Shown one piece after another: positions 1 through 64,000 of a stretch of DNA of 64,000 nucleotides; positions within the stretch are counted from its first letter, which is position 1, and every line of letters begins with the position of its first letter. A program made the position numbers and the translations under genes. The notes beneath the pieces were generated by a model, which was not told the DNA's origin, did not search any database, and saw nothing but the letters and a program-made list of their open reading frames with translations. The DNA lies in assembly GCA_023512475.1 (NCBI GenBank), contig JAILZL010000006.1, positions 25,767 through 89,766 of the forward strand, in the 5' to 3' direction. The DNA comes from Syntrophobacterales bacterium (GTDB lineage Bacteria > Desulfobacterota > Desulfobaccia > Desulfobaccales > 0-14-0-80-60-11).

Positions 1-282
1 CAGGCAGCCTTCATTATAGACGATTTCCCCCTCCTGGGCCGTGAGAACCGGGTTGATGAGCACCTGAAGCCGGGGAGACCCCTCCCGCTGGTCCACGTCA
101 AAGACGATGAGGCGCTTGAGCTCCCCCACCTGGTTGGCGGCCAGCCCCAGACCCGGGGCGTGATACATGGTGGCGGCCATGGCGTCGATGAGGGTCTGCA
201 GCTCCCCGTTGATGTCCGAGATTTCCCGGGCCGGGGTGAGCAGCACCGGGTCCGGGTAGAGGCGGATGGGCAGTACGGTCAT
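1..282 (-). CDS. def: Peptide deformylase, 3'-truncated by window edge
   Basis: Reverse-strand translation MTVLPIRLYPDPVLLTPAREISDINGELQTLIDAMAATMYHAPGLGLAANQVGELKRLIVFDVD...INPVLTAQEGEIVYNEGCL; GLGLAANQVG and EGCL are peptide deformylase motifs. Missing from the ORF track because it runs off the window. Confidence 0.95.
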   Translation of the reverse strand, partial: MTVLPIRLYPDPVLLTPAREISDINGELQTLIDAMAATMYHAPGLGLAANQVGELKRLIVFDVDQREGSPRLQVLINPVLTAQEGEIVYNEGCL

Positions 283-621
283 CTGCGTTTTTTTCTCTCT
301 TCAGGGCGGAAGGCGCAAGGATAGCCCGGCGCACCGGCCCTGGATATTATCGGAGTGAGGAGAGTGGCCCGGAAAGGGGTGGCTACCCCGCCCGCCATGT
401 TCCCTCCCACCCCCACAACAGGGTGGGGTCTCCAGAAAAGGCGGGGTCCATGGCCCCCCTGCTCAGGATTCCCACCAGGAACCTTTCTATAATTTAAGGT
501 GTAAGGGGCTGAAGTGCAAGGAAGAAATCGGACTGGAGGGCCCCGGCCGGAAAAAGGGGAAAGGACCCCGCGGCCCTTTCCCCTGGGCAGGAGGCCCCGC
601 GTCGGGGCCGGATATCAGAGG

Positions 622-1191
622 TTATTCCAGGCCGGGTTCGAAGGCCAGGAGGTCGTCACTGAAGTTCGCACCCAGATCGCTTCCGGGACCCGGGCCGGGA
701 GGAGGCGGCAGGGGACCACGGCCCATTCCCGGGCCCATGCCCATGCCTTTACCCATACCCATGCCCATGCCCATGCCCATACCCATCCCCATGCCACATC
801 CCCAGCCGCCCATGCCCCACATGCCCGCCTGGGGGGCGATCTTCTGCAATGCCAGGCGATGGGCCACGCCCTTTTCCAGAAGCTGGCCCTTCAGGGCGTT
901 CAGCTCCTTCAGTTTGGCGGTGATGGCTTTCTCATCCGGGGTCTCCGCCTGCCAGAGGGCCATGAGTTCGGCCCGCTTGACAAACATCTCCTTGCGCAGG
1001 GCGGCGGTGTCGTTCAGGAATTTCTGGCGCAGGTCAAAGACCTGGGCCGCCTGCTCTGGGGTGAGCCGAGGCCCCGGGCCCCGGCCGCGGCCGGGTTGGG
1101 CCGCCGCCGGCAGGGCCACGGCCACCACCATCAGGGCCGCCACGGCCATCAGAAGTCCACGTTGCCGCACAGAGGTTGTCATGGATGCCAC
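622..1191 (-). CDS. Periplasmic Spy/CpxP/ZraP-like heavy-metal-resistance family protein with Met-Gly-rich C-terminus
   Basis: Signal peptide, LTPEQAAQVFDLRQKFLNDTAALRKEMFVKRAELMALW helical repeat typical of Spy/ZraP-type proteins, then an MGMGMGMGMG tract. Confidence 0.65.
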   Translation of the reverse strand: MASMTTSVRQRGLLMAVAALMVVAVALPAAAQPGRGRGPGPRLTPEQAAQVFDLRQKFLNDTAALRKEMFVKRAELMALWQAETPDEKAITAKLKELNALKGQLLEKGVAHRLALQKIAPQAGMWGMGGWGCGMGMGMGMGMGMGMGKGMGMGPGMGRGPLPPPPGPGPGSDLGANFSDDLLAFEPGLE

Positions 1192-1504
1192 TCCTTCATT
1201 GCGGGATTTTGGAGATCACTTCCAGTTACCCCAATAAACCCATTCCCGCCCGACATCCGGCGGCAAAATTTTTTCCCGGGAAAACTCTGCCCGGAATTTT
1301 TCTCAGAGTGTATGATGAATCGGGGCGGAGGAGGCGTAAGGGGGGGCCTCCGGGCCTGGAACCCGAAAGCTTCCCGAGGCTTGCCCTGGGGGTGTCGGCC
1401 TGATGCTCTCTGCTCCTGCGCCCGCTGTCAGAAGCGGGGGCGTAAAGGGCGGAGCTCCCCCAGCCGTGGCTCCCTCCCCCAAAGACCATCTCAAGGAGCG
1501 GCAT

Positions 1505-2224
1505 ATGGCGGTTTATCATATCCACCCCCTGGTGGTGGGCATCAACGAGACCGACCAGGGCGTCATGACCTACCTCAAAGGCTACGGCAAGCGCATCTAC
1601 CTGCCCATTTATGTCTTTTACCTCGAAGGCGGCCCCGAAAAGATCTTGGTGGACACCGGCCTGGAGCAGTTCATGGTGCCCCCGGGCGCCCAGGAGGAGC
1701 TGGGGCTGGAGATCCTGGAATTTGAAGACGCCCTGGCCAGATTCGGCCTGGCCCCGGAGGACATCGACATCATCATCCACACCCACCTGCACAATGACCA
1801 CTGCGAAAACGATTACAAATGCACCAACGCCCGGGTCTATGTGCAGAAGCGGGAGTATGAGTTCTTCAAAAACCCCCACCCGGTGGACCACCGTTATTTC
1901 CCGGACCTGCTGGACGAAAACGAGGTGGTGACGGTGGACGGGGACGCCGAGATCGTCCCCGGGGTCAGGGTGATTCTCACTCCCGGCCACACCGTGGGGG
2001 GGCAGTCCGTGGTGGTGGACACCCCCAAAGGCCGGGCGGTGATCACCGGTTTCTGCTGCAATGATCAGAACTTCCCCACCTCAGGCCCGGTGGTGCCCCC
2101 GGGGGTGCACCTCAACCTCCTGGAGGCCTATGAGAGCGCCCAGCGGGTCCGGGAGCTGGGGGACATCCTCATCCCGCTCCACGACCTGAATGTGGGCCGC
2201 CAGGCCACCATCCCGGCGGATTGA
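1505..2224 (+). CDS. MBL-fold metallo-hydrolase, N-acyl homoserine lactonase-like
   Basis: HTHLHNDHCEND metal-binding motif, VILTPGHTVGGQSVVVDT; ATG at 1505 chosen as start. Confidence 0.85.
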   Translation: MAVYHIHPLVVGINETDQGVMTYLKGYGKRIYLPIYVFYLEGGPEKILVDTGLEQFMVPPGAQEELGLEILEFEDALARFGLAPEDIDIIIHTHLHNDHCENDYKCTNARVYVQKREYEFFKNPHPVDHRYFPDLLDENEVVTVDGDAEIVPGVRVILTPGHTVGGQSVVVDTPKGRAVITGFCCNDQNFPTSGPVVPPGVHLNLLEAYESAQRVRELGDILIPLHDLNVGRQATIPAD

Positions 2225-2333
2225 GGGCGAAGGGCCCCTGAAGTATGAGCCTCCGGCAGCCGATAAAAAAGGGGCGGCCCGGTCCTTCCCGCAGGCCCGA
2301 AACGAGGAGGACACCATGATGGACAGACGCTGG

Positions 2334-2498
2334 CTTGACAGGCTGTGGAAAAACCCCCCTGCCCCGCCATCCGGGGGGATAAGGCCGGCCGATTTTGCCC
2401 GTTTTGCGAAGCCGGACCCCCGTTTCGGGTTTGGGGGAGGGGGCTTGGGGGAGAGGACAAGGGTCTGCGACCCCGGGCCCCCTTTCCTGCCGGCCGGG
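2334..2498 (+). repeat. Dispersed intergenic repeat, copy R1
   Basis: CTTGACAGGCTGTGGAAAAACCCCCCTGCCCCGCCATCCGGGGGGATAAGGCCGGCCGATTTTGCCC...GCGAAGCC...GGGTTTGGGGGAGGGGGC...GGGTCTGCGACCCCGGGCCCCCTTTC; aligns by eye with R2, R3 and R5. Confidence 0.85.
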
Positions 2499-2525
2499 AC
2501 GCCGCTCCCCCGGGGGAGGAGGGGC

Positions 2526-3158
2526 ATGACCGTCAGACGCTGGCTCTGGACGGGGGCAGTGCTGGTGCTTTTGTGGGCCTCCCCGGGCTGGGCCCAGAGC
2601 CCCCGGATCATTCCGGTGCCCCCGGAGGTCACCCCCCGCTGGCTGCCGGCCCCGGGGTCCCCTCAGATTTATTACGCCCCCAATATCCCCACGGACGTTT
2701 TCCGCTACCGGGGGCAGTACTATTTTCTCTGGGAGGGGGTCTGGTATGTGAGCCGGAGCGTCCGGGGCCCCTGGAAGCGCACCCAGGCCCCCGTGGCCTT
2801 CCGGCGGCTGGATCCCTCCCTCTTCAAGATGGCCCGGGTCCCCGGCGGTCCGGGGCCGGGCCGCGGCTCCCGGGGTCTGCCCGGTCCGGGGCTGCCGGAG
2901 GGCTATGAAGGCCCCTCGGCCAAGGGTTTCACCCTGCCCCCTCCGGACCTGGACGACCGCTTCAAGCCACCGCCCTCTTTCCGGGGCCAGGTCCCCCGGG
3001 GCCCCGCTCCCGGTGTGCCTCCGGGCGGCGGCTCCCCCGGCCTGGAGGCCACCCCGGCGCCGTATTACCCCCTCCCGGGCGAGGAGGAGGCGCCAGTCCC
3101 GCCGACCCCGGACCCCTCCGGGCCGGGCTCTGATCCCCGGGTCCCCAAGGCCATGTGA
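2526..3158 (+). CDS. Secreted proline-rich protein with one YY..G.WY.S.S..GPW module
   Basis: Signal peptide MTVRRWLWTGAVLVLLWASPGWAQ, then YYAPNIPTDVFRYRGQYYFLWEGVWYVSRSVRGPWK. SD-like GGAGGAGG upstream. An in-frame ATG at 2316 would add 70 aa read through a dispersed repeat. Confidence 0.6.
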   Translation: MTVRRWLWTGAVLVLLWASPGWAQSPRIIPVPPEVTPRWLPAPGSPQIYYAPNIPTDVFRYRGQYYFLWEGVWYVSRSVRGPWKRTQAPVAFRRLDPSLFKMARVPGGPGPGRGSRGLPGPGLPEGYEGPSAKGFTLPPPDLDDRFKPPPSFRGQVPRGPAPGVPPGGGSPGLEATPAPYYPLPGEEEAPVPPTPDPSGPGSDPRVPKAM

Positions 3159-3369
3159 GTCAAGGGGGGAGGGGCCCACGGGGCGCACCGGCACTCAGGG
3201 ACCATAGCTCTTGGCGTGGAATGTCCAGGTGAATCCGGGGAAGGGGCCGCGGGGCGCTCCCCTGCCCCCTCCCCCACGCCCCCCGCCCATGGCCGGCCAT
3301 AAGGACCTCAAGGCCTGGGGGCGGAAGCGGGCGGGTGAGGGGCAGGTCCGCTGACCCCCGGCCCGCCCC

Positions 3370-5013
3370 TCACAAGTCGTACCGGGCGGCGATGGGATAG
3401 CGCCGGCCCATGCCGAAGGCCTTGGAGGTGACCCGGAGGCCCGGGGCGGCCTGGCGGCGCTTGTATTCATTGTGATCGATGGCCCGGATGACCCAGCGCA
3501 CCGTCTCCGGCTCAAAGCCCAGGGCGATGATCTCCTGGGCCGAGCGGGACTCCACCAGATAGAGCTGGATGATCTGGTCCAGGATCTCATAGGGCGGCAG
3601 GGTGTCCTGGTCCTTCTGGTCGGGCCGCAGTTCGGCGGACGGGACCTTGGTGAGGATGGAGTCGGGGATGAGGGGGCGCTCCCGGTTGAGGTAGCGGGCC
3701 AGCTCATAGACCATGGTTTTGGGCACGTCCGCCAGCAAGGCCAGTCCGCCGCTCATGTCGCCGTAGAGGGTGCAGTAGCCCACCGCCAGCTCGCTCTTGT
3801 TGCCGGTGGACAGGACCAAATGGCCGAAGCGGTTGGAGAAGGCCATGAGGATGTTGCCCCGGATGCGGGCCTGGATGTTCTCCAGGGTGACATCGATGGG
3901 CTCCACCGGGAAGTGCTCCCCCAGACTCCTTTTGTAGGCCTCATAGATGGGGGTGATGGGCACCACCTTGAGTTCAATCCCCAGGTTGGCGGCCAGGGTG
4001 CGGGCGTCCGCCAGGGAGGCGGGGGAGGAATACGGCGAGGGCATGGCCACGCCCCAGACGTTCTCCGGCCCCAGGGCCTTCACCGCCACCGTGGCCACCA
4101 CCGCGGAGTCCACCCCCCCGGAGAGGCCCACCACCACCTGCCGGAAGCCGCATTTGCGCAGATAGTCCTTCAGGCCCAGGATCAGGGCGTCGCACACCGA
4201 GGCGATGGGCTCCTGGGGCTCATACAGGCCCGGCGTGCCCGGCCGGGTCAGGTCCACCGTCACCACCCCCTCCTCAAAGGCCGGCAGCACCGCCAAGGGG
4301 TCCCCCCGGCTGTCAAAGGCCAGGCTGCGGCCGTCGAAGATGAGCTCGTCGTTGCCCCCCACCTGGTTCACATACACAAAGGGGCGGCCGTATTTCCGGG
4401 CGTGGCGGCCCATGAGGCGGTAGCGCACCTCCTCCTTGCCCACCTGGAAGGGCGAGGCGGAGAGGTTGAGAAAGATCTCGCTGCCCTGCTCTGCCAGCAG
4501 GCGCACCGGGTCGTGGCTGTAAAGCCGGGAGCACCAGCTCTCCTCCTGGGCCCAGGCATCCTCGCAGATGGTGATCCCCAGGCGCACCCCCTTGAAGGGG
4601 GTGGGCTTGATGACCGGCGAGGGATCGAAGTAGCGGGTCTCGTCAAAAACATCGTAGGAGGGGAGCAGGCTCTTGTCCCGGCAGCCCACCAGCTGGCCCC
4701 GATAAAAGAGCAGGGCCGAGTTGAACAGCCCCTTGCCCCGGTCCTGGCCGGTGGGCCGGGGGGCGCCCACCAGAATACCCGTCTCCGGATGGTGGGCCGA
4801 CAGCCGCAGCAGCTCCTCCACCGCCCGCTGCACCCCCTCCAGCAACGCCGGGCGCTCCAGGAGATCCCGGGGGGGATAGCCCACCAGGTACAATTCCGGA
4901 AAGACCACCAGATCACAGTCGGCCGGCACCTGGGCGAGCACGTCCCTGAGTTTGGCCAGGTTGCCGGCAATATCGCCCACGGTGGGATTCACCTGGGCCA
5001 ATGTGAGGCGCAT
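3370..5013 (-). CDS. nadE: Glutamine-dependent NAD+ synthetase
   Basis: N-terminal nitrilase domain (VVFPELYLVGYPPRDLLERP, ITICEDAW) and C-terminal synthetase domain (VVVGLSGGVDSAVVATVAV, STGNKSELAVGYCTLYGDMSGG). Start set to MRLTLAQVNPTVGDI. Confidence 0.95.
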   Translation of the reverse strand: MRLTLAQVNPTVGDIAGNLAKLRDVLAQVPADCDLVVFPELYLVGYPPRDLLERPALLEGVQRAVEELLRLSAHHPETGILVGAPRPTGQDRGKGLFNSALLFYRGQLVGCRDKSLLPSYDVFDETRYFDPSPVIKPTPFKGVRLGITICEDAWAQEESWCSRLYSHDPVRLLAEQGSEIFLNLSASPFQVGKEEVRYRLMGRHARKYGRPFVYVNQVGGNDELIFDGRSLAFDSRGDPLAVLPAFEEGVVTVDLTRPGTPGLYEPQEPIASVCDALILGLKDYLRKCGFRQVVVGLSGGVDSAVVATVAVKALGPENVWGVAMPSPYSSPASLADARTLAANLGIELKVVPITPIYEAYKRSLGEHFPVEPIDVTLENIQARIRGNILMAFSNRFGHLVLSTGNKSELAVGYCTLYGDMSGGLALLADVPKTMVYELARYLNRERPLIPDSILTKVPSAELRPDQKDQDTLPPYEILDQIIQLYLVESRSAQEIIALGFEPETVRWVIRAIDHNEYKRRQAAPGLRVTSKAFGMGRRYPIAARYDL

Positions 5014-5150
5014 GCCGCTCTCCTTGTCAGATCGGACCGGTTCCGGAAACACACCGGCCACTCCGACCTCGTCCTTCTTGGCCTGCTTCGGCCATCTTAA
5101 AAAAATTACGCCCCCGGGGCAAACAAAAGCCCGGGGCCGGGGGCCGTTCC

Positions 5151-5180
5151 TTGACAGCCCCCGGGGAAAGGGATAAAAAT
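5151..5180 (+). promoter_or_regulatory. Putative sigma70-type promoter upstream of paaK-like gene
   Basis: TTGACA (5151-5156), about 17 nt, then TAAAAA/ATAAAA; lies between divergent nadE and the ligase gene. Confidence 0.4.
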
Positions 5181-5260
5181 GAGTGATTTTTCACATTCTT
5201 TCCGGGAAGCGGCCTCCAGGCGGGCCTGCGCCGCCGCCAGAACCGTGGCCTCCCCCGGTC

Positions 5261-6583
5261 ATGACCGCCAGCCGTCGGGAGATACCCGTGTATTGGAACC
5301 CTGAGGTGGAAACCCTGTCTCCGGAGAAGCTCCGGACCCTGCAGCTGGAGCGCCTGAAAGCCACCGTCGCCCGGGCCCTTCAGGCCCCCTTCTACCGGGA
5401 GCGGCTCACCGCCGTCGGGCTGGGCCCCGAGAGCCTCCGGAGCCTGGAGGATGTCCGCCGCCTGCCCTTCACCACCAAGGACGACCTGAGGGCCCGGGGG
5501 CCGGATTTCCTCACCGTGCCCCGGGAGCGCCTGGTGCGCCTGCACGCCTCCTCCGGCACCACCGGTCAGGCCACGGTGGTCTATTACACCCGGGGCGACA
5601 TCGAGGCCTGGGCGGATTTGGTGGCCCGCTCCATGTACATGACCGGGGTGCGGCCGGGGGACGTCTTCCAGAACATGATGGGCTATGGCCTCTTCACCGG
5701 GGGCCTGGGCTTCCATTACGGCGGGGAGCGGTTGGGCTGCCTCACCATCCCGGCCGGGGCGGGGAACAGCCGCCGCCAGGTGCAGCTCATGCAGCAGTTC
5801 CAGACCACGGTGCTGCACATCATCCCCAGTTATGCCCTGTACCTGCTGAATGTCTTTGCGGAGATGGGGGTGGACCCCCGGCAGCTGCCGTTGCGCATCG
5901 CCTTCATCGGGGCCGAGCCCCATACCGAGGACATGCGCCGGCGCATCGAGGCGGCCTACGGCCTCAAGGCCTACAACTCCTACGGCCTTTCGGAGATGAA
6001 TGGCCCGGGGGTGGCCTTTGAGTGCCCGGAGCAAAACGGCATGCACGTCTGGGAGGACGCCTTCCTCCTGGAGGTGGTGGATCCCCACACCCTGGAGCCG
6101 GTGCCCCCCGGCGTGGTGGGGGAGCTGGTGTTCACCAACCTCACCCGGGAGGGCATGCCCCTGCTTCGCTATCGCACCCGGGATCTGGCCTCCTACGAGG
6201 AGACCTCCTGCCCCTGCGGCCGGGCCATGCGGCGGATCTCCCGCATCCAGGGCCGCACCGACGACATGATCATCATCAAGGGCGTCAACATCTTCCCCAT
6301 GCAAATCGAAAAGGTGCTCCTGGCCCTCCCGGAGGTGCACACCAACTACCTGGTGGAGCTCAGCCGTCGGGATTTCAACGACATTCTGACCGTCAAGGTG
6401 GAGGTGAAGGAGAGCTTCTTCAAGGAGGATCTGCGATATCTCACCGGGTTGAAGAAACGCATTACCGAAGCGCTGAAGAGCGAGCTCCTGGTCACCCCGG
6501 TGGTGGAGCTGGTGGAGCCCAACACCCTGCCGGTGAGCGAGGGCAAGGCCCTGAGGATCGTGGACCGGCGGCACGAGGCCTGA
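5261..6583 (+). CDS. paaK: Phenylacetate-CoA ligase family protein (AMP-forming)
   Basis: HASSGTTGQATVVYYTRGD, YNSYGLSEMNGPGVAFEC, YRTRDLASYEETSCPCGRAMRRISRIQGRTDDMIIIKGVNIFPMQIE are PaaK-family motifs. Confidence 0.9.
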   Translation: MTASRREIPVYWNPEVETLSPEKLRTLQLERLKATVARALQAPFYRERLTAVGLGPESLRSLEDVRRLPFTTKDDLRARGPDFLTVPRERLVRLHASSGTTGQATVVYYTRGDIEAWADLVARSMYMTGVRPGDVFQNMMGYGLFTGGLGFHYGGERLGCLTIPAGAGNSRRQVQLMQQFQTTVLHIIPSYALYLLNVFAEMGVDPRQLPLRIAFIGAEPHTEDMRRRIEAAYGLKAYNSYGLSEMNGPGVAFECPEQNGMHVWEDAFLLEVVDPHTLEPVPPGVVGELVFTNLTREGMPLLRYRTRDLASYEETSCPCGRAMRRISRIQGRTDDMIIIKGVNIFPMQIEKVLLALPEVHTNYLVELSRRDFNDILTVKVEVKESFFKEDLRYLTGLKKRITEALKSELLVTPVVELVEPNTLPVSEGKALRIVDRRHEA

Positions 6584-6585
6584 AC

Positions 6586-7749
6586 GGTGGCCCCCCCGGC
6601 CTGGGAGAACTGTTCCTGACCTTCCTGCACCTGGGCCTCACCGCCTATGGCGGCCTGGCCATGATCGAGCCGCTGCGCCGCCGGGTGGTGGAGGAGAAGG
6701 GCTGGCTGAGTCAGCGGGAGTTTCTGGAGGGGGTGGCCTTCTGCCAGGTGATCCCCGGAGCCACGGTGGTGCAGCTGGCCACCTACGCGGGGCAGCGCCT
6801 CAAAGGGGTGCCGGGGGCCTGGGCGGCCGCGGCGGGCTTCATCCTCCCGGCCTTTGTCCTCATGACCCTCCTCACCGGGCTCTATCTGCGCTTCGGACAC
6901 CTCGCCTGGGTCAAGACCGTCTCCCGGGGCCTGAACACCGCGGTCATCGCCCTGCTCCTCCAGGCCCTGTGGCGTCTGGGCCGGGACCTCTGCCGCTCCT
7001 GGACGGAACTGGCCCTGGCGGTGACGGCTTTGGTGGCCTTTGCCCTCCGGGGGCATTACCTAGCCGTCTTTGCCGGGGCCGGGTTGGTGCGACTCTGTCT
7101 GCCCTCCGGGACCGCCCCGGAGGCCGGGGCGGCCCAGCCGGCCGCGCCGCCGCCCTCCCTCCGGGAGCTGGCCGTGGTGGCGGCCCTGCTGGCGGGCGCC
7201 GCGGGGTTGTGGCTGGGTTTGCGGCTGCACTCCCCCCTCCTGGCCCAGCTGGCGGCGCTGATGGCCAAGGTGGGCTTCATCAGTTTCGGCGGCGGCTACG
7301 TCATGATCCCGGTGTTGCAGCGGGAGGTGGTGGAGCACCTGCACTGGCTCACCCTCCCTCAGTTCCTGGACGGCATTCTGCTGAGCTATGTCACCCCCGG
7401 GCCGCTCATCATCCTGGCGGCCTTCACGGGCTATCTGGTCAAGGGGCTGACGGGCGCCGCGGTGGCCACCGTGGCCATCTTTCTCCCGCCCATCCTCATC
7501 GTGGTGGGCCTGAGCCCCCTGTTTCAGCAGGTGAAATCCGGCCGCGGCATGCGGCGGTTCATCCGGGGGGTGCTGGCGGCGCTGGCGGGCATGCTGGCCT
7601 GGACCATCCTGACGCTGGCCCGGCCCACCCTGACGGACGTCAAAAGCTGGGCCCTCATGCTGGGGGCGGCCGTGGCCCTCATCGGCGGGGAAGTGAATCT
7701 GTTGTGGGTCATCGGGGCCGTGGCCGGGATCTCCCTGCTGATCTTTTAA
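6586..7749 (+). CDS. chrA: Chromate transporter (CHR family, two-domain)
   Basis: Two homologous halves: LFLTFLHLGLTAYGGLAMIEPLRRRVVEEKGWL...FCQVIPGATVVQLATYAGQRLKG and KVGFISFGGGYVMIPVLQREVVEHLHWL...LSYVTPGPLIILAAFTGYLVKG. Start codon uncertain (see findings). Confidence 0.85.
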   Translation, partial: GGPPGLGELFLTFLHLGLTAYGGLAMIEPLRRRVVEEKGWLSQREFLEGVAFCQVIPGATVVQLATYAGQRLKGVPGAWAAAAGFILPAFVLMTLLTGLYLRFGHLAWVKTVSRGLNTAVIALLLQALWRLGRDLCRSWTELALAVTALVAFALRGHYLAVFAGAGLVRLCLPSGTAPEAGAAQPAAPPPSLRELAVVAALLAGAAGLWLGLRLHSPLLAQLAALMAKVGFISFGGGYVMIPVLQREVVEHLHWLTLPQFLDGILLSYVTPGPLIILAAFTGYLVKGLTGAAVATVAIFLPPILIVVGLSPLFQQVKSGRGMRRFIRGVLAALAGMLAWTILTLARPTLTDVKSWALMLGAAVALIGGEVNLLWVIGAVAGISLLIF

Positions 7750-7870
7750 GAACGCCGGGGCCCGGATTTGAGGGGCAAGAGGGCCGCCGCTTTTCCCCCG
7801 GCCGGGAGGCAGGCTGTCCCCGGTGCGGGGGAAATGGGCGGGAAGCCTTGTTCCCGCATTGAGGTAAGCG

Positions 7871-8848
7871 ATGGAAAATGCTGCTGATCTGGTGCGCCGT
7901 ATCCTCTCCGGGGAAGTCAGGGCCGCGGCCCGCCTCATGCGGGATCTGGACGACGGCATCCCCGCAGCCCGGGAGGTGCTGAAGCACCTCTACCCCCACA
8001 GCGGCCGGGCCCACATCGTCGGCCTCACCGGCTCCCCGGGAGTGGGGAAAAGCACTCTCACCGACCGTCTCATCCAGCATCTCCGGGCCCAAGGCAGGAC
8101 CGTGGGGGTGGTGGCGGTGGATCCCACCAGCCCCTTCTCCGGCGGGGCCATTTTGGGGGACCGCATCCGCATGCAGCGCCATGCCACCGATGAGGGGGTC
8201 TTCATCCGCTCCCTGGCCACCCGGGGGCACTTCGGCGGCCTCACGGCCTCGGCCCGGGCGGTGATCACCGTGCTGGACGCCATGGGGAAGGATTATATCC
8301 TGGTGGAGACCGTGGGGGTGGGCCAGGACGAGGTGGAGGTCGCCGCCACCGCCGACACCACCGTGGTGGTCACCGTGCCGGGGCTGGGCGACGACATCCA
8401 GGCCCTGAAAGCGGGGCTCCTGGAGGTGGCGGACATCCTGGTGGTGAACAAGGCCGACCGGGAGGGCGCGGAGCGCACCGTCCAGGACCTGCTCCTCATG
8501 GTGGACATGCGCCGCAGCGGCAAGGAGCCCGGTGGCTGGATACCCCAGGTCATCCGCACCCAGGCCAAGGAGGATCTCGGCACGGAGGAGCTTCTGGCCG
8601 CCATCGAGGAGCACCGGCGGTATCTCACCCAGGCCGGCGGCGCGGCCCTGCAGGCGGCACGGCGGGAGCGGCTGCGCCAGGAATTCCTGGAGCTGCTCAA
8701 GGAAGGGGTGGCCGACCTGCTTCACCGGCGCCTCCTCAAGGACGGCCGTCTGGAGCAGATCCTGGACGATATCCAGGCCCGGCGCACCGACCCCTACAGC
8801 GCCAGCGAGGCGGTGGTGGCCCGGCTGGCCGCTTCCTGTCCGGAATGA
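7871..8848 (+). CDS. meaB: Methylmalonyl-CoA mutase-associated GTPase MeaB (ArgK family)
   Basis: VGLTGSPGVGKSTLTDRLI, GVVAVDPTSPFSGGAILGDRIRM, ILVETVGVGQDEVEV, ILVVNKADREGAE. Confidence 0.95.
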   Translation: MENAADLVRRILSGEVRAAARLMRDLDDGIPAAREVLKHLYPHSGRAHIVGLTGSPGVGKSTLTDRLIQHLRAQGRTVGVVAVDPTSPFSGGAILGDRIRMQRHATDEGVFIRSLATRGHFGGLTASARAVITVLDAMGKDYILVETVGVGQDEVEVAATADTTVVVTVPGLGDDIQALKAGLLEVADILVVNKADREGAERTVQDLLLMVDMRRSGKEPGGWIPQVIRTQAKEDLGTEELLAAIEEHRRYLTQAGGAALQAARRERLRQEFLELLKEGVADLLHRRLLKDGRLEQILDDIQARRTDPYSASEAVVARLAASCPE

Positions 8849-8917
8849 GGCGCTCCCACCCCGCCCAGGCCCCTGCCCTCTCCGTTGCCGGGCAGAAGCG
8901 GGGGGGCCTTTTGCCCC

Positions 8918-10354
8918 TCAGACGCCGCCCCGCCGCCTGAGAGTCGCCAGGGCCTCCAGATGGGGGGTGTGGGGAAAGAAGTCAAAGGCCTGGGCCGTTT
9001 CCACCTCAAAGGTCCCGCTCAGCCGGGCCAGGTCCCGGGCCAGGGTGGCGGGGTGGCAGGACACCACGAGGAGACGCCGGGGGGCCAGCTCCGTGAGGAG
9101 GGCGCTGACCGCCGAATCCAGCCCCGCCCGGGGCGGGTCGGCGATGACCACCTCCGGCCGGGGGAAGGAGGGATCGGCCAGGGCGGCCCTCAGGGTCCGG
9201 GCCAGGTCCCCGGCCACAAAACGGCAGTTGTCCCGGCGGTTCAGACGGGCATTGGTGCGGGCGTCCGCCACGGCGACGGCCGAGAGCTCAAAGCCCACCA
9301 CCTGCCGCACCCGGGGGGCCAGGGCCAGGGCGATGCCGCCGGCGCCGCAGTACAGGTCCCAGACCACCTCCCGGCCGGTGAACTCCCCCCGCTCCCGGAG
9401 GGCGTCATACAACAGCTCCGCCGCCTCAGGGTTGGGCTGCAGGAAGGATTCCGGGGAAACCCGGAGGCGGACACCCGCCAGCTCCTCTTCCAGATACCCC
9501 GGGCCGGCGAGGATGCGCCCGGGGGGTGGCTGCGGCCGGGGGCGGCCGGGATAGTGCGAGTGGGCCAGGGTGGTGAGATCGGGAGCCAGGCGGCAAAGCT
9601 CCTCCGCCAGCCGGGCGAGGAGCTGAGGCCTTGCCTGCCCGGCGGTGAGGAGATGGAGGAGCTTCTGGCCGGTGCGTTTGCCCTCCCGCACCACCACGGC
9701 ATGCACCACCCCCTGGCCGGTGCGGCGGTCATAGGCCGTCAGTCCCAGGCGGCGGCAGAGGTCCCGGGTTTCCAGGACCAGGGTCATGGCCCCGGGCGAC
9801 AGGAGATGGCATTCCGCCACCGGGAAGATCTCCCCCGGCGCGTCGTGGCGGTGCAGGCCCAGGATGAGGCCGCCCTCTGCCGGCCCGCCCGGCGCGCCGG
9901 CAAAGGTCATCTTGTTGCGGTAGTGGCGCTCCCGGGGCGAGGGGACGGGATCCAGAAATTCCCGGGGGGCCACCTTGCCCAGGTGCCGCAGACACTCCTT
10001 AAGATGCCGCCCCTTCCAGCGCACCTGCTCCGCATAGCTCAGATGCTGCCAGCGGCAGCCGCCGCAGACCCCGAAATGCCGGCAGAAAGGGGGGGTATAA
10101 TGGGGGGACTCCTGAAGGACGGCCAGGACCCGGGCCTCGAGATGGCGCCGGTGCCGGCGGGTGATCTGCACCCGCAGCCGTTGGCCGGGCAGGGCCTGGT
10201 CCACGAACACGGCCAGCCCTCCCACCCGGGCGACAGCCTGACCGCCGTAGGCCAGCCGGTCCGGAGTGAGCTCCAGCTCGGCGCCGGGGTCCAGGCACAC
10301 TGCGGGGTCAGGGGGCGGGGTCATGGCTGAAGGGAGGGGGCCCGTCCCGGCCAA
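8918..10354 (-). CDS. rlmD: 23S rRNA (uracil(1939)-C(5))-methyltransferase, RlmD/RumA family
   Basis: TRAM-like N-terminus, Fe-S cysteines CRHFGVCGGCRWQHL, SAM motif VWDLYCGAGGIALALA, catalytic VIADPPRAGLD and VSCHPATLARDL. Start could be 10354 or 10324. Confidence 0.9.
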   Translation of the reverse strand: MAGTGPLPSAMTPPPDPAVCLDPGAELELTPDRLAYGGQAVARVGGLAVFVDQALPGQRLRVQITRRHRRHLEARVLAVLQESPHYTPPFCRHFGVCGGCRWQHLSYAEQVRWKGRHLKECLRHLGKVAPREFLDPVPSPRERHYRNKMTFAGAPGGPAEGGLILGLHRHDAPGEIFPVAECHLLSPGAMTLVLETRDLCRRLGLTAYDRRTGQGVVHAVVVREGKRTGQKLLHLLTAGQARPQLLARLAEELCRLAPDLTTLAHSHYPGRPRPQPPPGRILAGPGYLEEELAGVRLRVSPESFLQPNPEAAELLYDALRERGEFTGREVVWDLYCGAGGIALALAPRVRQVVGFELSAVAVADARTNARLNRRDNCRFVAGDLARTLRAALADPSFPRPEVVIADPPRAGLDSAVSALLTELAPRRLLVVSCHPATLARDLARLSGTFEVETAQAFDFFPHTPHLEALATLRRRGGV

Positions 10355-10943
10355 CCCGGGCCCGCACCCCTGCCGGGAGGCGGAAGTGCAGGACGATGCT
10401 GACCAGCGGTTGACGTCCCGGGACCACTTGGGCGCCCTCTACATTTACACCGGCGACGGCAAAGGCAAGACCACCGCCGCCTTGGGGGAGGCCCTCCGGG
10501 CCGTGGGCCGGGGGCTGAAGGTATGCGTGCTGCAATTCCTCAAAGGTCGGCAGACGGGGGAAGTCGTGGCCGCCCCCCGGCTGGCCCCGGAGCTGAGGCT
10601 GGTGCTCCTGGGCCGCCCCGGCCGGATGAACCTCAAGGCCCCGGCACCCGCCGATCTGGCCCGGCTGGCCGCCGGCTGGGACCTGGCCCGCCGCCTCATC
10701 ACCTCCGGGGACTATGATCTGGTGGTGCTGGATGAAATCAACCCGGTGCTGGACGCCGGTCTCATCCCCCTGGAGGAGGCCCTGGCGGTCTTTCAGGGAC
10801 GCCCCCCGGGGATGACCCTCATCCTCACCGGCCGCCGGGCGCCTGCGGCCCTCATCGCCGCCGCCCGGGTGGTCACGGAGATGCACCCGGTGAAGCACTA
10901 CTTCCAGGGCGGCCTCCGGGCCCGCCGGGGCATCGAGTGGTAA
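10323..10943 (+). CDS. cobO: Cob(I)yrinic acid a,c-diamide adenosyltransferase
   Basis: GALYIYTGDGKGKTTAALGEALRAVGRGLKVCVLQFLKG, YDLVVLDEINPVLDAGLI, LTGRRAPAALI. Start ambiguous (ATG 10323 or in-frame GTG 10386). Confidence 0.93.
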   Translation: MAEGRGPVPANPGPHPCREAEVQDDADQRLTSRDHLGALYIYTGDGKGKTTAALGEALRAVGRGLKVCVLQFLKGRQTGEVVAAPRLAPELRLVLLGRPGRMNLKAPAPADLARLAAGWDLARRLITSGDYDLVVLDEINPVLDAGLIPLEEALAVFQGRPPGMTLILTGRRAPAALIAAARVVTEMHPVKHYFQGGLRARRGIEW

Positions 10944-10958
10944 CCTCCCCTTTACGCC

Positions 10959-11933
10959 TTACCGCCACCCGCAGCCCAGCAGGCCCCAGACGCCGGCCCC
11001 GGCCAGCCCCAGTCCCAGGGCGGTGAGCCCCGCCATGCTCAGGGAGACGGCATACAGGAGGCGCACCGCCTGGCGGTAGTGCCCCGCATCCACGGGCCGC
11101 GGCCCCGCATCGCCGATGGAGGGCTTGTCCACCTGCTCACCGAAATACACCGCCGGGCCCCCCAGCTGCACCCCCAGCGCCCCGGCCAGGGCCGCCTCGG
11201 GCCGGCCGGCATTGGGACTGCTGGCCTTGTGGCCGTCCCGGGCCAGAATCCGCCGGGCTCCGGGGCCGTCCAGCCCCAGGGGCCCGGCCCAGAGCACCAC
11301 CAGCCCAGCCGTCAGCCGGGCCGGCAGGAAGTTCAGCACGTCGTCCGCCCGGGCCGCCACCCGGCCGAACTTCAGATAGCGGGTATTCTTATACCCCACC
11401 ATGCTGTCCAGGGTGTTGGCTGTCTTGTACAGGGCCAGCCCTGGCAGGCCAAGGAGCAGGAGATAAAACATGGGCGCCACGATGCCGTCCGAGAGGTTCT
11501 CCGCCACCGTCTCCAGCACCGCCCGGCGCACCTCCGCCGGGGAGAGGTGGGCCGTCTCCCGCCCCACTATGCGGCTGAGCCAGAAGCGGGCGGCGTCCAG
11601 ATCCCCGGCCGCCAGGGCTTCTTCCACCCGCAGGCTTTCCAGGTGCAGGCTGCGGGTGGCCAAGCCGGCATAGCACAGATACGCCGCCGCCAGAAATTGG
11701 ACTGCATCCGGCAGTCCGGGCAGAACCAGGCAGAGCAGCACCACCGGCGCCAGCGCCCCGGCCTGCACCGCCAGCCAGAAGCTCAGCCCGGCGGCCACCG
11801 TGGGCTGATAAAACCGGCTCTCCGCGGCCCCAATGAGCCGACCGATGAGGCGCACCGGATGCGGCCAGGCGGGAGGGTCGCCCACCACCAGGTCCAGGGC
11901 GTAGCCCGCCAGAAAGGGCCAGGCCAGGTTCAC
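10959..11933 (-). CDS. cbiB: Adenosylcobinamide-phosphate synthase CbiB
   Basis: LDLVVGDPPAWPHPVRLIGRLI, VGRETAHLSPAEVRRAVLETVAENLSDGIVAPMFYLLLLGLPGLALYKTANTLDSMVGYKN. Confidence 0.95.
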   Translation of the reverse strand: MNLAWPFLAGYALDLVVGDPPAWPHPVRLIGRLIGAAESRFYQPTVAAGLSFWLAVQAGALAPVVLLCLVLPGLPDAVQFLAAAYLCYAGLATRSLHLESLRVEEALAAGDLDAARFWLSRIVGRETAHLSPAEVRRAVLETVAENLSDGIVAPMFYLLLLGLPGLALYKTANTLDSMVGYKNTRYLKFGRVAARADDVLNFLPARLTAGLVVLWAGPLGLDGPGARRILARDGHKASSPNAGRPEAALAGALGVQLGGPAVYFGEQVDKPSIGDAGPRPVDAGHYRQAVRLLYAVSLSMAGLTALGLGLAGAGVWGLLGCGWR

Positions 11934-13027
11934 GCCGCCGCCTCCCGCAGGACCTCCGCCAGGGCCGCCGCCAGCCGGTCATTGTCCTCGGGGCGGCGCA
12001 CCGCCACCCGGACAAAACCCTCGTCCAGCCCGGGAAAATTGCTGGCATCCCGGATGATCAGTCCCCGGAGCAGCAGGCGGCGGCGCAGGTCCGCGGCCGT
12101 GAGCCCCGGGGTGGTGATCCTCAGCAGCAGGTAATTGGCCGCCGACGGGAACACCTGCAGTCCCGGCAAGGCGGAAAGCTGCCTAAAGAAACGCTCCCGG
12201 GCCGCTCGCACCATCTCCCGGCTGCGGACCATGAAGTCCCGGTCCTTCAGGCAAGCCCGCCCCGCGGCCTGGGCCAGGGTGCTCACCGACCAGGGCTCCT
12301 GCACCGCCGCCAGCCGGGCGACCAGCTCCGGGGCCGCCAGGAGGTACCCCAGGCGGATGCCGGGGAGGCCGAAAAATTTGGTGAAGGACCGCAGGATCAT
12401 AAGCCGGGGCATCCGGGCCAGCTCGGTTTTGAGGGAGGCCTCCTCCACGAAATCAATAAAGGCCTCATCCAGGACCACCCGCGCGCCCCGGGCGCTGAGG
12501 CGCCGGACCGCCGCCACCATCTCCTGAAGGGAGAGCAGGGCGCCGCTGGGGCTGGCGGGGTTGGCCAGAAAGACCAGGTCCGCCTCTCCCGGATCAACGG
12601 GCTCCCTTAGGGTGAAGCCGTCGGCTGCGGCGGTATAATGCCAGTGCACCTCGGCTCCCGCCGCCTGGAGGGCCTTGTGGTATTCGCTGAAGGCCGGCGC
12701 CACGATGAGCCCCCGCCGGGGCCGAAGCGTCCGGGGCAGGAGGTAGATGAGCTCGGTGGAGCCATTGCCCACCAGGATCTCGTCCGGGCTGAGGCCGTGG
12801 TAGGCGGCCAGCTCCTCCCGGAGGGCCGTGCAGCGCCGGTCCGGATAATGCACCACTTCGGCCAGGGCTGCCGCCAGGGCCGCCGGCAGCCCCGGCGGAA
12901 ACCCCAGGGGATTGATGCTGGCGGAAAAATCCACCAGCTCCCCCGGGGATCGGCCCAGCTCCCGGGCAATGCCGTAAATGTCCCCGCCGTGCTCCGGCAC
13001 GGTGCGGGCCGGGGGCATGCTCGTCAT
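11930..13027 (-). CDS. cobD: PLP-dependent threonine-phosphate decarboxylase CobD
   Basis: HGGDIYGIARELG, DFSASINPLGFP, VGNGSTELIYLLPR, ILRSFTKFFGLPGIRLGYLLA; 4-bp overlap with cbiB. Confidence 0.93.
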   Translation of the reverse strand: MTSMPPARTVPEHGGDIYGIARELGRSPGELVDFSASINPLGFPPGLPAALAAALAEVVHYPDRRCTALREELAAYHGLSPDEILVGNGSTELIYLLPRTLRPRRGLIVAPAFSEYHKALQAAGAEVHWHYTAAADGFTLREPVDPGEADLVFLANPASPSGALLSLQEMVAAVRRLSARGARVVLDEAFIDFVEEASLKTELARMPRLMILRSFTKFFGLPGIRLGYLLAAPELVARLAAVQEPWSVSTLAQAAGRACLKDRDFMVRSREMVRAARERFFRQLSALPGLQVFPSAANYLLLRITTPGLTAADLRRRLLLRGLIIRDASNFPGLDEGFVRVAVRRPEDNDRLAAALAEVLREAAA

Positions 13028-14547
13028 TTCCTGATCATCTCCCGGATGGCGCCAAGATCCAGGTGCTGGCGCAAGGCGTCCGCCAGACGGTTGAACTGCT
13101 CTTCCTGAAAAGCCTGGAAGGAGTCCGACCCCGGAGTCAGCCGGCGGCCCCGCTCCCGGGCCAGACCCGCCAGGTAGGCCCGCCGGAAGCCGTCGGAGTC
13201 GAAAAGCCCGTGGAGATACGTGCCGGCAATCCGGCCGTCGGGGCTCTGCCAGCCCTCCAGGCCGGGGGCGGGCCGGCCGTTCACCGCCACCAGAGCGAAA
13301 AGCGGGGTTCCGGGTCCCTGGGCTTCGGTCACCCCCATGTGGATCTCATAGGCCGTCACCGCAGCCCCCCGGGCCTCCCCGGTGAGGGCCCTCGCCTCCA
13401 CCTGGGTCATGGTCTTCTCCCCGGCCATGGTGGTGCGGACCGGCAGCAGCCCCAGCCCCGGAGCCTTCTGGCCCGGCGGACCTTCCACCCCCAGGGGATC
13501 ATAGACCTCCAGCCCCAGCATCTGATAGCCACCGCAGACCCCCAGGACATGCCCCCCCGCCTGGGCGAACGCCGTCAGCTGCCGGGCCAGTCCCGTCTCC
13601 CTCAGGTAGGCAAGGTCGGCGAGGGTGTTTTTGCTGCCTGGCAGGATGATCAGGTCGGCCTCCTCCAGCTCCTCGGGGGCCTCCAGGTAGCGCAGGGCCA
13701 CCCCCGGCTCCCGCTCCAGGGGGTCGAAATCGGTGTAATTGGAAATGTGGGGCAGCCGTATCACCCCCACCCGCAGGCGGTCGTCGTCCGGCCAGCCCCG
13801 CCCCGCCGCGGCCCGTTTGCGGGCCAAGGCGACGCTGTCCTCCTCCGGCAGGGCCAGATCGGAAAGATAGGGCAGCACCCCCAAAACCGGCCGCCGGGTG
13901 CGCCGGGCGATGATCTCCACCCCCTCGGCGAACAGGGCCGGATCGCCCCGGAATTTGTTGATGATGAACCCCCGCAGCCTGCGCCGCTCCGCCGGGGTCA
14001 GGAGATGAAAGGCCCCGATGGTGGCGGCAAAGACCCCGCCCCGCTCGATATCCGCCACCAGCAGCACCTGGGCGTCCGCCCGCCGGGCCATGGCAAAATT
14101 CACCAGGTCGTGGGCCTTGAGGTTGAGCTCCACGGCGCTGCCGGCCCCCTCCAGAATGATGAGCTCAGACCGCGCCGCCAGACGCCGGAAGCTCTCCATG
14201 ACCCGCCTCAGGAGCCGGGGTTTGAGGCGGTAGTAGTCCCGGGCGCTGAAGTTCCCCAGCACCCGGCCCTGCACGATGACTTGGGACCCCACGTCGGAGC
14301 TGGGCTTGAGGAGAATGGGGTTCATGTCCACGTGGGGGTCCAGCCCGGCCGCCCGGGCCTGCACCACCTGCGCCCGGCCCATCTCCCCGCCGTCCGCAGT
14401 GATGAAGCTGTTCAAGGCCATGTTCTGCGCCTTGAAGGGCGCCACCTTGACCCCCTCCTGGGCGAACACCCGGCAGAGGCCCGCCACCAGGATGCTTTTG
14501 CCCACATCCGAACCGGAACCCAGAACCATCAGGGGGCGGAATTTCAC
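13024..14547 (-). CDS. cbiP: Cobyric acid synthase CbiP/CobQ
   Basis: LMVLGSGSDVGKSILVAGLCRVFAQEGVKVAPFKAQNMALNSFIT, ILEGAGSAVELNL, GVCGGYQMLG, GTYLHGLFD. Confidence 0.96.
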   Translation of the reverse strand: MKFRPLMVLGSGSDVGKSILVAGLCRVFAQEGVKVAPFKAQNMALNSFITADGGEMGRAQVVQARAAGLDPHVDMNPILLKPSSDVGSQVIVQGRVLGNFSARDYYRLKPRLLRRVMESFRRLAARSELIILEGAGSAVELNLKAHDLVNFAMARRADAQVLLVADIERGGVFAATIGAFHLLTPAERRRLRGFIINKFRGDPALFAEGVEIIARRTRRPVLGVLPYLSDLALPEEDSVALARKRAAAGRGWPDDDRLRVGVIRLPHISNYTDFDPLEREPGVALRYLEAPEELEEADLIILPGSKNTLADLAYLRETGLARQLTAFAQAGGHVLGVCGGYQMLGLEVYDPLGVEGPPGQKAPGLGLLPVRTTMAGEKTMTQVEARALTGEARGAAVTAYEIHMGVTEAQGPGTPLFALVAVNGRPAPGLEGWQSPDGRIAGTYLHGLFDSDGFRRAYLAGLARERGRRLTPGSDSFQAFQEEQFNRLADALRQHLDLGAIREMIRK

Positions 14548-15335
14548 GGTCCGGTCCCCCCTTCGGCCAGGACGTATTTGTCCCGGTAGCCCCGGGGCGT
14601 GATCAGATACCCGCCATAGATGAAGCTGCGGGAATTCCCCACGATCACCATGGTCTGCATGTCCACCGGATGGCTGAGCATCTCCCCCAGGGTGGTGAGA
14701 ATGACCTCCTCGCCCGCCCGCATGGCCCGGCGCACGATGCCCACCGGAGTCCCGGGGGCTCTGGCCGCCAACAGCAGCCGCTGCACCGCCGCCAGCTGCC
14801 AGTCCCGCCTCTTGCTGAGGGGATTGTAGAGGGCCAGGACGAAATCAGCGGCCGCCGCGGCCCGGACCCGTTTTTCAATGATCTCCCAGGGGGTCAGCAG
14901 ATCGCTTAGGGAAATGGCGCAGAAATCGTGCATCAACGGCGCGCCCAGGAGTGCCGCGGCCGCGGTCATGGCCGGCACCCCGGGAATGACCTCCAGGTAC
15001 AGGTCCACCGGGCCCGGATCCCCGGGGGGCGCCACCTTCAGTTCCTGAGCTGCGGCAAGCTCCAGGATGACCCCCGCCATGCCGTACACGCCGGCGTCCC
15101 CGCCGGAGACCAGGGCCACCCGGGCACCGCCTTGGGCCCGGGCCAGGGCCAGGCGGCCCCGGGCCAGCTCCTGCTTCATGGCCCCGGCCACCACCTCCCG
15201 CCCCGCCAGCAGGGGGGCGATGAGCTCCAGGTAGGTCTGATAGCCCACCACCACCTGGGCCGCCTCCAGGGCGCTGCGGGCCCGAGGGGTCAGGTGTTCC
15301 AGGGCCCCGGGCCCCAGGCTGACGACGCTCAGGGT
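14544..15335 (-). CDS. cbiH: Precorrin-3B C17-methyltransferase CbiH/CobJ
   Basis: LSVVSLGPGALEHLTPRARSALEAAQVVVGYQTYLELI, ALVSGGDAGVYGMAG, VIPGVPAMTAAAALLGAPLMHDFCAISLSDLLTPWEII. Start uncertain; the ORF-track extension upstream overlaps cbiG. Confidence 0.93.
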   Translation of the reverse strand, partial: TLSVVSLGPGALEHLTPRARSALEAAQVVVGYQTYLELIAPLLAGREVVAGAMKQELARGRLALARAQGGARVALVSGGDAGVYGMAGVILELAAAQELKVAPPGDPGPVDLYLEVIPGVPAMTAAAALLGAPLMHDFCAISLSDLLTPWEIIEKRVRAAAAADFVLALYNPLSKRRDWQLAAVQRLLLAARAPGTPVGIVRRAMRAGEEVILTTLGEMLSHPVDMQTMVIVGNSRSFIYGGYLITPRGYRDKYVLAEGGTGP

Positions 15336-16399
15336 TCCCGGGCCACCGCCAGGGTGAGGTGGGGGCCCTTCACTTTGGGCACGAGGAGTCTGCCCCCCGC
15401 CGCTCTCAGGGCCGCGGCCTCGGCCACGCTGGGGGTCCCCAGATGCCGGGCCGCCACCGCCGAGGGGTTGGGAGCGCGCACCTCCGCCAAATCCGCCGCG
15501 GTGAACCATAAAAACTCCCCTCCCAGACGCCGGGCAGCCTCCCGGAGCCCGGGTTCATCCTTGCGGGCCGCCACCGTGGCCATGGCCCGCAGACAAGCCA
15601 GGGACAGCTTCTCCCGGGAAAAGATCTCCCGGATCAACCCTTCCACCGCCTCGGCCGCAATCCCCCGATGACACCCCACCCCCACCGTCAGGATCCGGGG
15701 CCTCAGTCGCACCCAGTCCGGGGGCCAGCGGTGTTCCCGGCAGCCCACGTAGACCCCGGGGCCGGGCCGGGTCAGCGCCTGGCTGAGGTCGGCCTCCGGG
15801 AGGAAACACTCCGGATGCGCCGCGGTCAGCGTCGCCAGCCGCGCCTCGGGGTCCACCAGGGTCACCGGTTCGCCGGCCAGAAGCGCCATGGAGACAGCCC
15901 GCACCGCCGCCAGGTTTTCCAGCCGGAGACCCAGGCGGGGCGCCAGGGCGTCCAGCGCCGGGAGGCCGGCCACATCCGTGGCGGTGGTGATGACCGGGGT
16001 GCCTCCCAAAACCGCGGCCACCTGCCGGGCCAGGTCGTTGGCCCCCCCCAGATGCCCGGACAGCAGGCTGACGGCGAAACGCCCCCCCTCATCCACCACC
16101 ACCACCGCCGGGTCGGCGGCTTTGTCCTGCAGCAGGGGGGCGAGGGTGCGCACCACAATCCCCGCCGCCATGATGCAGACCAGGTTTTCCCGGCGGGCAA
16201 AGGCTTCATGGGCCACCTCGGCAAAGCGGCTGAAACCGTGGCAGCCCGGCTCCCCGGCGGCCAGGTGTTCCGGCAGCCAGCAGGCCGCGCCGGGGAGTCC
16301 CCCGGCCAGCCGCCGGGCCAGCGCTGCGCCCCGGGGCGTCAGGGCCACCACCCTCAGGGGCCGGGGGTTGTCAGGTCCAGGAGCCGGAGCCGGGGGCAT
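15329..16399 (-). CDS. cbiG: Cobalt-precorrin 5A hydrolase CbiG
   Basis: LVCIMAAGIVVRTLAPLLQDKAADPAVVVVDEGGRFAVSLLSGHLGGANDLAR, TVGVGCHRGIAAEAVEGLI. Confidence 0.94.
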   Translation of the reverse strand: MPPAPAPGPDNPRPLRVVALTPRGAALARRLAGGLPGAACWLPEHLAAGEPGCHGFSRFAEVAHEAFARRENLVCIMAAGIVVRTLAPLLQDKAADPAVVVVDEGGRFAVSLLSGHLGGANDLARQVAAVLGGTPVITTATDVAGLPALDALAPRLGLRLENLAAVRAVSMALLAGEPVTLVDPEARLATLTAAHPECFLPEADLSQALTRPGPGVYVGCREHRWPPDWVRLRPRILTVGVGCHRGIAAEAVEGLIREIFSREKLSLACLRAMATVAARKDEPGLREAARRLGGEFLWFTAADLAEVRAPNPSAVAARHLGTPSVAEAAALRAAGGRLLVPKVKGPHLTLAVAREP

Positions 16400-16741
16400 G
16401 GCAGTGAAAGTTGAGAAATGTTATGAGAAAATTGAGCTTATTTTTTGAAATACTTGCATATTTCCGGTTTCATCCCTAAGGGGAAGGCGGAGAGCGGTGC
16501 AGCCCCCACCCCCCCTCTGCCGGGCATCTCACAGGCAAGAGCCTGAATCCCTTAAAGAAAACAATAGAAATACCGTCAGGGAACTGGCCGGGGCTCACTG
16601 CCCCGCGGCCGCCTTGCCCCAAACAGCCACCTGAGCCCCCCTTCCCTGCCGGGAGCAATCGGGCTGCCCGCCTCGCCCCGCCGGGTGGGAGAAGGGTGCC
16701 CTCCCCTCCGGGGGTTTGGAATCAGGGGCCCGCCCCTTCTG

Positions 16742-16918
16742 GAGCAGGTTGGTGAAATAAGCTTATTCGAAGAAGGGGCCAGGGGCACCAACCCCTGCCC
16801 CCGCCCCGAACCCTCTCCCCACCCTATAAATGGGATGTGGCTTCGCCAAACTCAAAAAATCGGCCGGCCTCATCCCACCAGATTTCGGGGAGGGGTGTTT
16901 TTCAACCGCCTGCCAGGC
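16742..16918 (-). repeat. Dispersed intergenic repeat, copy R2
   Basis: Reverse strand: CCTGGCAGGCGGTTGAAAAACACCCCTCCCCGAAATCTGGTGGGATGAGGCCGGCCGATTTTTTGAGTTTGGCGAAGCCACATCCCATTTATAGGGTGGGGAGAGGGTTCGGGGCGGGGGCAGGGG...CCCCTGGCCCCTTCTTCGAATAAGCTTATTTCACCAACCTGC. Confidence 0.9.
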
Positions 16919-17025
16919 TTCGATGTCCTTGACTTTCAGGGCTGCGATGGGAGCGGGGACCAGCCTCCCCCATCACTTTCGCCGCCCCAGATGGCCCCGC
17001 GGCCCGGCCCCGGGACCGGGTCCGC

Positions 17026-17799
17026 TCACCGGGGCTTTCGCCCCGGCCGCCGGCCATGGCTGAAGCCGGAGTCGTACAGCCGGGAGGCGGCTGCTGGAGG
17101 CCCGGACCCCAGGGCGGGACCCACCAGGATCAGGGCCTGCCGGGTGATGCCCGCCGCCGCCATGGCGGCCGGGAGTTCCGCCAGCGTGCAGGTGAGGAGG
17201 CGCTCTTCGGGCCAGCTCACCCGGTAGGCGATGGCCACCGGGGTATCCGGGGGATAGCCCTCCTGCAGCTCCCGGGTCACCTCCTCCACCAAGTGGGCGC
17301 TCAGGTAAATGGCCAGGGTGGCCCCGTGCTGAGCCAGCCGCCCCAGGGCCTCCCGCGCCGGCACCGGCGTGCGGCCCGCGGCCCGGGTGAGGATCACCGT
17401 CTGGGTCACCTCCGGCAGGGTGAGCTCCCGTTGCAGGGCCGCGGCGGCGGCACAGGCCGCGGTCACCCCGGGGATGATGCGATAGGGCACGCCTTCCCGG
17501 TCCAGGAGGGCCAGCTGCTCCTGCAGGGCACCGAACAGAGCCGGATCGCCGGAATGCAGCCGCACCACCCTCCGCCCGGCCCGGTACCCCTTAAGCAGAT
17601 GGCCGATGATCTCCTCCAGACTTAAGGGGGCACTGTCGATAAGCTCCGCCCCCGGAGCCGCCCAGGCCAGCACCGCCGGGGAGACCAGGGAGCCGGCATA
17701 CACCACCAGGTCCGCCCCGGCCAGGGCCCGCTGGCCTTTCACCGTGATGAGCTCCGGATCCCCAGGGCCGGCCCCCACAAAGATGACCGGGTGCATCAT
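17026..17799 (-). CDS. cbiF: Precorrin-4 C11-methyltransferase CbiF/CobM
   Basis: MMHPVIFVGAGPGDPELITVKGQRALAGADLVVYAGSLVSPAVLAWA, RLHSGDPALFGALQEQ, IPGVTAACAAAAALQRELTLPEVTQTVILTRAAGRTPVPARE. Confidence 0.95.
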   Translation of the reverse strand: MMHPVIFVGAGPGDPELITVKGQRALAGADLVVYAGSLVSPAVLAWAAPGAELIDSAPLSLEEIIGHLLKGYRAGRRVVRLHSGDPALFGALQEQLALLDREGVPYRIIPGVTAACAAAAALQRELTLPEVTQTVILTRAAGRTPVPAREALGRLAQHGATLAIYLSAHLVEEVTRELQEGYPPDTPVAIAYRVSWPEERLLTCTLAELPAAMAAAGITRQALILVGPALGSGPPAAASRLYDSGFSHGRRPGRKPR

Positions 17800-19004
17800 C
17801 CCTCCTCCCGGCTGCCGGCAATCAGCCACACCGGGTTAGCCGCCGTCAGATAGGTATCCCCGGCCAGGGGGCGGCCGCGGCTCACCTGCACCTGCACCAC
17901 CTCGGGCCGGAGCCTCTCCCGGCCCAGGACCTGGCGGGCCGTCTCCAGGCTGCTGAGCAGGGTGGCGGCCACCACCACACGGCCGCCGGGTTTCAGCCGC
18001 GCCGCCGCCGCGGTCAGGATGCCGGCCAGCTCCCGGCCGCCGCCGCCCACAAAGACCCGGTCCGGGTCCGGGAGCGCCGCCAGGACCTCCGGGGCCTTCC
18101 CCTCCACCGGCAGGAGCCATACCGCGCCGAAGCGGTCCCGGTTGGCCTCGATCTGGGCCAGGCGCTCCGGCCGCCGTTCCACCGCGTATACCGTGAGCCC
18201 CGGCGCCAGCAGGCCCGCCTCCAGCCCCACGGAGCCGGAGCCGGCCCCCACATCCCATAGGGTCTGCCCGGGAAGCAGGCGCAGGAGGGCCAGGGCCACG
18301 GCCCGCACCTCCAGCTTGGTCAGCAGCCCGGCTTCATGAGCCAGAGCCTCCTCCGGCAGGCCCAGGTGCAGGGCCGCCCCGGGCTCAGGCCGCTCCACAT
18401 ACACCAGGTTCAACGGCGCAAAGACAAGCCCTTGGGCTTCGGCCGGGGTGTACCAGCCCAGGCGCTCGTCCGGTTGCCCCAGGTTTTCCAGCACCGCCAT
18501 CCGCGCCCCCGCCGCCCCCCGGGCCAGGAGTTCCCGGGCGACAACCGCCGGGGAGTTCTTCGGGTCGGTATACACAAAGAGTTTGCCGGCGGCCGCCAGG
18601 GCCGGCCCCAACTCCCGGGCGGAGCGGCCGTGCAGGCTCACCACCCGGGCGTCCTGCCAGGCCACCTGCAGGCGGGCCGCGGCGGCCTGCACCGCCGTGA
18701 GGTTGGGAAGAATCTCCACCCGCTCCCGACCGAAAATTTCCACCGCCAGGGGGCCCACTCCGTAAAAATTGGGATCCCCCGAGGCCAAGATCACCAGGCG
18801 CCGGGATCCCAGCCGGGTGGCCAGCTGCCGCAGGGTGGCGGCCACCTGCCGCTCCAGCACCACCTTTTCCGCCGGATGGTCCGGGAAGTAATCCAGCAGG
18901 CGGCGGCCCCCGGCCAGAATCTCCGCTGCGAGGAGGCGCTCCCGGGCCGTGGGGGTCAGGTCGGCGGGGGACATCCCCAGCCCCAGCACCGTCACCGGCG
19001 CCAT
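17796..19004 (-). CDS. cbiET: Fused precorrin-6Y C5,15-methyltransferase (CbiE-CbiT, CobL type)
   Basis: CbiE part MAPVTVLGLGMSPADLTPTARERLLAAEILAGGRRLLDYFP...LASGDPNFYGVG; CbiT part LLRLLPGQTLWDVGAGSGSVGLEAGLLAPG...VFVGGGGRELAGIL. Confidence 0.94.
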   Translation of the reverse strand: MAPVTVLGLGMSPADLTPTARERLLAAEILAGGRRLLDYFPDHPAEKVVLERQVAATLRQLATRLGSRRLVILASGDPNFYGVGPLAVEIFGRERVEILPNLTAVQAAAARLQVAWQDARVVSLHGRSARELGPALAAAGKLFVYTDPKNSPAVVARELLARGAAGARMAVLENLGQPDERLGWYTPAEAQGLVFAPLNLVYVERPEPGAALHLGLPEEALAHEAGLLTKLEVRAVALALLRLLPGQTLWDVGAGSGSVGLEAGLLAPGLTVYAVERRPERLAQIEANRDRFGAVWLLPVEGKAPEVLAALPDPDRVFVGGGGRELAGILTAAAARLKPGGRVVVAATLLSSLETARQVLGRERLRPEVVQVQVSRGRPLAGDTYLTAANPVWLIAGSREEG

Positions 19005-19011
19005 CTCCCCC

Positions 19012-20157
19012 CTACCCTTCCCCCTGCCACCGCCGCAGGCCGTCATAATCCAGAATCACCACGCTCAGTTGCAGCTCCGGGCCGGCATAAAGTCGGAGGG
19101 CGGTGAGCAGCCGGCCTCCCACCTCTTGGGCCACCTTCTCTTTGGCCGCTGGGGGCAGCATCTCCAGCACCTGCCGGACGGTGTTGGCCCTGGCCGCTTC
19201 CCGGGCCAGGAGGGAATCGCCCGTCGCCGCCCCTACCCACCGTCCCAGGACGGCGAAATCCACCAGGCCCCGGGAGGCGTGGGTCTGCCCGAATCCCTGG
19301 GCCATTTTCACCGCCTTGCCGAAAAAGGCCCCCACCGTCACCCGCCGGAAACCCAAATGCGCCGCCGCCCGGAGGGAAAAGCGCACATAATCGCCCATCA
19401 GCACAAAGCACTCCGGCGGCAGCTCCGGCCTCAAGCCCCGCAGGGCCGCCTCGCTTCTGCCGCCGGTGGTGAAAACCGCCTCCCGCCGGCCCTGGGCCCG
19501 GGCCACCTTGAGGGCAGCCACGATGGTGGCCCGCCAGGCGGCGTGGGAGTAAGGCCGCACCAATCCGGTGGTTCCTAAGATGGAGATGCCCCCCACAATC
19601 CCCAGGCGCGGGTTTAGGGTATGCCGGGCCAGTTCCTCCCCCCGGGGGACAAAGATTTCCAGCCGCAGCTGCAGGGGCCGGCCATGGCCGTGGGCCTCCC
19701 ACACCTGGCTCAGGGCCTGCCGCAGCATACGCCGGGGGACCGGGTTGACCGCGGGCTCGCCCACGGCCACCGGCAGCCCCGGCTTGGTCACCCGCCCCAC
19801 CCCGGGGCCGCCGGCGATCTCCAGGCGCTCCCCCGGGCCCGGCCCCGTGGCCCAGCCGACCCATACGCCGATCTCCGCCCCGTGGGTGACATCGGGGTCA
19901 TCTCCGGCGTCCTTGATGACCACAGCTTCCCCCCGGGAGCCCGCCCGGCCGTGGCGGGCCAGGGGGATGCTCAGCGTACCCCCGCCGGGGAGGGCCACCT
20001 CCACCCGGGACGGGCAGGGGAGGCCCAGGAGTTCATAAAAAGCCCCCTGGGCGGCCGCGGCGGCCGCGGTGCCGGTGGAAAAGCCGCTGCGGAGGGCCCG
20101 TCCGGCCCCCGCCGGTCGCGGGGCGTCACTCTCCGGCATCGCAGTGGGGAACACCAA
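19012..20157 (-). CDS. cbiD: Cobalt-precorrin-5B C1-methyltransferase CbiD
   Basis: LRSGFSTGTAAAAAAQGAF, VIKDAGDDPDVTHGAEIGVWV, GGISILGTTGLVRPYSHAAWRATIVAALKVA. Confidence 0.95.
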   Translation of the reverse strand: MVFPTAMPESDAPRPAGAGRALRSGFSTGTAAAAAAQGAFYELLGLPCPSRVEVALPGGGTLSIPLARHGRAGSRGEAVVIKDAGDDPDVTHGAEIGVWVGWATGPGPGERLEIAGGPGVGRVTKPGLPVAVGEPAVNPVPRRMLRQALSQVWEAHGHGRPLQLRLEIFVPRGEELARHTLNPRLGIVGGISILGTTGLVRPYSHAAWRATIVAALKVARAQGRREAVFTTGGRSEAALRGLRPELPPECFVLMGDYVRFSLRAAAHLGFRRVTVGAFFGKAVKMAQGFGQTHASRGLVDFAVLGRWVGAATGDSLLAREAARANTVRQVLEMLPPAAKEKVAQEVGGRLLTALRLYAGPELQLSVVILDYDGLRRWQGEG

Positions 20158-20177
20158 CCCTTCCTTACCCCTCCCGG

Positions 20178-20350
20178 GGACCTGGCAGCCTATTGAAACC
20201 AGCCCTCCCCGAAATCTGGCGGGATGAGGCTGGCCGATTGTGCCCCTTCGGGGAAGCCACCTCCCATTTACGGGGTTGAGGGAGGGGTTCGGGGAGAGGG
20301 GCAGGGTTCTGCGACCCTGGCTCCCTCTCCCGGATAAGCTTTTTCAACGA
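20178..20350 (+). repeat. Dispersed intergenic repeat, copy R3
   Basis: CCTGGCAGCCTATTGAAACCAGCCCTCCCCGAAATCTGGCGGGATGAGGCTGGCCGATTGTGCCCCTTCGGGGAAGCCACCTCCCATTTACGGGGTTGAGGGAGGGGTTCGGGGAGAGGGGCAGGGTTCTGCGACCCTGGCTCCCTCTCCCGGATAAGCTTTTTC; antisense to flanking cbi genes. Confidence 0.9.
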
Positions 20351-20399
20351 TCCGGGAGTGCCACCGACAGCCCCACAGGGCGGAGGCTGCCGACGGCCC

Positions 20400-21119
20400 T
20401 TACCGGTGCCTGGGTTTTTTCACAATGATCATGGAGAGATACGGCAAGGGAGCCCCTTTGAGCTCCCTCAGATCCCGGACCACCGTCTCCCCTTCCAGCC
20501 CCACCCGGCTGATGAACGTGGCGCAGTCCAGGAGATCCAGCTCCGCCAAGGCCTGGTAAATCTCGGGAAAATGGCGGTAAGTCTTGAGGATCACCACGGT
20601 GTCGGTGCGGGCCAGGGCCTCTTTGAGCCGGGCCGCGCCCAAAGCCCCGGAGACCACGTAAAAAGACTCCTCCCCTTCGGAGAGGGGGGTCTGGCTCAAG
20701 GCCGCGGCGGCGCTGTAGGAGGTCACCCCCGGGATGGTCACCACCGTGAGATCCGGCTGCAGCTGCTTCAAGGTCTTCAGAAGATAGCCGAAGGTGGAAT
20801 AGGTGAGGGGGTCCCCCAGGGTGACGAAGGCGGCGTCCTGCCCCTCTTTCAGCGCCGCCAGCACCCGGCGGGCGTTTTGCTCCCAGGCCGCCGCCAGGAT
20901 CTCCGGATCCTTGGTCATGGGGAAGGGCAGGTTTTCAATGCCGGCGCCGTTTAAGTGGCAGCGCACGATGTTCAGGGCGATGCTGTAGGTATTCTTGGAG
21001 GAGGCGGCGGCAAAGATCCGGGGCACCTGCTTCAGAATTTTCAGGGCTTTCAGGGTGATGAGCTCTGGATCCCCCGGCCCGACCCCGATGCCGTAGAGGG
21101 TTCCCGTCCTAGTCGTCAT
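20400..21119 (-). CDS. cbiL: Precorrin-2 C20-methyltransferase CbiL/CobI
   Basis: MTTRTGTLYGIGVGPGDPELITLKALKILKQVPRIFAAASSKNTYSIALNIV, FVTLGDPLTYSTFGYLLKTL, IPGVTSYSAAAAL. Confidence 0.95.
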   Translation of the reverse strand: MTTRTGTLYGIGVGPGDPELITLKALKILKQVPRIFAAASSKNTYSIALNIVRCHLNGAGIENLPFPMTKDPEILAAAWEQNARRVLAALKEGQDAAFVTLGDPLTYSTFGYLLKTLKQLQPDLTVVTIPGVTSYSAAAALSQTPLSEGEESFYVVSGALGAARLKEALARTDTVVILKTYRHFPEIYQALAELDLLDCATFISRVGLEGETVVRDLRELKGAPLPYLSMIIVKKPRHR

Positions 21120-21753
21120 GGCCGCCTTCCTCCAGGGCCAGGATGGCCAGGGCATTCACCACGCTGGCGGCCACCGCCGAGCCGCCTTTGCGCCCCAGCG
21201 CGGTGATATGGGGATAGTCGGTGCGGCTCAGGGCCTCCTTGGCCTCCGCGGCGTTGACAAAGCCCACCGGCAGGCCCACGATGAGGGCCGGCGGCGGCGC
21301 GCCCTGGTCCAGCAACTCCAGCAGGCGCCACAGGGCCGTGGGCGCGTTGCCGATGGCCACAATGCCCCCGGCCACCGCCGGCAGCAGCCGCTCCATGGCC
21401 ACCGCCGCCCGGGTGAGACCGCGCCTTGGGGCTTCGGCCGCCACGTCCGGGGCATCCATGAGGCAGCGCACCTCCACTCCCAGCCGGCGCAGACGCCCGG
21501 TGGAGATGCCTGCGGCCAGCATGCGGGTGTCCGTGGCCACCGGCCGGCCCCGGCGCAAGGCCGCCACCCCGGCGGCCACGGCCCGGGGGTGAATGCGGGT
21601 CTGGGTCAGGTAATCGAAATCGGCGGTGGTATGGATCATGCGGCGCACCACCAGCCAAACCTCCGGGGCGAAGCCGTGCTTCCCGGCTTCCGCCTCGATG
21701 CGCCGGAAACTCTCCGCTTCTATCTCCCCCGGGGGGAGTCGCCAGGCAGGCAT
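21109..21753 (-). CDS. cbiC: Precorrin-8X methylmutase CbiC/CobH
   Basis: MIHTTADFDYLTQTRIHPRAVAAGVAALRRGRPVATDTRMLAAGI, IVAIGNAPTALWRLLELL, GLPVGFVNAAEAKEAL. Confidence 0.96.
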   Translation of the reverse strand: MPAWRLPPGEIEAESFRRIEAEAGKHGFAPEVWLVVRRMIHTTADFDYLTQTRIHPRAVAAGVAALRRGRPVATDTRMLAAGISTGRLRRLGVEVRCLMDAPDVAAEAPRRGLTRAAVAMERLLPAVAGGIVAIGNAPTALWRLLELLDQGAPPPALIVGLPVGFVNAAEAKEALSRTDYPHITALGRKGGSAVAASVVNALAILALEEGGHDD

Positions 21754-21881
21754 GGCATCTCCTCAGGTGTGAACGGGCGGCCCCACCGGCAGGGGGCGGG
21801 CCCTCAGTCTCCGGCCCCCGGCCCGGCACTACCGCCAGCCAGCATGTTATAGATAAAAAACTATTAAATTTAGTAAGTTAC

Positions 21882-23273
21882 TTAATTATTTTTATAACTG
21901 TTCTTAAATTTCTTGCAGGCCGCCACCAAGGCCGCCGCCGCCACCGGCTGGCTCCCAAAATGCAGGTGAATGTAACTCGCCAGGATATTCCCCCGGGTAT
22001 AGCCTTCCCGGGAGCCGGCGCCTCCCCGCCGCGGGGTGATGCAATACACCCGCTCCAGGGCCGCGTCCGCGGCCACGATGTCCGAATAATGAAATTCGTG
22101 CCCCCGGAGCACGGTCCCCGCCGGCCCCAGCAGAGTGTCGGCCGCCAGGGTGACCTCCCGGTAGCCCAGGGCCGCCAGGCGGGGGCGCAGGCGGAATCTC
22201 AGGGGCAGAATCCCGGCCATGGCGTGGGCGGTGCCCTGAAGATCCCGGATCTCCTCTCCCAGATACATCAGGCCGCCACACTCGGCATAGATGGGCAGCC
22301 CCGCCGCAGCCTTCGCCCTCAGGTCGGCCAGAAAGGCGGTGTTGGCGGCCAGCTCCGCCGCGGCCAGCTCCGGATAGCCGCCCCCGAAATACAGACCGTG
22401 CACCTCCGGGGGCAGGGCGCGGTCCTGAAGGGGGGAAAATGCCACCAGCTCGGCGCCGCTGAGGCGCAGCCACTCCAGATTGTCCGGGTAGTAGAAGCAG
22501 AAGGCCCGATCCCGGGCCACCCCCAGGCGCACCTCCGGCGGGGGGGCCGCCTGAGGCGGCTGGGGGGGCAACGGCACCTCCGGCAGGGCGGCCCAGAGCC
22601 CCTCCAGGTCCAGGTGGGCCTCCACCAGATCCGCCAGCCGCTCCAGGTACTTAGGGGACAAAGGGTGATCCTCCGCGGTGGTCAGACCCAGGTGGCGCTC
22701 CGGAATCCCCACACCCTCTTCCCGGGGGACCCCCCCCAGGCAGGGGACCTGGGGGACCTGGGCCATCGCCTCCCGGAGGTATTCCAGATGCGCCGGGCTG
22801 CCCACCCGGTTGAAGACCACCCCGGCGAGGCAGAGCTCCGGGTCAAAGGAGGCAAAGCCCAGTACCAGGGCGGCGGCGCTCCGGGCCAGGGAGCGGGCAT
22901 CCACCACCAGCAGCACCGGCAGCCGGAGCCACTTGGCCATCTGGGCGGTGGAGCCGGCCTCGCTTTGGCCGTCCAGCCCGTCAAAGAGGCCCATCACCCC
23001 CTCCACCACCGCCACCTGGGCCCCCGCGGCCCAGCGGGCGAACACGGCCAGATTTTCCTCCCGGGGGAGCATCCAGCCGTCCAGGGTGGCGGAAGGACGG
23101 CCGGCCGCCTGGGTATGATGCCCGGGGTCAATGAAATCCGGGCCCACCTTGAAGGGCTGCACCACCAGGCCCCGGCGACGGAAGGCGGCAATGAGTCCCA
23201 ATGTGAGGGTGGTCTTGCCCACGCCGCTCATGGCGCCGGCCACCACCAGCCCCCGGAGGGCGGCCTGGCTCAC
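21882..23273 (-). CDS. cbiA: Cobyrinic acid a,c-diamide synthase CbiA/CobB
   Basis: VVAGAMSGVGKTTLTLGLIAAFRRRGLVVQPFKVGPDFIDPGHHTQAAGRPSATLDGWML, VEGVMGLFDGL, YAECGGLMYLGEEI, ILASYIHLHFGSQP. Confidence 0.95.
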   Translation of the reverse strand: MSQAALRGLVVAGAMSGVGKTTLTLGLIAAFRRRGLVVQPFKVGPDFIDPGHHTQAAGRPSATLDGWMLPREENLAVFARWAAGAQVAVVEGVMGLFDGLDGQSEAGSTAQMAKWLRLPVLLVVDARSLARSAAALVLGFASFDPELCLAGVVFNRVGSPAHLEYLREAMAQVPQVPCLGGVPREEGVGIPERHLGLTTAEDHPLSPKYLERLADLVEAHLDLEGLWAALPEVPLPPQPPQAAPPPEVRLGVARDRAFCFYYPDNLEWLRLSGAELVAFSPLQDRALPPEVHGLYFGGGYPELAAAELAANTAFLADLRAKAAAGLPIYAECGGLMYLGEEIRDLQGTAHAMAGILPLRFRLRPRLAALGYREVTLAADTLLGPAGTVLRGHEFHYSDIVAADAALERVYCITPRRGGAGSREGYTRGNILASYIHLHFGSQPVAAAALVAACKKFKNSYKNN

Positions 23274-24163
23274 GGGGCCCCCTCCCCGGCGCCCCCGCCG
23301 TGCAGATAACGGGCCAGGAGCTCCACCGCGGCCACCGCCCGGGGCCCGGGCCGGGAAAACATCTCCTCCTCCACCATCAGCACCCGGCCTTGTTTCACGG
23401 CCGCCAGCTCCTGGAAGTTGGGCCGGGTGTGAATATCCTGGGGGCTTTTGTTCATGGGCCCCCGTTGAATGACATAGACCTCGGGGTTGAGGGCCAGCAG
23501 CGCCTCCAGACTGAAGGGCACCAGCTTCTGGGGGTGGGTGAGGACGTTTTCCCCTCCGGCCCGGGTGATGATGTCGTTCACCAGAGAGCCCCGGCCGGCG
23601 CCCAGGAGATTGGGATAGCGCACCTCAAAGAACACGGTGGGCCGGGGCTTGCCCGCCACCTCCCGGGCCACCTGGCCCAGCCGGGTCTCCAGCTGCGCCA
23701 CCAGGGTGTGCGCCGCCGTCTCCCGGCCGGTCAGGGTCCCCAGGCGCCGGATGGTGGCGAACAACCCGGCAAAATCCCGGGGATCGAAGAGGGCCACCGG
23801 CACCCCCTCGGCCGTGAGCCGGGCCAGAGCCGGCAGGCCCTTGGCCACCCCGCCCTGCACCACCAGATCCGGCTTCAATGCCAGGATCATCTCCACGTTG
23901 GGCTGCAGGTGCGTGCCCACGGTGGGCACCCCCTCCACGGTGCGGTCGCCCTGGATGCGGCCCACCAGGCGGTCGGCCATCCCCAGGGCCGCCAGGATGT
24001 CCGTGAGCCCGCCTGCCAGGGAGATGATCCGCTGCGGCGGCGCCGGCAGGCGCACCACCTGACCCCGGTCGTCCTGAACGGTCAGGACGGCGGGAGCAGC
24101 CAGCCGGGGCGCCAGACTGAGGAGCCCCGCCAGGAGCCCGAAGACCAAGGCCCGGCGTCTCAC
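23270..24163 (-). CDS. btuF: Cobalamin ABC transporter substrate-binding protein (BtuF-like)
   Basis: RIISLAGGLTDILAALGMADRLVGRIQGDR...VPTVGTHLQPNVEMILALKPDLVV; next to BtuC/BtuD and under a cobalamin riboswitch. Confidence 0.88.
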   Translation of the reverse strand: MRRRALVFGLLAGLLSLAPRLAAPAVLTVQDDRGQVVRLPAPPQRIISLAGGLTDILAALGMADRLVGRIQGDRTVEGVPTVGTHLQPNVEMILALKPDLVVQGGVAKGLPALARLTAEGVPVALFDPRDFAGLFATIRRLGTLTGRETAAHTLVAQLETRLGQVAREVAGKPRPTVFFEVRYPNLLGAGRGSLVNDIITRAGGENVLTHPQKLVPFSLEALLALNPEVYVIQRGPMNKSPQDIHTRPNFQELAAVKQGRVLMVEEEMFSRPGPRAVAAVELLARYLHGGGAGEGAP

Positions 24164-24969
24164 GACGCGCCCCCTGAGGCCGCCTTGGCCACCCCGGTCG
24201 GATGCAGGGGCAGGGTCAGGGCGTACGGACGGCCGTAGCCCGGATGCATGATCACCTCCATGGGGGTGTCATAGACCCGCTCCAGGGTGGCGGCCGTAAA
24301 CACCGCCTCGGTGGGGCCGTCTTCCAGCAGGCGCCCCTCCTTGAGAAACATCAGCCGCCGGCAGTAGAGGGCCGCCAGGTTCAGATCGTGCAGGGCGCAG
24401 ATGACGGTGAGGCCCTCCCGGTTGAGGCGGCTTATCAGTTCAAAGATCTCCACCTTCTTGCGCACATCCAAAGAGGAGGTGGCTTCGTCCAGAAGCAACA
24501 CCGCCGGCTCTTGGGCCAAGGCCCGGGCAATGATCACCCGCTGGCGCTCCCCCCCGGAGATGCCGGTCACCGGCCGGTCCGTAAACTCCGCCGTGGTGGT
24601 CTCCCGCATGGCCCACAAGGCCGTGGCCAGATCCGCCTCCGTCAGGCTGAAGGCCCGGCGCCGGTGGGGGTAGCGGCCCATGAGCACGATCTCCAGGCAG
24701 GTGAAGGGAAAGCGGATTTCGGTGGATTGCGGCACCACAGCCAGGGTGCGGGCCCGCCGCCGGCTGCCCAGGGCGGCCAGGGGCTCGCCGTTCAGGAGAA
24801 TCTGGCCTTCCCGGGGCCGCAATAATCCGGCCAGGGCGTGGATGAGGGTGGTCTTGCCGCTGCCGTTGGGGCCCAACAGCCCCACAAATTCCCCGGGCCG
24901 GACCGCGAAACTGAGCCGGTGGAGCACCGGCCTCTCATAACCCAGAGTGAGGTCGTTGACCTGAATCAC
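24160..24969 (-). CDS. btuD: Cobalamin/iron-siderophore-type ABC transporter ATPase (BtuD-like)
   Basis: GTG start VIQVNDLTLGYERPVLHRLSFAVRPGEFVGLLGPNGSGKTTLIHALAG, ISGGERQRVIIARALAQEPAVLLLDEATSSLD; 4-bp overlap with btuC. Confidence 0.92.
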   Translation of the reverse strand: MIQVNDLTLGYERPVLHRLSFAVRPGEFVGLLGPNGSGKTTLIHALAGLLRPREGQILLNGEPLAALGSRRRARTLAVVPQSTEIRFPFTCLEIVLMGRYPHRRRAFSLTEADLATALWAMRETTTAEFTDRPVTGISGGERQRVIIARALAQEPAVLLLDEATSSLDVRKKVEIFELISRLNREGLTVICALHDLNLAALYCRRLMFLKEGRLLEDGPTEAVFTAATLERVYDTPMEVIMHPGYGRPYALTLPLHPTGVAKAASGGAS

Positions 24970-26066
24970 CAGATCCCCCTGGCCCGCCGGGTCTTCAGCA
25001 GATAAAAGAAAAAAGGTCCCCCCAGGAGGGCGGTGACCACGCCCACCGGCAGCTCCTGCCCGCTGGCCAGGAGATTGCGGGCCACCACATCCGCCCAGAT
25101 GAGGGTGAGGGCCCCCCCGAGACCGGAGAGCAGGAGCAGACGGCCATGGGCCGGCCCCAGCCACATGCGCATGACATGGGGCACCACCAGCCCCACAAAG
25201 CCGATGACGCCGCTCACTGCCACCGCGCCGGCGGTGAGGAGGGAGGCCCCCACCAACAGGATCAGCCGCACCCGGGTCACCGCCACTCCCAGGAAGTGGG
25301 AGTGCTCCTCCCCCAGGGCCAGGATATCCAGCTCCCGGGCATAGCGGGCAAGAAGCACCACCCCCGCCAGGGCATACGGCAGCAGCAGCCCCACATGCAC
25401 CCAGCCCCGGCCGGAAAAACTCCCCATGATCCAAAAGACGATGGCGGAGAGGGACTCCTCATCCAAGCTCTTGATGAGGCTGATGAGGGCGGAGAGGAAG
25501 GTGCTCACCACGATGCCCGCCAGGATCAGGGTTTCCTTGCGCACCCGGCCGCCCTCCCGGGAGAGCACCAGCACCGCGCCCAAAGCCCCCAGGGCCCCGG
25601 CCAGCGCCCCCAGAGGCAGGGGACTCAAGCCCCAGAAACTGCCCCCGACGCCCAGCAGCACCAAAAGCGCCACCCCAAAGGCCCCGCCGGTGGAGACCCC
25701 CAGGGTGAAGGGGTCCGCCAGGGGATTGAGGAGCAGGCCTTGGAACACCACCCCGGCCACCGCCAGGCAGGCCCCCACCAGGGCGGCCAGCATGACCCGG
25801 GAAAAGCGGATGCCCCAGACCACCACGTCGGTGGTGCGGTCCACCGTGGCCGGCGCCAGCCCCAGTTTGGCCAGCAGCACCGCCCCGATGGCTTCCCAAC
25901 CCACCTCCAGGCGGCCCAGGCGCACCGCCAGGGCCAGCGACAGCACGAGGGCGCCGCTCAGCAGCAACACGGCCGCGGCAAACTGCCGCCGGCCTCGCCG
26001 GTGCCGGGCCAGCGTCCGGGCCAGGGCCTCCCCCCCTGCCGTTACCGACGTCACCGCCTCGGGCAT
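24966..26066 (-). CDS. btuC: FecCD-family ABC transporter permease (BtuC-like)
   Basis: GACLAVAGVVFQGLLLNPLADPFTLGVSTGGAFGVALLVLL, AVAVSGVIGFVGLVVPHVMRMWLGPAHGRLLLLS, LPVGVVTALLGGPFFFYLL. Confidence 0.93.
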   Translation of the reverse strand: MPEAVTSVTAGGEALARTLARHRRGRRQFAAAVLLLSGALVLSLALAVRLGRLEVGWEAIGAVLLAKLGLAPATVDRTTDVVVWGIRFSRVMLAALVGACLAVAGVVFQGLLLNPLADPFTLGVSTGGAFGVALLVLLGVGGSFWGLSPLPLGALAGALGALGAVLVLSREGGRVRKETLILAGIVVSTFLSALISLIKSLDEESLSAIVFWIMGSFSGRGWVHVGLLLPYALAGVVLLARYARELDILALGEEHSHFLGVAVTRVRLILLVGASLLTAGAVAVSGVIGFVGLVVPHVMRMWLGPAHGRLLLLSGLGGALTLIWADVVARNLLASGQELPVGVVTALLGGPFFFYLLKTRRARGIW

Positions 26067-26077
26067 CCCCTCCCTAT

Positions 26078-26138
26078 AAAAAAATCCTTAAGCCCGGAAA
26101 GGACTTAAGGATGCACCCAGTTTGCTTGTCCTTAAGAT
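26078..26138 (-). terminator. Riboswitch expression platform: intrinsic terminator with competing antiterminator arm
   Basis: Reverse strand ATCTTAAGGACAAGCAAACTGGGTGCATCCTTAAGTCCTTTCCGGGCTTAAGGATTTTTTTATAGGGAGGGGATG: stem ATCCTTAAG/CTTAAGGAT plus U-tract just before the btuC SD and ATG; upstream CTTAAGGA arm can pair instead with TCCTTAAG. Confidence 0.85.
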
Positions 26139-26203
26139 CGGAGCCGCTTGTCCAGGGCGACTCCCATGCCTGGGCCCTCGTCATCCGCGAGGGGGTCCAG
26201 ACC

Positions 26204-26362
26204 GTCGGGCAGGTCTTCTGGCTTCCGGATCTTCCTACTGCCTGCGCCTTCCCATCCCCCTAAAGAGGGACAGTGGCATCCTGCAGGGTTCGTCCCCGGT
26301 CACAGCGGCGGGACCGCGACGGCTCTTCCGTCTTCCCTTTTACATCCCGAAGGATACCCGAC
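26204..26362 (-). ncRNA. Cobalamin (B12) riboswitch aptamer
   Basis: Reverse strand GTAAAAGGGAAGACGG...CGCGGTCCCGCCGCTGTGACCGG...GATGCCACTG...GATGGGAAGGCGCAGG...GAAGCCAGAAGACCTGCCCGAC: cobalamin riboswitch hallmarks; closing helix GTCGGG (26362-26357) / CCCGAC (26209-26204). Confidence 0.95.
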
Positions 26363-26594
26363 TGCCGCTTATAGTACTCCCGGAAGCCGGGCTTGTCAAA
26401 GGAAAAAAGGCGGAGCAGACACCGGGGCCGGCAGGGACAGGCGGGGCATCTGAGCCGGGATGCGCAGGTTTTCTGCCGCCTTCGCCGGGGTGCGGGTCCG
26501 GAGCCCTGGCCGCGCAGGCGCCCCCTCCGGGGGATGCGGGCCCTCTCCCCCTCCCTGTGCCCTCATAGGGTTGGGGGCAAGGCGGTTTCCACCC

Positions 26595-27971
26595 CTATCC
26601 GGGGCCGTCCCGGCGACGGGTGAACTGGCTTTCCCGCCAAGTGTATTCCTGGAGCACCCGGCTGACGAAGTCCTGCGTCTCCGGGATCGGGGGCACCCGC
26701 CAGCCGTGCTCCAGCACCCGGCGGAAGCCGGCGTTGTAGGCGGCCAGGGCCAGGGGCAGGTCCTGGCCGAAGAGGTTGAGGAGCAGCCGGAGGTAGCGGC
26801 TGCCGGCGTGAATGTTCTGGCGGGGGCAGAAGGGATCGTCCACGCCCAGATCCCGGGCGGTACCGGGCATGAGCTGCATCAGGCCCATGGCGCCCTTGGG
26901 GGAGACGGCATGGGGGGTGAAATTGGATTCCACCCGGATGACCGCCTCCACCAACGACACCGGCAGGTCATAGGTGCGGGCGGCCTCCAGGGTGATGGGG
27001 CGCAAGGTGTCGGGCGGGGGGGAGGGCCCCCGGGCAAGGGGACGGGGCGGCTCGCTGACGATCTTCAACCTGCCGTCCCGGTCCCGGCGTATGGCCACCC
27101 GGGCCCCCTGGGGGTCCTTCAGGACCGGGACGGCCACGGATCGGGATCCGAGCCCAAGCCGGGGGGCGGGCAAAGCCGCAGGCACGGCCTCGGGCGGTGC
27201 CGCCGCGGCCCCCATGACCGGCTGGGTCCGGCGGCTGACGATGTGCAGCACGCCTTTCTGGTCCCGGAAACGCCGGACCGTCCGGGAGCCCGGGGGCGTC
27301 AGCGGTCCGGACGCCGCCGTCATGGCCGCCCGTCTGGCCAACGCCTCCGGCAACCGGCTTTCAGCCGCCAGAGGAGCGCCGGTCTCGTGTGCCGGAAGAC
27401 CGGCCGTCCGGGGCAGGTGGGCGGGCCACTCATAGCCCGCCAGCCGGATGAGGTCATCCTTGAGCTTGGCCGGGGCAGTAGTGATGTGGATGGTGCCCTG
27501 CGCATCCCGGAAGGTGGTCACCGGCAGGCCCTGGGATGGTTTGGAAGGGTCAGAGGGAGGAAGCGGAGCCTCCCGCCGGGCCGCCACCGGCCGGGGAACC
27601 GGCCCCCGGCCCCCGGCAGGGGAGGGAAGGACGTGTTCCGGCCCCGGGCGGGATCCGGCCCCTGGTTCAGGGCTGGCGGACTGCGGCTCCGGCGGGGGTT
27701 CCACCGCCGGCACCTCCGGCTCCGGGGGGACCGGCGGCTCCGGCATCACTGAACCCGGGGCAGGCGGCCCCTTACCCGGCCTGGGAACCGGCGGGGCGGC
27801 CGGTTCCGGGGAGGGGGCCGGAGGCGCCCCCAAATTGGTGATATGCACCGTGCCCTGCTCATCCACAAAGCGCTCCACCGCAGCCTCAACCGGCCCGGCC
27901 GCAGCCAGAAATCCCGCCGCCAACAGCGGCAGCAGGCGGAGCGCCTTCAGGAGCATGCCGCGGGATGCCAC
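26595..27971 (-). CDS. SLT-domain lytic transglycosylase with repeated DUF4124-like segments
   Basis: SLT: LVEAVIRVESNFTPHAVSPKGAMGLMQLMPGTARDLGVDDPFCPRQNIHAGSRYLRLLL...ALAAYNAG; N-terminal repeats FVDEQGTVHITN, FRDAQGTIHITT, FRDQKGVLHIVS. Confidence 0.9.
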   Translation of the reverse strand: MASRGMLLKALRLLPLLAAGFLAAAGPVEAAVERFVDEQGTVHITNLGAPPAPSPEPAAPPVPRPGKGPPAPGSVMPEPPVPPEPEVPAVEPPPEPQSASPEPGAGSRPGPEHVLPSPAGGRGPVPRPVAARREAPLPPSDPSKPSQGLPVTTFRDAQGTIHITTAPAKLKDDLIRLAGYEWPAHLPRTAGLPAHETGAPLAAESRLPEALARRAAMTAASGPLTPPGSRTVRRFRDQKGVLHIVSRRTQPVMGAAAAPPEAVPAALPAPRLGLGSRSVAVPVLKDPQGARVAIRRDRDGRLKIVSEPPRPLARGPSPPPDTLRPITLEAARTYDLPVSLVEAVIRVESNFTPHAVSPKGAMGLMQLMPGTARDLGVDDPFCPRQNIHAGSRYLRLLLNLFGQDLPLALAAYNAGFRRVLEHGWRVPPIPETQDFVSRVLQEYTWRESQFTRRRDGPG

Positions 27972-29392
27972 CCTTTCCGGGAAATCAACTCAGGGAAGCG
28001 GAAGTGAAAAAAAACGCCCAGTTTCCCCCTTATCCGCCATATGCCAGACATGTCCATCTTTTTCAAGCATTTTTTCCTTCCGCATGGAAGAAGTTTCGGG
28101 GGCCCTTGCCGCTCCGGGTCGGGCGGGCATGCGCAGCCCCCTCTCCCGCCTAGACGCACACCCCCGGGTCAGGGCCCGCAAGGCTCCGGGCGCCGGGAAA
28201 GAAGCGGGACGGAGCACTCCGAGGAGCCGGCAAATCACAGCTCTTGGTCGGCGGCGGCAAAGTTCTTGGGTGAGGAACCCTGATACATCTCGCTCCCCCA
28301 ATGAAAAGCTAATGATAAAAATAACTTATCTTGAGAGAGAGCGATCTTGTGGGGCCCCGACCTCCGTCTGAACGCCATGTTCCGCACATGTCCCCGGAAG
28401 CCCGTATGCCAAAAGACCAGCCCCTGAGATCGCCCGGCAGCGGGAAAAGCTGGCCTGGCAGGAACTCTCCCGGGAATTTCAGGCCATCAGCTCCCGGGAG
28501 AGCGTTCTTCTAGCCCTCCGGGAGAAGCCGCTCCGGAGCGTGCTCCTCCAGTGTCATACACCCGCTGGACCCGCCTGTGGCCGGAGCGCCTCACTGACAA
28601 TCTCCTTTGCCGTGGGGTTGTGGGCCTGTCCCTGGCTGGGGAGGTCGGAGACCCTCGGCCTCCGGGAACCGGGAGCCCTGGCTGCGGTCAGAGCCGCCTC
28701 CAGGCGCAGGCGGCCCAGGTCGGACGGCTCCAGGATGAGGATTTCACCGTCAACGGCCCCCACATCCAGGCCTGGGGTTCCAGACGAGCTTACGCCCCAC
28801 GAGACCCCGCCCCCCTGGACGGCGCCGGCCGCCACCCGGAAATGGACTCTTAAGGGGGAGGCGCCCGGACCGGGCCCATGCCTCCCCACCGATCCGGGAA
28901 AAGGCAAAGAGAATAGCCGGCTTCCGGGGCTGTGCGCCCATGGAAAACCGCCCCGGGTTGTGGATCACGCCCTGCCTCACGGCGGCTACCGGAATAAGAG
29001 ACGGCTGAGGATGGGAGGAAGACCTTCCCGCCCCTGTGCCGGCTTTCGGCCAGGCCTGGGGTTGCGGCCAGGGAAGCCGGCAGCTGTCGGGTTTGCCCTG
29101 CATTGGCTCCCTTAGGACCACCTTGAGGCCGGGCCGAAGCGTGGGGTGGGGTCTTAACCGGGGGGCCTGCCGGACGCGGCCGCAGCGGGCCCGATTTTTT
29201 AGGCATCAGAGACCAGACACGGATGCCCCGCCACCCAGAGCCGGAGCCGCCCCCACGGATTGCTGTGCCGGAGACCTGGGCTTCCCGCAGCTCCCCCGGA
29301 TGAGGCCGCAGGAGCGTCCCCACCGCAAGCGGCCCTCCTGGCGATGGGCCGCTCTGTCCCCGGGCCCGCGTGGCGTCCCTACCCCTGGCCGG

Positions 29393-30070
29393 TTATTTGC
29401 GCCAGAAGAACAGGCGCTCCTTGAGGCGCTGCCAGCGAGTGGGGGGCGGCGAGGGGGCGCGGGGCTCCGCCGGGGGTTTCTGCTCGGCGCGTTCGGGCTC
29501 CTGAGGAGCCGGTTCGGCCGGGGAGGGACGGTCCGGCGCAGGCGGCCCGGGGGGTGGAGAGGCCGTGACCCGGGCGGCCGGGGTTGCCGGCGGGGGAACG
29601 GGGGTCTCCGGCGTCGGCGCCGCGGCCGGCCGGGCTTTTTCCGGCAGGGTTGCCGGGTCAGGGGCCGGGTCGGGGGAGGAGCGCAGCGCCGGGGCGCGGT
29701 GGGCCTGGCGGGAGCGCACCGCCCTGAGGGGCGGCACCTCCACCCCCATAAGACCCATCTGCCCGGCCAGGAAGCGCAGCCGGTGCTCCGCCATGGCCGC
29801 CAGGGGGAGATAGGCCGGGTCGCCGCCCACCCGGGCCGTCAGAAACCGGTAGCGCAGGAAGGCGGCCTCAAACCTGCCCAGCCGGAGCTCCTCCTCCGCG
29901 GTTTCATAGAACCGCAGGGCCCCTTTCTCCCGGAACTCCCGGGTGAAGAGCTGGGCGTCGGACACTCCCCCGGGGGCGCTCTCCGACGCCGCTCCCCCGG
30001 CCGGTATAGCCAGCAGAGCCAGCGCCATCAGGCCCGCCGCGGCCTTGCCTGCACGCTTTCCGGCAGCCAT
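29393..30070 (-). CDS. Secreted/anchored proline-rich hypothetical protein with N-terminal helical domain
   Basis: Signal-like MAAGKRAGKAAAGLMALALLAIPAGGAASE, ordered FYETAEEELRLGRFEAAFLRYRFLTARVGGDPAYLPLAAMAEHRLRFLAGQMG, Pro-rich tail ending WQRLKERLFFWRK. Confidence 0.55.
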   Translation of the reverse strand: MAAGKRAGKAAAGLMALALLAIPAGGAASESAPGGVSDAQLFTREFREKGALRFYETAEEELRLGRFEAAFLRYRFLTARVGGDPAYLPLAAMAEHRLRFLAGQMGLMGVEVPPLRAVRSRQAHRAPALRSSPDPAPDPATLPEKARPAAAPTPETPVPPPATPAARVTASPPPGPPAPDRPSPAEPAPQEPERAEQKPPAEPRAPSPPPTRWQRLKERLFFWRK

Positions 30071-30282
30071 CTCGCCTTTCTTTTCGGCTGGCGGCCCCCT
30101 TTTCTCCAAACCGGTCCCGGGGTCCGGGAAAAATTCCGCCTTTGTCTTAAGTCAAGGATTCCGCTGTCCGGCCTGGTTAAGTTCCTAGGCAGGATTTACC
30201 TTAGGTTCACCCCGGGGCAGCCACCCGGATGCTGAACCCGGCCGGGACAACCGGGAAAATCTCCTTTCGCAAGGAGGACGTT

Positions 30283-31908
30283 ATGTTCTGTTATCAGTGT
30301 GAACAGGCCGCCAAAGGCGAAGCCTGCACCGTTTTGGGCGTCTGCGGCAAGGACCCCGAAGTGGCCGCCCTGCAGGATCTCCTCATCTATGCCCTCCAGG
30401 GACTGGCCCAGGTGGCGGTGGCCGGCCGCCAGGTAGGGGTCAGCGACCGGGAGGTGAACGTCTTCACCTGCGAGGCCAGCTTTGCCACCCTCACCAACGT
30501 GGATTTTGACCCCGAGCGCTTCGTCACCTTCATCCAGAAGGCGGTGGAGCTCCGGGAGCGCCTGAAGGAAAAGGTCAAGGCCGCCGGCGGCAAAACCGAC
30601 TGGAGCGGCCCGGCGGTCTTCCAGCCGGAGAAGACCAAGGAGGGCATGCTCACCCAGGCCGAGGCGGTGGGCCTCAAATCCTACCCGGCGGCCAACCCCG
30701 ATCTCCTATCCCTCAAACACATCCTCCTGTTCGGCGTCAAAGGGGTGTGCGCCTACACCGATCACGCCCAGATCCTGGGGCAGGAGGATGAGAAGGTGTA
30801 TGCCTTCATCCACGAAGCCTTTGCCGCCCTGCCCGACCCCAACCTGGGGCTCCAGGAGCTCCTCAGTCTGGTGCTCAAATGCGGCGAGATCAATCTTAGG
30901 GCCATGGAGCTTCTGGATGCCGGCAACACCGGCCGCTACGGCCACCCGGTGCCCACCCGGGTGCCCCTGGGGCACAAGGCCGGCAAGGCCATCCTGGTCT
31001 CCGGCCATGACCTCCTGGACATGGAGGAGATCCTCAAGCAGAGCGAGGGCAAGGGCATCTACGTCTACACCCACGGCGAGATGCTCCCCTGCCACGGTTA
31101 CCCGGGGCTGAAGAAATACCCCCATTTCTACGGGCACTTCGGCACTGCCTGGCAGAACCAGATCAAGGAGTTCGGCCAGTTCCCCGGGGCCATCGTCATG
31201 ACAACCAACTGTCTGCAGCGGCCCCAGGCCTCCTACGCCGACCGCCTCTTCACCCGGGGCCTGGTGGGCTGGCCCGGCATCCCGCACATCCCGGACCTCA
31301 ATTTCACGCCGGTGATTGAGAAGGCCCTGGAGCTCCCCGGCTTCCCCGAGGACGCCGACGGCCGGTATGTCATGGTGGGTTTTGCCCGCAACACCGTCCT
31401 GGGGGTGGCGGACAAGGTCATCGAGGCGGTGAAGTCCGGCGCCATCCGCCACTTCTTCCTGGTGGGGGGCTGCGACGGCGCCAAGCCCGGCCGCAGCTAT
31501 TACACCGAATTCGTCCAGAAGGTGCCCCAGGACTGCGTGGTCCTCACCCTGGCCTGCGGCAAGTTCCGCTTCTTCGACCTGCCCCTGGGGGAGATCGGCG
31601 GCATCTCCCGGCTCCTGGATGTGGGCCAGTGCAATGACGCCTACTCCGCCATCCAGATCGCCGTGGCCCTGGCCAAGGCCTTTGGCACGGAGGTGAACCA
31701 GCTGCCGTTGTCCCTGGTGCTGTCCTGGTATGAGCAGAAGGCGGTGGCCATCCTTCTCACCCTGCTCTACCTGGGCATCAGGAACATCCGCCTGGGGCCC
31801 AGCCTGCCGGCCTTCGTCACCCCCAACGTCCTGGACGTGCTGGTGAAGAACTTCAACATCCAGCCCATCACTACCCCGGAGGAGGACCTCAAGGCCATCC
31901 TCGGCTGA
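30283..31908 (+). CDS. hcp: Hydroxylamine reductase / hybrid-cluster protein
   Basis: MFCYQCEQAAKGEACTVLGVCGKDPEVAALQDLL, ILVSGHDLLDMEEIL, YTHGEMLPCHGYPGLKKYPHFYGHFGTAWQNQ, FFLVGGCDGAKPGRSYYTEFV, LTLACGKFRF. Confidence 0.97.
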   Translation: MFCYQCEQAAKGEACTVLGVCGKDPEVAALQDLLIYALQGLAQVAVAGRQVGVSDREVNVFTCEASFATLTNVDFDPERFVTFIQKAVELRERLKEKVKAAGGKTDWSGPAVFQPEKTKEGMLTQAEAVGLKSYPAANPDLLSLKHILLFGVKGVCAYTDHAQILGQEDEKVYAFIHEAFAALPDPNLGLQELLSLVLKCGEINLRAMELLDAGNTGRYGHPVPTRVPLGHKAGKAILVSGHDLLDMEEILKQSEGKGIYVYTHGEMLPCHGYPGLKKYPHFYGHFGTAWQNQIKEFGQFPGAIVMTTNCLQRPQASYADRLFTRGLVGWPGIPHIPDLNFTPVIEKALELPGFPEDADGRYVMVGFARNTVLGVADKVIEAVKSGAIRHFFLVGGCDGAKPGRSYYTEFVQKVPQDCVVLTLACGKFRFFDLPLGEIGGISRLLDVGQCNDAYSAIQIAVALAKAFGTEVNQLPLSLVLSWYEQKAVAILLTLLYLGIRNIRLGPSLPAFVTPNVLDVLVKNFNIQPITTPEEDLKAILG

Positions 31909-32331
31909 AGCGCACGGCGGGAAACATGATACCCCGGGAAGGGCGCGGCAGCCGCCGCCCCTTCCCCGGATTCCCCACCCCGTTACCCCCGGCACCTTGC
32001 CCCCCTTCCCTTCCCCCCCTATAATGAAGGCGAACGGCGGCCACCTCAATTTCTTTGAAGGATTTCGGGAAAAGAGCCGAAGGGGCTGAGGGGGGATGCC
32101 ACCTCCTCCCCAGGCGGCGGAAACCTGGGCTTTCGGAGGGGAAGGGCCGGGCCGGCACGATGCAGCCCCGTTGAGGGGAAGCGGCCCGGGGAAGAGGCAG
32201 GGTGGGTTCCGGGATCGGTCTCCCTTCCTTCAGAAGAACCGGGAAACGGCGGCCCCGGGTTCCCGGCCCCGGCCTGAGGCATGCTGTTCCCCGGCCCGGG
32301 ACGGATCCATCACCCCTGGAAACGGTGAGCC

Positions 32332-32889
32332 ATGATCATTCTTCTCCTTGTCCTCGGCCTGGCCCTGCTGGTCGCCCTGAGCGTGGTGGCCATCTACAAC
32401 CGCCTGGTGAGAAACCGCAACCTGGTGCAGGAGGCCTGGAGCGGCATCGACGTGCAGCTCAAACGCCGGGCCGACCTCATCCCCAACCTGGTGGAGACGG
32501 TGAAGGGCTATATGCAGCATGAGCGGGGGGTGTTGGAGCAGGTCACCGAGCTCCGCACCCGCTCCCTGGCGGCCGGCACGGTGGCGGACAAGGCCCAGGC
32601 GGAGGGGCTCCTCACGGGAGCCCTGCGCACCCTGTTCGCGGTGGCGGAAAATTATCCCGATCTCAAGGCCTCCGCCAATTTCCAGGACCTGCAAAGGTCA
32701 CTGGCCGACATCGAGGAGCAGCTGCAGCTGGCCCGGCGGTATTACAACGGCGCCGCCCGCAACCTCAACATCCTCATCGAGTCCTTCCCCAGCAACCTGG
32801 TGGCCCGGGCCTTCAACTTCCAGACCGTGGAGTACTTTGAAATCGAGGACGCCGGAGAGCGGGCTGTGCCCCGGGTGAGTTTCCCGTGA
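32332..32889 (+). CDS. lemA: LemA family protein
   Basis: AIYNRLVRNRNLVQEAWSGIDVQLKRRADLIPNLVETVKGYMQHERGVLEQVTELR, ENYPDLKASANFQDLQRSLADIEEQLQLARRYYNGAARNLNILIESFPSNLVA. Confidence 0.96.
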   Translation: MIILLLVLGLALLVALSVVAIYNRLVRNRNLVQEAWSGIDVQLKRRADLIPNLVETVKGYMQHERGVLEQVTELRTRSLAAGTVADKAQAEGLLTGALRTLFAVAENYPDLKASANFQDLQRSLADIEEQLQLARRYYNGAARNLNILIESFPSNLVARAFNFQTVEYFEIEDAGERAVPRVSFP

Positions 32890-32900
32890 AAGGGGCCGCC

Positions 32901-34817
32901 ATGCGCCTCCGCCTCGCCTGCCTCCGCCTTCTTCTCCTCCTGGCGCTGCTGAGCGGCGCCGTCGCCCCCTCCGGGGCCGCGGAGGAGAGCATCCTCCATT
33001 TTCACAGTTTTCTGATCATTCACCCCGACGCCACCCTGGAGGTGACGGAGACCATCCGGGTGCAGGCCGCCGGCCGGGAGATCCGCCGGGGCATCGTGCG
33101 GGAGTTTCCCACCCGCTACCGGGACCGCTTCGGGAACCCGGTGACGGTGGATTTTGACCTCCGGGAGGTCCGGCGGGACGGGCGCCCGGAGCCCTACCAC
33201 CTCAAATCCGTGGCCAACGGGGTGCAGGTGTATATCGGCCACAAGGAGGTTTTCCTGCCCCCGGGGACCTACACCTACACCCTCCGCTACCGCACTTCCC
33301 GGCAGCTGGGTTTTTTCCCGGATTTTGACGAGCTCTACTGGAATGTCACCGGCCACGGCTGGGTCTTTCCCCTTCTGGCGGCGGAGGCGGTGGTGCAGTT
33401 GCCGCCCGGGGCCCGGATGCTCCAGGCCGCGGCCTGGACCGGCCCCTACGGCTCCAAGGAGCAGGCCTGGCGACTGAGCCGGGACGCCGCCGGCCGGCCG
33501 GTCTTCACCACCACCCGGCCCCTGGCGCCCCAGGAAGGGTTCACCATCGCGGTGGCCTGGCCCAAAGGTCTGGTCACCCCGCCCTCCCCGGCCCACCGGG
33601 CCCGGTTCTTTCTCCGGGATCATCTGAGCACCCTGGCCGGCGGGGCCGGGTTCCTTCTCCTTTTGGGGTATTATGTCGTTATCTGGCGACGGGTGGGCCG
33701 GGATCCGGAACCGGGCTTCATCATCCCCCTCTTTTCTCCCCCCGCGGGCTTTTCCCCGGCGGCGGTGCGCTTTCTCACCCGGATGGGCTTCGATGACCGG
33801 GCCCTGGCCGCGGCGGTGGTGGATCTGGCGGTCAAGGGGCATCTCCTGATCCGCCAGGAGAACGGTACCTATCACCTGGTCCGCCGGACCGGCGCTACGG
33901 AGGTCCCCCGGGCCGAAGCCCGCTTTCTGTCCCGGCTGTTTGCCCAGGGGAACGAGGTCCCGCTGGGCGAGGCCCATCAGCCGCAGCTCCGGGAGGCCCG
34001 GGAGAGCCTGCAGGACAGCCTGGACCGTGAGCTGCATCGGGTCTATTTCCACACCAACTACCCCTATCTTCTTCCCGGCGGCCTCCTCACCCTCCTCATT
34101 CTGGCGGCCATGGTCCTTGCCTCCCCCTCCGGATGGGAGGCGGCCCTTCCCGCCCTGTGGCTCACCGGGTGGAGCGCGGCCTGCTTTTTCTTGGGCTACC
34201 AGGTCTGGCAGGCCTGGCGCCGCTTCCGGGGCAGCCGCCGGGGGGGCGCCTTTCTCGCCGCCCTGGGACGCACCCTGTTTTTCCTGCCCTTTTTCGCCTT
34301 CCTTTTCCTGGGCCTCTTCTTTCTGGCCCAATCCCTGTCCGCCCTGGGGGCCCTCCTGTTTGTGGGTCTGGCGGGCACCAATGCCCTGTTTGCCCATCTC
34401 CTGAAGGCCCCCACCCTGCAGGGCCGCCGGCTGCTGGATCAGATTGAGGGCTTCCGCATGTTTCTCGCCGTGGCGGAGAGGGAGCGCCTGGAGGTGCTCC
34501 ATCCTCCGGACAAGACGCCGGAATTGTTTGAAAAATATCTCCCTTACGCCCTGGCCCTGGAAGTGGAAAACGAGTGGGCGGCGCAATTCACCGAGGTGCT
34601 GGCGGCGGCGCAGCAGGAGGGGCGGGCCTATGCCCCCCGGTGGTATCAGGGTCCCGACTGGAGTCCCACCCGGCTGACCACCTTTGCCGGCAGCTTGGGG
34701 GAGGGCTTTGCCGGCGCCATTGCCGCTGCGGCCTCCCCGCCGGGGGCCAGCTCCGGGAGCGGCGGCGGCGGCTTCTCCGGGGGCGGCGGAGGGGGCGGGG
34801 GCGGCCGGGGCTGGTGA
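32901..34817 (+). CDS. DUF2207 (YciQ-like) membrane protein
   Basis: Signal peptide, ILHFHSFLIIHPDATLEVTETIRVQAAGREIRRGIVREFPTRYRDRFGN, TM segments, Gly-rich C-terminus GGGGFSGGGGGGGGGRGW; follows lemA, the usual pairing. Confidence 0.88.
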   Translation: MRLRLACLRLLLLLALLSGAVAPSGAAEESILHFHSFLIIHPDATLEVTETIRVQAAGREIRRGIVREFPTRYRDRFGNPVTVDFDLREVRRDGRPEPYHLKSVANGVQVYIGHKEVFLPPGTYTYTLRYRTSRQLGFFPDFDELYWNVTGHGWVFPLLAAEAVVQLPPGARMLQAAAWTGPYGSKEQAWRLSRDAAGRPVFTTTRPLAPQEGFTIAVAWPKGLVTPPSPAHRARFFLRDHLSTLAGGAGFLLLLGYYVVIWRRVGRDPEPGFIIPLFSPPAGFSPAAVRFLTRMGFDDRALAAAVVDLAVKGHLLIRQENGTYHLVRRTGATEVPRAEARFLSRLFAQGNEVPLGEAHQPQLREARESLQDSLDRELHRVYFHTNYPYLLPGGLLTLLILAAMVLASPSGWEAALPALWLTGWSAACFFLGYQVWQAWRRFRGSRRGGAFLAALGRTLFFLPFFAFLFLGLFFLAQSLSALGALLFVGLAGTNALFAHLLKAPTLQGRRLLDQIEGFRMFLAVAERERLEVLHPPDKTPELFEKYLPYALALEVENEWAAQFTEVLAAAQQEGRAYAPRWYQGPDWSPTRLTTFAGSLGEGFAGAIAAAASPPGASSGSGGGGFSGGGGGGGGGRGW

Positions 34818-35060
34818 CAAGCTGCAGGCCACCTGGGTTTTTGTCCCCGGCCTCCGGGCTGCGGCGTTATCGGCTCCCTTCCTGGGTTCCGGGAAAAATT
34901 CAGAAAAGATTAACATAAGATATTTAAGTTTTTTAAAATGTTATATTCCAAAATTCATAATTATGGCCCTGCCGGGCTCCCGGCTCCTGCCGCCGCCTCC
35001 ACAGGGGCAGGCCCCGCCCCTCCCTTCGGGCGCCGGAAAACTCATCACCCCAGTAAGCCG

Positions 35061-35078
35061 TAATATTTTGAAATATTA
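35061..35078. promoter_or_regulatory. Near-perfect AT palindrome TAATATTTTGAAATATTA
   Basis: 8-bp arms TAATATTT/AAATATTA with 2-nt centre, 36 bp upstream of the C45-type hydrolase start. Confidence 0.35.
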
Positions 35079-35113
35079 GATAGTTGACTGCAAAATCTCA
35101 CACCTCTGCCCCC

Positions 35114-36196
35114 ATGGATGCCCTCCCGGACCTGACCCCGATCTCCCTGGCCGGCACTCCCCCGGAACTGGGCCGGGCCCACGGTCTGCTCCTGGCCCGG
35201 GAGATCCGCCTGCTGCGCCGGGCCTTTTTCCGCTTCCTTTTGCGGGTGGGGATGCTGGTGGCCGCCTGGCCCCTGGCGCTCCTGTTTTATGCCCTGGGCG
35301 GCCGCTTCTGGAGCCAGGTGCCCCCCTCCCTCAAGGAGGAGATGCGGGCCCTGGCCGCCGCCGCGGACCTGGATATGGCCAGCGTGCTCCTCATCAACGT
35401 GCTGGATGATGTGGCCAACGCCCTGCCCCGCTGCTCCGCCCTGGCGGTGACCCCCCGGGCCAGCGCCACCGGCGGCGTGCTGGCGGGCCGCAACCTGGAT
35501 TACCCCCTGTTCCTGGAGGTGCTGCTCCGCCAGCAGCGCCTCTTCCGGGTGAGCCCCGCGGGCGGCGTGCCCTTCCTGTCGGTGGCCTGGCCCGGATATG
35601 TGGGGGTCTGCACCGGCCTGAACCGGGCCGGGGTGGCCCTGAGCCAGCTCACCGCCATGTCCCGGCGCACCACCTTCCGGGGGGTGCCCGCGGCCCTGCG
35701 CTTCCGCCTGGCCCTGGAGCGGGGGGCCCATATCAGCGCCGCGGTCCGGGAGATCCTGGCTCATCCCGCCACCATCGGCAACAACGTGCTCCTGGCCGAT
35801 CCCGCCGGGGCCCTGGTCCTGGAGCTGGCTCCGGGGGCCTGGGCCTGCCGCCGGCCGGTGGCGGGGCTCCTCACCGCCACCAACCATTTCCAGGCGCCGG
35901 AGATGGCTGGCCTCAGGGGGCGCTTTCCCCGGCGCCCGCCCGGCTCCCCCCTCTCCCCCGGGCATTTCACCTTTGCCTACAGCGTGGCCCGGGACCGCCG
36001 TCTTCAGGAACAGGCCGGGGGGCGGAAGCTTTCGCCCCGGGAGATCATGGCCATCCTGGCCGATCCCGGGATCGCCAACCCCGGTACGGTGGTCTCCGCG
36101 GTCTTCGCCCCGGCCGCAGGAACCCTGTGGCTGGCCCGGGGGCACGACACGCCGGTGAGCCGCCACCGGTGGGGGGAGATCCGGGCTCCGTGGTGA
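35114..36196 (+). CDS. C45 family autoproteolytic acyltransferase/hydrolase-like protein
   Basis: CSALAVTPRASATGGVLAGRNLDYPLFLEVLLRQQRLFRVSPAGGVPFLSVAWPGYVGVCTGLNRAGVALSQLT, LTATNHFQAPEM; Cys following a processed N-terminal segment as in AAT-like Ntn hydrolases. Confidence 0.7.
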   Translation: MDALPDLTPISLAGTPPELGRAHGLLLAREIRLLRRAFFRFLLRVGMLVAAWPLALLFYALGGRFWSQVPPSLKEEMRALAAAADLDMASVLLINVLDDVANALPRCSALAVTPRASATGGVLAGRNLDYPLFLEVLLRQQRLFRVSPAGGVPFLSVAWPGYVGVCTGLNRAGVALSQLTAMSRRTTFRGVPAALRFRLALERGAHISAAVREILAHPATIGNNVLLADPAGALVLELAPGAWACRRPVAGLLTATNHFQAPEMAGLRGRFPRRPPGSPLSPGHFTFAYSVARDRRLQEQAGGRKLSPREIMAILADPGIANPGTVVSAVFAPAAGTLWLARGHDTPVSRHRWGEIRAPW

Positions 36197-36274
36197 CCCG
36201 GGCGGCTTACGGCCGCACCAATCCTGGGCGGGAAGTGTTCTCCGCTTCTTTGCGCCTTCCCCCGTTTTTGTGAA

Positions 36275-36306
36275 TTGACAGCGGCAGCGAGGTGCGTTAC
36301 TATACT
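36275..36306 (+). promoter_or_regulatory. Putative sigma70 promoter for tRNA-Arg
   Basis: TTGACA (36275-36280), 17 nt, TACTAT (36298-36303) overlapping TATACT (36301-36306), just upstream of the tRNA. Confidence 0.6.
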
Positions 36307-36312
36307 GATAGC

Positions 36313-36389
36313 GGGCGATTAGCTCAGGTGGATAGAGCGTTGGTCTCCGGAACCAAAGGTCGGGCGTTCGAGTCGCCCATCGCCCGCCA
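36313..36389 (+). tRNA. tRNA-Arg (anticodon CCG), CCA encoded
   Basis: Cloverleaf: GGGCGAT-TA-GCTC-AGGTGGATA-GAGC-G-TTGGT-CTCCGGA-ACCAA-AGGTC-GGGCG-TTCGAGT-CGCCC-ATCGCCC-G-CCA (77 nt). Confidence 0.97.
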
Positions 36390-36846
36390 TGTTCCGGCAA
36401 TCCCACCTCGGATGCCCTCCCGGGTGGCCCTGAATTTCCCCCCACCCCATTGAGGCGGTCACCCTGGGGCATCTTCCCCTTCCCGCCAGTCAGGGAGCTC
36501 TTATCTTATATCATTGTGGTGTCTCCCCCACCCAAGGGAAGACCGTCAGCTTCCCGGCCGCCGGCCTGAACCTCTCACCCCGGCCTGCCCTGGCTTCCGG
36601 GGGAGAGGGTGCCTGTAAGCTACCGCCCCGCCTGATACCCTCCACCCACTCCCTGGACCCGATGGTGGAAACGGGCGCCGGCCGGGGCCCATGCCCTTTC
36701 CTTGCCGGAACCGGACCGTCAGGTCATCCGCGGTCCGGGGCCCGGTCGGGGGACGGTCAGGTCCTGCCTGAATCCGCCGCCTGCCCGGGGGCCATCGGCC
36801 CGGGTCGGTCCGGCCCCTTGTCCCTGCCCCGGGACGGAAAGACTGC

Positions 36847-37980
36847 ATGACCGAGCGTGCTGACCTGAAGCTGGCAACGCCCGCGGCGGACACCCTCCAG
36901 GTGATCCTGGCCGGGGACTGGACCCTGGGCGGCGAGCTGCCCGGGACGGCGGAGGTGGAGCGGACCCTGGCGGCCGCCGCCCCGGTGCGCACCGTGACCT
37001 TCGACTCCCGGGGCCTGGGCCATTGGGACACCGGGCTGTTGACCTTCCTCCTCCATCTGGAGCAGGTCTGCACCCGGCACCGGATCCGGCTGGACCGGGA
37101 GGGGCTGCCCCCGGGGGCGAAAAGACTCCTGGAACTGGCCGCGGCGGTGCCGGAGAAGAAGGATGCCCGCCCCCCGGAGGGGCGGGTGTCCTTCTTTGAT
37201 TTTCTGGGCCAGGAAGTGGTGCGCTTCGGTCGCGCCGCGGCGGAGCTGCTGGAGTTCATCGGGGAGGCGACCGTGGCCGTGATCCGGCTGGTCCGGGGCC
37301 GGGCCCGGTTCCGGCGGGCGGATCTTAGCCTCTATATGCAGGCCGCCGGCGTCCAGGCCCTGCCCATCGTCTCCCTCATCTGTTTTCTGGTGGGGCTGAT
37401 CCTGGCCTTCATCGGTGCCATTCAGCTGAAGCTCTTCGGGGCCCAGATTTACGTGGCGGATCTGGTGGGCATCGCCATGGTGCGTCTCATGGCCGCCATC
37501 ATGACCGGCATCGTCATGGCCGGCCGCACCGGGGGCGCCTTTGCGGCCCAGCTGGGCACCATGCAGGTGAACCAGGAGATCGACGCCCTCAAAACCCTGG
37601 GCATCTGTCCCATGGAGTTTCTGGTGCTGCCCCGGATGCTGGCCCTGGCCCTGATGATGCCCCTTTTGTGCCTGTATGCCAACGTGATGGGCATTCTGGG
37701 GGGCATGGTGGTGGGCGTGGGACTGTTGGGTCTGGGCCTGGTCCCCTATTACACCCAGACGGTCCAGGCCGTGGGGCTGTGGAACCTGGGGATCGGGTTG
37801 TTTTCCGGGACGGTCTTCGGGGTGATCGTGGCCCTGGCCGGGTGCATGCGGGGCATGCAATGCGGCCGCAGCGCCGCGGCGGTGGGGGAGGCAGCCACGT
37901 CCGCGGTGGTCACCGCCATTGTGGGCATCATTGTGGCCACCGCGGCCATCACCGTCATCTGCGATGTGCTGGGAATCTGA
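36847..37980 (+). CDS. mlaE: MlaE-family lipid ABC transporter permease with N-terminal STAS domain
   Basis: N-terminal STAS-like VTFDSRGLGHWDTGLLTFLLHLEQVC; MlaE motifs GAIQLKLFGAQIYVADLVGIAMVRLMAAIMTGIVMAGRTGGAFAAQLGTMQVNQEIDALKTLGI. Confidence 0.93.
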   Translation: MTERADLKLATPAADTLQVILAGDWTLGGELPGTAEVERTLAAAAPVRTVTFDSRGLGHWDTGLLTFLLHLEQVCTRHRIRLDREGLPPGAKRLLELAAAVPEKKDARPPEGRVSFFDFLGQEVVRFGRAAAELLEFIGEATVAVIRLVRGRARFRRADLSLYMQAAGVQALPIVSLICFLVGLILAFIGAIQLKLFGAQIYVADLVGIAMVRLMAAIMTGIVMAGRTGGAFAAQLGTMQVNQEIDALKTLGICPMEFLVLPRMLALALMMPLLCLYANVMGILGGMVVGVGLLGLGLVPYYTQTVQAVGLWNLGIGLFSGTVFGVIVALAGCMRGMQCGRSAAAVGEAATSAVVTAIVGIIVATAAITVICDVLGI

Positions 37981-37984
37981 GGGC

Positions 37985-38743
37985 ATGACGGCCCAAGACG
38001 CCCATATCACGGTGCGGGATCTCACCATGGCGTATGGCGACTTCGTCCTCATGCGGGACCTGAACTTCACCATCCACCGGGGGGACATCTTCATCATCAT
38101 GGGGGGGAGCGGCTGCGGCAAAAGCACCCTGATGACCGTGCTCGTCGGCCTCAAGGCCCCGGCCAGGGGTCAGGTCCTGTACGGGGACACGGATTTCTGG
38201 GGGGCCGATCAGGAGACCCGGGACCGCCTCCTCCGCCGGGCCGGGGTGATGTACCAGAGCGGGGCGCTGTGGAGTTCCATGACCCTGGCCGAAAATATCG
38301 CCCTGCCCCTGGAGACCTACACCACCCTGCGGCCGGCCCGGATCCGGGAGGTGGTGAAACTGAAACTGGCCCTGGTGGGCCTGGCCGGCTTTGAGGAGTT
38401 CTACCCTGCGGAGATCAGCGGCGGCATGCAGAAGCGGGCCGGGATCGCCCGGGCCATGGCCCTGGATCCGGAGATCCTGTTCTTTGATGAACCCTCCGCC
38501 GGGTTGGATCCGGTGAGCGCCCGGCGCCTGGATGACCTCATCCTGGAGCTCAATGAGAGTCTGGGCACCACCATGGTGGTGGTCACCCATGAGCTGGCCA
38601 GCATCTTTGCCATCGGGACCAACTCCGTCTTTCTGGACGTCTCCCGGCGCACCATGACGGCCACGGGCAACCCCCGAAAGCTCCTTAACGAAACCAAGGA
38701 CCCCGTTGTGCGCCAGTTTCTGACGCGGGGCGAGCAATCCTGA
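37985..38743 (+). CDS. mlaF: MlaF-family lipid ABC transporter ATPase
   Basis: FIIMGGSGCGKSTLMTVLVGLKAPARGQVLYG, EISGGMQKRAGIARAMALDPEILFFDEPSAGLDPVSARRLDDLI. Confidence 0.94.
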   Translation: MTAQDAHITVRDLTMAYGDFVLMRDLNFTIHRGDIFIIMGGSGCGKSTLMTVLVGLKAPARGQVLYGDTDFWGADQETRDRLLRRAGVMYQSGALWSSMTLAENIALPLETYTTLRPARIREVVKLKLALVGLAGFEEFYPAEISGGMQKRAGIARAMALDPEILFFDEPSAGLDPVSARRLDDLILELNESLGTTMVVVTHELASIFAIGTNSVFLDVSRRTMTATGNPRKLLNETKDPVVRQFLTRGEQS

Positions 38744-38760
38744 GGGCAGGATGAGTGTTC

Positions 38761-39708
38761 ATGGCTAAGCAAGCAAACCGTACCATGATCGGGATTTTTG
38801 TGGTGGCGGCGGTCCTCCTTCTGGCCGCCAGCCTGGTGGTCTTCGGGACCGGCAAATTTTTCAGGAAAACCGTCTCCTGTGTCCTGTACTTCGATGAGTC
38901 CGTCCGGGGCTTAAACGTGGGGGCGCCGGTTCTGTTCCGGGGGGTGCAGATCGGCTCGGTCACCGAGGTCGCCCTGCAGGTGGACCCCGCCAGGCTGGAA
39001 ACCCAGATTCCCATTGTCGTCGAATTTGAGCCGATGAAATTTCAGCTGCAGGAGAAAGACCGGCAGTTCACCCGGGACCCCCGGAAAAACCTCAGCCTGC
39101 TCATCGAGCGGGGCCTGCGGGCCCAGCTCACCATGCAGAGTTTTATCACCGGCCAGCTCCTCATCGAAATCGATTTCCACCCCGGAACCCCGGTGGTGTT
39201 CAAAAGCCGGGACCGGGACCGGATCGAGATCCCCACCATCCCGTCCACCACCGCCCGCATCGCCCGGACCTTTGACAAGCTGGACCTGGAAGGCCTGCAG
39301 AAAAGCCTGGAAGCCACCCTCGCCGGCATCGAACGCTTCGTCAACAGTCCGGAGATGACTGCCACCCTCAAAAGTCTCCAGGACCTGCTGCAGGATACCG
39401 GCAAACTGATTAGGCGGGCGGACAAGCAGGTGGATCCCCTGGCCAATGAGGTCAGGGGTTCCCTCAAGGATATCGGCAAGCTGGCCCGCAATGCCGACGC
39501 CAAGCTGATATCCATGGAAAGCGGCATGGACAAGACCCTGGCTTCGGCCCGGGGGGTGCTCTCCGCGGACGCCCCCCTGATGGTGGAGGTGGAGAACACC
39601 CTGAAGGAGCTGGCCGCCATGAGCCGCTCCTTACGGCTTTTGGCCGACCAACTGGAACAGCAGCCCGAATCCCTGGTGCGCGGCAAAAAGAATCCGGGAG
39701 GCAAATGA
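38761..39708 (+). CDS. mlaD: MCE/MlaD family protein
   Basis: Single TM then CVLYFDESVRGLNVGAPVLFRGVQIGSVTEVALQVDP; position in mla operon. Confidence 0.93.
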   Translation: MAKQANRTMIGIFVVAAVLLLAASLVVFGTGKFFRKTVSCVLYFDESVRGLNVGAPVLFRGVQIGSVTEVALQVDPARLETQIPIVVEFEPMKFQLQEKDRQFTRDPRKNLSLLIERGLRAQLTMQSFITGQLLIEIDFHPGTPVVFKSRDRDRIEIPTIPSTTARIARTFDKLDLEGLQKSLEATLAGIERFVNSPEMTATLKSLQDLLQDTGKLIRRADKQVDPLANEVRGSLKDIGKLARNADAKLISMESGMDKTLASARGVLSADAPLMVEVENTLKELAAMSRSLRLLADQLEQQPESLVRGKKNPGGK

Positions 39709-39709
39709 C

Positions 39710-40348
39710 ATGCAGATCCTATCGTATTCCCGGGGAGCCGTGCTCAGCCTGATGGCGCTGCTGGTCTGCGGCTGTCTCGGCCGCAGTGAGACGCCCCGTT
39801 TCTACTCCCTTTCCCCCACCCTGGAGGTGCAGGAATCCTCCCGGGGGAACAACCCCGGCCCTGGTCCGGCGGTGGGACTGGGTCCGGTGCGGGCGGCGGA
39901 CTACCTGGACGACGCCCGGATGATCACCCGAACCGGCGAGCATCAGGTGGTGAAGGCCGAGCAGCACCGCTGGGCCGGCTCCCTCAAAAACAACATCGTG
40001 CACGTGTTGGCGGAAAATCTGGGGACCCAGCTTAACACCGACCGGATCTTTCTCTTTCCGTGGCGTGCCAGCGTGCCTTTGGACTACCAGGTGGTGGTGG
40101 AGATCCTCCGCCTGGACGGCCGCCTGGGTGAGTCCGCCATTCTGGTGGCCCGCTGGAGCGTGCTGGCCGGCCCGGAGAAAAGGCTCCTGCGGGCCCAGCG
40201 CTCCAGCATCACCGAACCTGTGACCGGCGGGGATTATGCCGCCCTGGCCGCGGCCCAGAGCCGGGCCCTGGCCGGCCTCAGCCGGGAGATCGCCCAGGCG
40301 ATCCAGGGGACCTCCGGCCGCCCGGTGGCAGCCGCCGGGAAGCCCTGA
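39710..40348 (+). CDS. PqiC/ABC-type transport auxiliary lipoprotein
   Basis: Lipobox LMALLVCGC, RFYSLSPTLEV, VGLGPVRAADYLDDARMITRTGEHQVVKAEQHRWAGSLKNNIVHVLAENLGTQLNTDRIFLFPW. Confidence 0.88.
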   Translation: MQILSYSRGAVLSLMALLVCGCLGRSETPRFYSLSPTLEVQESSRGNNPGPGPAVGLGPVRAADYLDDARMITRTGEHQVVKAEQHRWAGSLKNNIVHVLAENLGTQLNTDRIFLFPWRASVPLDYQVVVEILRLDGRLGESAILVARWSVLAGPEKRLLRAQRSSITEPVTGGDYAALAAAQSRALAGLSREIAQAIQGTSGRPVAAAGKP

Positions 40349-40357
40349 ACCGCCACC

Positions 40358-40443
40358 CTCACAGGTGATGGGAAAAGGGAATTCGGGGAAGGGGGCCAGT
40401 TGTCACAGGACCCCCTCCCCAACCCCATAAATGGCAGGTTGAA
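40358..40443 (-). repeat. Dispersed intergenic repeat, partial copy R6
   Basis: Reverse strand CCATTTATGGGGTTGGGGAGGGGGTCCTGTGACAACTGGCCCCCTTCCCCGAATTCCCTTTTCCC matches the 3' half of R2, R3 and R5. Confidence 0.75.
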
Positions 40444-40468
40444 GAAAACCACAAGGAGAAATGGCAAC

Positions 40469-41719
40469 GTGACGACAATGACGGGTCTTTGGGGCCCCAT
40501 TCTGTGCGCCACCGTGGTTCTGTGTTCCGCCCCGGCCTTCGCGGCCGGCCCCTACGAGACTCCCACCGACAAGCGGGCTTCCGAGGTCCTGCCCGCTGAG
40601 CTGCGCTCCGGCCCGCATTTCACGGTGCAGGAACAGGTCCAGGCGGACGGCTGCATGCTCCGCTTCACCGTGACGTCCGATTACGGCACCTTTGCGGTTA
40701 CCGGCGAATCCGGCCTGCGCAAGCTCATCCGGGAGATCCAGGCCATCGCCGCCCTGAAAGAGATGAGCAAGGGCGAGGCCTTTGCCAAAGGGGTGGGCGG
40801 CAAGGCCCAGGAGACCCTGGAGTTCGGGGCCAACCTGGTCACCGAGCCCGGCCGCACCTTGGCCAGCGTGCCCCAGGGGGTGGCCAAGCTGTTCGACAAC
40901 CTGGCCACGGGCATGCAAAAGCCGGCGGAACCCCGCCGGGACCGCGTCGGGGAACAGCTTCTCAATGTCTCGGAGGCCAAACGCAAGCTCGCCTATGAGC
41001 TGGGGGTGGATGTCTATTCCAGCAACCGGGTGCTTAAGCGGGAACTGGAAAGCCTGAGCAAGGCCCAGGCCCTGGGATCCCTGGGGGTCTCCGCGGCCAT
41101 CCCCTATGGCGGCGGCACCGTGGTAAGCCTGAGCCGCATGTCCCAGACCGCCGGCGAGATCCACCGGCTGCTCCGGGATGAATCCCCCAGCGGCCTGCGC
41201 AATCTCAACGAGCGCAAACTCCAGGCCATGGGGGTGGACCGGGGCATTGCGGAACGCTTCCTCAGCCACACCCCGCTCAGTCCCCGCCACCAGACCATCA
41301 TGGTCGCCAGCCTGGAGAAGCTTGCGGGCGCCCGGGGCCGGGAGGCCGTCGTCCAGTTCGCCTGCCAGGCCCATGACGAGGACTCGGCCACCTTCATGCA
41401 GAACCTGACGGAAATCCTCGCGGCCTATCACCAGACCGTCTCCCCCCTCCGGGAGGTGACCGCCCCCGGCATCATCCTGGCCCGGGCGGCCAACGGCACG
41501 ATCCTCATTCCCTTTCCCCTGGACTACGGCGTCTGGACCCCCCGGGCCGACCGGGTGGTGACAGGCACCCTGGCGGGCTACCGGACCCCTGACGGCCAGC
41601 CCGCCCGCTATGAGTTCTGGGTGACGGGCGCGGTCTCGCCCCTGGCCCGCCGCCAACTGGAGGCCCGGGGAATCACCGTCAAGGAGGGTATGGGCCGCCG
41701 TCTCGCCCTGATGATTTGA
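40469..41719 (+). CDS. Conserved-looking secreted hypothetical protein (unknown family)
   Basis: GTG start after AAGGAG; signal peptide TGLWGPILCATVVLCSAPAFAAGPYETP; complex globular sequence, no family recognised. The longer ORF in the track reads into repeat R6. Confidence 0.6.
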   Translation: MTTMTGLWGPILCATVVLCSAPAFAAGPYETPTDKRASEVLPAELRSGPHFTVQEQVQADGCMLRFTVTSDYGTFAVTGESGLRKLIREIQAIAALKEMSKGEAFAKGVGGKAQETLEFGANLVTEPGRTLASVPQGVAKLFDNLATGMQKPAEPRRDRVGEQLLNVSEAKRKLAYELGVDVYSSNRVLKRELESLSKAQALGSLGVSAAIPYGGGTVVSLSRMSQTAGEIHRLLRDESPSGLRNLNERKLQAMGVDRGIAERFLSHTPLSPRHQTIMVASLEKLAGARGREAVVQFACQAHDEDSATFMQNLTEILAAYHQTVSPLREVTAPGIILARAANGTILIPFPLDYGVWTPRADRVVTGTLAGYRTPDGQPARYEFWVTGAVSPLARRQLEARGITVKEGMGRRLALMI

Positions 41720-41871
41720 CACCCGGCCACGCATCCGTCGCGGGAGGCACTCTCGCCCTCCCCTCAGCCGCCCCTCCCGACCCCGGGAAGGGGTGGGCAC
41801 ACGGGCAGAGGCCACAATTCCCCCTTCCTCACCCGGTTTGCTCACCGTCCCTATGAAAGGAGTCGCACATC

Positions 41872-44466
41872 ATGGTCAGTCATCAGCGAACCACAACCCT
41901 GCCTGCTGTGGCCCTGGTCGCCCTGCTAGCCGGGGTTCTTTTCTCCGGCGGCGCCGCCCAGGCAGCCCCGGACCCCTGGCCCAAGCGCTTTGAGCATCCC
42001 CAGGCCACGGTCATCATCTATCAGCCCCAACCGGAGGATATGCAGGACGATAAACTCACGGCCCTGGCGGCGGTGTCGGTCAAGAAAAAGGAATGGAAAC
42101 AGCCGGTCTTCGGCGCCATCTGGCTGGCCGGCCGGGTGGTGACGGACCGGGATACCCGCATGGCCACCATTGATGAGGTCAAGGTCACGGAAGCCAAGTT
42201 TCCCGAGGCCACCCCGGAGCAACTGGCCAAACTGCGCGCCTTTCTCAATGAGGGGATGCAGGGCTGGAGCACCACCATCTCCCTGGACCGGCTGCTGGCG
42301 GCCCTGGCGGTGGTGAAACAGGAGCAGCTGCAGGACGCCGGCCTCAGACACGACCCCCCCGCCATTCTGTTTGCGAGCCACCCCGCGGTCCTGGTGCTCC
42401 TGGATGGGGAGCCCAAACTCCTTCCCATTCCGGAATCCCCCCTCCTGCAGGTGGCCAACACTCCCTTTGTCATGGTCTATCATCCGGAGGACCGCCGCTA
42501 TTATCTCAAAGGCGGGGAGGCCTGGCTGAGCGCCGCCGAGGTGACCGGCCCCTGGCAGGCGGCCGCACCCCTGCCGGCGCCGGTTAAGGCGCTGGCGGAG
42601 CAGATGAAGGCCGCGGCCGCTTCGGGGACCCCTAAGGGGGCCAAGTCGCCGGCCAAAAAGGAGGTGCAGACCACCGCAGGCCGGATGCCGGAGGTGATCG
42701 TCAGCACCGTCCCGGCGGAACTCCTGGTCACGGACGGCGAACCCCAGTTCACCCCCATCAGCGGCACCGGCCTCCTCTTTGTCAGCAATACTGAAAGCAA
42801 TATTTTCATGAACACCGCCTCCCAGGAGTATTTCATCCTTTTGTCCGGCCGCTGGTTCAGGAGCAAGTCCCTGAAGGAAGGGCCATGGTCCTATGTGGCC
42901 CCGAACCAGCTCCCCGGGGACTTCGCCCAAATCCCGCCCGCGTCCGCCAAAGGCTTCATCCGGGTGAATGTGGCGGGCAGCGCCGAAGCCCAGGAGGCGG
43001 TGCTGGACAACCACCTGCCGCAGACGGCGGCCATTGACCGCCGGAAGGCCACCACCCAGGTGAAGTATGCCGGGGCCCCCAGCTTTGCCAAAATCCCCGA
43101 CACCAACCTGGAATACGCGGTGAACACCGGCAAGAGCGTGTTCAAGGAAGGCACCACCTACTATGCGGTGGATCAGGGGGTCTGGTATGAGGCGACGTCG
43201 CCCACCGGGCCGTGGCGGGTGTGCGTCAATCCGCCCCCGGAGGTGAACAGGATTCCCCCCAGCAACCCCCATTATGCCGCCAAGTATGTGAAGGTCTACG
43301 AGGCCACCGAGGATGTGGCCTATGTGGGCTACACCCCAGGCTACACCGGCTCCTATGTGGACAACGGGACCGTGGTGTACGGCACCGGATACACCTATCC
43401 GGCCTATACCAGTGCCGAGGCCTATATTCCGCCCCCGGCGCCGCCCACCTACGGTTATGCCGCCACCTATGACCCCTACGCCTCCACCTGGGGTTACCAG
43501 CCTTCCTATTACAACCCCTACACCTGGCTGGCCCCCGGCCTGGTGGGCTTCGGCGCCGGCATGCTCACCGGTTATGCCATCTGGGGCAGCGACCGCTACT
43601 ACGGCAGCGGCTGGTGGGGCAGCGGGGGGTACAACTACAACAACGTCAATATCAACCATAATTACCTCAACAACCGGACCTGGAATGCGGGAGACCGCTG
43701 GGCCGGAGCGCGGCCCGGCACCGGCACCGGCGCCGTGGGGATCCGGCCGGGGGTGGGGGCGCGACCCACTCCCTACCGCAACAATATCTACAACCGGCCC
43801 GGCACGCAGAACCTGCTGGCCTCCCGGCCCGGCGGCCCCGCCACCCGGCCGGCGAGTGCGGTGGCCGGGGCCCGGACCGGACCGGCAGGGGACCGGATGG
43901 CGGCCCGGCCGGGGCAGGGAACCGGCCGGCCCGGGGAGCGCCCGGCGGCCCGTCCGGCCCCACCCGCGGTCAAGCCGGCCGGCGGCAAAAACAATGTGGT
44001 GGCCGACCGCAATGGCAATGTCTACCGGCGGGACAACCAGGGGAACCTGCAGCAGCGCCAGGGGAATCAGTGGAGCCCGGCCGGAGGCGAGCGGCCCGGA
44101 GCCGGAGCCCGGACGGAGGCCCGGCCGGCCGCCCGGCCCAGCCCACCGACGGCGCGGCCCTCGGACCTCACGCAGCGGGGACCCCGACCGGAGACCCGAC
44201 CCCAGCCCCGGGCTGAGGCCCCCCGGCCCAGCCCTCGGCCGGATATGGACGCCAGCCGCCTCAACCGGGAATTTCAGGCCCGGGATCGGGGCGAAGCCCG
44301 CACCCAGCAGTTCCAGCGGGCCCAGAGTTCCCCGGCCTTTGGCGGAGGCGGCGGTTTCAGCCGGCCGGGCGGCGGGGGCGGCGGTTTCCAGGGCGGAGGC
44401 GGCGGACGCGGCGGTTTCCAGGGCGGAGGCGGCGGACGCGGCGGCGGACGCGGCGGCCGGCGCTAA
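41872..44466 (+). CDS. Large secreted protein with three YY..G.W...GPW modules and Tyr/Gly/Pro-rich C-terminus
   Basis: Signal peptide; RRYYLKGGEAWLSAAEVTGPW, QEYFILLSGRWFRSKSLKEGPW, TTYYAVDQGVWYEATSPTGPW; C-terminal GGGGGGFQGGGGGRGG. Confidence 0.8.
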   Translation: MVSHQRTTTLPAVALVALLAGVLFSGGAAQAAPDPWPKRFEHPQATVIIYQPQPEDMQDDKLTALAAVSVKKKEWKQPVFGAIWLAGRVVTDRDTRMATIDEVKVTEAKFPEATPEQLAKLRAFLNEGMQGWSTTISLDRLLAALAVVKQEQLQDAGLRHDPPAILFASHPAVLVLLDGEPKLLPIPESPLLQVANTPFVMVYHPEDRRYYLKGGEAWLSAAEVTGPWQAAAPLPAPVKALAEQMKAAAASGTPKGAKSPAKKEVQTTAGRMPEVIVSTVPAELLVTDGEPQFTPISGTGLLFVSNTESNIFMNTASQEYFILLSGRWFRSKSLKEGPWSYVAPNQLPGDFAQIPPASAKGFIRVNVAGSAEAQEAVLDNHLPQTAAIDRRKATTQVKYAGAPSFAKIPDTNLEYAVNTGKSVFKEGTTYYAVDQGVWYEATSPTGPWRVCVNPPPEVNRIPPSNPHYAAKYVKVYEATEDVAYVGYTPGYTGSYVDNGTVVYGTGYTYPAYTSAEAYIPPPAPPTYGYAATYDPYASTWGYQPSYYNPYTWLAPGLVGFGAGMLTGYAIWGSDRYYGSGWWGSGGYNYNNVNINHNYLNNRTWNAGDRWAGARPGTGTGAVGIRPGVGARPTPYRNNIYNRPGTQNLLASRPGGPATRPASAVAGARTGPAGDRMAARPGQGTGRPGERPAARPAPPAVKPAGGKNNVVADRNGNVYRRDNQGNLQQRQGNQWSPAGGERPGAGARTEARPAARPSPPTARPSDLTQRGPRPETRPQPRAEAPRPSPRPDMDASRLNREFQARDRGEARTQQFQRAQSSPAFGGGGGFSRPGGGGGGFQGGGGGRGGFQGGGGGRGGGRGGRR

Positions 44467-44811
44467 TGCCCTTCCGGGGCCCGCCCGGCGGCACGGTTTC
44501 AGGACTGTCGGGGCCGCCGGCCCCGGCAGGAGCGGGGGGCGGTGGAGGCAGGGCTCTGGAGGGCCCGGAGGCCCGATCCTGCTCTGTCGCTGCGCTGCCC
44601 CGGTTCAGGGACAATGCCCGCAAGCGGTGCCTTGCCTTTCCGCCCGGCCGGGTCCGCATCGCTGCCGGACCATGACATTAACTGATTCCATCCCGTCCAG
44701 CCTCAAGGGAGCCCGGGGAGACAGGCGGCAGGGCTTGAGGGCCTGGGCACCACCGCTCACACGAAAGTTCCCTGTGCAGGGGACCGCAGACCGAAAAGGG
44801 AGGTTACCGCC

Positions 44812-45171
44812 ATGCACCTTGTCACCTCAGCCGAGGCCCGCACCTTTCACTTCCTCGGCCTGGCCCAGCAGACCCTGGCCGGTCCGGAAACCGGTCTCTC
44901 CACCGTGGAGGTGTGGCGGATAACCCTGAAGCCCCGGGGCGAATCCCCGCCCTATCAGCACCCGGGCGAAACGGTCTGGGTCATCCTGCAGGGGTCCGGT
45001 CAGGCCGTGGTGGACGGGGAGGTGGCCCAGGTAGGACCCGGCACCGCAGTGTCCATCCCCGCCGGGGCCTCCCGGCAGCTGGTCAATACCGGAGACGTGG
45101 AGCTGGTGCTGCTCACCGTCCGGGGCGCGCCGGTTTCCGGGAGCGCCGGAGAGGACCGGCCGGTTTGCTAG
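44812..45171 (+). CDS. Cupin-domain protein
   Basis: PPYQHPGETVWVILQGSGQAVVDGEVAQVGPGTAVSIPAGASRQLVNTGDVELVLLTV. Confidence 0.85.
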   Translation: MHLVTSAEARTFHFLGLAQQTLAGPETGLSTVEVWRITLKPRGESPPYQHPGETVWVILQGSGQAVVDGEVAQVGPGTAVSIPAGASRQLVNTGDVELVLLTVRGAPVSGSAGEDRPVC

Positions 45172-45180
45172 CCCCGGAGC

Positions 45181-45272
45181 TCGGGGGGATGAAAATTGTG
45201 CGAAGCCACCTCGGGTTTATGGGGTCGGGGAGGGGCAGGGATCTGGGTGGCCCCCTTCCCCGAATCACCTCA
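45181..45272 (+). repeat. Dispersed intergenic repeat, partial copy R7
   Basis: TGTGCGAAGCCACCTCGGGTTTATGGGGTCGGGGAGGGGCAGGGATCTGGGTGGCCCCCTTCCCCGAATCACC aligns with the 3' half of R3 and R5. Confidence 0.75.
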
Positions 45273-45502
45273 TTGGATCCCGGTCGCCCTCGCCCACTCC
45301 GGTCAGCCGGCCACCCCGGTGCGCCTGGGCCCGGAGCCTTGCCCGGGACGGGGAAGGTCCCCGAAACAGTTCGGAGCAGAGCAAACCCAGTGCCGCCTCC
45401 GGGTCGCACAAGCCGGTCTTTGTGGCCCTGCCGGGGCGGGTGCAGGGCCCCGGGCCACCATCCGGGCCGCCCGCCGCAGGCGCCGGCTCCAGGGAGAATC
45501 CT

Positions 45503-46585
45503 GTGAACCTCCTGGCAAAAGTGTTCTTAGGGGCGGCCTTGCTCCTCATTCCCCTGACCCTCGTTCTGGACCGGGTGGGGGGGGTGCCCCAGACCTGGCT
45601 GTTTTTCCTGGCCGCGGGAGCCATAGTGCCCCTGGCGGCGCTGCTGGTGCAGGCCACCGAGCACCTGGCGGGGTACACCGGGGATACCATCGGGGGGCTG
45701 CTCAACGCCACCTTCGGCAACGCCCCGGAGCTGATCATCGCCCTGGTGGCCCTCAAGGCCGGGCTCCACGACATGGTGAAGGCCGCCATCATCGGGGCCA
45801 TCCTGGCCAACATGCTCCTCGGGATGGGACTGGCCTTTTTCCTGGGCGGCCTCAGGCGCCATGTGCAGGAATTCAACCCGGTGGCCTCACGCAATTACAT
45901 GACCATGATGCTGTTGGCGGTCATCAGTCTGGCCATTCCCAGCACTTTTCACAACTTCGTGACTGCGGACACCCTCCTTGAGGAACACTATCTCAACCTG
46001 GCCGTGGCGCTGGTGCTGTTGCTCACCTATTTTCTCAGTCTGGTCTTCATGTTGCGCACTCACCCGGACTTCTTCACCAGCGTGGAGCAGCCGGCGGGGC
46101 CCGGGGCGGAAGCGGGCTGGAGCCTGACCCGGGCCGCCCTCACCCTCCTGGCGGCCTCGGTCCTGGTGGCTCTGATGAGCGAGATCCTGGTGGGGGCGGT
46201 GGAGGAGACCGCCGCCACCCTGGGCATGTCCCAGGCCTTCATCGGCATCGTCATCCTGGCGGTGGTGGGCGGCGCCGCGGAAAGCAGCGCCGCGGTGGTC
46301 ATGGGGGTGAAGGACCGCGTCGACCTCAGCGTCTCCATCGCCATCGGCAGCTCCATCCAGATGGCCTTGTTTGTGGCCCCGGTGCTGCTCCTGGCCAGCT
46401 ATGCCGTCGCCCCCCGTCCCCTGGATCTGGTGTTCGATCGGGGATTGTTGGGCGCCATCCTGTTGACCGTGCTGATCAGCGCCATGGTGGCCGGAGACGG
46501 CAAAGCCAATTGGTTTAAAGGGGTGCAACTGGTAACCGTATATCTTATTCTGGCAGTCATGTTCTACTTTCTCCCCGGTTCGTAA
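45503..46585 (+). CDS. cax: Calcium/proton exchanger (CaCA family, Cax)
   Basis: ATEHLAGYTGDTIGGLLNATFGNAPELIIALVALKAG and second repeat SQAFIGIVILAVVGGAAESSAAVVMGVKDRVDLSVSIAIGSSIQ. GTG start after GGGAGAA. Confidence 0.93.
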   Translation: MNLLAKVFLGAALLLIPLTLVLDRVGGVPQTWLFFLAAGAIVPLAALLVQATEHLAGYTGDTIGGLLNATFGNAPELIIALVALKAGLHDMVKAAIIGAILANMLLGMGLAFFLGGLRRHVQEFNPVASRNYMTMMLLAVISLAIPSTFHNFVTADTLLEEHYLNLAVALVLLLTYFLSLVFMLRTHPDFFTSVEQPAGPGAEAGWSLTRAALTLLAASVLVALMSEILVGAVEETAATLGMSQAFIGIVILAVVGGAAESSAAVVMGVKDRVDLSVSIAIGSSIQMALFVAPVLLLASYAVAPRPLDLVFDRGLLGAILLTVLISAMVAGDGKANWFKGVQLVTVYLILAVMFYFLPGS

Positions 46586-46630
46586 TGATCAGGTTCGCCG
46601 AGTTATGTGACACGATAGTGTGAATCCCAC

Positions 46631-47329
46631 GTGAATCATCTGCGCCTGCCCCCCCATCGTCTCCGGTTCGAGGAAGCCGGTCTTACGGGCCTCCTGATCT
46701 TTTTCCTGGGGTATTTCATTGTTCTGAATTCCTTAAGCGATTTCGGCGTCGGCAGGATATTGGCCCTGATCTGCTTTTCCCTGATCATCATCACCGGGGT
46801 GGTGACCACCTTTCGGCAGAGGTGGCTGAGCTTTTTCGTCATCCTGCTGGCTGTGGTCCTTCTGGCCCTCAACTGGCTGGAAGAATTCCGGCCGGGGCGG
46901 GCCCTGGCCCTGGCCAGCCACGGGCTCAGCCTCATCTTTCTGGCCACCCTCCTGGCCGTGGTCATCGCCCAGGTGTTTCAGGAGGGGCCGGTCACCGGCC
47001 ACCGGATCCGCGGCGCCGTTACCATTTACCTGCTGCTGGGGGTGCTGTGGGCCATCATGTACCAGCTGATCGCCCTGATTTTCCCCCAGGCCTTCCGGCT
47101 GCCGGCGGCCCTGCCGGCCGGGGACCCGGAGGCTTTGCGGCGGGAGCTGACCTATTTCAGTTTCATCACCCTCACCACCACCGGATACGGCGATATCACC
47201 GCGGTGCACCCGGTGGCCCGCACCCTGGTGATGCTGGAGGCCCTGGCGGGGCAGCTCTACCCGGCCATCGTGCTGGCCTGGCTGGTATCGCTGGCGGTTA
47301 TGGACCGACAGGACAAATCCACGCAATAG
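46631..47329 (+). CDS. Potassium channel family protein (ion_trans_2)
   Basis: Multiple TM segments and selectivity filter FITLTTTGYGDITAVHPVARTLVMLEALAGQLYPAIVLAWLVSL. Confidence 0.88.
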   Translation: MNHLRLPPHRLRFEEAGLTGLLIFFLGYFIVLNSLSDFGVGRILALICFSLIIITGVVTTFRQRWLSFFVILLAVVLLALNWLEEFRPGRALALASHGLSLIFLATLLAVVIAQVFQEGPVTGHRIRGAVTIYLLLGVLWAIMYQLIALIFPQAFRLPAALPAGDPEALRRELTYFSFITLTTTGYGDITAVHPVARTLVMLEALAGQLYPAIVLAWLVSLAVMDRQDKSTQ

Positions 47330-47347
47330 AGAAATGAGGTACAGCCG

Positions 47348-48523
47348 ATGATTGTGAAGCATGCTCTGACCACCGCCGGGTCTCCCGCTTATGTCTGGGC
47401 GGCGTGTCTGGCCCTGGGCCTTTTGGCCGGCTGCGGCGAGCAGAAGGCCTCCGCCCCCGCGGCCCCCGCCGTGGAAGTGGTGGAAGTGACGGTGAAGGAC
47501 GTGCCCCTCGTCCGGGAGTGGGTGGGCACCACGGACGGCCTGGTGAACGCCAAGATCAACGCCCAGGTTCAGGGCTATCTCATCCGGCAGCATTACCAGG
47601 AAGGCTCCCTGGTGAAGAAGGGCCAGGTCCTCTTCGAGATCGACCCCCGGTCCTTCCAGGCGGCCCTGGAACAGGCCAAGGGGCAGCTGGCCATTGCGGA
47701 AGGTCAGCTGTACGCCGCCAAGGCCAATCTGGAGAAGATCCGGCCCCTGGCGGCCATCAATGCGGTGAGCAAAAAGGACCTGGACGACGCCATCGGCCGG
47801 GAGGCCTCGGCCCGGGCCGCGGTGCAGGCCGCCAAGGCTGCGGTGCAGAAGGCCCAGATCGACCTGAGTTTCACCAAAATCACCTCCCCCATTGACGGCA
47901 TCGCCGGCATCGCCAAGGCCCAGTTGGGGGATCTGGTGGGCACGCCGGGAGGTCCGGAGCTCACCACCGTGTCCACCGTGGATCCCATCAAGGTCTATGT
48001 GCCCATCAGCGAGCAGGAGTATCTCCACTTCCGACGGCAAGCCGAGGGCCGGAAGGAATCCGGCCAGGAAGAACCCAACCTGGAGCTGACCTTGGCGGAC
48101 GGCAGCACCTTCCCCCACAAGGGCCGGGTCACCTTCGCCGACCGCCAGGTGGATGAGCGCACCGGCACCATCAAGGTGGCCACCGTCTTCCCCAACCCCG
48201 GCAACCTGCTCCGGCCGGGGCAGTTCGCCAAGGTGCGGGCGGTACTGGAGGTGCAGAAAGGGGCGCTCCTGGTGCCCCAGCGGGCGGTGAATGAAATCCA
48301 GGGCCGCTTTCAGGTGGCGGTGGTGGGGCCGGAGGACCGGGTGGAGGTGCGCTGGGTCAAGGTAGGGGAGCGCACCGGCTCTCTGTGGGTCATCCAGGAG
48401 GGCGTCCATCCCGGGGAGCGGGTCATTGTGGAGGGCCTCCAGAAGGTCCGGGCCGGCACCCGGGTGACCCCGGTGCCGGAGAAGCCCTCCGGGGCCTCCC
48501 CGGACCGGCAGCAGGCAGGGTGA
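47348..48523 (+). CDS. RND efflux periplasmic adaptor subunit (AcrA/MexA type)
   Basis: EWVGTTDGLVNAKINAQVQGYLIRQHYQEGSLVKKGQVLFEIDPRSFQAALEQAKGQL...IDLSFTKITSPIDGIAG. Confidence 0.95.
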   Translation: MIVKHALTTAGSPAYVWAACLALGLLAGCGEQKASAPAAPAVEVVEVTVKDVPLVREWVGTTDGLVNAKINAQVQGYLIRQHYQEGSLVKKGQVLFEIDPRSFQAALEQAKGQLAIAEGQLYAAKANLEKIRPLAAINAVSKKDLDDAIGREASARAAVQAAKAAVQKAQIDLSFTKITSPIDGIAGIAKAQLGDLVGTPGGPELTTVSTVDPIKVYVPISEQEYLHFRRQAEGRKESGQEEPNLELTLADGSTFPHKGRVTFADRQVDERTGTIKVATVFPNPGNLLRPGQFAKVRAVLEVQKGALLVPQRAVNEIQGRFQVAVVGPEDRVEVRWVKVGERTGSLWVIQEGVHPGERVIVEGLQKVRAGTRVTPVPEKPSGASPDRQQAG

Positions 48524-48529
48524 GGGGCC

Positions 48530-51500
48530 ATGGCGCGCTTTTTTGTTCACCGCCCCATCGTGGCCATCGTCATCTCCATCGTCATGGTGATCGTGGGGGT
48601 GGTGGCCCTCCTGGGCCTGCCCATCTCCCAGTATCCCAACATCGTGCCGCCGGAGATCGCCATCAACACCACCTATGTGGGCGCCGACGCCCAGACGGTG
48701 GAGCAGTCCGTGGCCACGCCCATCGAGCAGGAAATGAGCGGCGTGGACAACATGAATTACATGTATTCCCTCAACGCCAACAACGGCGAGTTGAGGATGT
48801 ATGTGAATTTCGACGTCAAAACCGACCCCAACATTGACCAGGTGCTGGCCCAGATGCGCCAGAGCCAGGCCGAGCCCAAGCTGCCGGCGGATGTGCGCAA
48901 TTACGGGGTGACCGTGAAGAAGTCCACCGCCGCGCCCCTGATGGTGGTGAACCTCATCTCCCCGGAGGGGACCTACGACGACATTTTTCTCGCCAATTAC
49001 GCCTATATCAACCTGAACGACCAGCTCACCCGGGTGGCCGGCATTGCCAGCGTCACGGTCTTCGGGGCGGGCCAGTATGCCATGCGTTTCTGGGTGCGGC
49101 CTGACCAGTTGGCCAAGCTGAACATCACCATCCCGGAGATCGTGGATGCCATCCAGAAGCAGAACACCGTCAACCCCTCGGGCCAGGTGGGCGCCGAGCC
49201 CGCCCCCCCGGGTCAGGAATACACCTATGCCATCCGCTCCCAGGGCCGCCTGGAGCACCCGGAGGAATTTGAACGCATCGTGCTCCGGGCCAACCCCGAC
49301 GGCTCACTGGTGCGCCTCAAGGACGTGGCCCGCATCGAGCTGGGGGCCCAGACCTACGCCATCAAGGGCCGCCTGAATGGCAAGGCCGCGGCGGTGCTGG
49401 CCCTCTACCAGCTCCCGGGCACCAATGCCATCCAGGCGGTGGACGGGGTGAAACGGCTCCTGGAGCAGGCCAGAAAGTCCTTCCCGCCGGACATGGACTA
49501 CGTCATCGCCCTGGACACCACCCAGGCGGTGCGGGAGGGCCTGAAGGAGATCGTCCACACCCTGTTTGAAGCCTTGGTCCTGGTCATCCTGGTGGTCTTC
49601 CTCTTCCTCCAGGGCTGGCGGGCCACCCTCATCCCGGCCCTGGCGGTGCCCGTGTCCCTCATCGGCACCTTCGCCTTCTTCCCCCTGCTGGGGTTCTCCC
49701 TCAACACCATCGCCCTCATGGGGCTGGTCCTGGCCATCGGCATCGTGGTGGACGACGCCATCGTGGTGGTGGAGGCGGTGGAGCACCACATCGAGCAGGG
49801 CCTGAGCCCCAAGGAGGCCACGCTGAAGGCCATGGAGGAGGTGACCGGCCCGGTGGTGGCCACCACGCTCTCCCTGACCGCGGTCTTTGTGCCCACCATC
49901 TTCATTCCCGGCATCACCGGCCGGCTGTATCAGCAGTTTGCCATCACCATTGCGGTCTCCGTCATCATCTCCTCCTTCAACGCCCTGACCCTGACCCCGG
50001 CCCTGTCGGCCATGATCCTGAAACCCAAAGGGGCCTCCCGGGGCCTGCTCAGCCGCTTCTATGCCGGGTTCAACCGCATCTTCGGCCGGGCCACCGAGGG
50101 CTATGTGGGCTGGTGCGCCTCCTGTATCCGCAAAGCGGGCATGAGCCTCCTGGGTCTGGCCCTGGTGGCGGGCCTGGCCGTCCTGGCGGGGGGCAGGCTG
50201 CCCGGCGGCTTCCTGCCGGAAGAGGACCAGGGATATCTCTATGCCGGGGTGCAGCTCCCCGACGCCTCCTCCCTGCAGCGCACCAGCGCGGTCGGCCGGC
50301 AGATCGAGGAGATCATGCTGGCCACCCCGGGGGTGGAATACGTCACCAGCGTCATCGGCTACAGCATGCTGAGCGGGGTCAGCAACACCTACAGCGGCTT
50401 TTTCTTCGTCACCCTGAAGCCCTGGCATGAGCGGCACCGGCCGGAGGAGCAGTACGAGGCCATCATGGCCGGCCTCAACCGCAAACTGGCCCAGCTCCCC
50501 CAGGGGGTGGCCTTTGCGTTTTCGCCCCCGGCCATCCCCGGCATCGGCACCTCCGGCGGGGTCACCTTCCTCCTGGAGGACCGGGCCGGCAAGGACCTCC
50601 CCTTCCTGTGGGATCAGACCCAGAAATTTCTGGCCGCCGCCCGGCAGCGCCCGGAGCTCGCCCGGGTCACCACCACCTTCGTGCCCACCGTGCCCCAGAT
50701 CTTTGTCCAGGTGGACCGGGACAAGGTGCTGAAACAGGGGGTGGACATCAGCGAGGTCTATCGGGTGCTGCAGGCCTTCATGGGGGGCTACTTTGTCAAT
50801 TATTTCAACCGCTTCGGCCGACAGTGGCAGGTGTACGTTCAGGCCGAGGGGGAATTCCGGGCCGCAGCCGGGCAACTGGGGCAGTTTTATGTGCGCAACG
50901 CCCACGGTGATGCCGTGCCCTTGAGCGCCCTCACCACCCTGGAGCAGCGGGCCGGCCCGGAGTTCACCATGCGCTACAACCTGTATCGGGCCGTGCAGAT
51001 CAATGCCGTCACCGCCCCGGGCTACAGCTCCACCCAGGGGATGGGGGCCCTGGAGGCGGTCTTTCGGGAGACCATGCCCCCGGAGATGGGCTATGATTAT
51101 CTGGGCATGTCCTACCAGGAGAAGAAGGCCCAGGAGGGGGTGCCCGCCGCGGTGATCTTCGGCCTCTCCCTGTTGTTTGTCTTCCTCATCCTGGCGGCCC
51201 AGTATGAAAGCTGGTCCCTGCCTTTCAGCGTCCTGCTGGGTACGCCCATCGCGGTGTGCGGCGCCTTTCTGGGCCTGCTCCTTAGAGGAATGGAGCTCAA
51301 TCTCTATGCCCAGATCGGCCTCATCCTGCTCATCGGGTTGGCGGCCAAAAACGCCATCCTCATTGTGGAGTTCGCCAAGGTGGAATACGAAAAAGGCAAG
51401 GGGTTCGCCGAAGCCGCCCTGGAGGGGGCGCGCCTGAGGCTGCGGCCCATTTTGATGACCAGTTTCGCCTTTATCCTGGGGTGCATTCCCCTGGCCCTGG

Positions 51501-51709
51501 CCTCGGGCTCCGGGGCCGTCGCCCGGAAAGTCATGGGCACCGCGGTCATCGGCGGCATGCTGGCGGCCTCGGTCATCGCCATCTTCCTCATCCCGGTGAC
51601 CTTCTATGTGGTGGAAAAGCTGGCCCATCGGCGGGCCAAGGAAACCCCGGCCCCGGCCCCGGCCCCGCTCCCGGCCAACCCCGGCGGCCAGGAAGGAGAC
51701 CAGTCATGA
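48530..51709 (+). CDS. RND efflux permease (AcrB/HAE1 family)
   Basis: [103 protein letters not shown]. Confidence 0.97.
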
Positions 51710-53175
51710 GGACCCGGGTCTTCGCCCTGGGACTGCTCCTGTTGTGGGCCGGCTGCGCCGTGGGCCCGGACTATCAGCGGCCCGCCTATCCGGTGCCCCC
51801 CACCTTCCGGGGCCAGGAGCCGGAGCCGGCCCCGGAGGCCCTGGCCACCTCCTTCGGGGACCTGGCCTGGTTCGACGTCTTCCGGGACGACCGGCTCCAG
51901 GAGCTGATCCGCATCGCCCTCCGGGAAAACTATGACGTGCAGATTGCGGCCCAGCGGGTGCTGGCGGCCCGGGAGCAGGTGACCATCCAGCGGGCTTCGC
52001 TCTTTCCCTGGCTGAACGCCGGCGGCCAGCTGGAAGCCGTCCGCACCTCGGAGCGGGGCTTCACCCCCGGCGTGCCCCGGACGGAGCGCACCGTGGGCCT
52101 GCTCTTCGGCGACCTCACCTGGGAGCTGGACTTCTTCGGCCGCATCCGCCGGGCCACGGAGGCCGCCCGGGCCGAGTTCCTCGCCTCCGAGGAGAACCGC
52201 CGCTTCGTCCTCCAGACCCTGGTCACCGATCTGGCCCGGGCCTACATCGAGCTCCGGGCCCTGGATCAGCAACTGGACATCAGCCGGGAGACCGTGAAGA
52301 CCCGGGAGGAATCCCTGAAACTGGTGCGGGCCCGGTTCGAATACGGCTGGGACTCCCTCACCCCGGTGCTCATGACAGAAAACCTGGTCTACGGGGCCCG
52401 GGCAGTGGTCCCGGACCTCGAGCGGGCCATCGAGCAGCAGGAGAACCGCATCAGCGTGCTGGTGGGGCGCAATCCCGGACCCGTCACCCGGGGCAGATCC
52501 CTGCTGGAACAGGACCTGACCGTCACCATCCCCCCGGGCCTGACCTCCGCCCTGCTGGAGCGCCGCCCCGACATCCGCTTTGCCGAACAGCAGCTGGTGG
52601 CCGCCAATGCCCGGGTGGGGGAGGCCAAGGCCCTGCTCTTTCCCAGCATCCGTCTCACCGGGGCCGCCGGCTGGGAGTCCGCCGCCTTGCGGGGGCTGTT
52701 CACCGGGCCGGCCAGTTTTTGGGATATCGTCTCCCCCAGCCTCCTGCAGCCCCTTTTCCAGGGGGGGCGGCTGCGGGCCAATGTCCGGGCCGCCGAAGCC
52801 CGCCGCCAGGAGGCCCTCCTGACCTATAAAAAGGCGGTGCAGCAGGCCTTCCAGGAGGTCTCCGACGCCCTGGTGGCGGTGCGGCGCCTGAGGGAGGTGC
52901 GCCAGGAAGGGGAAAAGCAGGTCCAGGCCTTAAGCCGGCAGACCAGGCTGGCCTCTGAGCGCTACTACGGCGGGGTCACCCCCTATCTGGAAGTGCTGGA
53001 TTCCGAACGGCAGCTCTTTGAGTCCCAACTCCGGCTCATCCAGGCCCGGGCCAACGAGCAGCTGGCGGTCATCGCCCTGTACCGCGCCCTGGGCGGCGGC
53101 TGGCAGCAGGACCGCCCCTCCGCGGCGGCCCCGCCCCGTGCCTCTGAAAACCAGGACCAAGGGGGGCATAAATAA
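51706..53175 (+). CDS. RND efflux outer-membrane lipoprotein (NodT/OprM type)
   Basis: Lipobox [103 protein letters not shown] overlap with permease. Confidence 0.95.
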
Positions 53176-53354
53176 CTCTGAATCACCCACGGGCGAAAAC
53201 GAGCCGCCTCCCGAAAAGAAAGCCCTTGGGGCCGTTGGGGCCCCGGGAAGGTGGCGGGAAAAGCCAGAGGCACTTCCAGAGGGGAGGGGTGGGTCGCCAG
53301 GCGGCTAAGGAAGCCGCGAGGGGAAGACCCGGCCCGGACAGAAGGACTGGAATA

Positions 53355-53466
53355 TGGAGCGCCAGGCTGGCCGATTCTGCCCGTTGGGCCACGCCTGGGT
53401 TTGGGGAGGGGGCAGAGGTCTGTGACCCTGGCCCCTTTCTCCCGAATTACTTTTTTTAAACCTGCT
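53355..53466 (+). repeat. Dispersed intergenic repeat, 5'-truncated copy R4
   Basis: CAGGCTGGCCGATTCTGCCCGTTGGGCCACGCCTGGGTTTGGGGAGGGGGCAGAGGTCTGTGACCCTGGCCCCTTTCTCCCGAATTACTTTTTTTAAACCTGC. Confidence 0.85.
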
Positions 53467-53748
53467 CGGGCAGGATCCGGCGCCGCGGCAGGCCCTGAAC
53501 CGCGCAGACCTGTCTCAAGCCTCCCTTCCCCCGGCCCCCTTTGGATTGCCCTGCCAGGGAAAAAGTTCCGGGCGTCTTGGGGCCCGGGAAGCTGCCCGGA
53601 CCCTCAGGCGTCCTCATCCCGACGACACGCCCATCCCCCTGGGCGGTCTTCCGGGGGAAAACCGTGGCCCGGCCCAAGCGGGAGGGAAAGGGGGGCGGTG
53701 CGGCCGGGGGCGGGGCCCCCGGCCGGCGGCAGAAGTCAGTTCCGGACC

Positions 53749-54735
53749 TTAGACCATGCGGGCGCGGCGGCGGGGCGAGGCCAGGCTCCCCTGACGCTCC
53801 CCGTCCAGCTTGGGGAAGAGGCTCAGATAGACCAGCGCCCCCAGGCAGACCAGCCCGGCACCGACGATGGTCTCCCCCTCCACCCGCAGATCCTCCCCCA
53901 AGCCAAGGGACGGCCGCAGGCTCACCTCCAAAGAGAGGAGTTCCTGGAGGAAATCCGTGCCGTTCCGCCACCGGGAGGAGGCGGGCCGGGGCATCCGGCT
54001 GTGGAGGGCCTCCACCGCGTCCAGGGCGTAGCTCTTCAGGAGCTTGGCGTAGTAGCGGGTCAGATTCTCTTCGGAGTCAAAGGCCTCCAGCCCCGCGGGC
54101 TGCCCCTGGATGGCCGCCAGAAACCCCTTCTGATGGGGAACCAGGGGAAAATTCCGGGTGAACTGCTGCAGCTCATCCTCATAAGACCGGTAGATGTCCG
54201 CCATGGCCAGGGTGCGGGTGGAGACCTTGAGCCGGTCGGCCTTCAGGCGCACTTCCTCCCAGACCTCCATCTGATCCGCCCGATACCCCTGGCCGAAATT
54301 GAGGGAGCGGTTCACCTGGCCCTGCACCTTGGCCTTGAGGCGGGGGGCGCACACCCGGCGCTCGCTGGTAAACTCCCGGCCCTGATAGGACCAGCGGCCC
54401 TGTTCCACGCAGGACACCGGCACGGTCAGCTTCGCCTCCCCCGGCACCATGATGGTGGTGTTGAGGATGCGGTTCTGTTTGGCCCCCACCACCTCCTCCC
54501 CCGCCAGCAGCAGCACCGGGGTCTTCCCCCGGTTGACGATGCGGATGTGGGGCACCATCCCTTCCTCGCTGATTTCGGTGATCTCCAGGAGATCCTGCTC
54601 CACCGCGGTGTCCAGGGAAACATACGGCAGGGCCGGAACCGCCTCATAGAAGAGCGGCCAGAGGGTGAGATTGCGGAACGTGGTGGAGGGGCCCGCCTCC
54701 AGATACGGGAGATAGTGGTCGATCTTTCCAGACAT
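53749..54735 (-). CDS. ARPP-1/DUF6569-like domain protein
   Basis: IRIVNRGKTPVLLLAGEEVVGAKQNRILNTTIMVPGEAKLTVPVSCVEQGRWSYQGREF; I associate the GEE.VGAKQNR...PVSCVE.GRW signature with ARPP-1/DUF6569. Confidence 0.72.
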   Translation of the reverse strand: MSGKIDHYLPYLEAGPSTTFRNLTLWPLFYEAVPALPYVSLDTAVEQDLLEITEISEEGMVPHIRIVNRGKTPVLLLAGEEVVGAKQNRILNTTIMVPGEAKLTVPVSCVEQGRWSYQGREFTSERRVCAPRLKAKVQGQVNRSLNFGQGYRADQMEVWEEVRLKADRLKVSTRTLAMADIYRSYEDELQQFTRNFPLVPHQKGFLAAIQGQPAGLEAFDSEENLTRYYAKLLKSYALDAVEALHSRMPRPASSRWRNGTDFLQELLSLEVSLRPSLGLGEDLRVEGETIVGAGLVCLGALVYLSLFPKLDGERQGSLASPRRRARMV

Positions 54736-54744
54736 GGGACACCT

Positions 54745-54806
54745 CCGCATTTTGAACTATGTCTCCCCCGGAAAAGATGCTAAGATGCCAATGTTCCAAA
54801 ATGCGG
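54745..54806. promoter_or_regulatory. Putative shared operator: inverted CAAAATGCGG sites in a divergent promoter
   Basis: CCGCATTTTGAAC (54745-54757) and GTTCCAAAATGCGG (54793-54806): 10-bp perfect inverted repeat extended by GTTC, between divergent ARPP-1-like and WYL genes. Confidence 0.55.
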
Positions 54807-54836
54807 AATGGAGCAAAAAAATTTTGGGAGGGCCCC

Positions 54837-55853
54837 GTGCCGGAGAAACTCAACCCCCATGCCTCGCCGGCGGCGAAGATGCTCAACCTCTATGGGCTGC
54901 TCCTCTTCAGCGGCCGGCAGTATTCCCTGCCCCAGCTGGCGAAGATGCTGCGCTGCTCCAAGCAGACGGTTCTCCGCATGCTGGAGCAGATCGAGATGAG
55001 CCGCACGGTGATGGTGGAGAGCTGGCGGGAGGGCCGCCGCAAGTGGATCCGGGTGAAGACCCCTCCCGTCCCCCCCCGGGTCTGTCTGGACGCCCGGGCC
55101 ATCCAGCTCCTCCTCCTCTGCCGGGATTTCGTCTGCCACCTCCTGCCCCCGGAGCTGCGGGAGGAGGTGGACCAGACCATCGCCCGGACCGCCACCCTGC
55201 TGTCGGACCCGGCCACCAAGCCCCAGGCCCTCACCCCCCTGGGCCAGGCCTATGCCCGGGGGGTGGTGGACTATTCCGCCCACCAGGAGCTGGTGAACAC
55301 CCTCCTCCAGGCCATGACCGAGAGGCGCATCTGCCGGGTGCGCTACCATTCCCCCCGCCAGCCGGAGCCCCGGGAATATGCCGTCGCCCCCCTCTTTTTC
55401 CTGTCACATTACTCCAGCCTATATGTGCGTTGCTGGCGGATGACCGAAGACGGCCCCCCGGAGATCGTCTATGACAACATGCTCCTGGCGGTGCAGCGGC
55501 TCCTGGCGGTGACGCCCACGGAGCGGACCTTTTCGCCGCCGGAACTGCCGCCGGAGAGCAGCCATCGTTTCGGCCTTATGCAGGGGGACCCCTTCCGGGT
55601 GCGCCTGAAGGTGAGCCCGGCGGTGGCGGCCTATGTCCGGGAGCGCTGCTGGAGCGATGACCAGAGCCTCACCCCCCAGCCGGACGGCGGGCTGCTGGTG
55701 GAATTCACCGCCACCAGCCGGCCGGAGGTGGTCTCCTGGGTGCTCAGCTTCGGGCCGGAGGCGGAACTGCTGGCACCGGCGGATCTCCGGGCCGAGGTGG
55801 CGGACCTGACCCGGCGGATGGCGGCGAAATACGCCGGGGACCGCGCCGGGTAA
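54837..55853 (+). CDS. WYL-domain transcriptional regulator with N-terminal HTH
   Basis: MLNLYGLLLFSGRQYSLPQLAKMLRCSKQTVLRMLEQIE (HTH); WYL region RRICRVRYHSPRQPEPREYAVAPLFFLSHYSSLYVRCW; C-terminal FRVRLKVSPAVAAYVRER. GTG 54837 after GGGAGGG chosen; 54759 or 54879 possible. Confidence 0.88.
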   Translation: MPEKLNPHASPAAKMLNLYGLLLFSGRQYSLPQLAKMLRCSKQTVLRMLEQIEMSRTVMVESWREGRRKWIRVKTPPVPPRVCLDARAIQLLLLCRDFVCHLLPPELREEVDQTIARTATLLSDPATKPQALTPLGQAYARGVVDYSAHQELVNTLLQAMTERRICRVRYHSPRQPEPREYAVAPLFFLSHYSSLYVRCWRMTEDGPPEIVYDNMLLAVQRLLAVTPTERTFSPPELPPESSHRFGLMQGDPFRVRLKVSPAVAAYVRERCWSDDQSLTPQPDGGLLVEFTATSRPEVVSWVLSFGPEAELLAPADLRAEVADLTRRMAAKYAGDRAG

Positions 55854-55927
55854 AAAAGCCTGGGATCATTGACCCCTGCCCCTTCCTCCACCCTGTATGG
55901 AGCACCGGCTGCGCCTGGCCGCCGGGC

Positions 55928-56893
55928 TCAGGCGGGGAGCAGCCGGACAAAGACCGGCGCCCGGAAATGGCCGCGGGCGGTCTTCTCCTGGTAGCTGACC
56001 AGCGCCCGGAGCTGGGGCCGGACCCAGCGGGCCCCCTTCACCCGCACCCCGGCCACGGGCGGGGTTTCGGTCTCCAGAGCCCTGAGGCGAGGGGTGAGCT
56101 CCCCGAGGGTGGCCTCGTCGAAGCCGCTCCCCACCCGTCCCCGGTACACCAGCCGCCCCCCTTCGGGGCCGGCCACCAGCAGGGCCCCGAAGCTCTCCTC
56201 CCGGCCCCCTTTCCCCGGGGTGTAACCGATGATCACGCATTCCTCGGTGAGGCGGGGCTTGATCTTCAGCCAGAAGCGGGAGCGGGTGCCGATGAGATAG
56301 GGGCTCCCCAACGCCTTGGCCATGACCCCCTCAAAGCCCTGGGCCACGGCCTCGGCAAAGAAGGCCCGGCCGTGCTCATAAACGGCCCGGGAAAGCACCA
56401 GCCGGGGGGACTCCCTCAGGCAGCCTTCGAGCAGGGCCCGGCGCTCCTCCAGGGGCAGGAGGTGGCGGGGCCGGTCATTCAAAAACAGCAGGTCAAAGGC
56501 GATATAGGTGGCGGGCAGGCGCCGGGCCAGCAGGCTGATCTTCAGGGGGTCGGCCGCCTGTTCCCGCTGCTGGAGCAAGGGGAAGGAGGGGCGGCCGTCC
56601 GCCAGCACCACCAGCTCCCCGTCCAGGATGGCATTGGTGGCCTGAAGATCCCCGGCCAGCCCGGCGAGCTCCGGATAACGGTGGGTGATGTCCTCCAGGC
56701 GGCGGTTCTGGAGGCGGAGGCGGCCCTGGTCCAGAAACAGGAGGCAGCGGGTGCCGTCCCATTTGATTTCAAAGAGGTGCCGGGGGGAGTCGAAGGGCGG
56801 GGCGAAATAGGCCAGCATGGGCGGGATGCGGGCGGTGAGCATCTCCGGCCCGGTGAAGGCCGGTTTTTCCCCCGGGGGGCGCGGTTGTTTCAT
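55928..56893 (-). CDS. ATP-dependent DNA ligase (LigD-type ligase domain, stand-alone)
   Basis: LFEIKWDGTRCLLFLDQGRLRLQNRRLEDITHRYPEL (KxDG), ILDGELVVL, FEGVMAKALGSPYLIGTRSRFWLKIKPRL, CVIIGYTPGKGGREESFGALLV. Confidence 0.93.
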   Translation of the reverse strand: MKQPRPPGEKPAFTGPEMLTARIPPMLAYFAPPFDSPRHLFEIKWDGTRCLLFLDQGRLRLQNRRLEDITHRYPELAGLAGDLQATNAILDGELVVLADGRPSFPLLQQREQAADPLKISLLARRLPATYIAFDLLFLNDRPRHLLPLEERRALLEGCLRESPRLVLSRAVYEHGRAFFAEAVAQGFEGVMAKALGSPYLIGTRSRFWLKIKPRLTEECVIIGYTPGKGGREESFGALLVAGPEGGRLVYRGRVGSGFDEATLGELTPRLRALETETPPVAGVRVKGARWVRPQLRALVSYQEKTARGHFRAPVFVRLLPA

Positions 56894-56932
56894 AGTCCTG
56901 GCTGGAAGGGGAAGAGGGAAGGCAAGGGCTCC

Positions 56933-57766
56933 TCAGCTGCCGCCCTTGGCCTTCCGGGGGGCCCGGGTCCCCGCGGCCTTCCTCCCTTCCCCTTTGGCCG
57001 CGGCCACGCTCCGGGCCAGGGCCTCCATGAGGTTGATGACCTTCTCGGGCTCGGGCCGGGCCGCCACCCGGTATTCCTCCCCCGCAGCCTTGGCCTGGAT
57101 GAGGGACAGGACGCTCTGGGTGTATTCGTCGGGGTATTTCTCCGGGGTGAAGGGGCCGGCCAGGGCCTCGATGAGGGTGCGGGCCAGGGCCAGACCCTTC
57201 TGGTCCACCGGCACCTTGAGCACCTCCGCCGCCTCCTCCAGGCGCTCCACCGCCACGATCTCCTCGGGGTAATGGAGGGTGAAGGCGATAAGGGCCCCCT
57301 GATAGGGCCGGATGGCGAAGAGGTGCTGGCGCTGCCGCAGCACCCCCTTGGCCAGGGCCGCCCTCTTGGCCTCGAAGAGGGCCCGGTGCAGGAGGGCGAA
57401 GGCCTCGGTCCCGGCCTGGCCGTCGGGCACCAGATAGTGGGCGTCGGCGTAATACAGAGGATGGATCTCCCGCTCATCCACGAACTGGAGGATCTCCATG
57501 ACCTGGGAAGCCGCCGCCCGGGCCCGCTCCAGCTCCTCGTCGGTCACGGTGATGTAGAGGTCCTTGCCGTAGCGGTAGCCCCGGATGAGCTCCTCGGCGG
57601 CCAGCACCTTCCGGCAGTGGGGGCAGTAGCGCTGCTGCACAATCTTGGTGCCGCAGTCTCTGTGCAGGAGCTCAAAGCTCAGGACCTTGGGGGTCAGGGC
57701 GTGATAGAGGCGGACGGGGATGGTGACCAGGCTGACCTTAAGGTAGCCCTTCCAGATGGCTTTCAT
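56933..57766 (-). CDS. ku: Non-homologous end joining protein Ku
   Basis: MKAIWKGYLKVSLVTIPVRLYHALTPKVLSFELLHRDCGTKIVQQRYCPHCRKVLAAEELIRGYRYGKDLYITVTDEELE. Confidence 0.96.
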   Translation of the reverse strand: MKAIWKGYLKVSLVTIPVRLYHALTPKVLSFELLHRDCGTKIVQQRYCPHCRKVLAAEELIRGYRYGKDLYITVTDEELERARAAASQVMEILQFVDEREIHPLYYADAHYLVPDGQAGTEAFALLHRALFEAKRAALAKGVLRQRQHLFAIRPYQGALIAFTLHYPEEIVAVERLEEAAEVLKVPVDQKGLALARTLIEALAGPFTPEKYPDEYTQSVLSLIQAKAAGEEYRVAARPEPEKVINLMEALARSVAAAKGEGRKAAGTRAPRKAKGGS

Positions 57767-57899
57767 GGCCGAGGCCCCGGGAGGAAATGGGCGGCAGGCG
57801 CCTGCTTTCCTTATATCCGAGGGCCGCGGCTTTGGCAATGTCTGTGGGAAACCGGGGGAGGAGGGGGATGTTTCCCTGGGCCTCCCCCGGCCCCCCGCT

Positions 57900-58688
57900 T
57901 CACTTGGCCGGCCACTCGTGGAACTGCACCCACAGCACCGCGCCGTATTCCGCGTCCTTTTTCCTGCCGTCCTTGTCCGGCACTGCCTGCTTTTCCGTGG
58001 TCAGGGCGGCAAAGCCCCACCAGCCCGGGGCCGGGGGCGAGAAGGTGAAGACCCCGTTTTTGTCCGTCTTCACCACCTGGGCCACGAAATAGTCATTGGG
58101 AGCCTTCACCCGGCCGCCGTCGTTCCAGAATTCCACCTCCACGTCGGCGTCCGGCAGGGGTTTCCCCTTGAACTTCACCTGGCCCTGGAAGACATTGCCG
58201 GCGTAGAGCCCGAAGGGCCGGGTCAGGGGGATGATCTCCGCCTTCAGCCCCACCTCGGCGTCCCAGCCCTCCTCGGCCCCGAAGGCGGCCACATAGGTCT
58301 TGGTCTGGTGGATGATGAACTTATTCTCCGCCGGCTCCCAATAGGGCTGGGGGTCGAAGTAAAAGGCGTAGATACCGGGCTTTTTCAGGGCGAAGGTGGT
58401 CTGCCAGGCGGGCTGGCCCAGGACCTGGGTCTCCTTCAGGGTGGCCAGGAGATCGGTCCTGTCCTTGCCTGCCTTCACCCCGAATTTCACCGGCCTGGCC
58501 ATCACCATGCCCTTCTGCTCAAAGGGGTGGCAGAAGGCCAGAGTCAGGGCAATCTCCGGCTTGTCCTCCTGCATCACCATGGCCTTGTCCGGCAGGAGGA
58601 GCCCGAAGTGGGCCCCGGCCACCCCGGCCAGGCCCAGGATCACGGCGCACCCCAACACGACTCCCGGCAAAACAAAACGCGGCATCAT
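57900..58688 (-). CDS. DUF4198 (NikM/CbiK-like accessory) periplasmic protein
   Basis: Signal peptide, AHFGLLLPDKAMVMQEDKPEIALTLAFCHPFEQKGMVMARPVKFGV..., DVEVEFWNDGGRVKAPNDYFVAQVVKTDKNGVFTFSPPAPGWWGFAAL. Confidence 0.8.
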   Translation of the reverse strand: MMPRFVLPGVVLGCAVILGLAGVAGAHFGLLLPDKAMVMQEDKPEIALTLAFCHPFEQKGMVMARPVKFGVKAGKDRTDLLATLKETQVLGQPAWQTTFALKKPGIYAFYFDPQPYWEPAENKFIIHQTKTYVAAFGAEEGWDAEVGLKAEIIPLTRPFGLYAGNVFQGQVKFKGKPLPDADVEVEFWNDGGRVKAPNDYFVAQVVKTDKNGVFTFSPPAPGWWGFAALTTEKQAVPDKDGRKKDAEYGAVLWVQFHEWPAK

Positions 58689-58700
58689 TTTCCTCCTCAG

Positions 58701-58872
58701 CTTGGCAGGTTAGTGACAAAGGTTATTCGGGGAAGGGGCCGGAGATCCCAGCCCCCTCCCCTGCCCCTCCCCCAACCCCGGAGATGGGAGCTGGCGGCGC
58801 CACACCGACCAAACCGGCCCGCCTGCTCCCACCGGATTTCCGGGAAGGGGTGTTTTTCAGGCGCCTGTCAGG
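58701..58872 (-). repeat. Dispersed intergenic repeat, copy R5
   Basis: Reverse strand CCTGACAGGCGCCTGAAAAACACCCCTTCCCGGAAATCCGGTGGGAGCAGGCGGGCCGGTTTGG...CAGCTCCCATCTCCGGGGTTGGGGGAGGGGCAGGGGAGGGGGCTGGGATCTCCGGCCCCTTCCCCGAATAACCTTTGTCACTAACCTGCCAAG. Confidence 0.9.
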
Positions 58873-58900
58873 TGGGGGGCAGGGAAAGCCTTTCCCCGGA

Positions 58901-59371
58901 TCATCTTTTCCGCCAGGCCTCCCACACGGGATGACCCTGGGCATCCCGGAGCACCAGGACAAAGCCGCCTTTGGTAAGCTCAAAGGCGATGACCCTCAGC
59001 CCCTTGTCGGGGGATTTTTCGCACACCCCCTTGACCCGCACCTCATCCCCGGGCCTGAGCTCGAACTCCTGGCGCTCCAGGAACCACACCGGGCCCAGAT
59101 GCACGTGCACCCGGCCTTTGGTCTTGGTATCCAGGAGGAGTGCCATGCCGGGATACATTCCCTCCGCCAGGGTTTCGGTGAGGACCCTCACCACCTTCCC
59201 CTGCTCCTGAAAATCCTGGCAGGTGGCGGTGACCGGACAGAGGTAAGGGGCATAGGGGCAGGGCCGGAACCCCTGACCCCGGCCCTGGGCGTGGGCCGTC
59301 GGGTCCATCCCGGCCGCCGTAAGCAGCAGCCCCATCGCCAGGCCAAAAACGAGCATCTGCCAGCGCTTCAT
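58901..59371 (-). CDS. Small secreted protein of unknown function (OB-fold-like pattern)
   Basis: Signal peptide MKRWQMLVFGLAMGLLLTAAGMDPTAHA; GKVVRVLTETLAEGMYPGMALLLDTKTKGRVHVHLGPVWFLERQEFELRPGDEVRVKGVCE. Confidence 0.6.
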   Translation of the reverse strand: MKRWQMLVFGLAMGLLLTAAGMDPTAHAQGRGQGFRPCPYAPYLCPVTATCQDFQEQGKVVRVLTETLAEGMYPGMALLLDTKTKGRVHVHLGPVWFLERQEFELRPGDEVRVKGVCEKSPDKGLRVIAFELTKGGFVLVLRDAQGHPVWEAWRKR

Positions 59372-59396
59372 CCGCCGGTTCCTCCTTTAGGCTTTT

Positions 59397-60404
59397 TCAG
59401 AAAGCGTACACCAAAGACAAAAGCGGTGTTACTGCGGCATCGGCGTTTTTGCCGGCAAGGTCGATATTGACCCCGAAGGCAAAGGAGAGCTTCTCTGTGG
59501 CCATGTATTCAATACCCGGCAGCACGGAGAGGAGCGCGGCCGGCGGGGTGTTGGCCTTGTGCCCGAAGAGCCGGCCGCCGTCCCAGAAGCTGGTGAGCTC
59601 CAGGAGGGCCACCCATTTCCTGGTCAGGGGGTATTCCGCCGCCAGGTTCACGGTGACAAAATCCCGGGGATAGACCCGGCCCTCGTCGCCGGTGTAGGCG
59701 GTCTGCATGGAGTACCACAGGTTGCCGTAGAGGATCAGCGGCCGGAGCCACTTCTGCAGGTTCAGCCCCACGGTGAAGACATAAGCGCCCCCGCCGATGG
59801 CATCGGTGCCCAGGAAGCGGGGGTTCAGGTGCTTGTAGTGCCCGGAGGGGAAATCCACCGCGAAGAGGGCGGTGACGGTGGGGATGGTCCGGGTCTCCTC
59901 CACCAGGCGGTACTTCAGGGTCAGGTTGATGTCGCCGATGCCCCCGAAATTGGCGGAACGTTCGCCCCCCGGGGCCGGCTCATCCACATGGCTGGCCCAG
60001 TTGTGGATGTACGGGAGCACCACAAAGGCCTCCAGGTTGTTCATCAGGCCGTAAGTGAACTTGTATTCCATGCTGAAGGAGCGGAAATCCCCCCCGGGGG
60101 AGACCCGCCGCCAGCTCTGGGTGAAGCGGTGGGTGACAAAGGCCAGCCCGAAGGTGGGCTGGAGGGCAAATCTGCCCTTCTCAATGGGAATGGCGGTATC
60201 CGTGATGATGGGTCCGAAGGTGGAAGGACATTCATCGCCTTCCTCTTTCTTCTGCCCCTCCTGGCCTCCCGGGCCTTCCTGGGCCTCCCCCGTGCCGGGG
60301 GTGACCTCCGGCGGGGCCGCCCCGCGGCCCGCCTGCGGCAGACCCAGGTTCAGCGGCCAAGCCAGAATCAGGGCCATCAGCATCAGCCACAATCTCCTTA
60401 TCAT
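59397..60404 (-). CDS. Outer-membrane transporter/porin-like beta-barrel protein
   Basis: Signal peptide; alternating beta pattern RFALQPTFGLAFVTHRF, FSMEYKFTYGLMNNLEAFVVLPYIHNW, GGIGDINLTLKYRLVEE; terminal aromatic SLVYAF. Confidence 0.72.
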   Translation of the reverse strand: MIRRLWLMLMALILAWPLNLGLPQAGRGAAPPEVTPGTGEAQEGPGGQEGQKKEEGDECPSTFGPIITDTAIPIEKGRFALQPTFGLAFVTHRFTQSWRRVSPGGDFRSFSMEYKFTYGLMNNLEAFVVLPYIHNWASHVDEPAPGGERSANFGGIGDINLTLKYRLVEETRTIPTVTALFAVDFPSGHYKHLNPRFLGTDAIGGGAYVFTVGLNLQKWLRPLILYGNLWYSMQTAYTGDEGRVYPRDFVTVNLAAEYPLTRKWVALLELTSFWDGGRLFGHKANTPPAALLSVLPGIEYMATEKLSFAFGVNIDLAGKNADAAVTPLLSLVYAF

Positions 60405-60428
60405 ACGTTCATCCCCCTTCTGCCCCCC

Positions 60429-61088
60429 TTACTCCGGTTGGCAGCAGTGTGTATGCACATGGCAGCATTTCTTGACGGTTTCGTTGAGGAAATCCCGCTC
60501 ATGGGAGACGATCATGTATGGAATCGTCAGCTCCTTCAGGATGTGGGCGAGGCGGTGCTTGGTGGCCTCGTCCAGGCCGGCGGTGGGTTCGTCCAGCAGC
60601 AGGAGCTCCGGCTCCATGGCCAGGACGGTGGCCAGGGCCACCAGTTTCTTCTCCCCGCCGGAGAGTTTGTAGGTGATGCGTTCCTCAAACCCCTCCAGTC
60701 CCAGTTTCGCCATGGTCTCCCGGGCGAGAGCGACGGCTTCTGCCGTGGTCTTCCCCTGATTGAGAGGACCGAAGGCCACATCCTCCAGCACCGTGGGGCA
60801 GAAGAGCTGATCATCCGGATTCTGGAAGAGCAGTCCCACCCGCTGCCGGACCCAGGCAAAGTCCTTTTCGGTGCTCACCTGCCGGCCGAAGATGAGGATG
60901 CGGCCATGTTGGGGTTTCAACAATCCCATGAGGAGGTGGAGAAGCGTGGTCTTGCCGGCGCCGTTGGGGCCCACCAGCCCCAGGTGCTGCTCCGGCAGGA
61001 GCTCAAAAGTGAAGTCCTGGAACACCGGCCGGGGCGCGCCGGGATAGCGGAAGGTGAGGTTCTCCACCCGAATAATGGGCTCGCTCAT
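60429..61088 (-). CDS. cbiO: ECF-type cobalt/nickel transporter ATPase CbiO
   Basis: IRVENLTFRYPGAPRPVFQDFTFELLPEQHLGLVGPNGAGKTTLLHLLMGLLKPQHGRILIFG, LFQNPDDQLFCPTVLEDVAFGPLNQG, LSGGEKKLVALATVLAMEPELLLLDEPTAGLDE. Confidence 0.94.
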   Translation of the reverse strand: MSEPIIRVENLTFRYPGAPRPVFQDFTFELLPEQHLGLVGPNGAGKTTLLHLLMGLLKPQHGRILIFGRQVSTEKDFAWVRQRVGLLFQNPDDQLFCPTVLEDVAFGPLNQGKTTAEAVALARETMAKLGLEGFEERITYKLSGGEKKLVALATVLAMEPELLLLDEPTAGLDEATKHRLAHILKELTIPYMIVSHERDFLNETVKKCCHVHTHCCQPE

Positions 61089-61095
61089 GGCCGCT

Positions 61096-61884
61096 TCACC
61101 AGGCCCCCAGGCGCCGGGCAGCCAGGGGCAGGAGCCACTCCACCCCCGCCACCCCCAACAGGCCCAGGCCCGAGAGGGTGAAAAAGATCCGGTCCCGGCG
61201 CTGCCAGGAGAATTCCTTCAGACTGTAAAACCGCCCCCGGAAACCCCGGCAGAGCATGGCCTGATAGACCCGCTCGGAGCGGTCGTAGCTGCGCACCAGG
61301 AGCATGGCCGCCAGATAGGCATAGCTCCGATAGGTGTGGAGGTCGGTGCGGGGCCGAAACCCCCGGATCTTCATGGCCGTCACCAGGCGCTGGTATTCCT
61401 CCTCAAAGACATAGAGATAACGGTAGGTGAAGAGCAGGAGATGGCAGAGCTTGTCCGGCAGGCGCAGGCGGTGCAGGGCCTGCCCCAGATCCACGATGGG
61501 CACCGTGGCCGCCAGGGCGATGAGCCCCAGGAGGATGGCGTTGGACTTCAGGGTGATGAGGCCGGCGGCGGCCAGACCCTCCCGGGTGGCCGCCAGCCAG
61601 CCCCAGCGCCAGAGCACCTCCCCGGGATAGGTGAGGGGGAGCACCAGCCAGAGAAAGACCACAAAGCCGTTCACCACCAGCAGCCGGGCGGCCACCCGGC
61701 GGGGGGGGAGTTTGGCCAGGGCCAGCCATAGGAGGGCCAGACCCAGCCCGGCCGCTGCCGTCCGGGGCGAGGCGGCCACCGCCACCAGCACCGCAAAGGT
61801 CCCGGCCACCAGCACCTTGCCCCGGGGATCCAGGCGGTGGATCAGGGAATCCCCTTCAGAAAAGGGCTCCCGGATGAGGCTCAC
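61096..61884 (-). CDS. cbiQ: ECF-type cobalt/nickel transporter transmembrane protein CbiQ
   Basis: GTG start VSLIREPFSEGDSLIHRLDPRGKVLVAGTFAVLVAVA; LLFTYRYLYVFEEEYQRLVTAMKIRGFRPR; ERVYQAMLCRGFRGRFYSL. Confidence 0.92.
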   Translation of the reverse strand: MSLIREPFSEGDSLIHRLDPRGKVLVAGTFAVLVAVAASPRTAAAGLGLALLWLALAKLPPRRVAARLLVVNGFVVFLWLVLPLTYPGEVLWRWGWLAATREGLAAAGLITLKSNAILLGLIALAATVPIVDLGQALHRLRLPDKLCHLLLFTYRYLYVFEEEYQRLVTAMKIRGFRPRTDLHTYRSYAYLAAMLLVRSYDRSERVYQAMLCRGFRGRFYSLKEFSWQRRDRIFFTLSGLGLLGVAGVEWLLPLAARRLGAW

Positions 61885-62537
61885 GGGCGGTTCTGCCTCC
61901 GGCTCTGAAAGTAGGCCCACAGGCCGAAGAAGCCCAGGATGTAACCGATCCCCCCCAGGATGTCCGGCAGGGTGGTGCGCCTCTGGGAGAGCTGGGCCAG
62001 CATCTCCTTCACCGGGGCCAGCTGCCGCTCCAGGGCCCGGTTCAGGAGGGCCTCCAGCTCCGGGGCCTCCGGGGCGGCCGGGGTCCGGGCCGCGCCGGCT
62101 GCCGTCACTGGGGCGGGGGAAGCCGGGACGGCCGGAGGAGCCGGCGCCGCCGCAGGCGGGGGGAGGTAGGCCTCCGCCTTCAGGAGCCACTCCCCCCGAT
62201 GGCCGAGGCCCGCCTCCACCACGATCTTCAGATCCAGGCGCTCCGCCGCGGCCGCCTCCGGGATCCTGAAGGAGAACTTTCCCTGGTCATCGGTGGCGCC
62301 GCTGAGCAGCTCCCGGCCGTCCGGGGCGGCCAAAACCAGGATTTTCCCCTGGCGCACCGGGGTGTCCGGCACGAACTTGGCCTCCACCTGGATGTTGTCC
62401 CCCTCGGCGAAGGCGAAGACGAGCACCCGGTGGGCCAGGGCCGGGGCGGCGGTCAGGAAAAGGGCCAGGGTCAGTGCCCCCCCGAGCGACGCGGGCCGCC
62501 AGAGGGGCTGTTTCCCGGCAGCATCAACCCGTACCAT
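61881..62537 (-). CDS. CbiL/NikL-type additional membrane component of Co/Ni ECF transporter
   Basis: ALAHRVLVFAFAEGDNIQVEAKFVPDTPVRQGKILVLAAPDGRELLSGATDDQGKFSFRIP..., C-terminal TM ILGGIGYILGFFGLWAYFQSRRQ; 4-bp overlap with cbiQ and 14-bp overlap with cbiM. Confidence 0.8.
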   Translation of the reverse strand: MVRVDAAGKQPLWRPASLGGALTLALFLTAAPALAHRVLVFAFAEGDNIQVEAKFVPDTPVRQGKILVLAAPDGRELLSGATDDQGKFSFRIPEAAAAERLDLKIVVEAGLGHRGEWLLKAEAYLPPPAAAPAPPAVPASPAPVTAAGAARTPAAPEAPELEALLNRALERQLAPVKEMLAQLSQRRTTLPDILGGIGYILGFFGLWAYFQSRRQNRP

Positions 62538-63135
62538 AGATTCCCTCCAACATTTCCGGGCGCACCTTTTTCAGAAAGAGAAAGACAAACAGGGTGATGA
62601 TGCCTTCGATGATCATCACCGGGAGGTGGGCCAGGGCCACCAGCTGGGCCACCCGGAGGAAGGCCTCCCCGGTGAAGAGCAACGCCAGGGCCACCAAAAG
62701 GCCGCTTAAGAGAATGGCGGTGGCGCCGCAGGCAAAGGCCGCCACCGAAGCGCCGGGGCCCCCCCGCCGGAGCAGGCCCCGATAAGCATAGAAACAGACC
62801 ACCGCCGGCACCGCCATGGTGAGGGTGTTCACCCCCAGAACCGTGAGCCCCCCGAACTGGAAGAGCAGGGCCTGCAGAAAGAGGGCGATGAGGATGGCGG
62901 GGAAGGCCGGCCACCCCAACAAGAGCCCCATGAGGCCGTTGAGGACCAGATGCAGGCCCACCGGCCCCACCGGCACATGGATGAGGGTGGCCACAAAGAA
63001 GGCGGCGGAAAGCAGGGCCACCCGGGGGATGGCCTCATAATCCAGCTTCTTCAGACCGAGGGCGGTGCCCGCCGCCGCCAGGGCCGCTCCTCCGGCCAGC
63101 ACCGCCGGCGAGAGCACCCCTTCCGAAATATGCAT
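62524..63135 (-). CDS. cbiM: Cobalt/nickel ECF substrate-specificity component CbiM
   Basis: MHISEGVLSPAVLAGGAALAAAGTALGLKKLD (MHI N-terminus), IHVPVGPVGLHLVLNGLMGLLLGWPAFPAILIALFLQALLFQFGGLTVLGVNTLTMAVPAV. Confidence 0.95.
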   Translation of the reverse strand: MHISEGVLSPAVLAGGAALAAAGTALGLKKLDYEAIPRVALLSAAFFVATLIHVPVGPVGLHLVLNGLMGLLLGWPAFPAILIALFLQALLFQFGGLTVLGVNTLTMAVPAVVCFYAYRGLLRRGGPGASVAAFACGATAILLSGLLVALALLFTGEAFLRVAQLVALAHLPVMIIEGIITLFVFLFLKKVRPEMLEGIYGTG

Positions 63136-63181
63136 GCCCTTCCTTCCGCCGGTCGCCCGAAAACTTCCGGCGCCGGCCAAT

Positions 63182-63235
63182 AAAAAAGGCCCTGAAGGCC
63201 CCTCCCTTCCGGGAGGCCGGCAAGCCTTCATGGCC
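63182..63235 (-). terminator. Intrinsic terminator/attenuator-like hairpin in cbiM leader
   Basis: Reverse strand GGCCATGAAGGCTTGCCGGCCTCCCGGAAGGGAGGGGCCTTCAGGGCCTTTTTTATT: nested stems TGAAGGC/GCCTTCA and CCTCCC-GGAA-GGGAGG followed by U6; ends about 47 nt before cbiM ATG. Confidence 0.7.
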
Positions 63236-63288
63236 TGAGTGAGCACTTCCGCGACGTCCGCCGTGGGGCTTCATGCCCCGTCCGTGAC

Positions 63289-63319
63289 TTTATATATTCC
63301 GTGGCCACGGAAAATGCAA
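63289..63319 (-). promoter_or_regulatory. cbiM promoter with perfect 16-bp palindromic operator in the spacer
   Basis: Reverse strand TTGCAT-TTTCCGTGGCCACGGAA-TATATAAA; palindrome TTCCGTGGCCACGGAA (63297-63312) lies between -35-like TTGCAT and -10-like TATATA (17-nt spacer) or TATAAA (19-nt spacer). Confidence 0.65.
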
Positions 63320-63357
63320 GGGATTTTCCTGTCGCCCGCCGCCCCGACCCCGGGCCA

Positions 63358-63385
63358 TTGACATGCCGGGCCGTGGGATTAATAT
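63358..63385 (+). promoter_or_regulatory. Putative sigma70 promoter for the PAS sensor gene
   Basis: TTGACA (63358-63363), 16 nt, TAATAT (63380-63385). Confidence 0.6.
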
Positions 63386-63501
63386 GAAGATGGAATTTCT
63401 CCGGGAGATTTTCTGATATCGACATAACTTGACCGGGCCGGCCCCACCCGGGCGGCGGCAGGGCTTGCCACCACCCCTGGCGGGCCGCCCGGCGGACCGC
63501 G

Positions 63502-64000
63502 ATGATGGACGCCCCCAAAACTCCGGAACCCGAAGCTCTGAGGCCGCTCCCGCCCCGGGACACCCCTGGGGAGGCAACCGCCCCCGCCACGGAACAGGCC
63601 CTGCGGGAGGCCCTGGCCTTCATGGAGAGCATCGTCGAGACGGTGCGGGAGCCTCTGGTGGTCCTGGACGCCCAGCTCAGGGTGGTGGCGGCCAATCCCT
63701 CTTTTTACCGCACCTTCCAGGTGACCCCGGGGGAGACGGAGGGCCGTTTTCTCTATGACCTGGGGAACCGGCAGTGGGACATCCCCCGCTTACGGGAGCT
63801 GTTGGAGAAGATCATCCCGGAAAAAAGCGTCTTTGAAGACTTCGAGGTGGAGCATGACTTTCCCCATATCGGGGTCAAGACCATGCTTTTGAACGCCCGG
63901 CTGCTCCCCGGGCGGGCGGGCCGGCCGGACATGATCCTGTTAGCCATCGAGGACATCACCGAGCGCAAGCGGGCCCAGGAGGCCCTGCGCCGGGCCTACG
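63502..64000 (+). CDS. PAS-domain signalling protein (probably sensor kinase), truncated by window edge
   Basis: MMDAPKTPEPEALRPLPPRD...FMESIVETVREPLVVLDAQLRVVAANPSFYRTFQVTPGETEGRFLYDLGNRQWDIPRLRELLEKIIPEKSVFEDFEVEHDFPHIGVKTMLLNARLL...ILLAIEDITERKRAQEALRRAY; open to the end, so absent from the ORF track. Confidence 0.85.
   Translation, partial: MMDAPKTPEPEALRPLPPRDTPGEATAPATEQALREALAFMESIVETVREPLVVLDAQLRVVAANPSFYRTFQVTPGETEGRFLYDLGNRQWDIPRLRELLEKIIPEKSVFEDFEVEHDFPHIGVKTMLLNARLLPGRAGRPDMILLAIEDITERKRAQEALRRAY

Follow-up and report, generated by a model that had tools for sequence, protein, structure and literature searches.

The 5′ part of a small secreted-protein gene in this Syntrophobacterales genome carries a copy of a dispersed repeat, R1, lying between two exact copies of the 12-bp word CAGACGCTGGCT (2324–2335 and 2534–2545; positions are those of the window, the whole 64,000-nucleotide stretch analysed), and the question is how this arrangement arose. 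As the sequence-only reading had stated, both copies of the word stand behind a GAGGAGG motif (2304–2310 and 2516–2522) and an ATG (2316 and 2526), and the two ATGs share a frame with no stop between them, the frame 2190–3158 being open through both. That reading took the words for a 12-bp target-site duplication, or for a start region duplicated by the element, and considered that R1 might supply a 70-aa N-terminal extension. We propose instead, with a probability of about 0.85, that R1 is a 3′-truncated, decayed MITE copy with IS5-type termini which landed between two older in-frame starts, and that the repeats on either side of it reflect an older similarity of those start units (Table 1).

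Table 1. Features of the R1 locus and further R1-family copies in the window.
Feature	Position	Strand	Remarks
Metallo-beta-lactamase-fold gene	1505–2224	+	Pfam PF00753, 54.6 bits; synteny anchor, upstream of the R1 locus
First SD and ATG (ATG 2316)	2304–2318	+	Same place in G001 and G002; ancestral in the genus
Direct repeat, copy 1	2324–2335	+	Encodes ..RRWL; aligns with the G002 ATG1 region (MAVRRWL)
R1, probable decayed MITE copy	2335–2487	+	HMM match at 2339–2487; absent from G001 and G002
Second SD and ATG (ATG 2526), likely working start	2516–2528	+	Opens signal peptide MTVRRWLWTGAVLVLLWASPGWAQS
Direct repeat, copy 2	2534–2545	+	Encodes ..RRWL of the signal-peptide n-region; aligns with the G002 ATG2 region (MPGSRWL)
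Small secreted protein gene	2526–3158	+	210 aa; orthologues 77–78% identical in G001 and G002
R1-family copy	16745–16913	−	Region too diverged to align, where G001/G002 synteny breaks
R1-family copy	20186–20352	+	Absent from syntenic G001/G002 regions
R1-family copy	58706–58867	−	Profile match

The window is GC-rich and has 26 direct repeats of 12 bp at spacings of 30–300 bp, so many that the CAGACGCTGGCT repeat alone is weak evidence of any event. The word has no further site within one mismatch elsewhere in the 64 kb, and the match extends, at 86% identity, over 2315–2335 versus 2525–2545. Counted from the two ATGs, 16 of 24 positions agree (shuffle p = 0.0001), so that the register of the repeats with the ATGs is not chance. 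No Pfam family was found for the protein encoded at 2526–3158; its small secreted protein family, so far uncharacterised, has the motif PPxVxPxWTPxPxxPxVxYAPN..DxFxYxGxYY, and tandem pairs of such genes lie 3′ of the metallo-beta-lactamase-fold gene in G004, G009, G018 and G021 (loci L066, L056, L065 and L069). The window also holds an array of about 16 copies of the hexamer GCCCAT (721–817), within a reverse-strand gene whose counterparts in G001 and G002 resemble small secreted proteins, and a tandem repeat with 30-bp spacing (GGCGGCGGTTTCC...) at 44341–44445.

The locus was compared with its counterparts in two congeneric genomes, G001:C3 and G002:C28. In both, an orthologue of the metallo-beta-lactamase-fold gene is followed by one of the secreted-protein gene (92–94% and 77–78% amino acid identity), and in both R1 is missing from the orthologous locus. 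Both nevertheless have two ATGs, 72 bp apart and in frame, each with an SD-like stretch upstream, and the first start unit follows the stop of the upstream gene by 78–81 bp, as against 91 bp here. The R1-bearing genome has MMDRRWLD at the upstream unit, where the relatives have MALRRRLREAPG or MAVRRWLREAPG, and MTVRRWLW at the downstream unit, where they have MPGGPWLL or MPGSRWLL. The two units are still alike in G002 (14 of 24 nucleotides, p = 0.002) and not significantly so in G001 (10 of 24, p = 0.20), while their exact 12-bp identity is found only in the R1-bearing genome, in whose lineage some homogenisation of the start regions is conceivable. Since both starts, and in G002 their resemblance, are present without R1, the two starts and their likeness must be older than R1. 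The orthologous loci thus keep both SD-ATG units although the repeats have diverged there, and the proposal that the element duplicated the translation start falls; the repeats may still stem from a duplicated start region, but that duplication would predate R1.

Synteny with G001 and G002 extends over the first 36 kb of the window (1–36 kb) and breaks at the three R1-family copies there. For the family copies near 16.7 and 20.2 kb the empty sites fall in diverged intergenic DNA and the junctions are imprecise; at R1, divergence of the spacer in the relatives leaves the 3′ edge and the exact target uncertain.

R1 belongs to a family of dispersed elements of about 150–180 bp (full copies 127–174 bp) that carry no transposase gene of their own. 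The first search of the own genome gave 40 matches and a full-length search 46 rows, and at least 60 distinct copies are present among the examined loci of the 2.78-Mb draft genome. The profile made from the copies has a core of 170 positions, and the consensus, flanking termini included, is about 181 bp long. At the ends of the profile stand terminal inverted repeats of about 20 bp (CCTGGCAGGCTGTTGAAAAA and TTTTTCAACAACCTGCCAGG), which across 37 full-length copies read CCTGGCAGGYNGTTGAAAAA and TTTTTCAACNRCCTGCCAGG; the corresponding pattern, GGCAGGNNGTTGAAAAA, has 28 matches in the own genome and none when reversed as a control. R1 covers HMM positions 2–146 of 170 (111 bits), its left edge marked by a YTRR-like TTGA (2335–2338) and then CAGG from 2339. 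It retains the 5′ terminus only: little is left of the inverted repeat at the 3′ end, CCTGCCGG, reaching 2493, being a possible vestige. The copies are old, with about 74–90% identity to the consensus.

The core of these termini also bounds a 1.35-kb IS in G027:C25, which encodes a 361-aa IS5-family transposase (NF033581, 295 bits against a cutoff of 140) and has homologues in other genera (G016, G013 and G003). Likewise, CTAGCAGGNTGTTGAAAAAC bounds IS5-family elements in G027, G013 and G003, all of them in related genera and not in the own genome. IS5 elements use a YTAR-type target, a 4-bp palindrome, and no long duplication is expected of them. The ends of the IS and of the MITE fit such a target, the MITE termini being YTRR/YYAR and resembling a degenerate YTAR, and the left and right terminal 4-mers show no correlation beyond their shared consensus (identical in one of 37 copies). 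Judged by its sequence, the R1 family is a MITE family with IS5-type termini: like other IS5-family MITEs it is short, non-coding and multicopy, with inverted termini of about 20 bp as in the 1.35-kb IS that carries the NF033581 transposase, and with YTAR-like ends. It departs from them in the age of its copies, in that a target duplication is not demonstrable, and in that searches of the own genome brought no autonomous partner to light: the terminal pattern gave MITE-size pairs and stray matches only, and the transposase search a best homologue that is 42% identical and broken. Within the window, a broken remnant with 42% identity to the IS5-family transposase and with one internal stop lies at 28503–28856. 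No account of IS5 MITEs in Desulfo- organisms turned up in a search of the literature.

The idea that the insertion of R1 itself made a 12-bp target-site duplication draws on the exact repeat on either side of the element and on the left copy, which abuts it. We regard it as exceedingly improbable. Both ATG units are present in the relatives that lack R1, the right copy (2534) begins some 40–46 bp beyond the recognisable end of the element (about 2487–2493), and termini of the IS5 type point to a YTAR target of 4 bp. Nor do the other copies show such a scar: in none of the 37 full-length copies does a target duplication reach 8 bp, and the mean shared word is 4.6 bp against 4.5 in shuffled sequence. 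A scan over offsets for a target duplication of any kind gave a best z of 2.9 among about 2,000 combinations, which is not significant. As for the starts themselves, we would give even odds that the start region was tandem-duplicated in the genus ancestor, or that the upstream unit is what remains of the start of an upstream paralogue since lost, in either case before R1 and with CAGACGCTGGCT as residual similarity; this is compatible with the MITE explanation. The similarity aligned on the ATGs, significant in the own genome and in G002, points this way, as do several other genera of the family that have two tandem genes of the secreted-protein family after the metallo-beta-lactamase-fold gene where this genus has one. 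On the other hand, the n-regions of signal peptides (RR..W.L) may become alike by convergence, in G001 the similarity is not significant, and the starts of first paralogues elsewhere (MIRVRKITV.., MPRLLKLTA..) are unlike MAVRRWL.

The suggested 70-aa extension survives in part. R1 would add codons if ATG 2316 were used, but of the 210 bp that separate the starts it contributes 138 bp net (46 codons), and the remaining 24 codons were a possible extension before it arrived. The anti-SD duplex in the own genome is −11.8 kcal/mol at ATG 2316 and −12.6 at ATG 2526, where G001 and G002 have −10.6 and −8.2 at the second site; in these relatives the upstream SD is the stronger of the two. Over the stretch equivalent to R1, 27 of 37 copies have at least one open forward frame (36% per forward frame), and a longer open frame runs over 26 of 60 family copies. 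With open frames so common among the copies, the in-frame, open state of R1 needs no special explanation. The three forward frames are open in 10, 15 and 15 of the 37 copies, so that no frame is preferred, unlike in a family that encodes a conserved peptide, such as the Rickettsia palindromic elements (RPEs).

RPEs are palindromic repeats of about 150 bp that lie in frame within a coding frame; they are reported to have a conserved peptide and to sit often within genes (PMC10969869). R1, likened to them by description only, shares the palindromic structure, the approximate length and the place in a coding frame, but it is a single candidate, it lies outside the conserved protein, and its openness is at the level of chance. 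That the real protein begins at ATG 2316, part of its 70-aa extension then coming from R1 in the manner of the in-frame RPE inserts, strikes us as unlikely, even though no stop interrupts the frame within R1, the net 138 bp are a multiple of 3, ATG1 has a good SD, stronger than that of ATG2 in G001 and G002, and the 72-bp extension of these two genomes is free of indels. Apart from the frequency with which frames run open through family copies by chance, the G001 and G002 extensions differ by three synonymous and nine non-synonymous codon changes, with no sign of purifying selection; a cytoplasmic extension of 70 aa ahead of the signal peptide should hinder export; and the ATG2 SD is stronger here than in the relatives. 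ATG 2526, which opens an ordinary signal peptide, is probably the working start; R1 would then be in the transcribed leader and not in the secreted protein. We think it quite unlikely that the MITE parted the ancestral start from the signal peptide and that the gene then switched to the downstream start, the SD there becoming stronger, possibly with a dual-start protein in secreted and non-secreted forms as the outcome.

Might R1 have a function, as a structured RNA or a regulatory element, and not be the decayed copy of a transposon? We consider this very unlikely, even though the consensus fold, a closed stem with two arms, is very stable (−66.6 kcal/mol, z −10.7) and G-rich stem-loop repeats that share its second arm occur widely across the bacterial family. 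RNAalifold on 29 copies keeps just 11 pairs, with a covariation term of −0.09, as expected of copies that decay after transposition. The copy at this locus is truncated, its leader folds no better than shuffles (z −0.17), and R1 has no Rfam match. In the Rfam scan of the 64-kb window, a cobalamin riboswitch and a tRNA alone exceeded the gathering cutoff; the riboswitch lies at 26191–26376 on the minus strand (110 bits). The G-rich multi-hairpin repeat is intergenic and is seen at loci L072–L100 of the same bacterial family (e.g. L072 around 1501), with a TTTGGGGGAGGGGGCAGGGGTCTGCGACCCCTGGCCCCCTCCCCCAAA arm; it has one arm in common with R1, and some of its copies stand directly after stop codons. 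Its likeness to the R1 family is that second arm (GGGGAGGGGCAGGGGTCTGYGACCCCTGGCCCC), whereas most of the matches listed have the second arm only, without the inverted termini of the R1 family; one full-length relative occurs in G005 (L095).

On the MITE explanation, the family would have amplified in this lineage, R1 being moved in trans by an IS5-type transposase, and in the lineage of this species R1 would have landed in the 72 bp that separated two in-frame start units already present in the genus, its 3′ terminus presumably being lost through a later deletion. The CAGACGCTGGCT repeats would then be the similar N-terminal coding starts (M-x-x-R-R-W-L) of the two older units. The case is close to ordinary, a MITE insertion of a kind already known in a slightly unusual position. 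It corrects a plausible reading, in that direct repeats around a mobile-element copy appear here to be older coding similarity and not an insertion scar, and an insert that is open and in frame is to be expected by chance in GC-rich DNA. The R1 repeat family is now tied to an IS5-type element in related genera, and the shift to the downstream start, if true, would provide a minor, dated case of a translation start displaced by a transposon.
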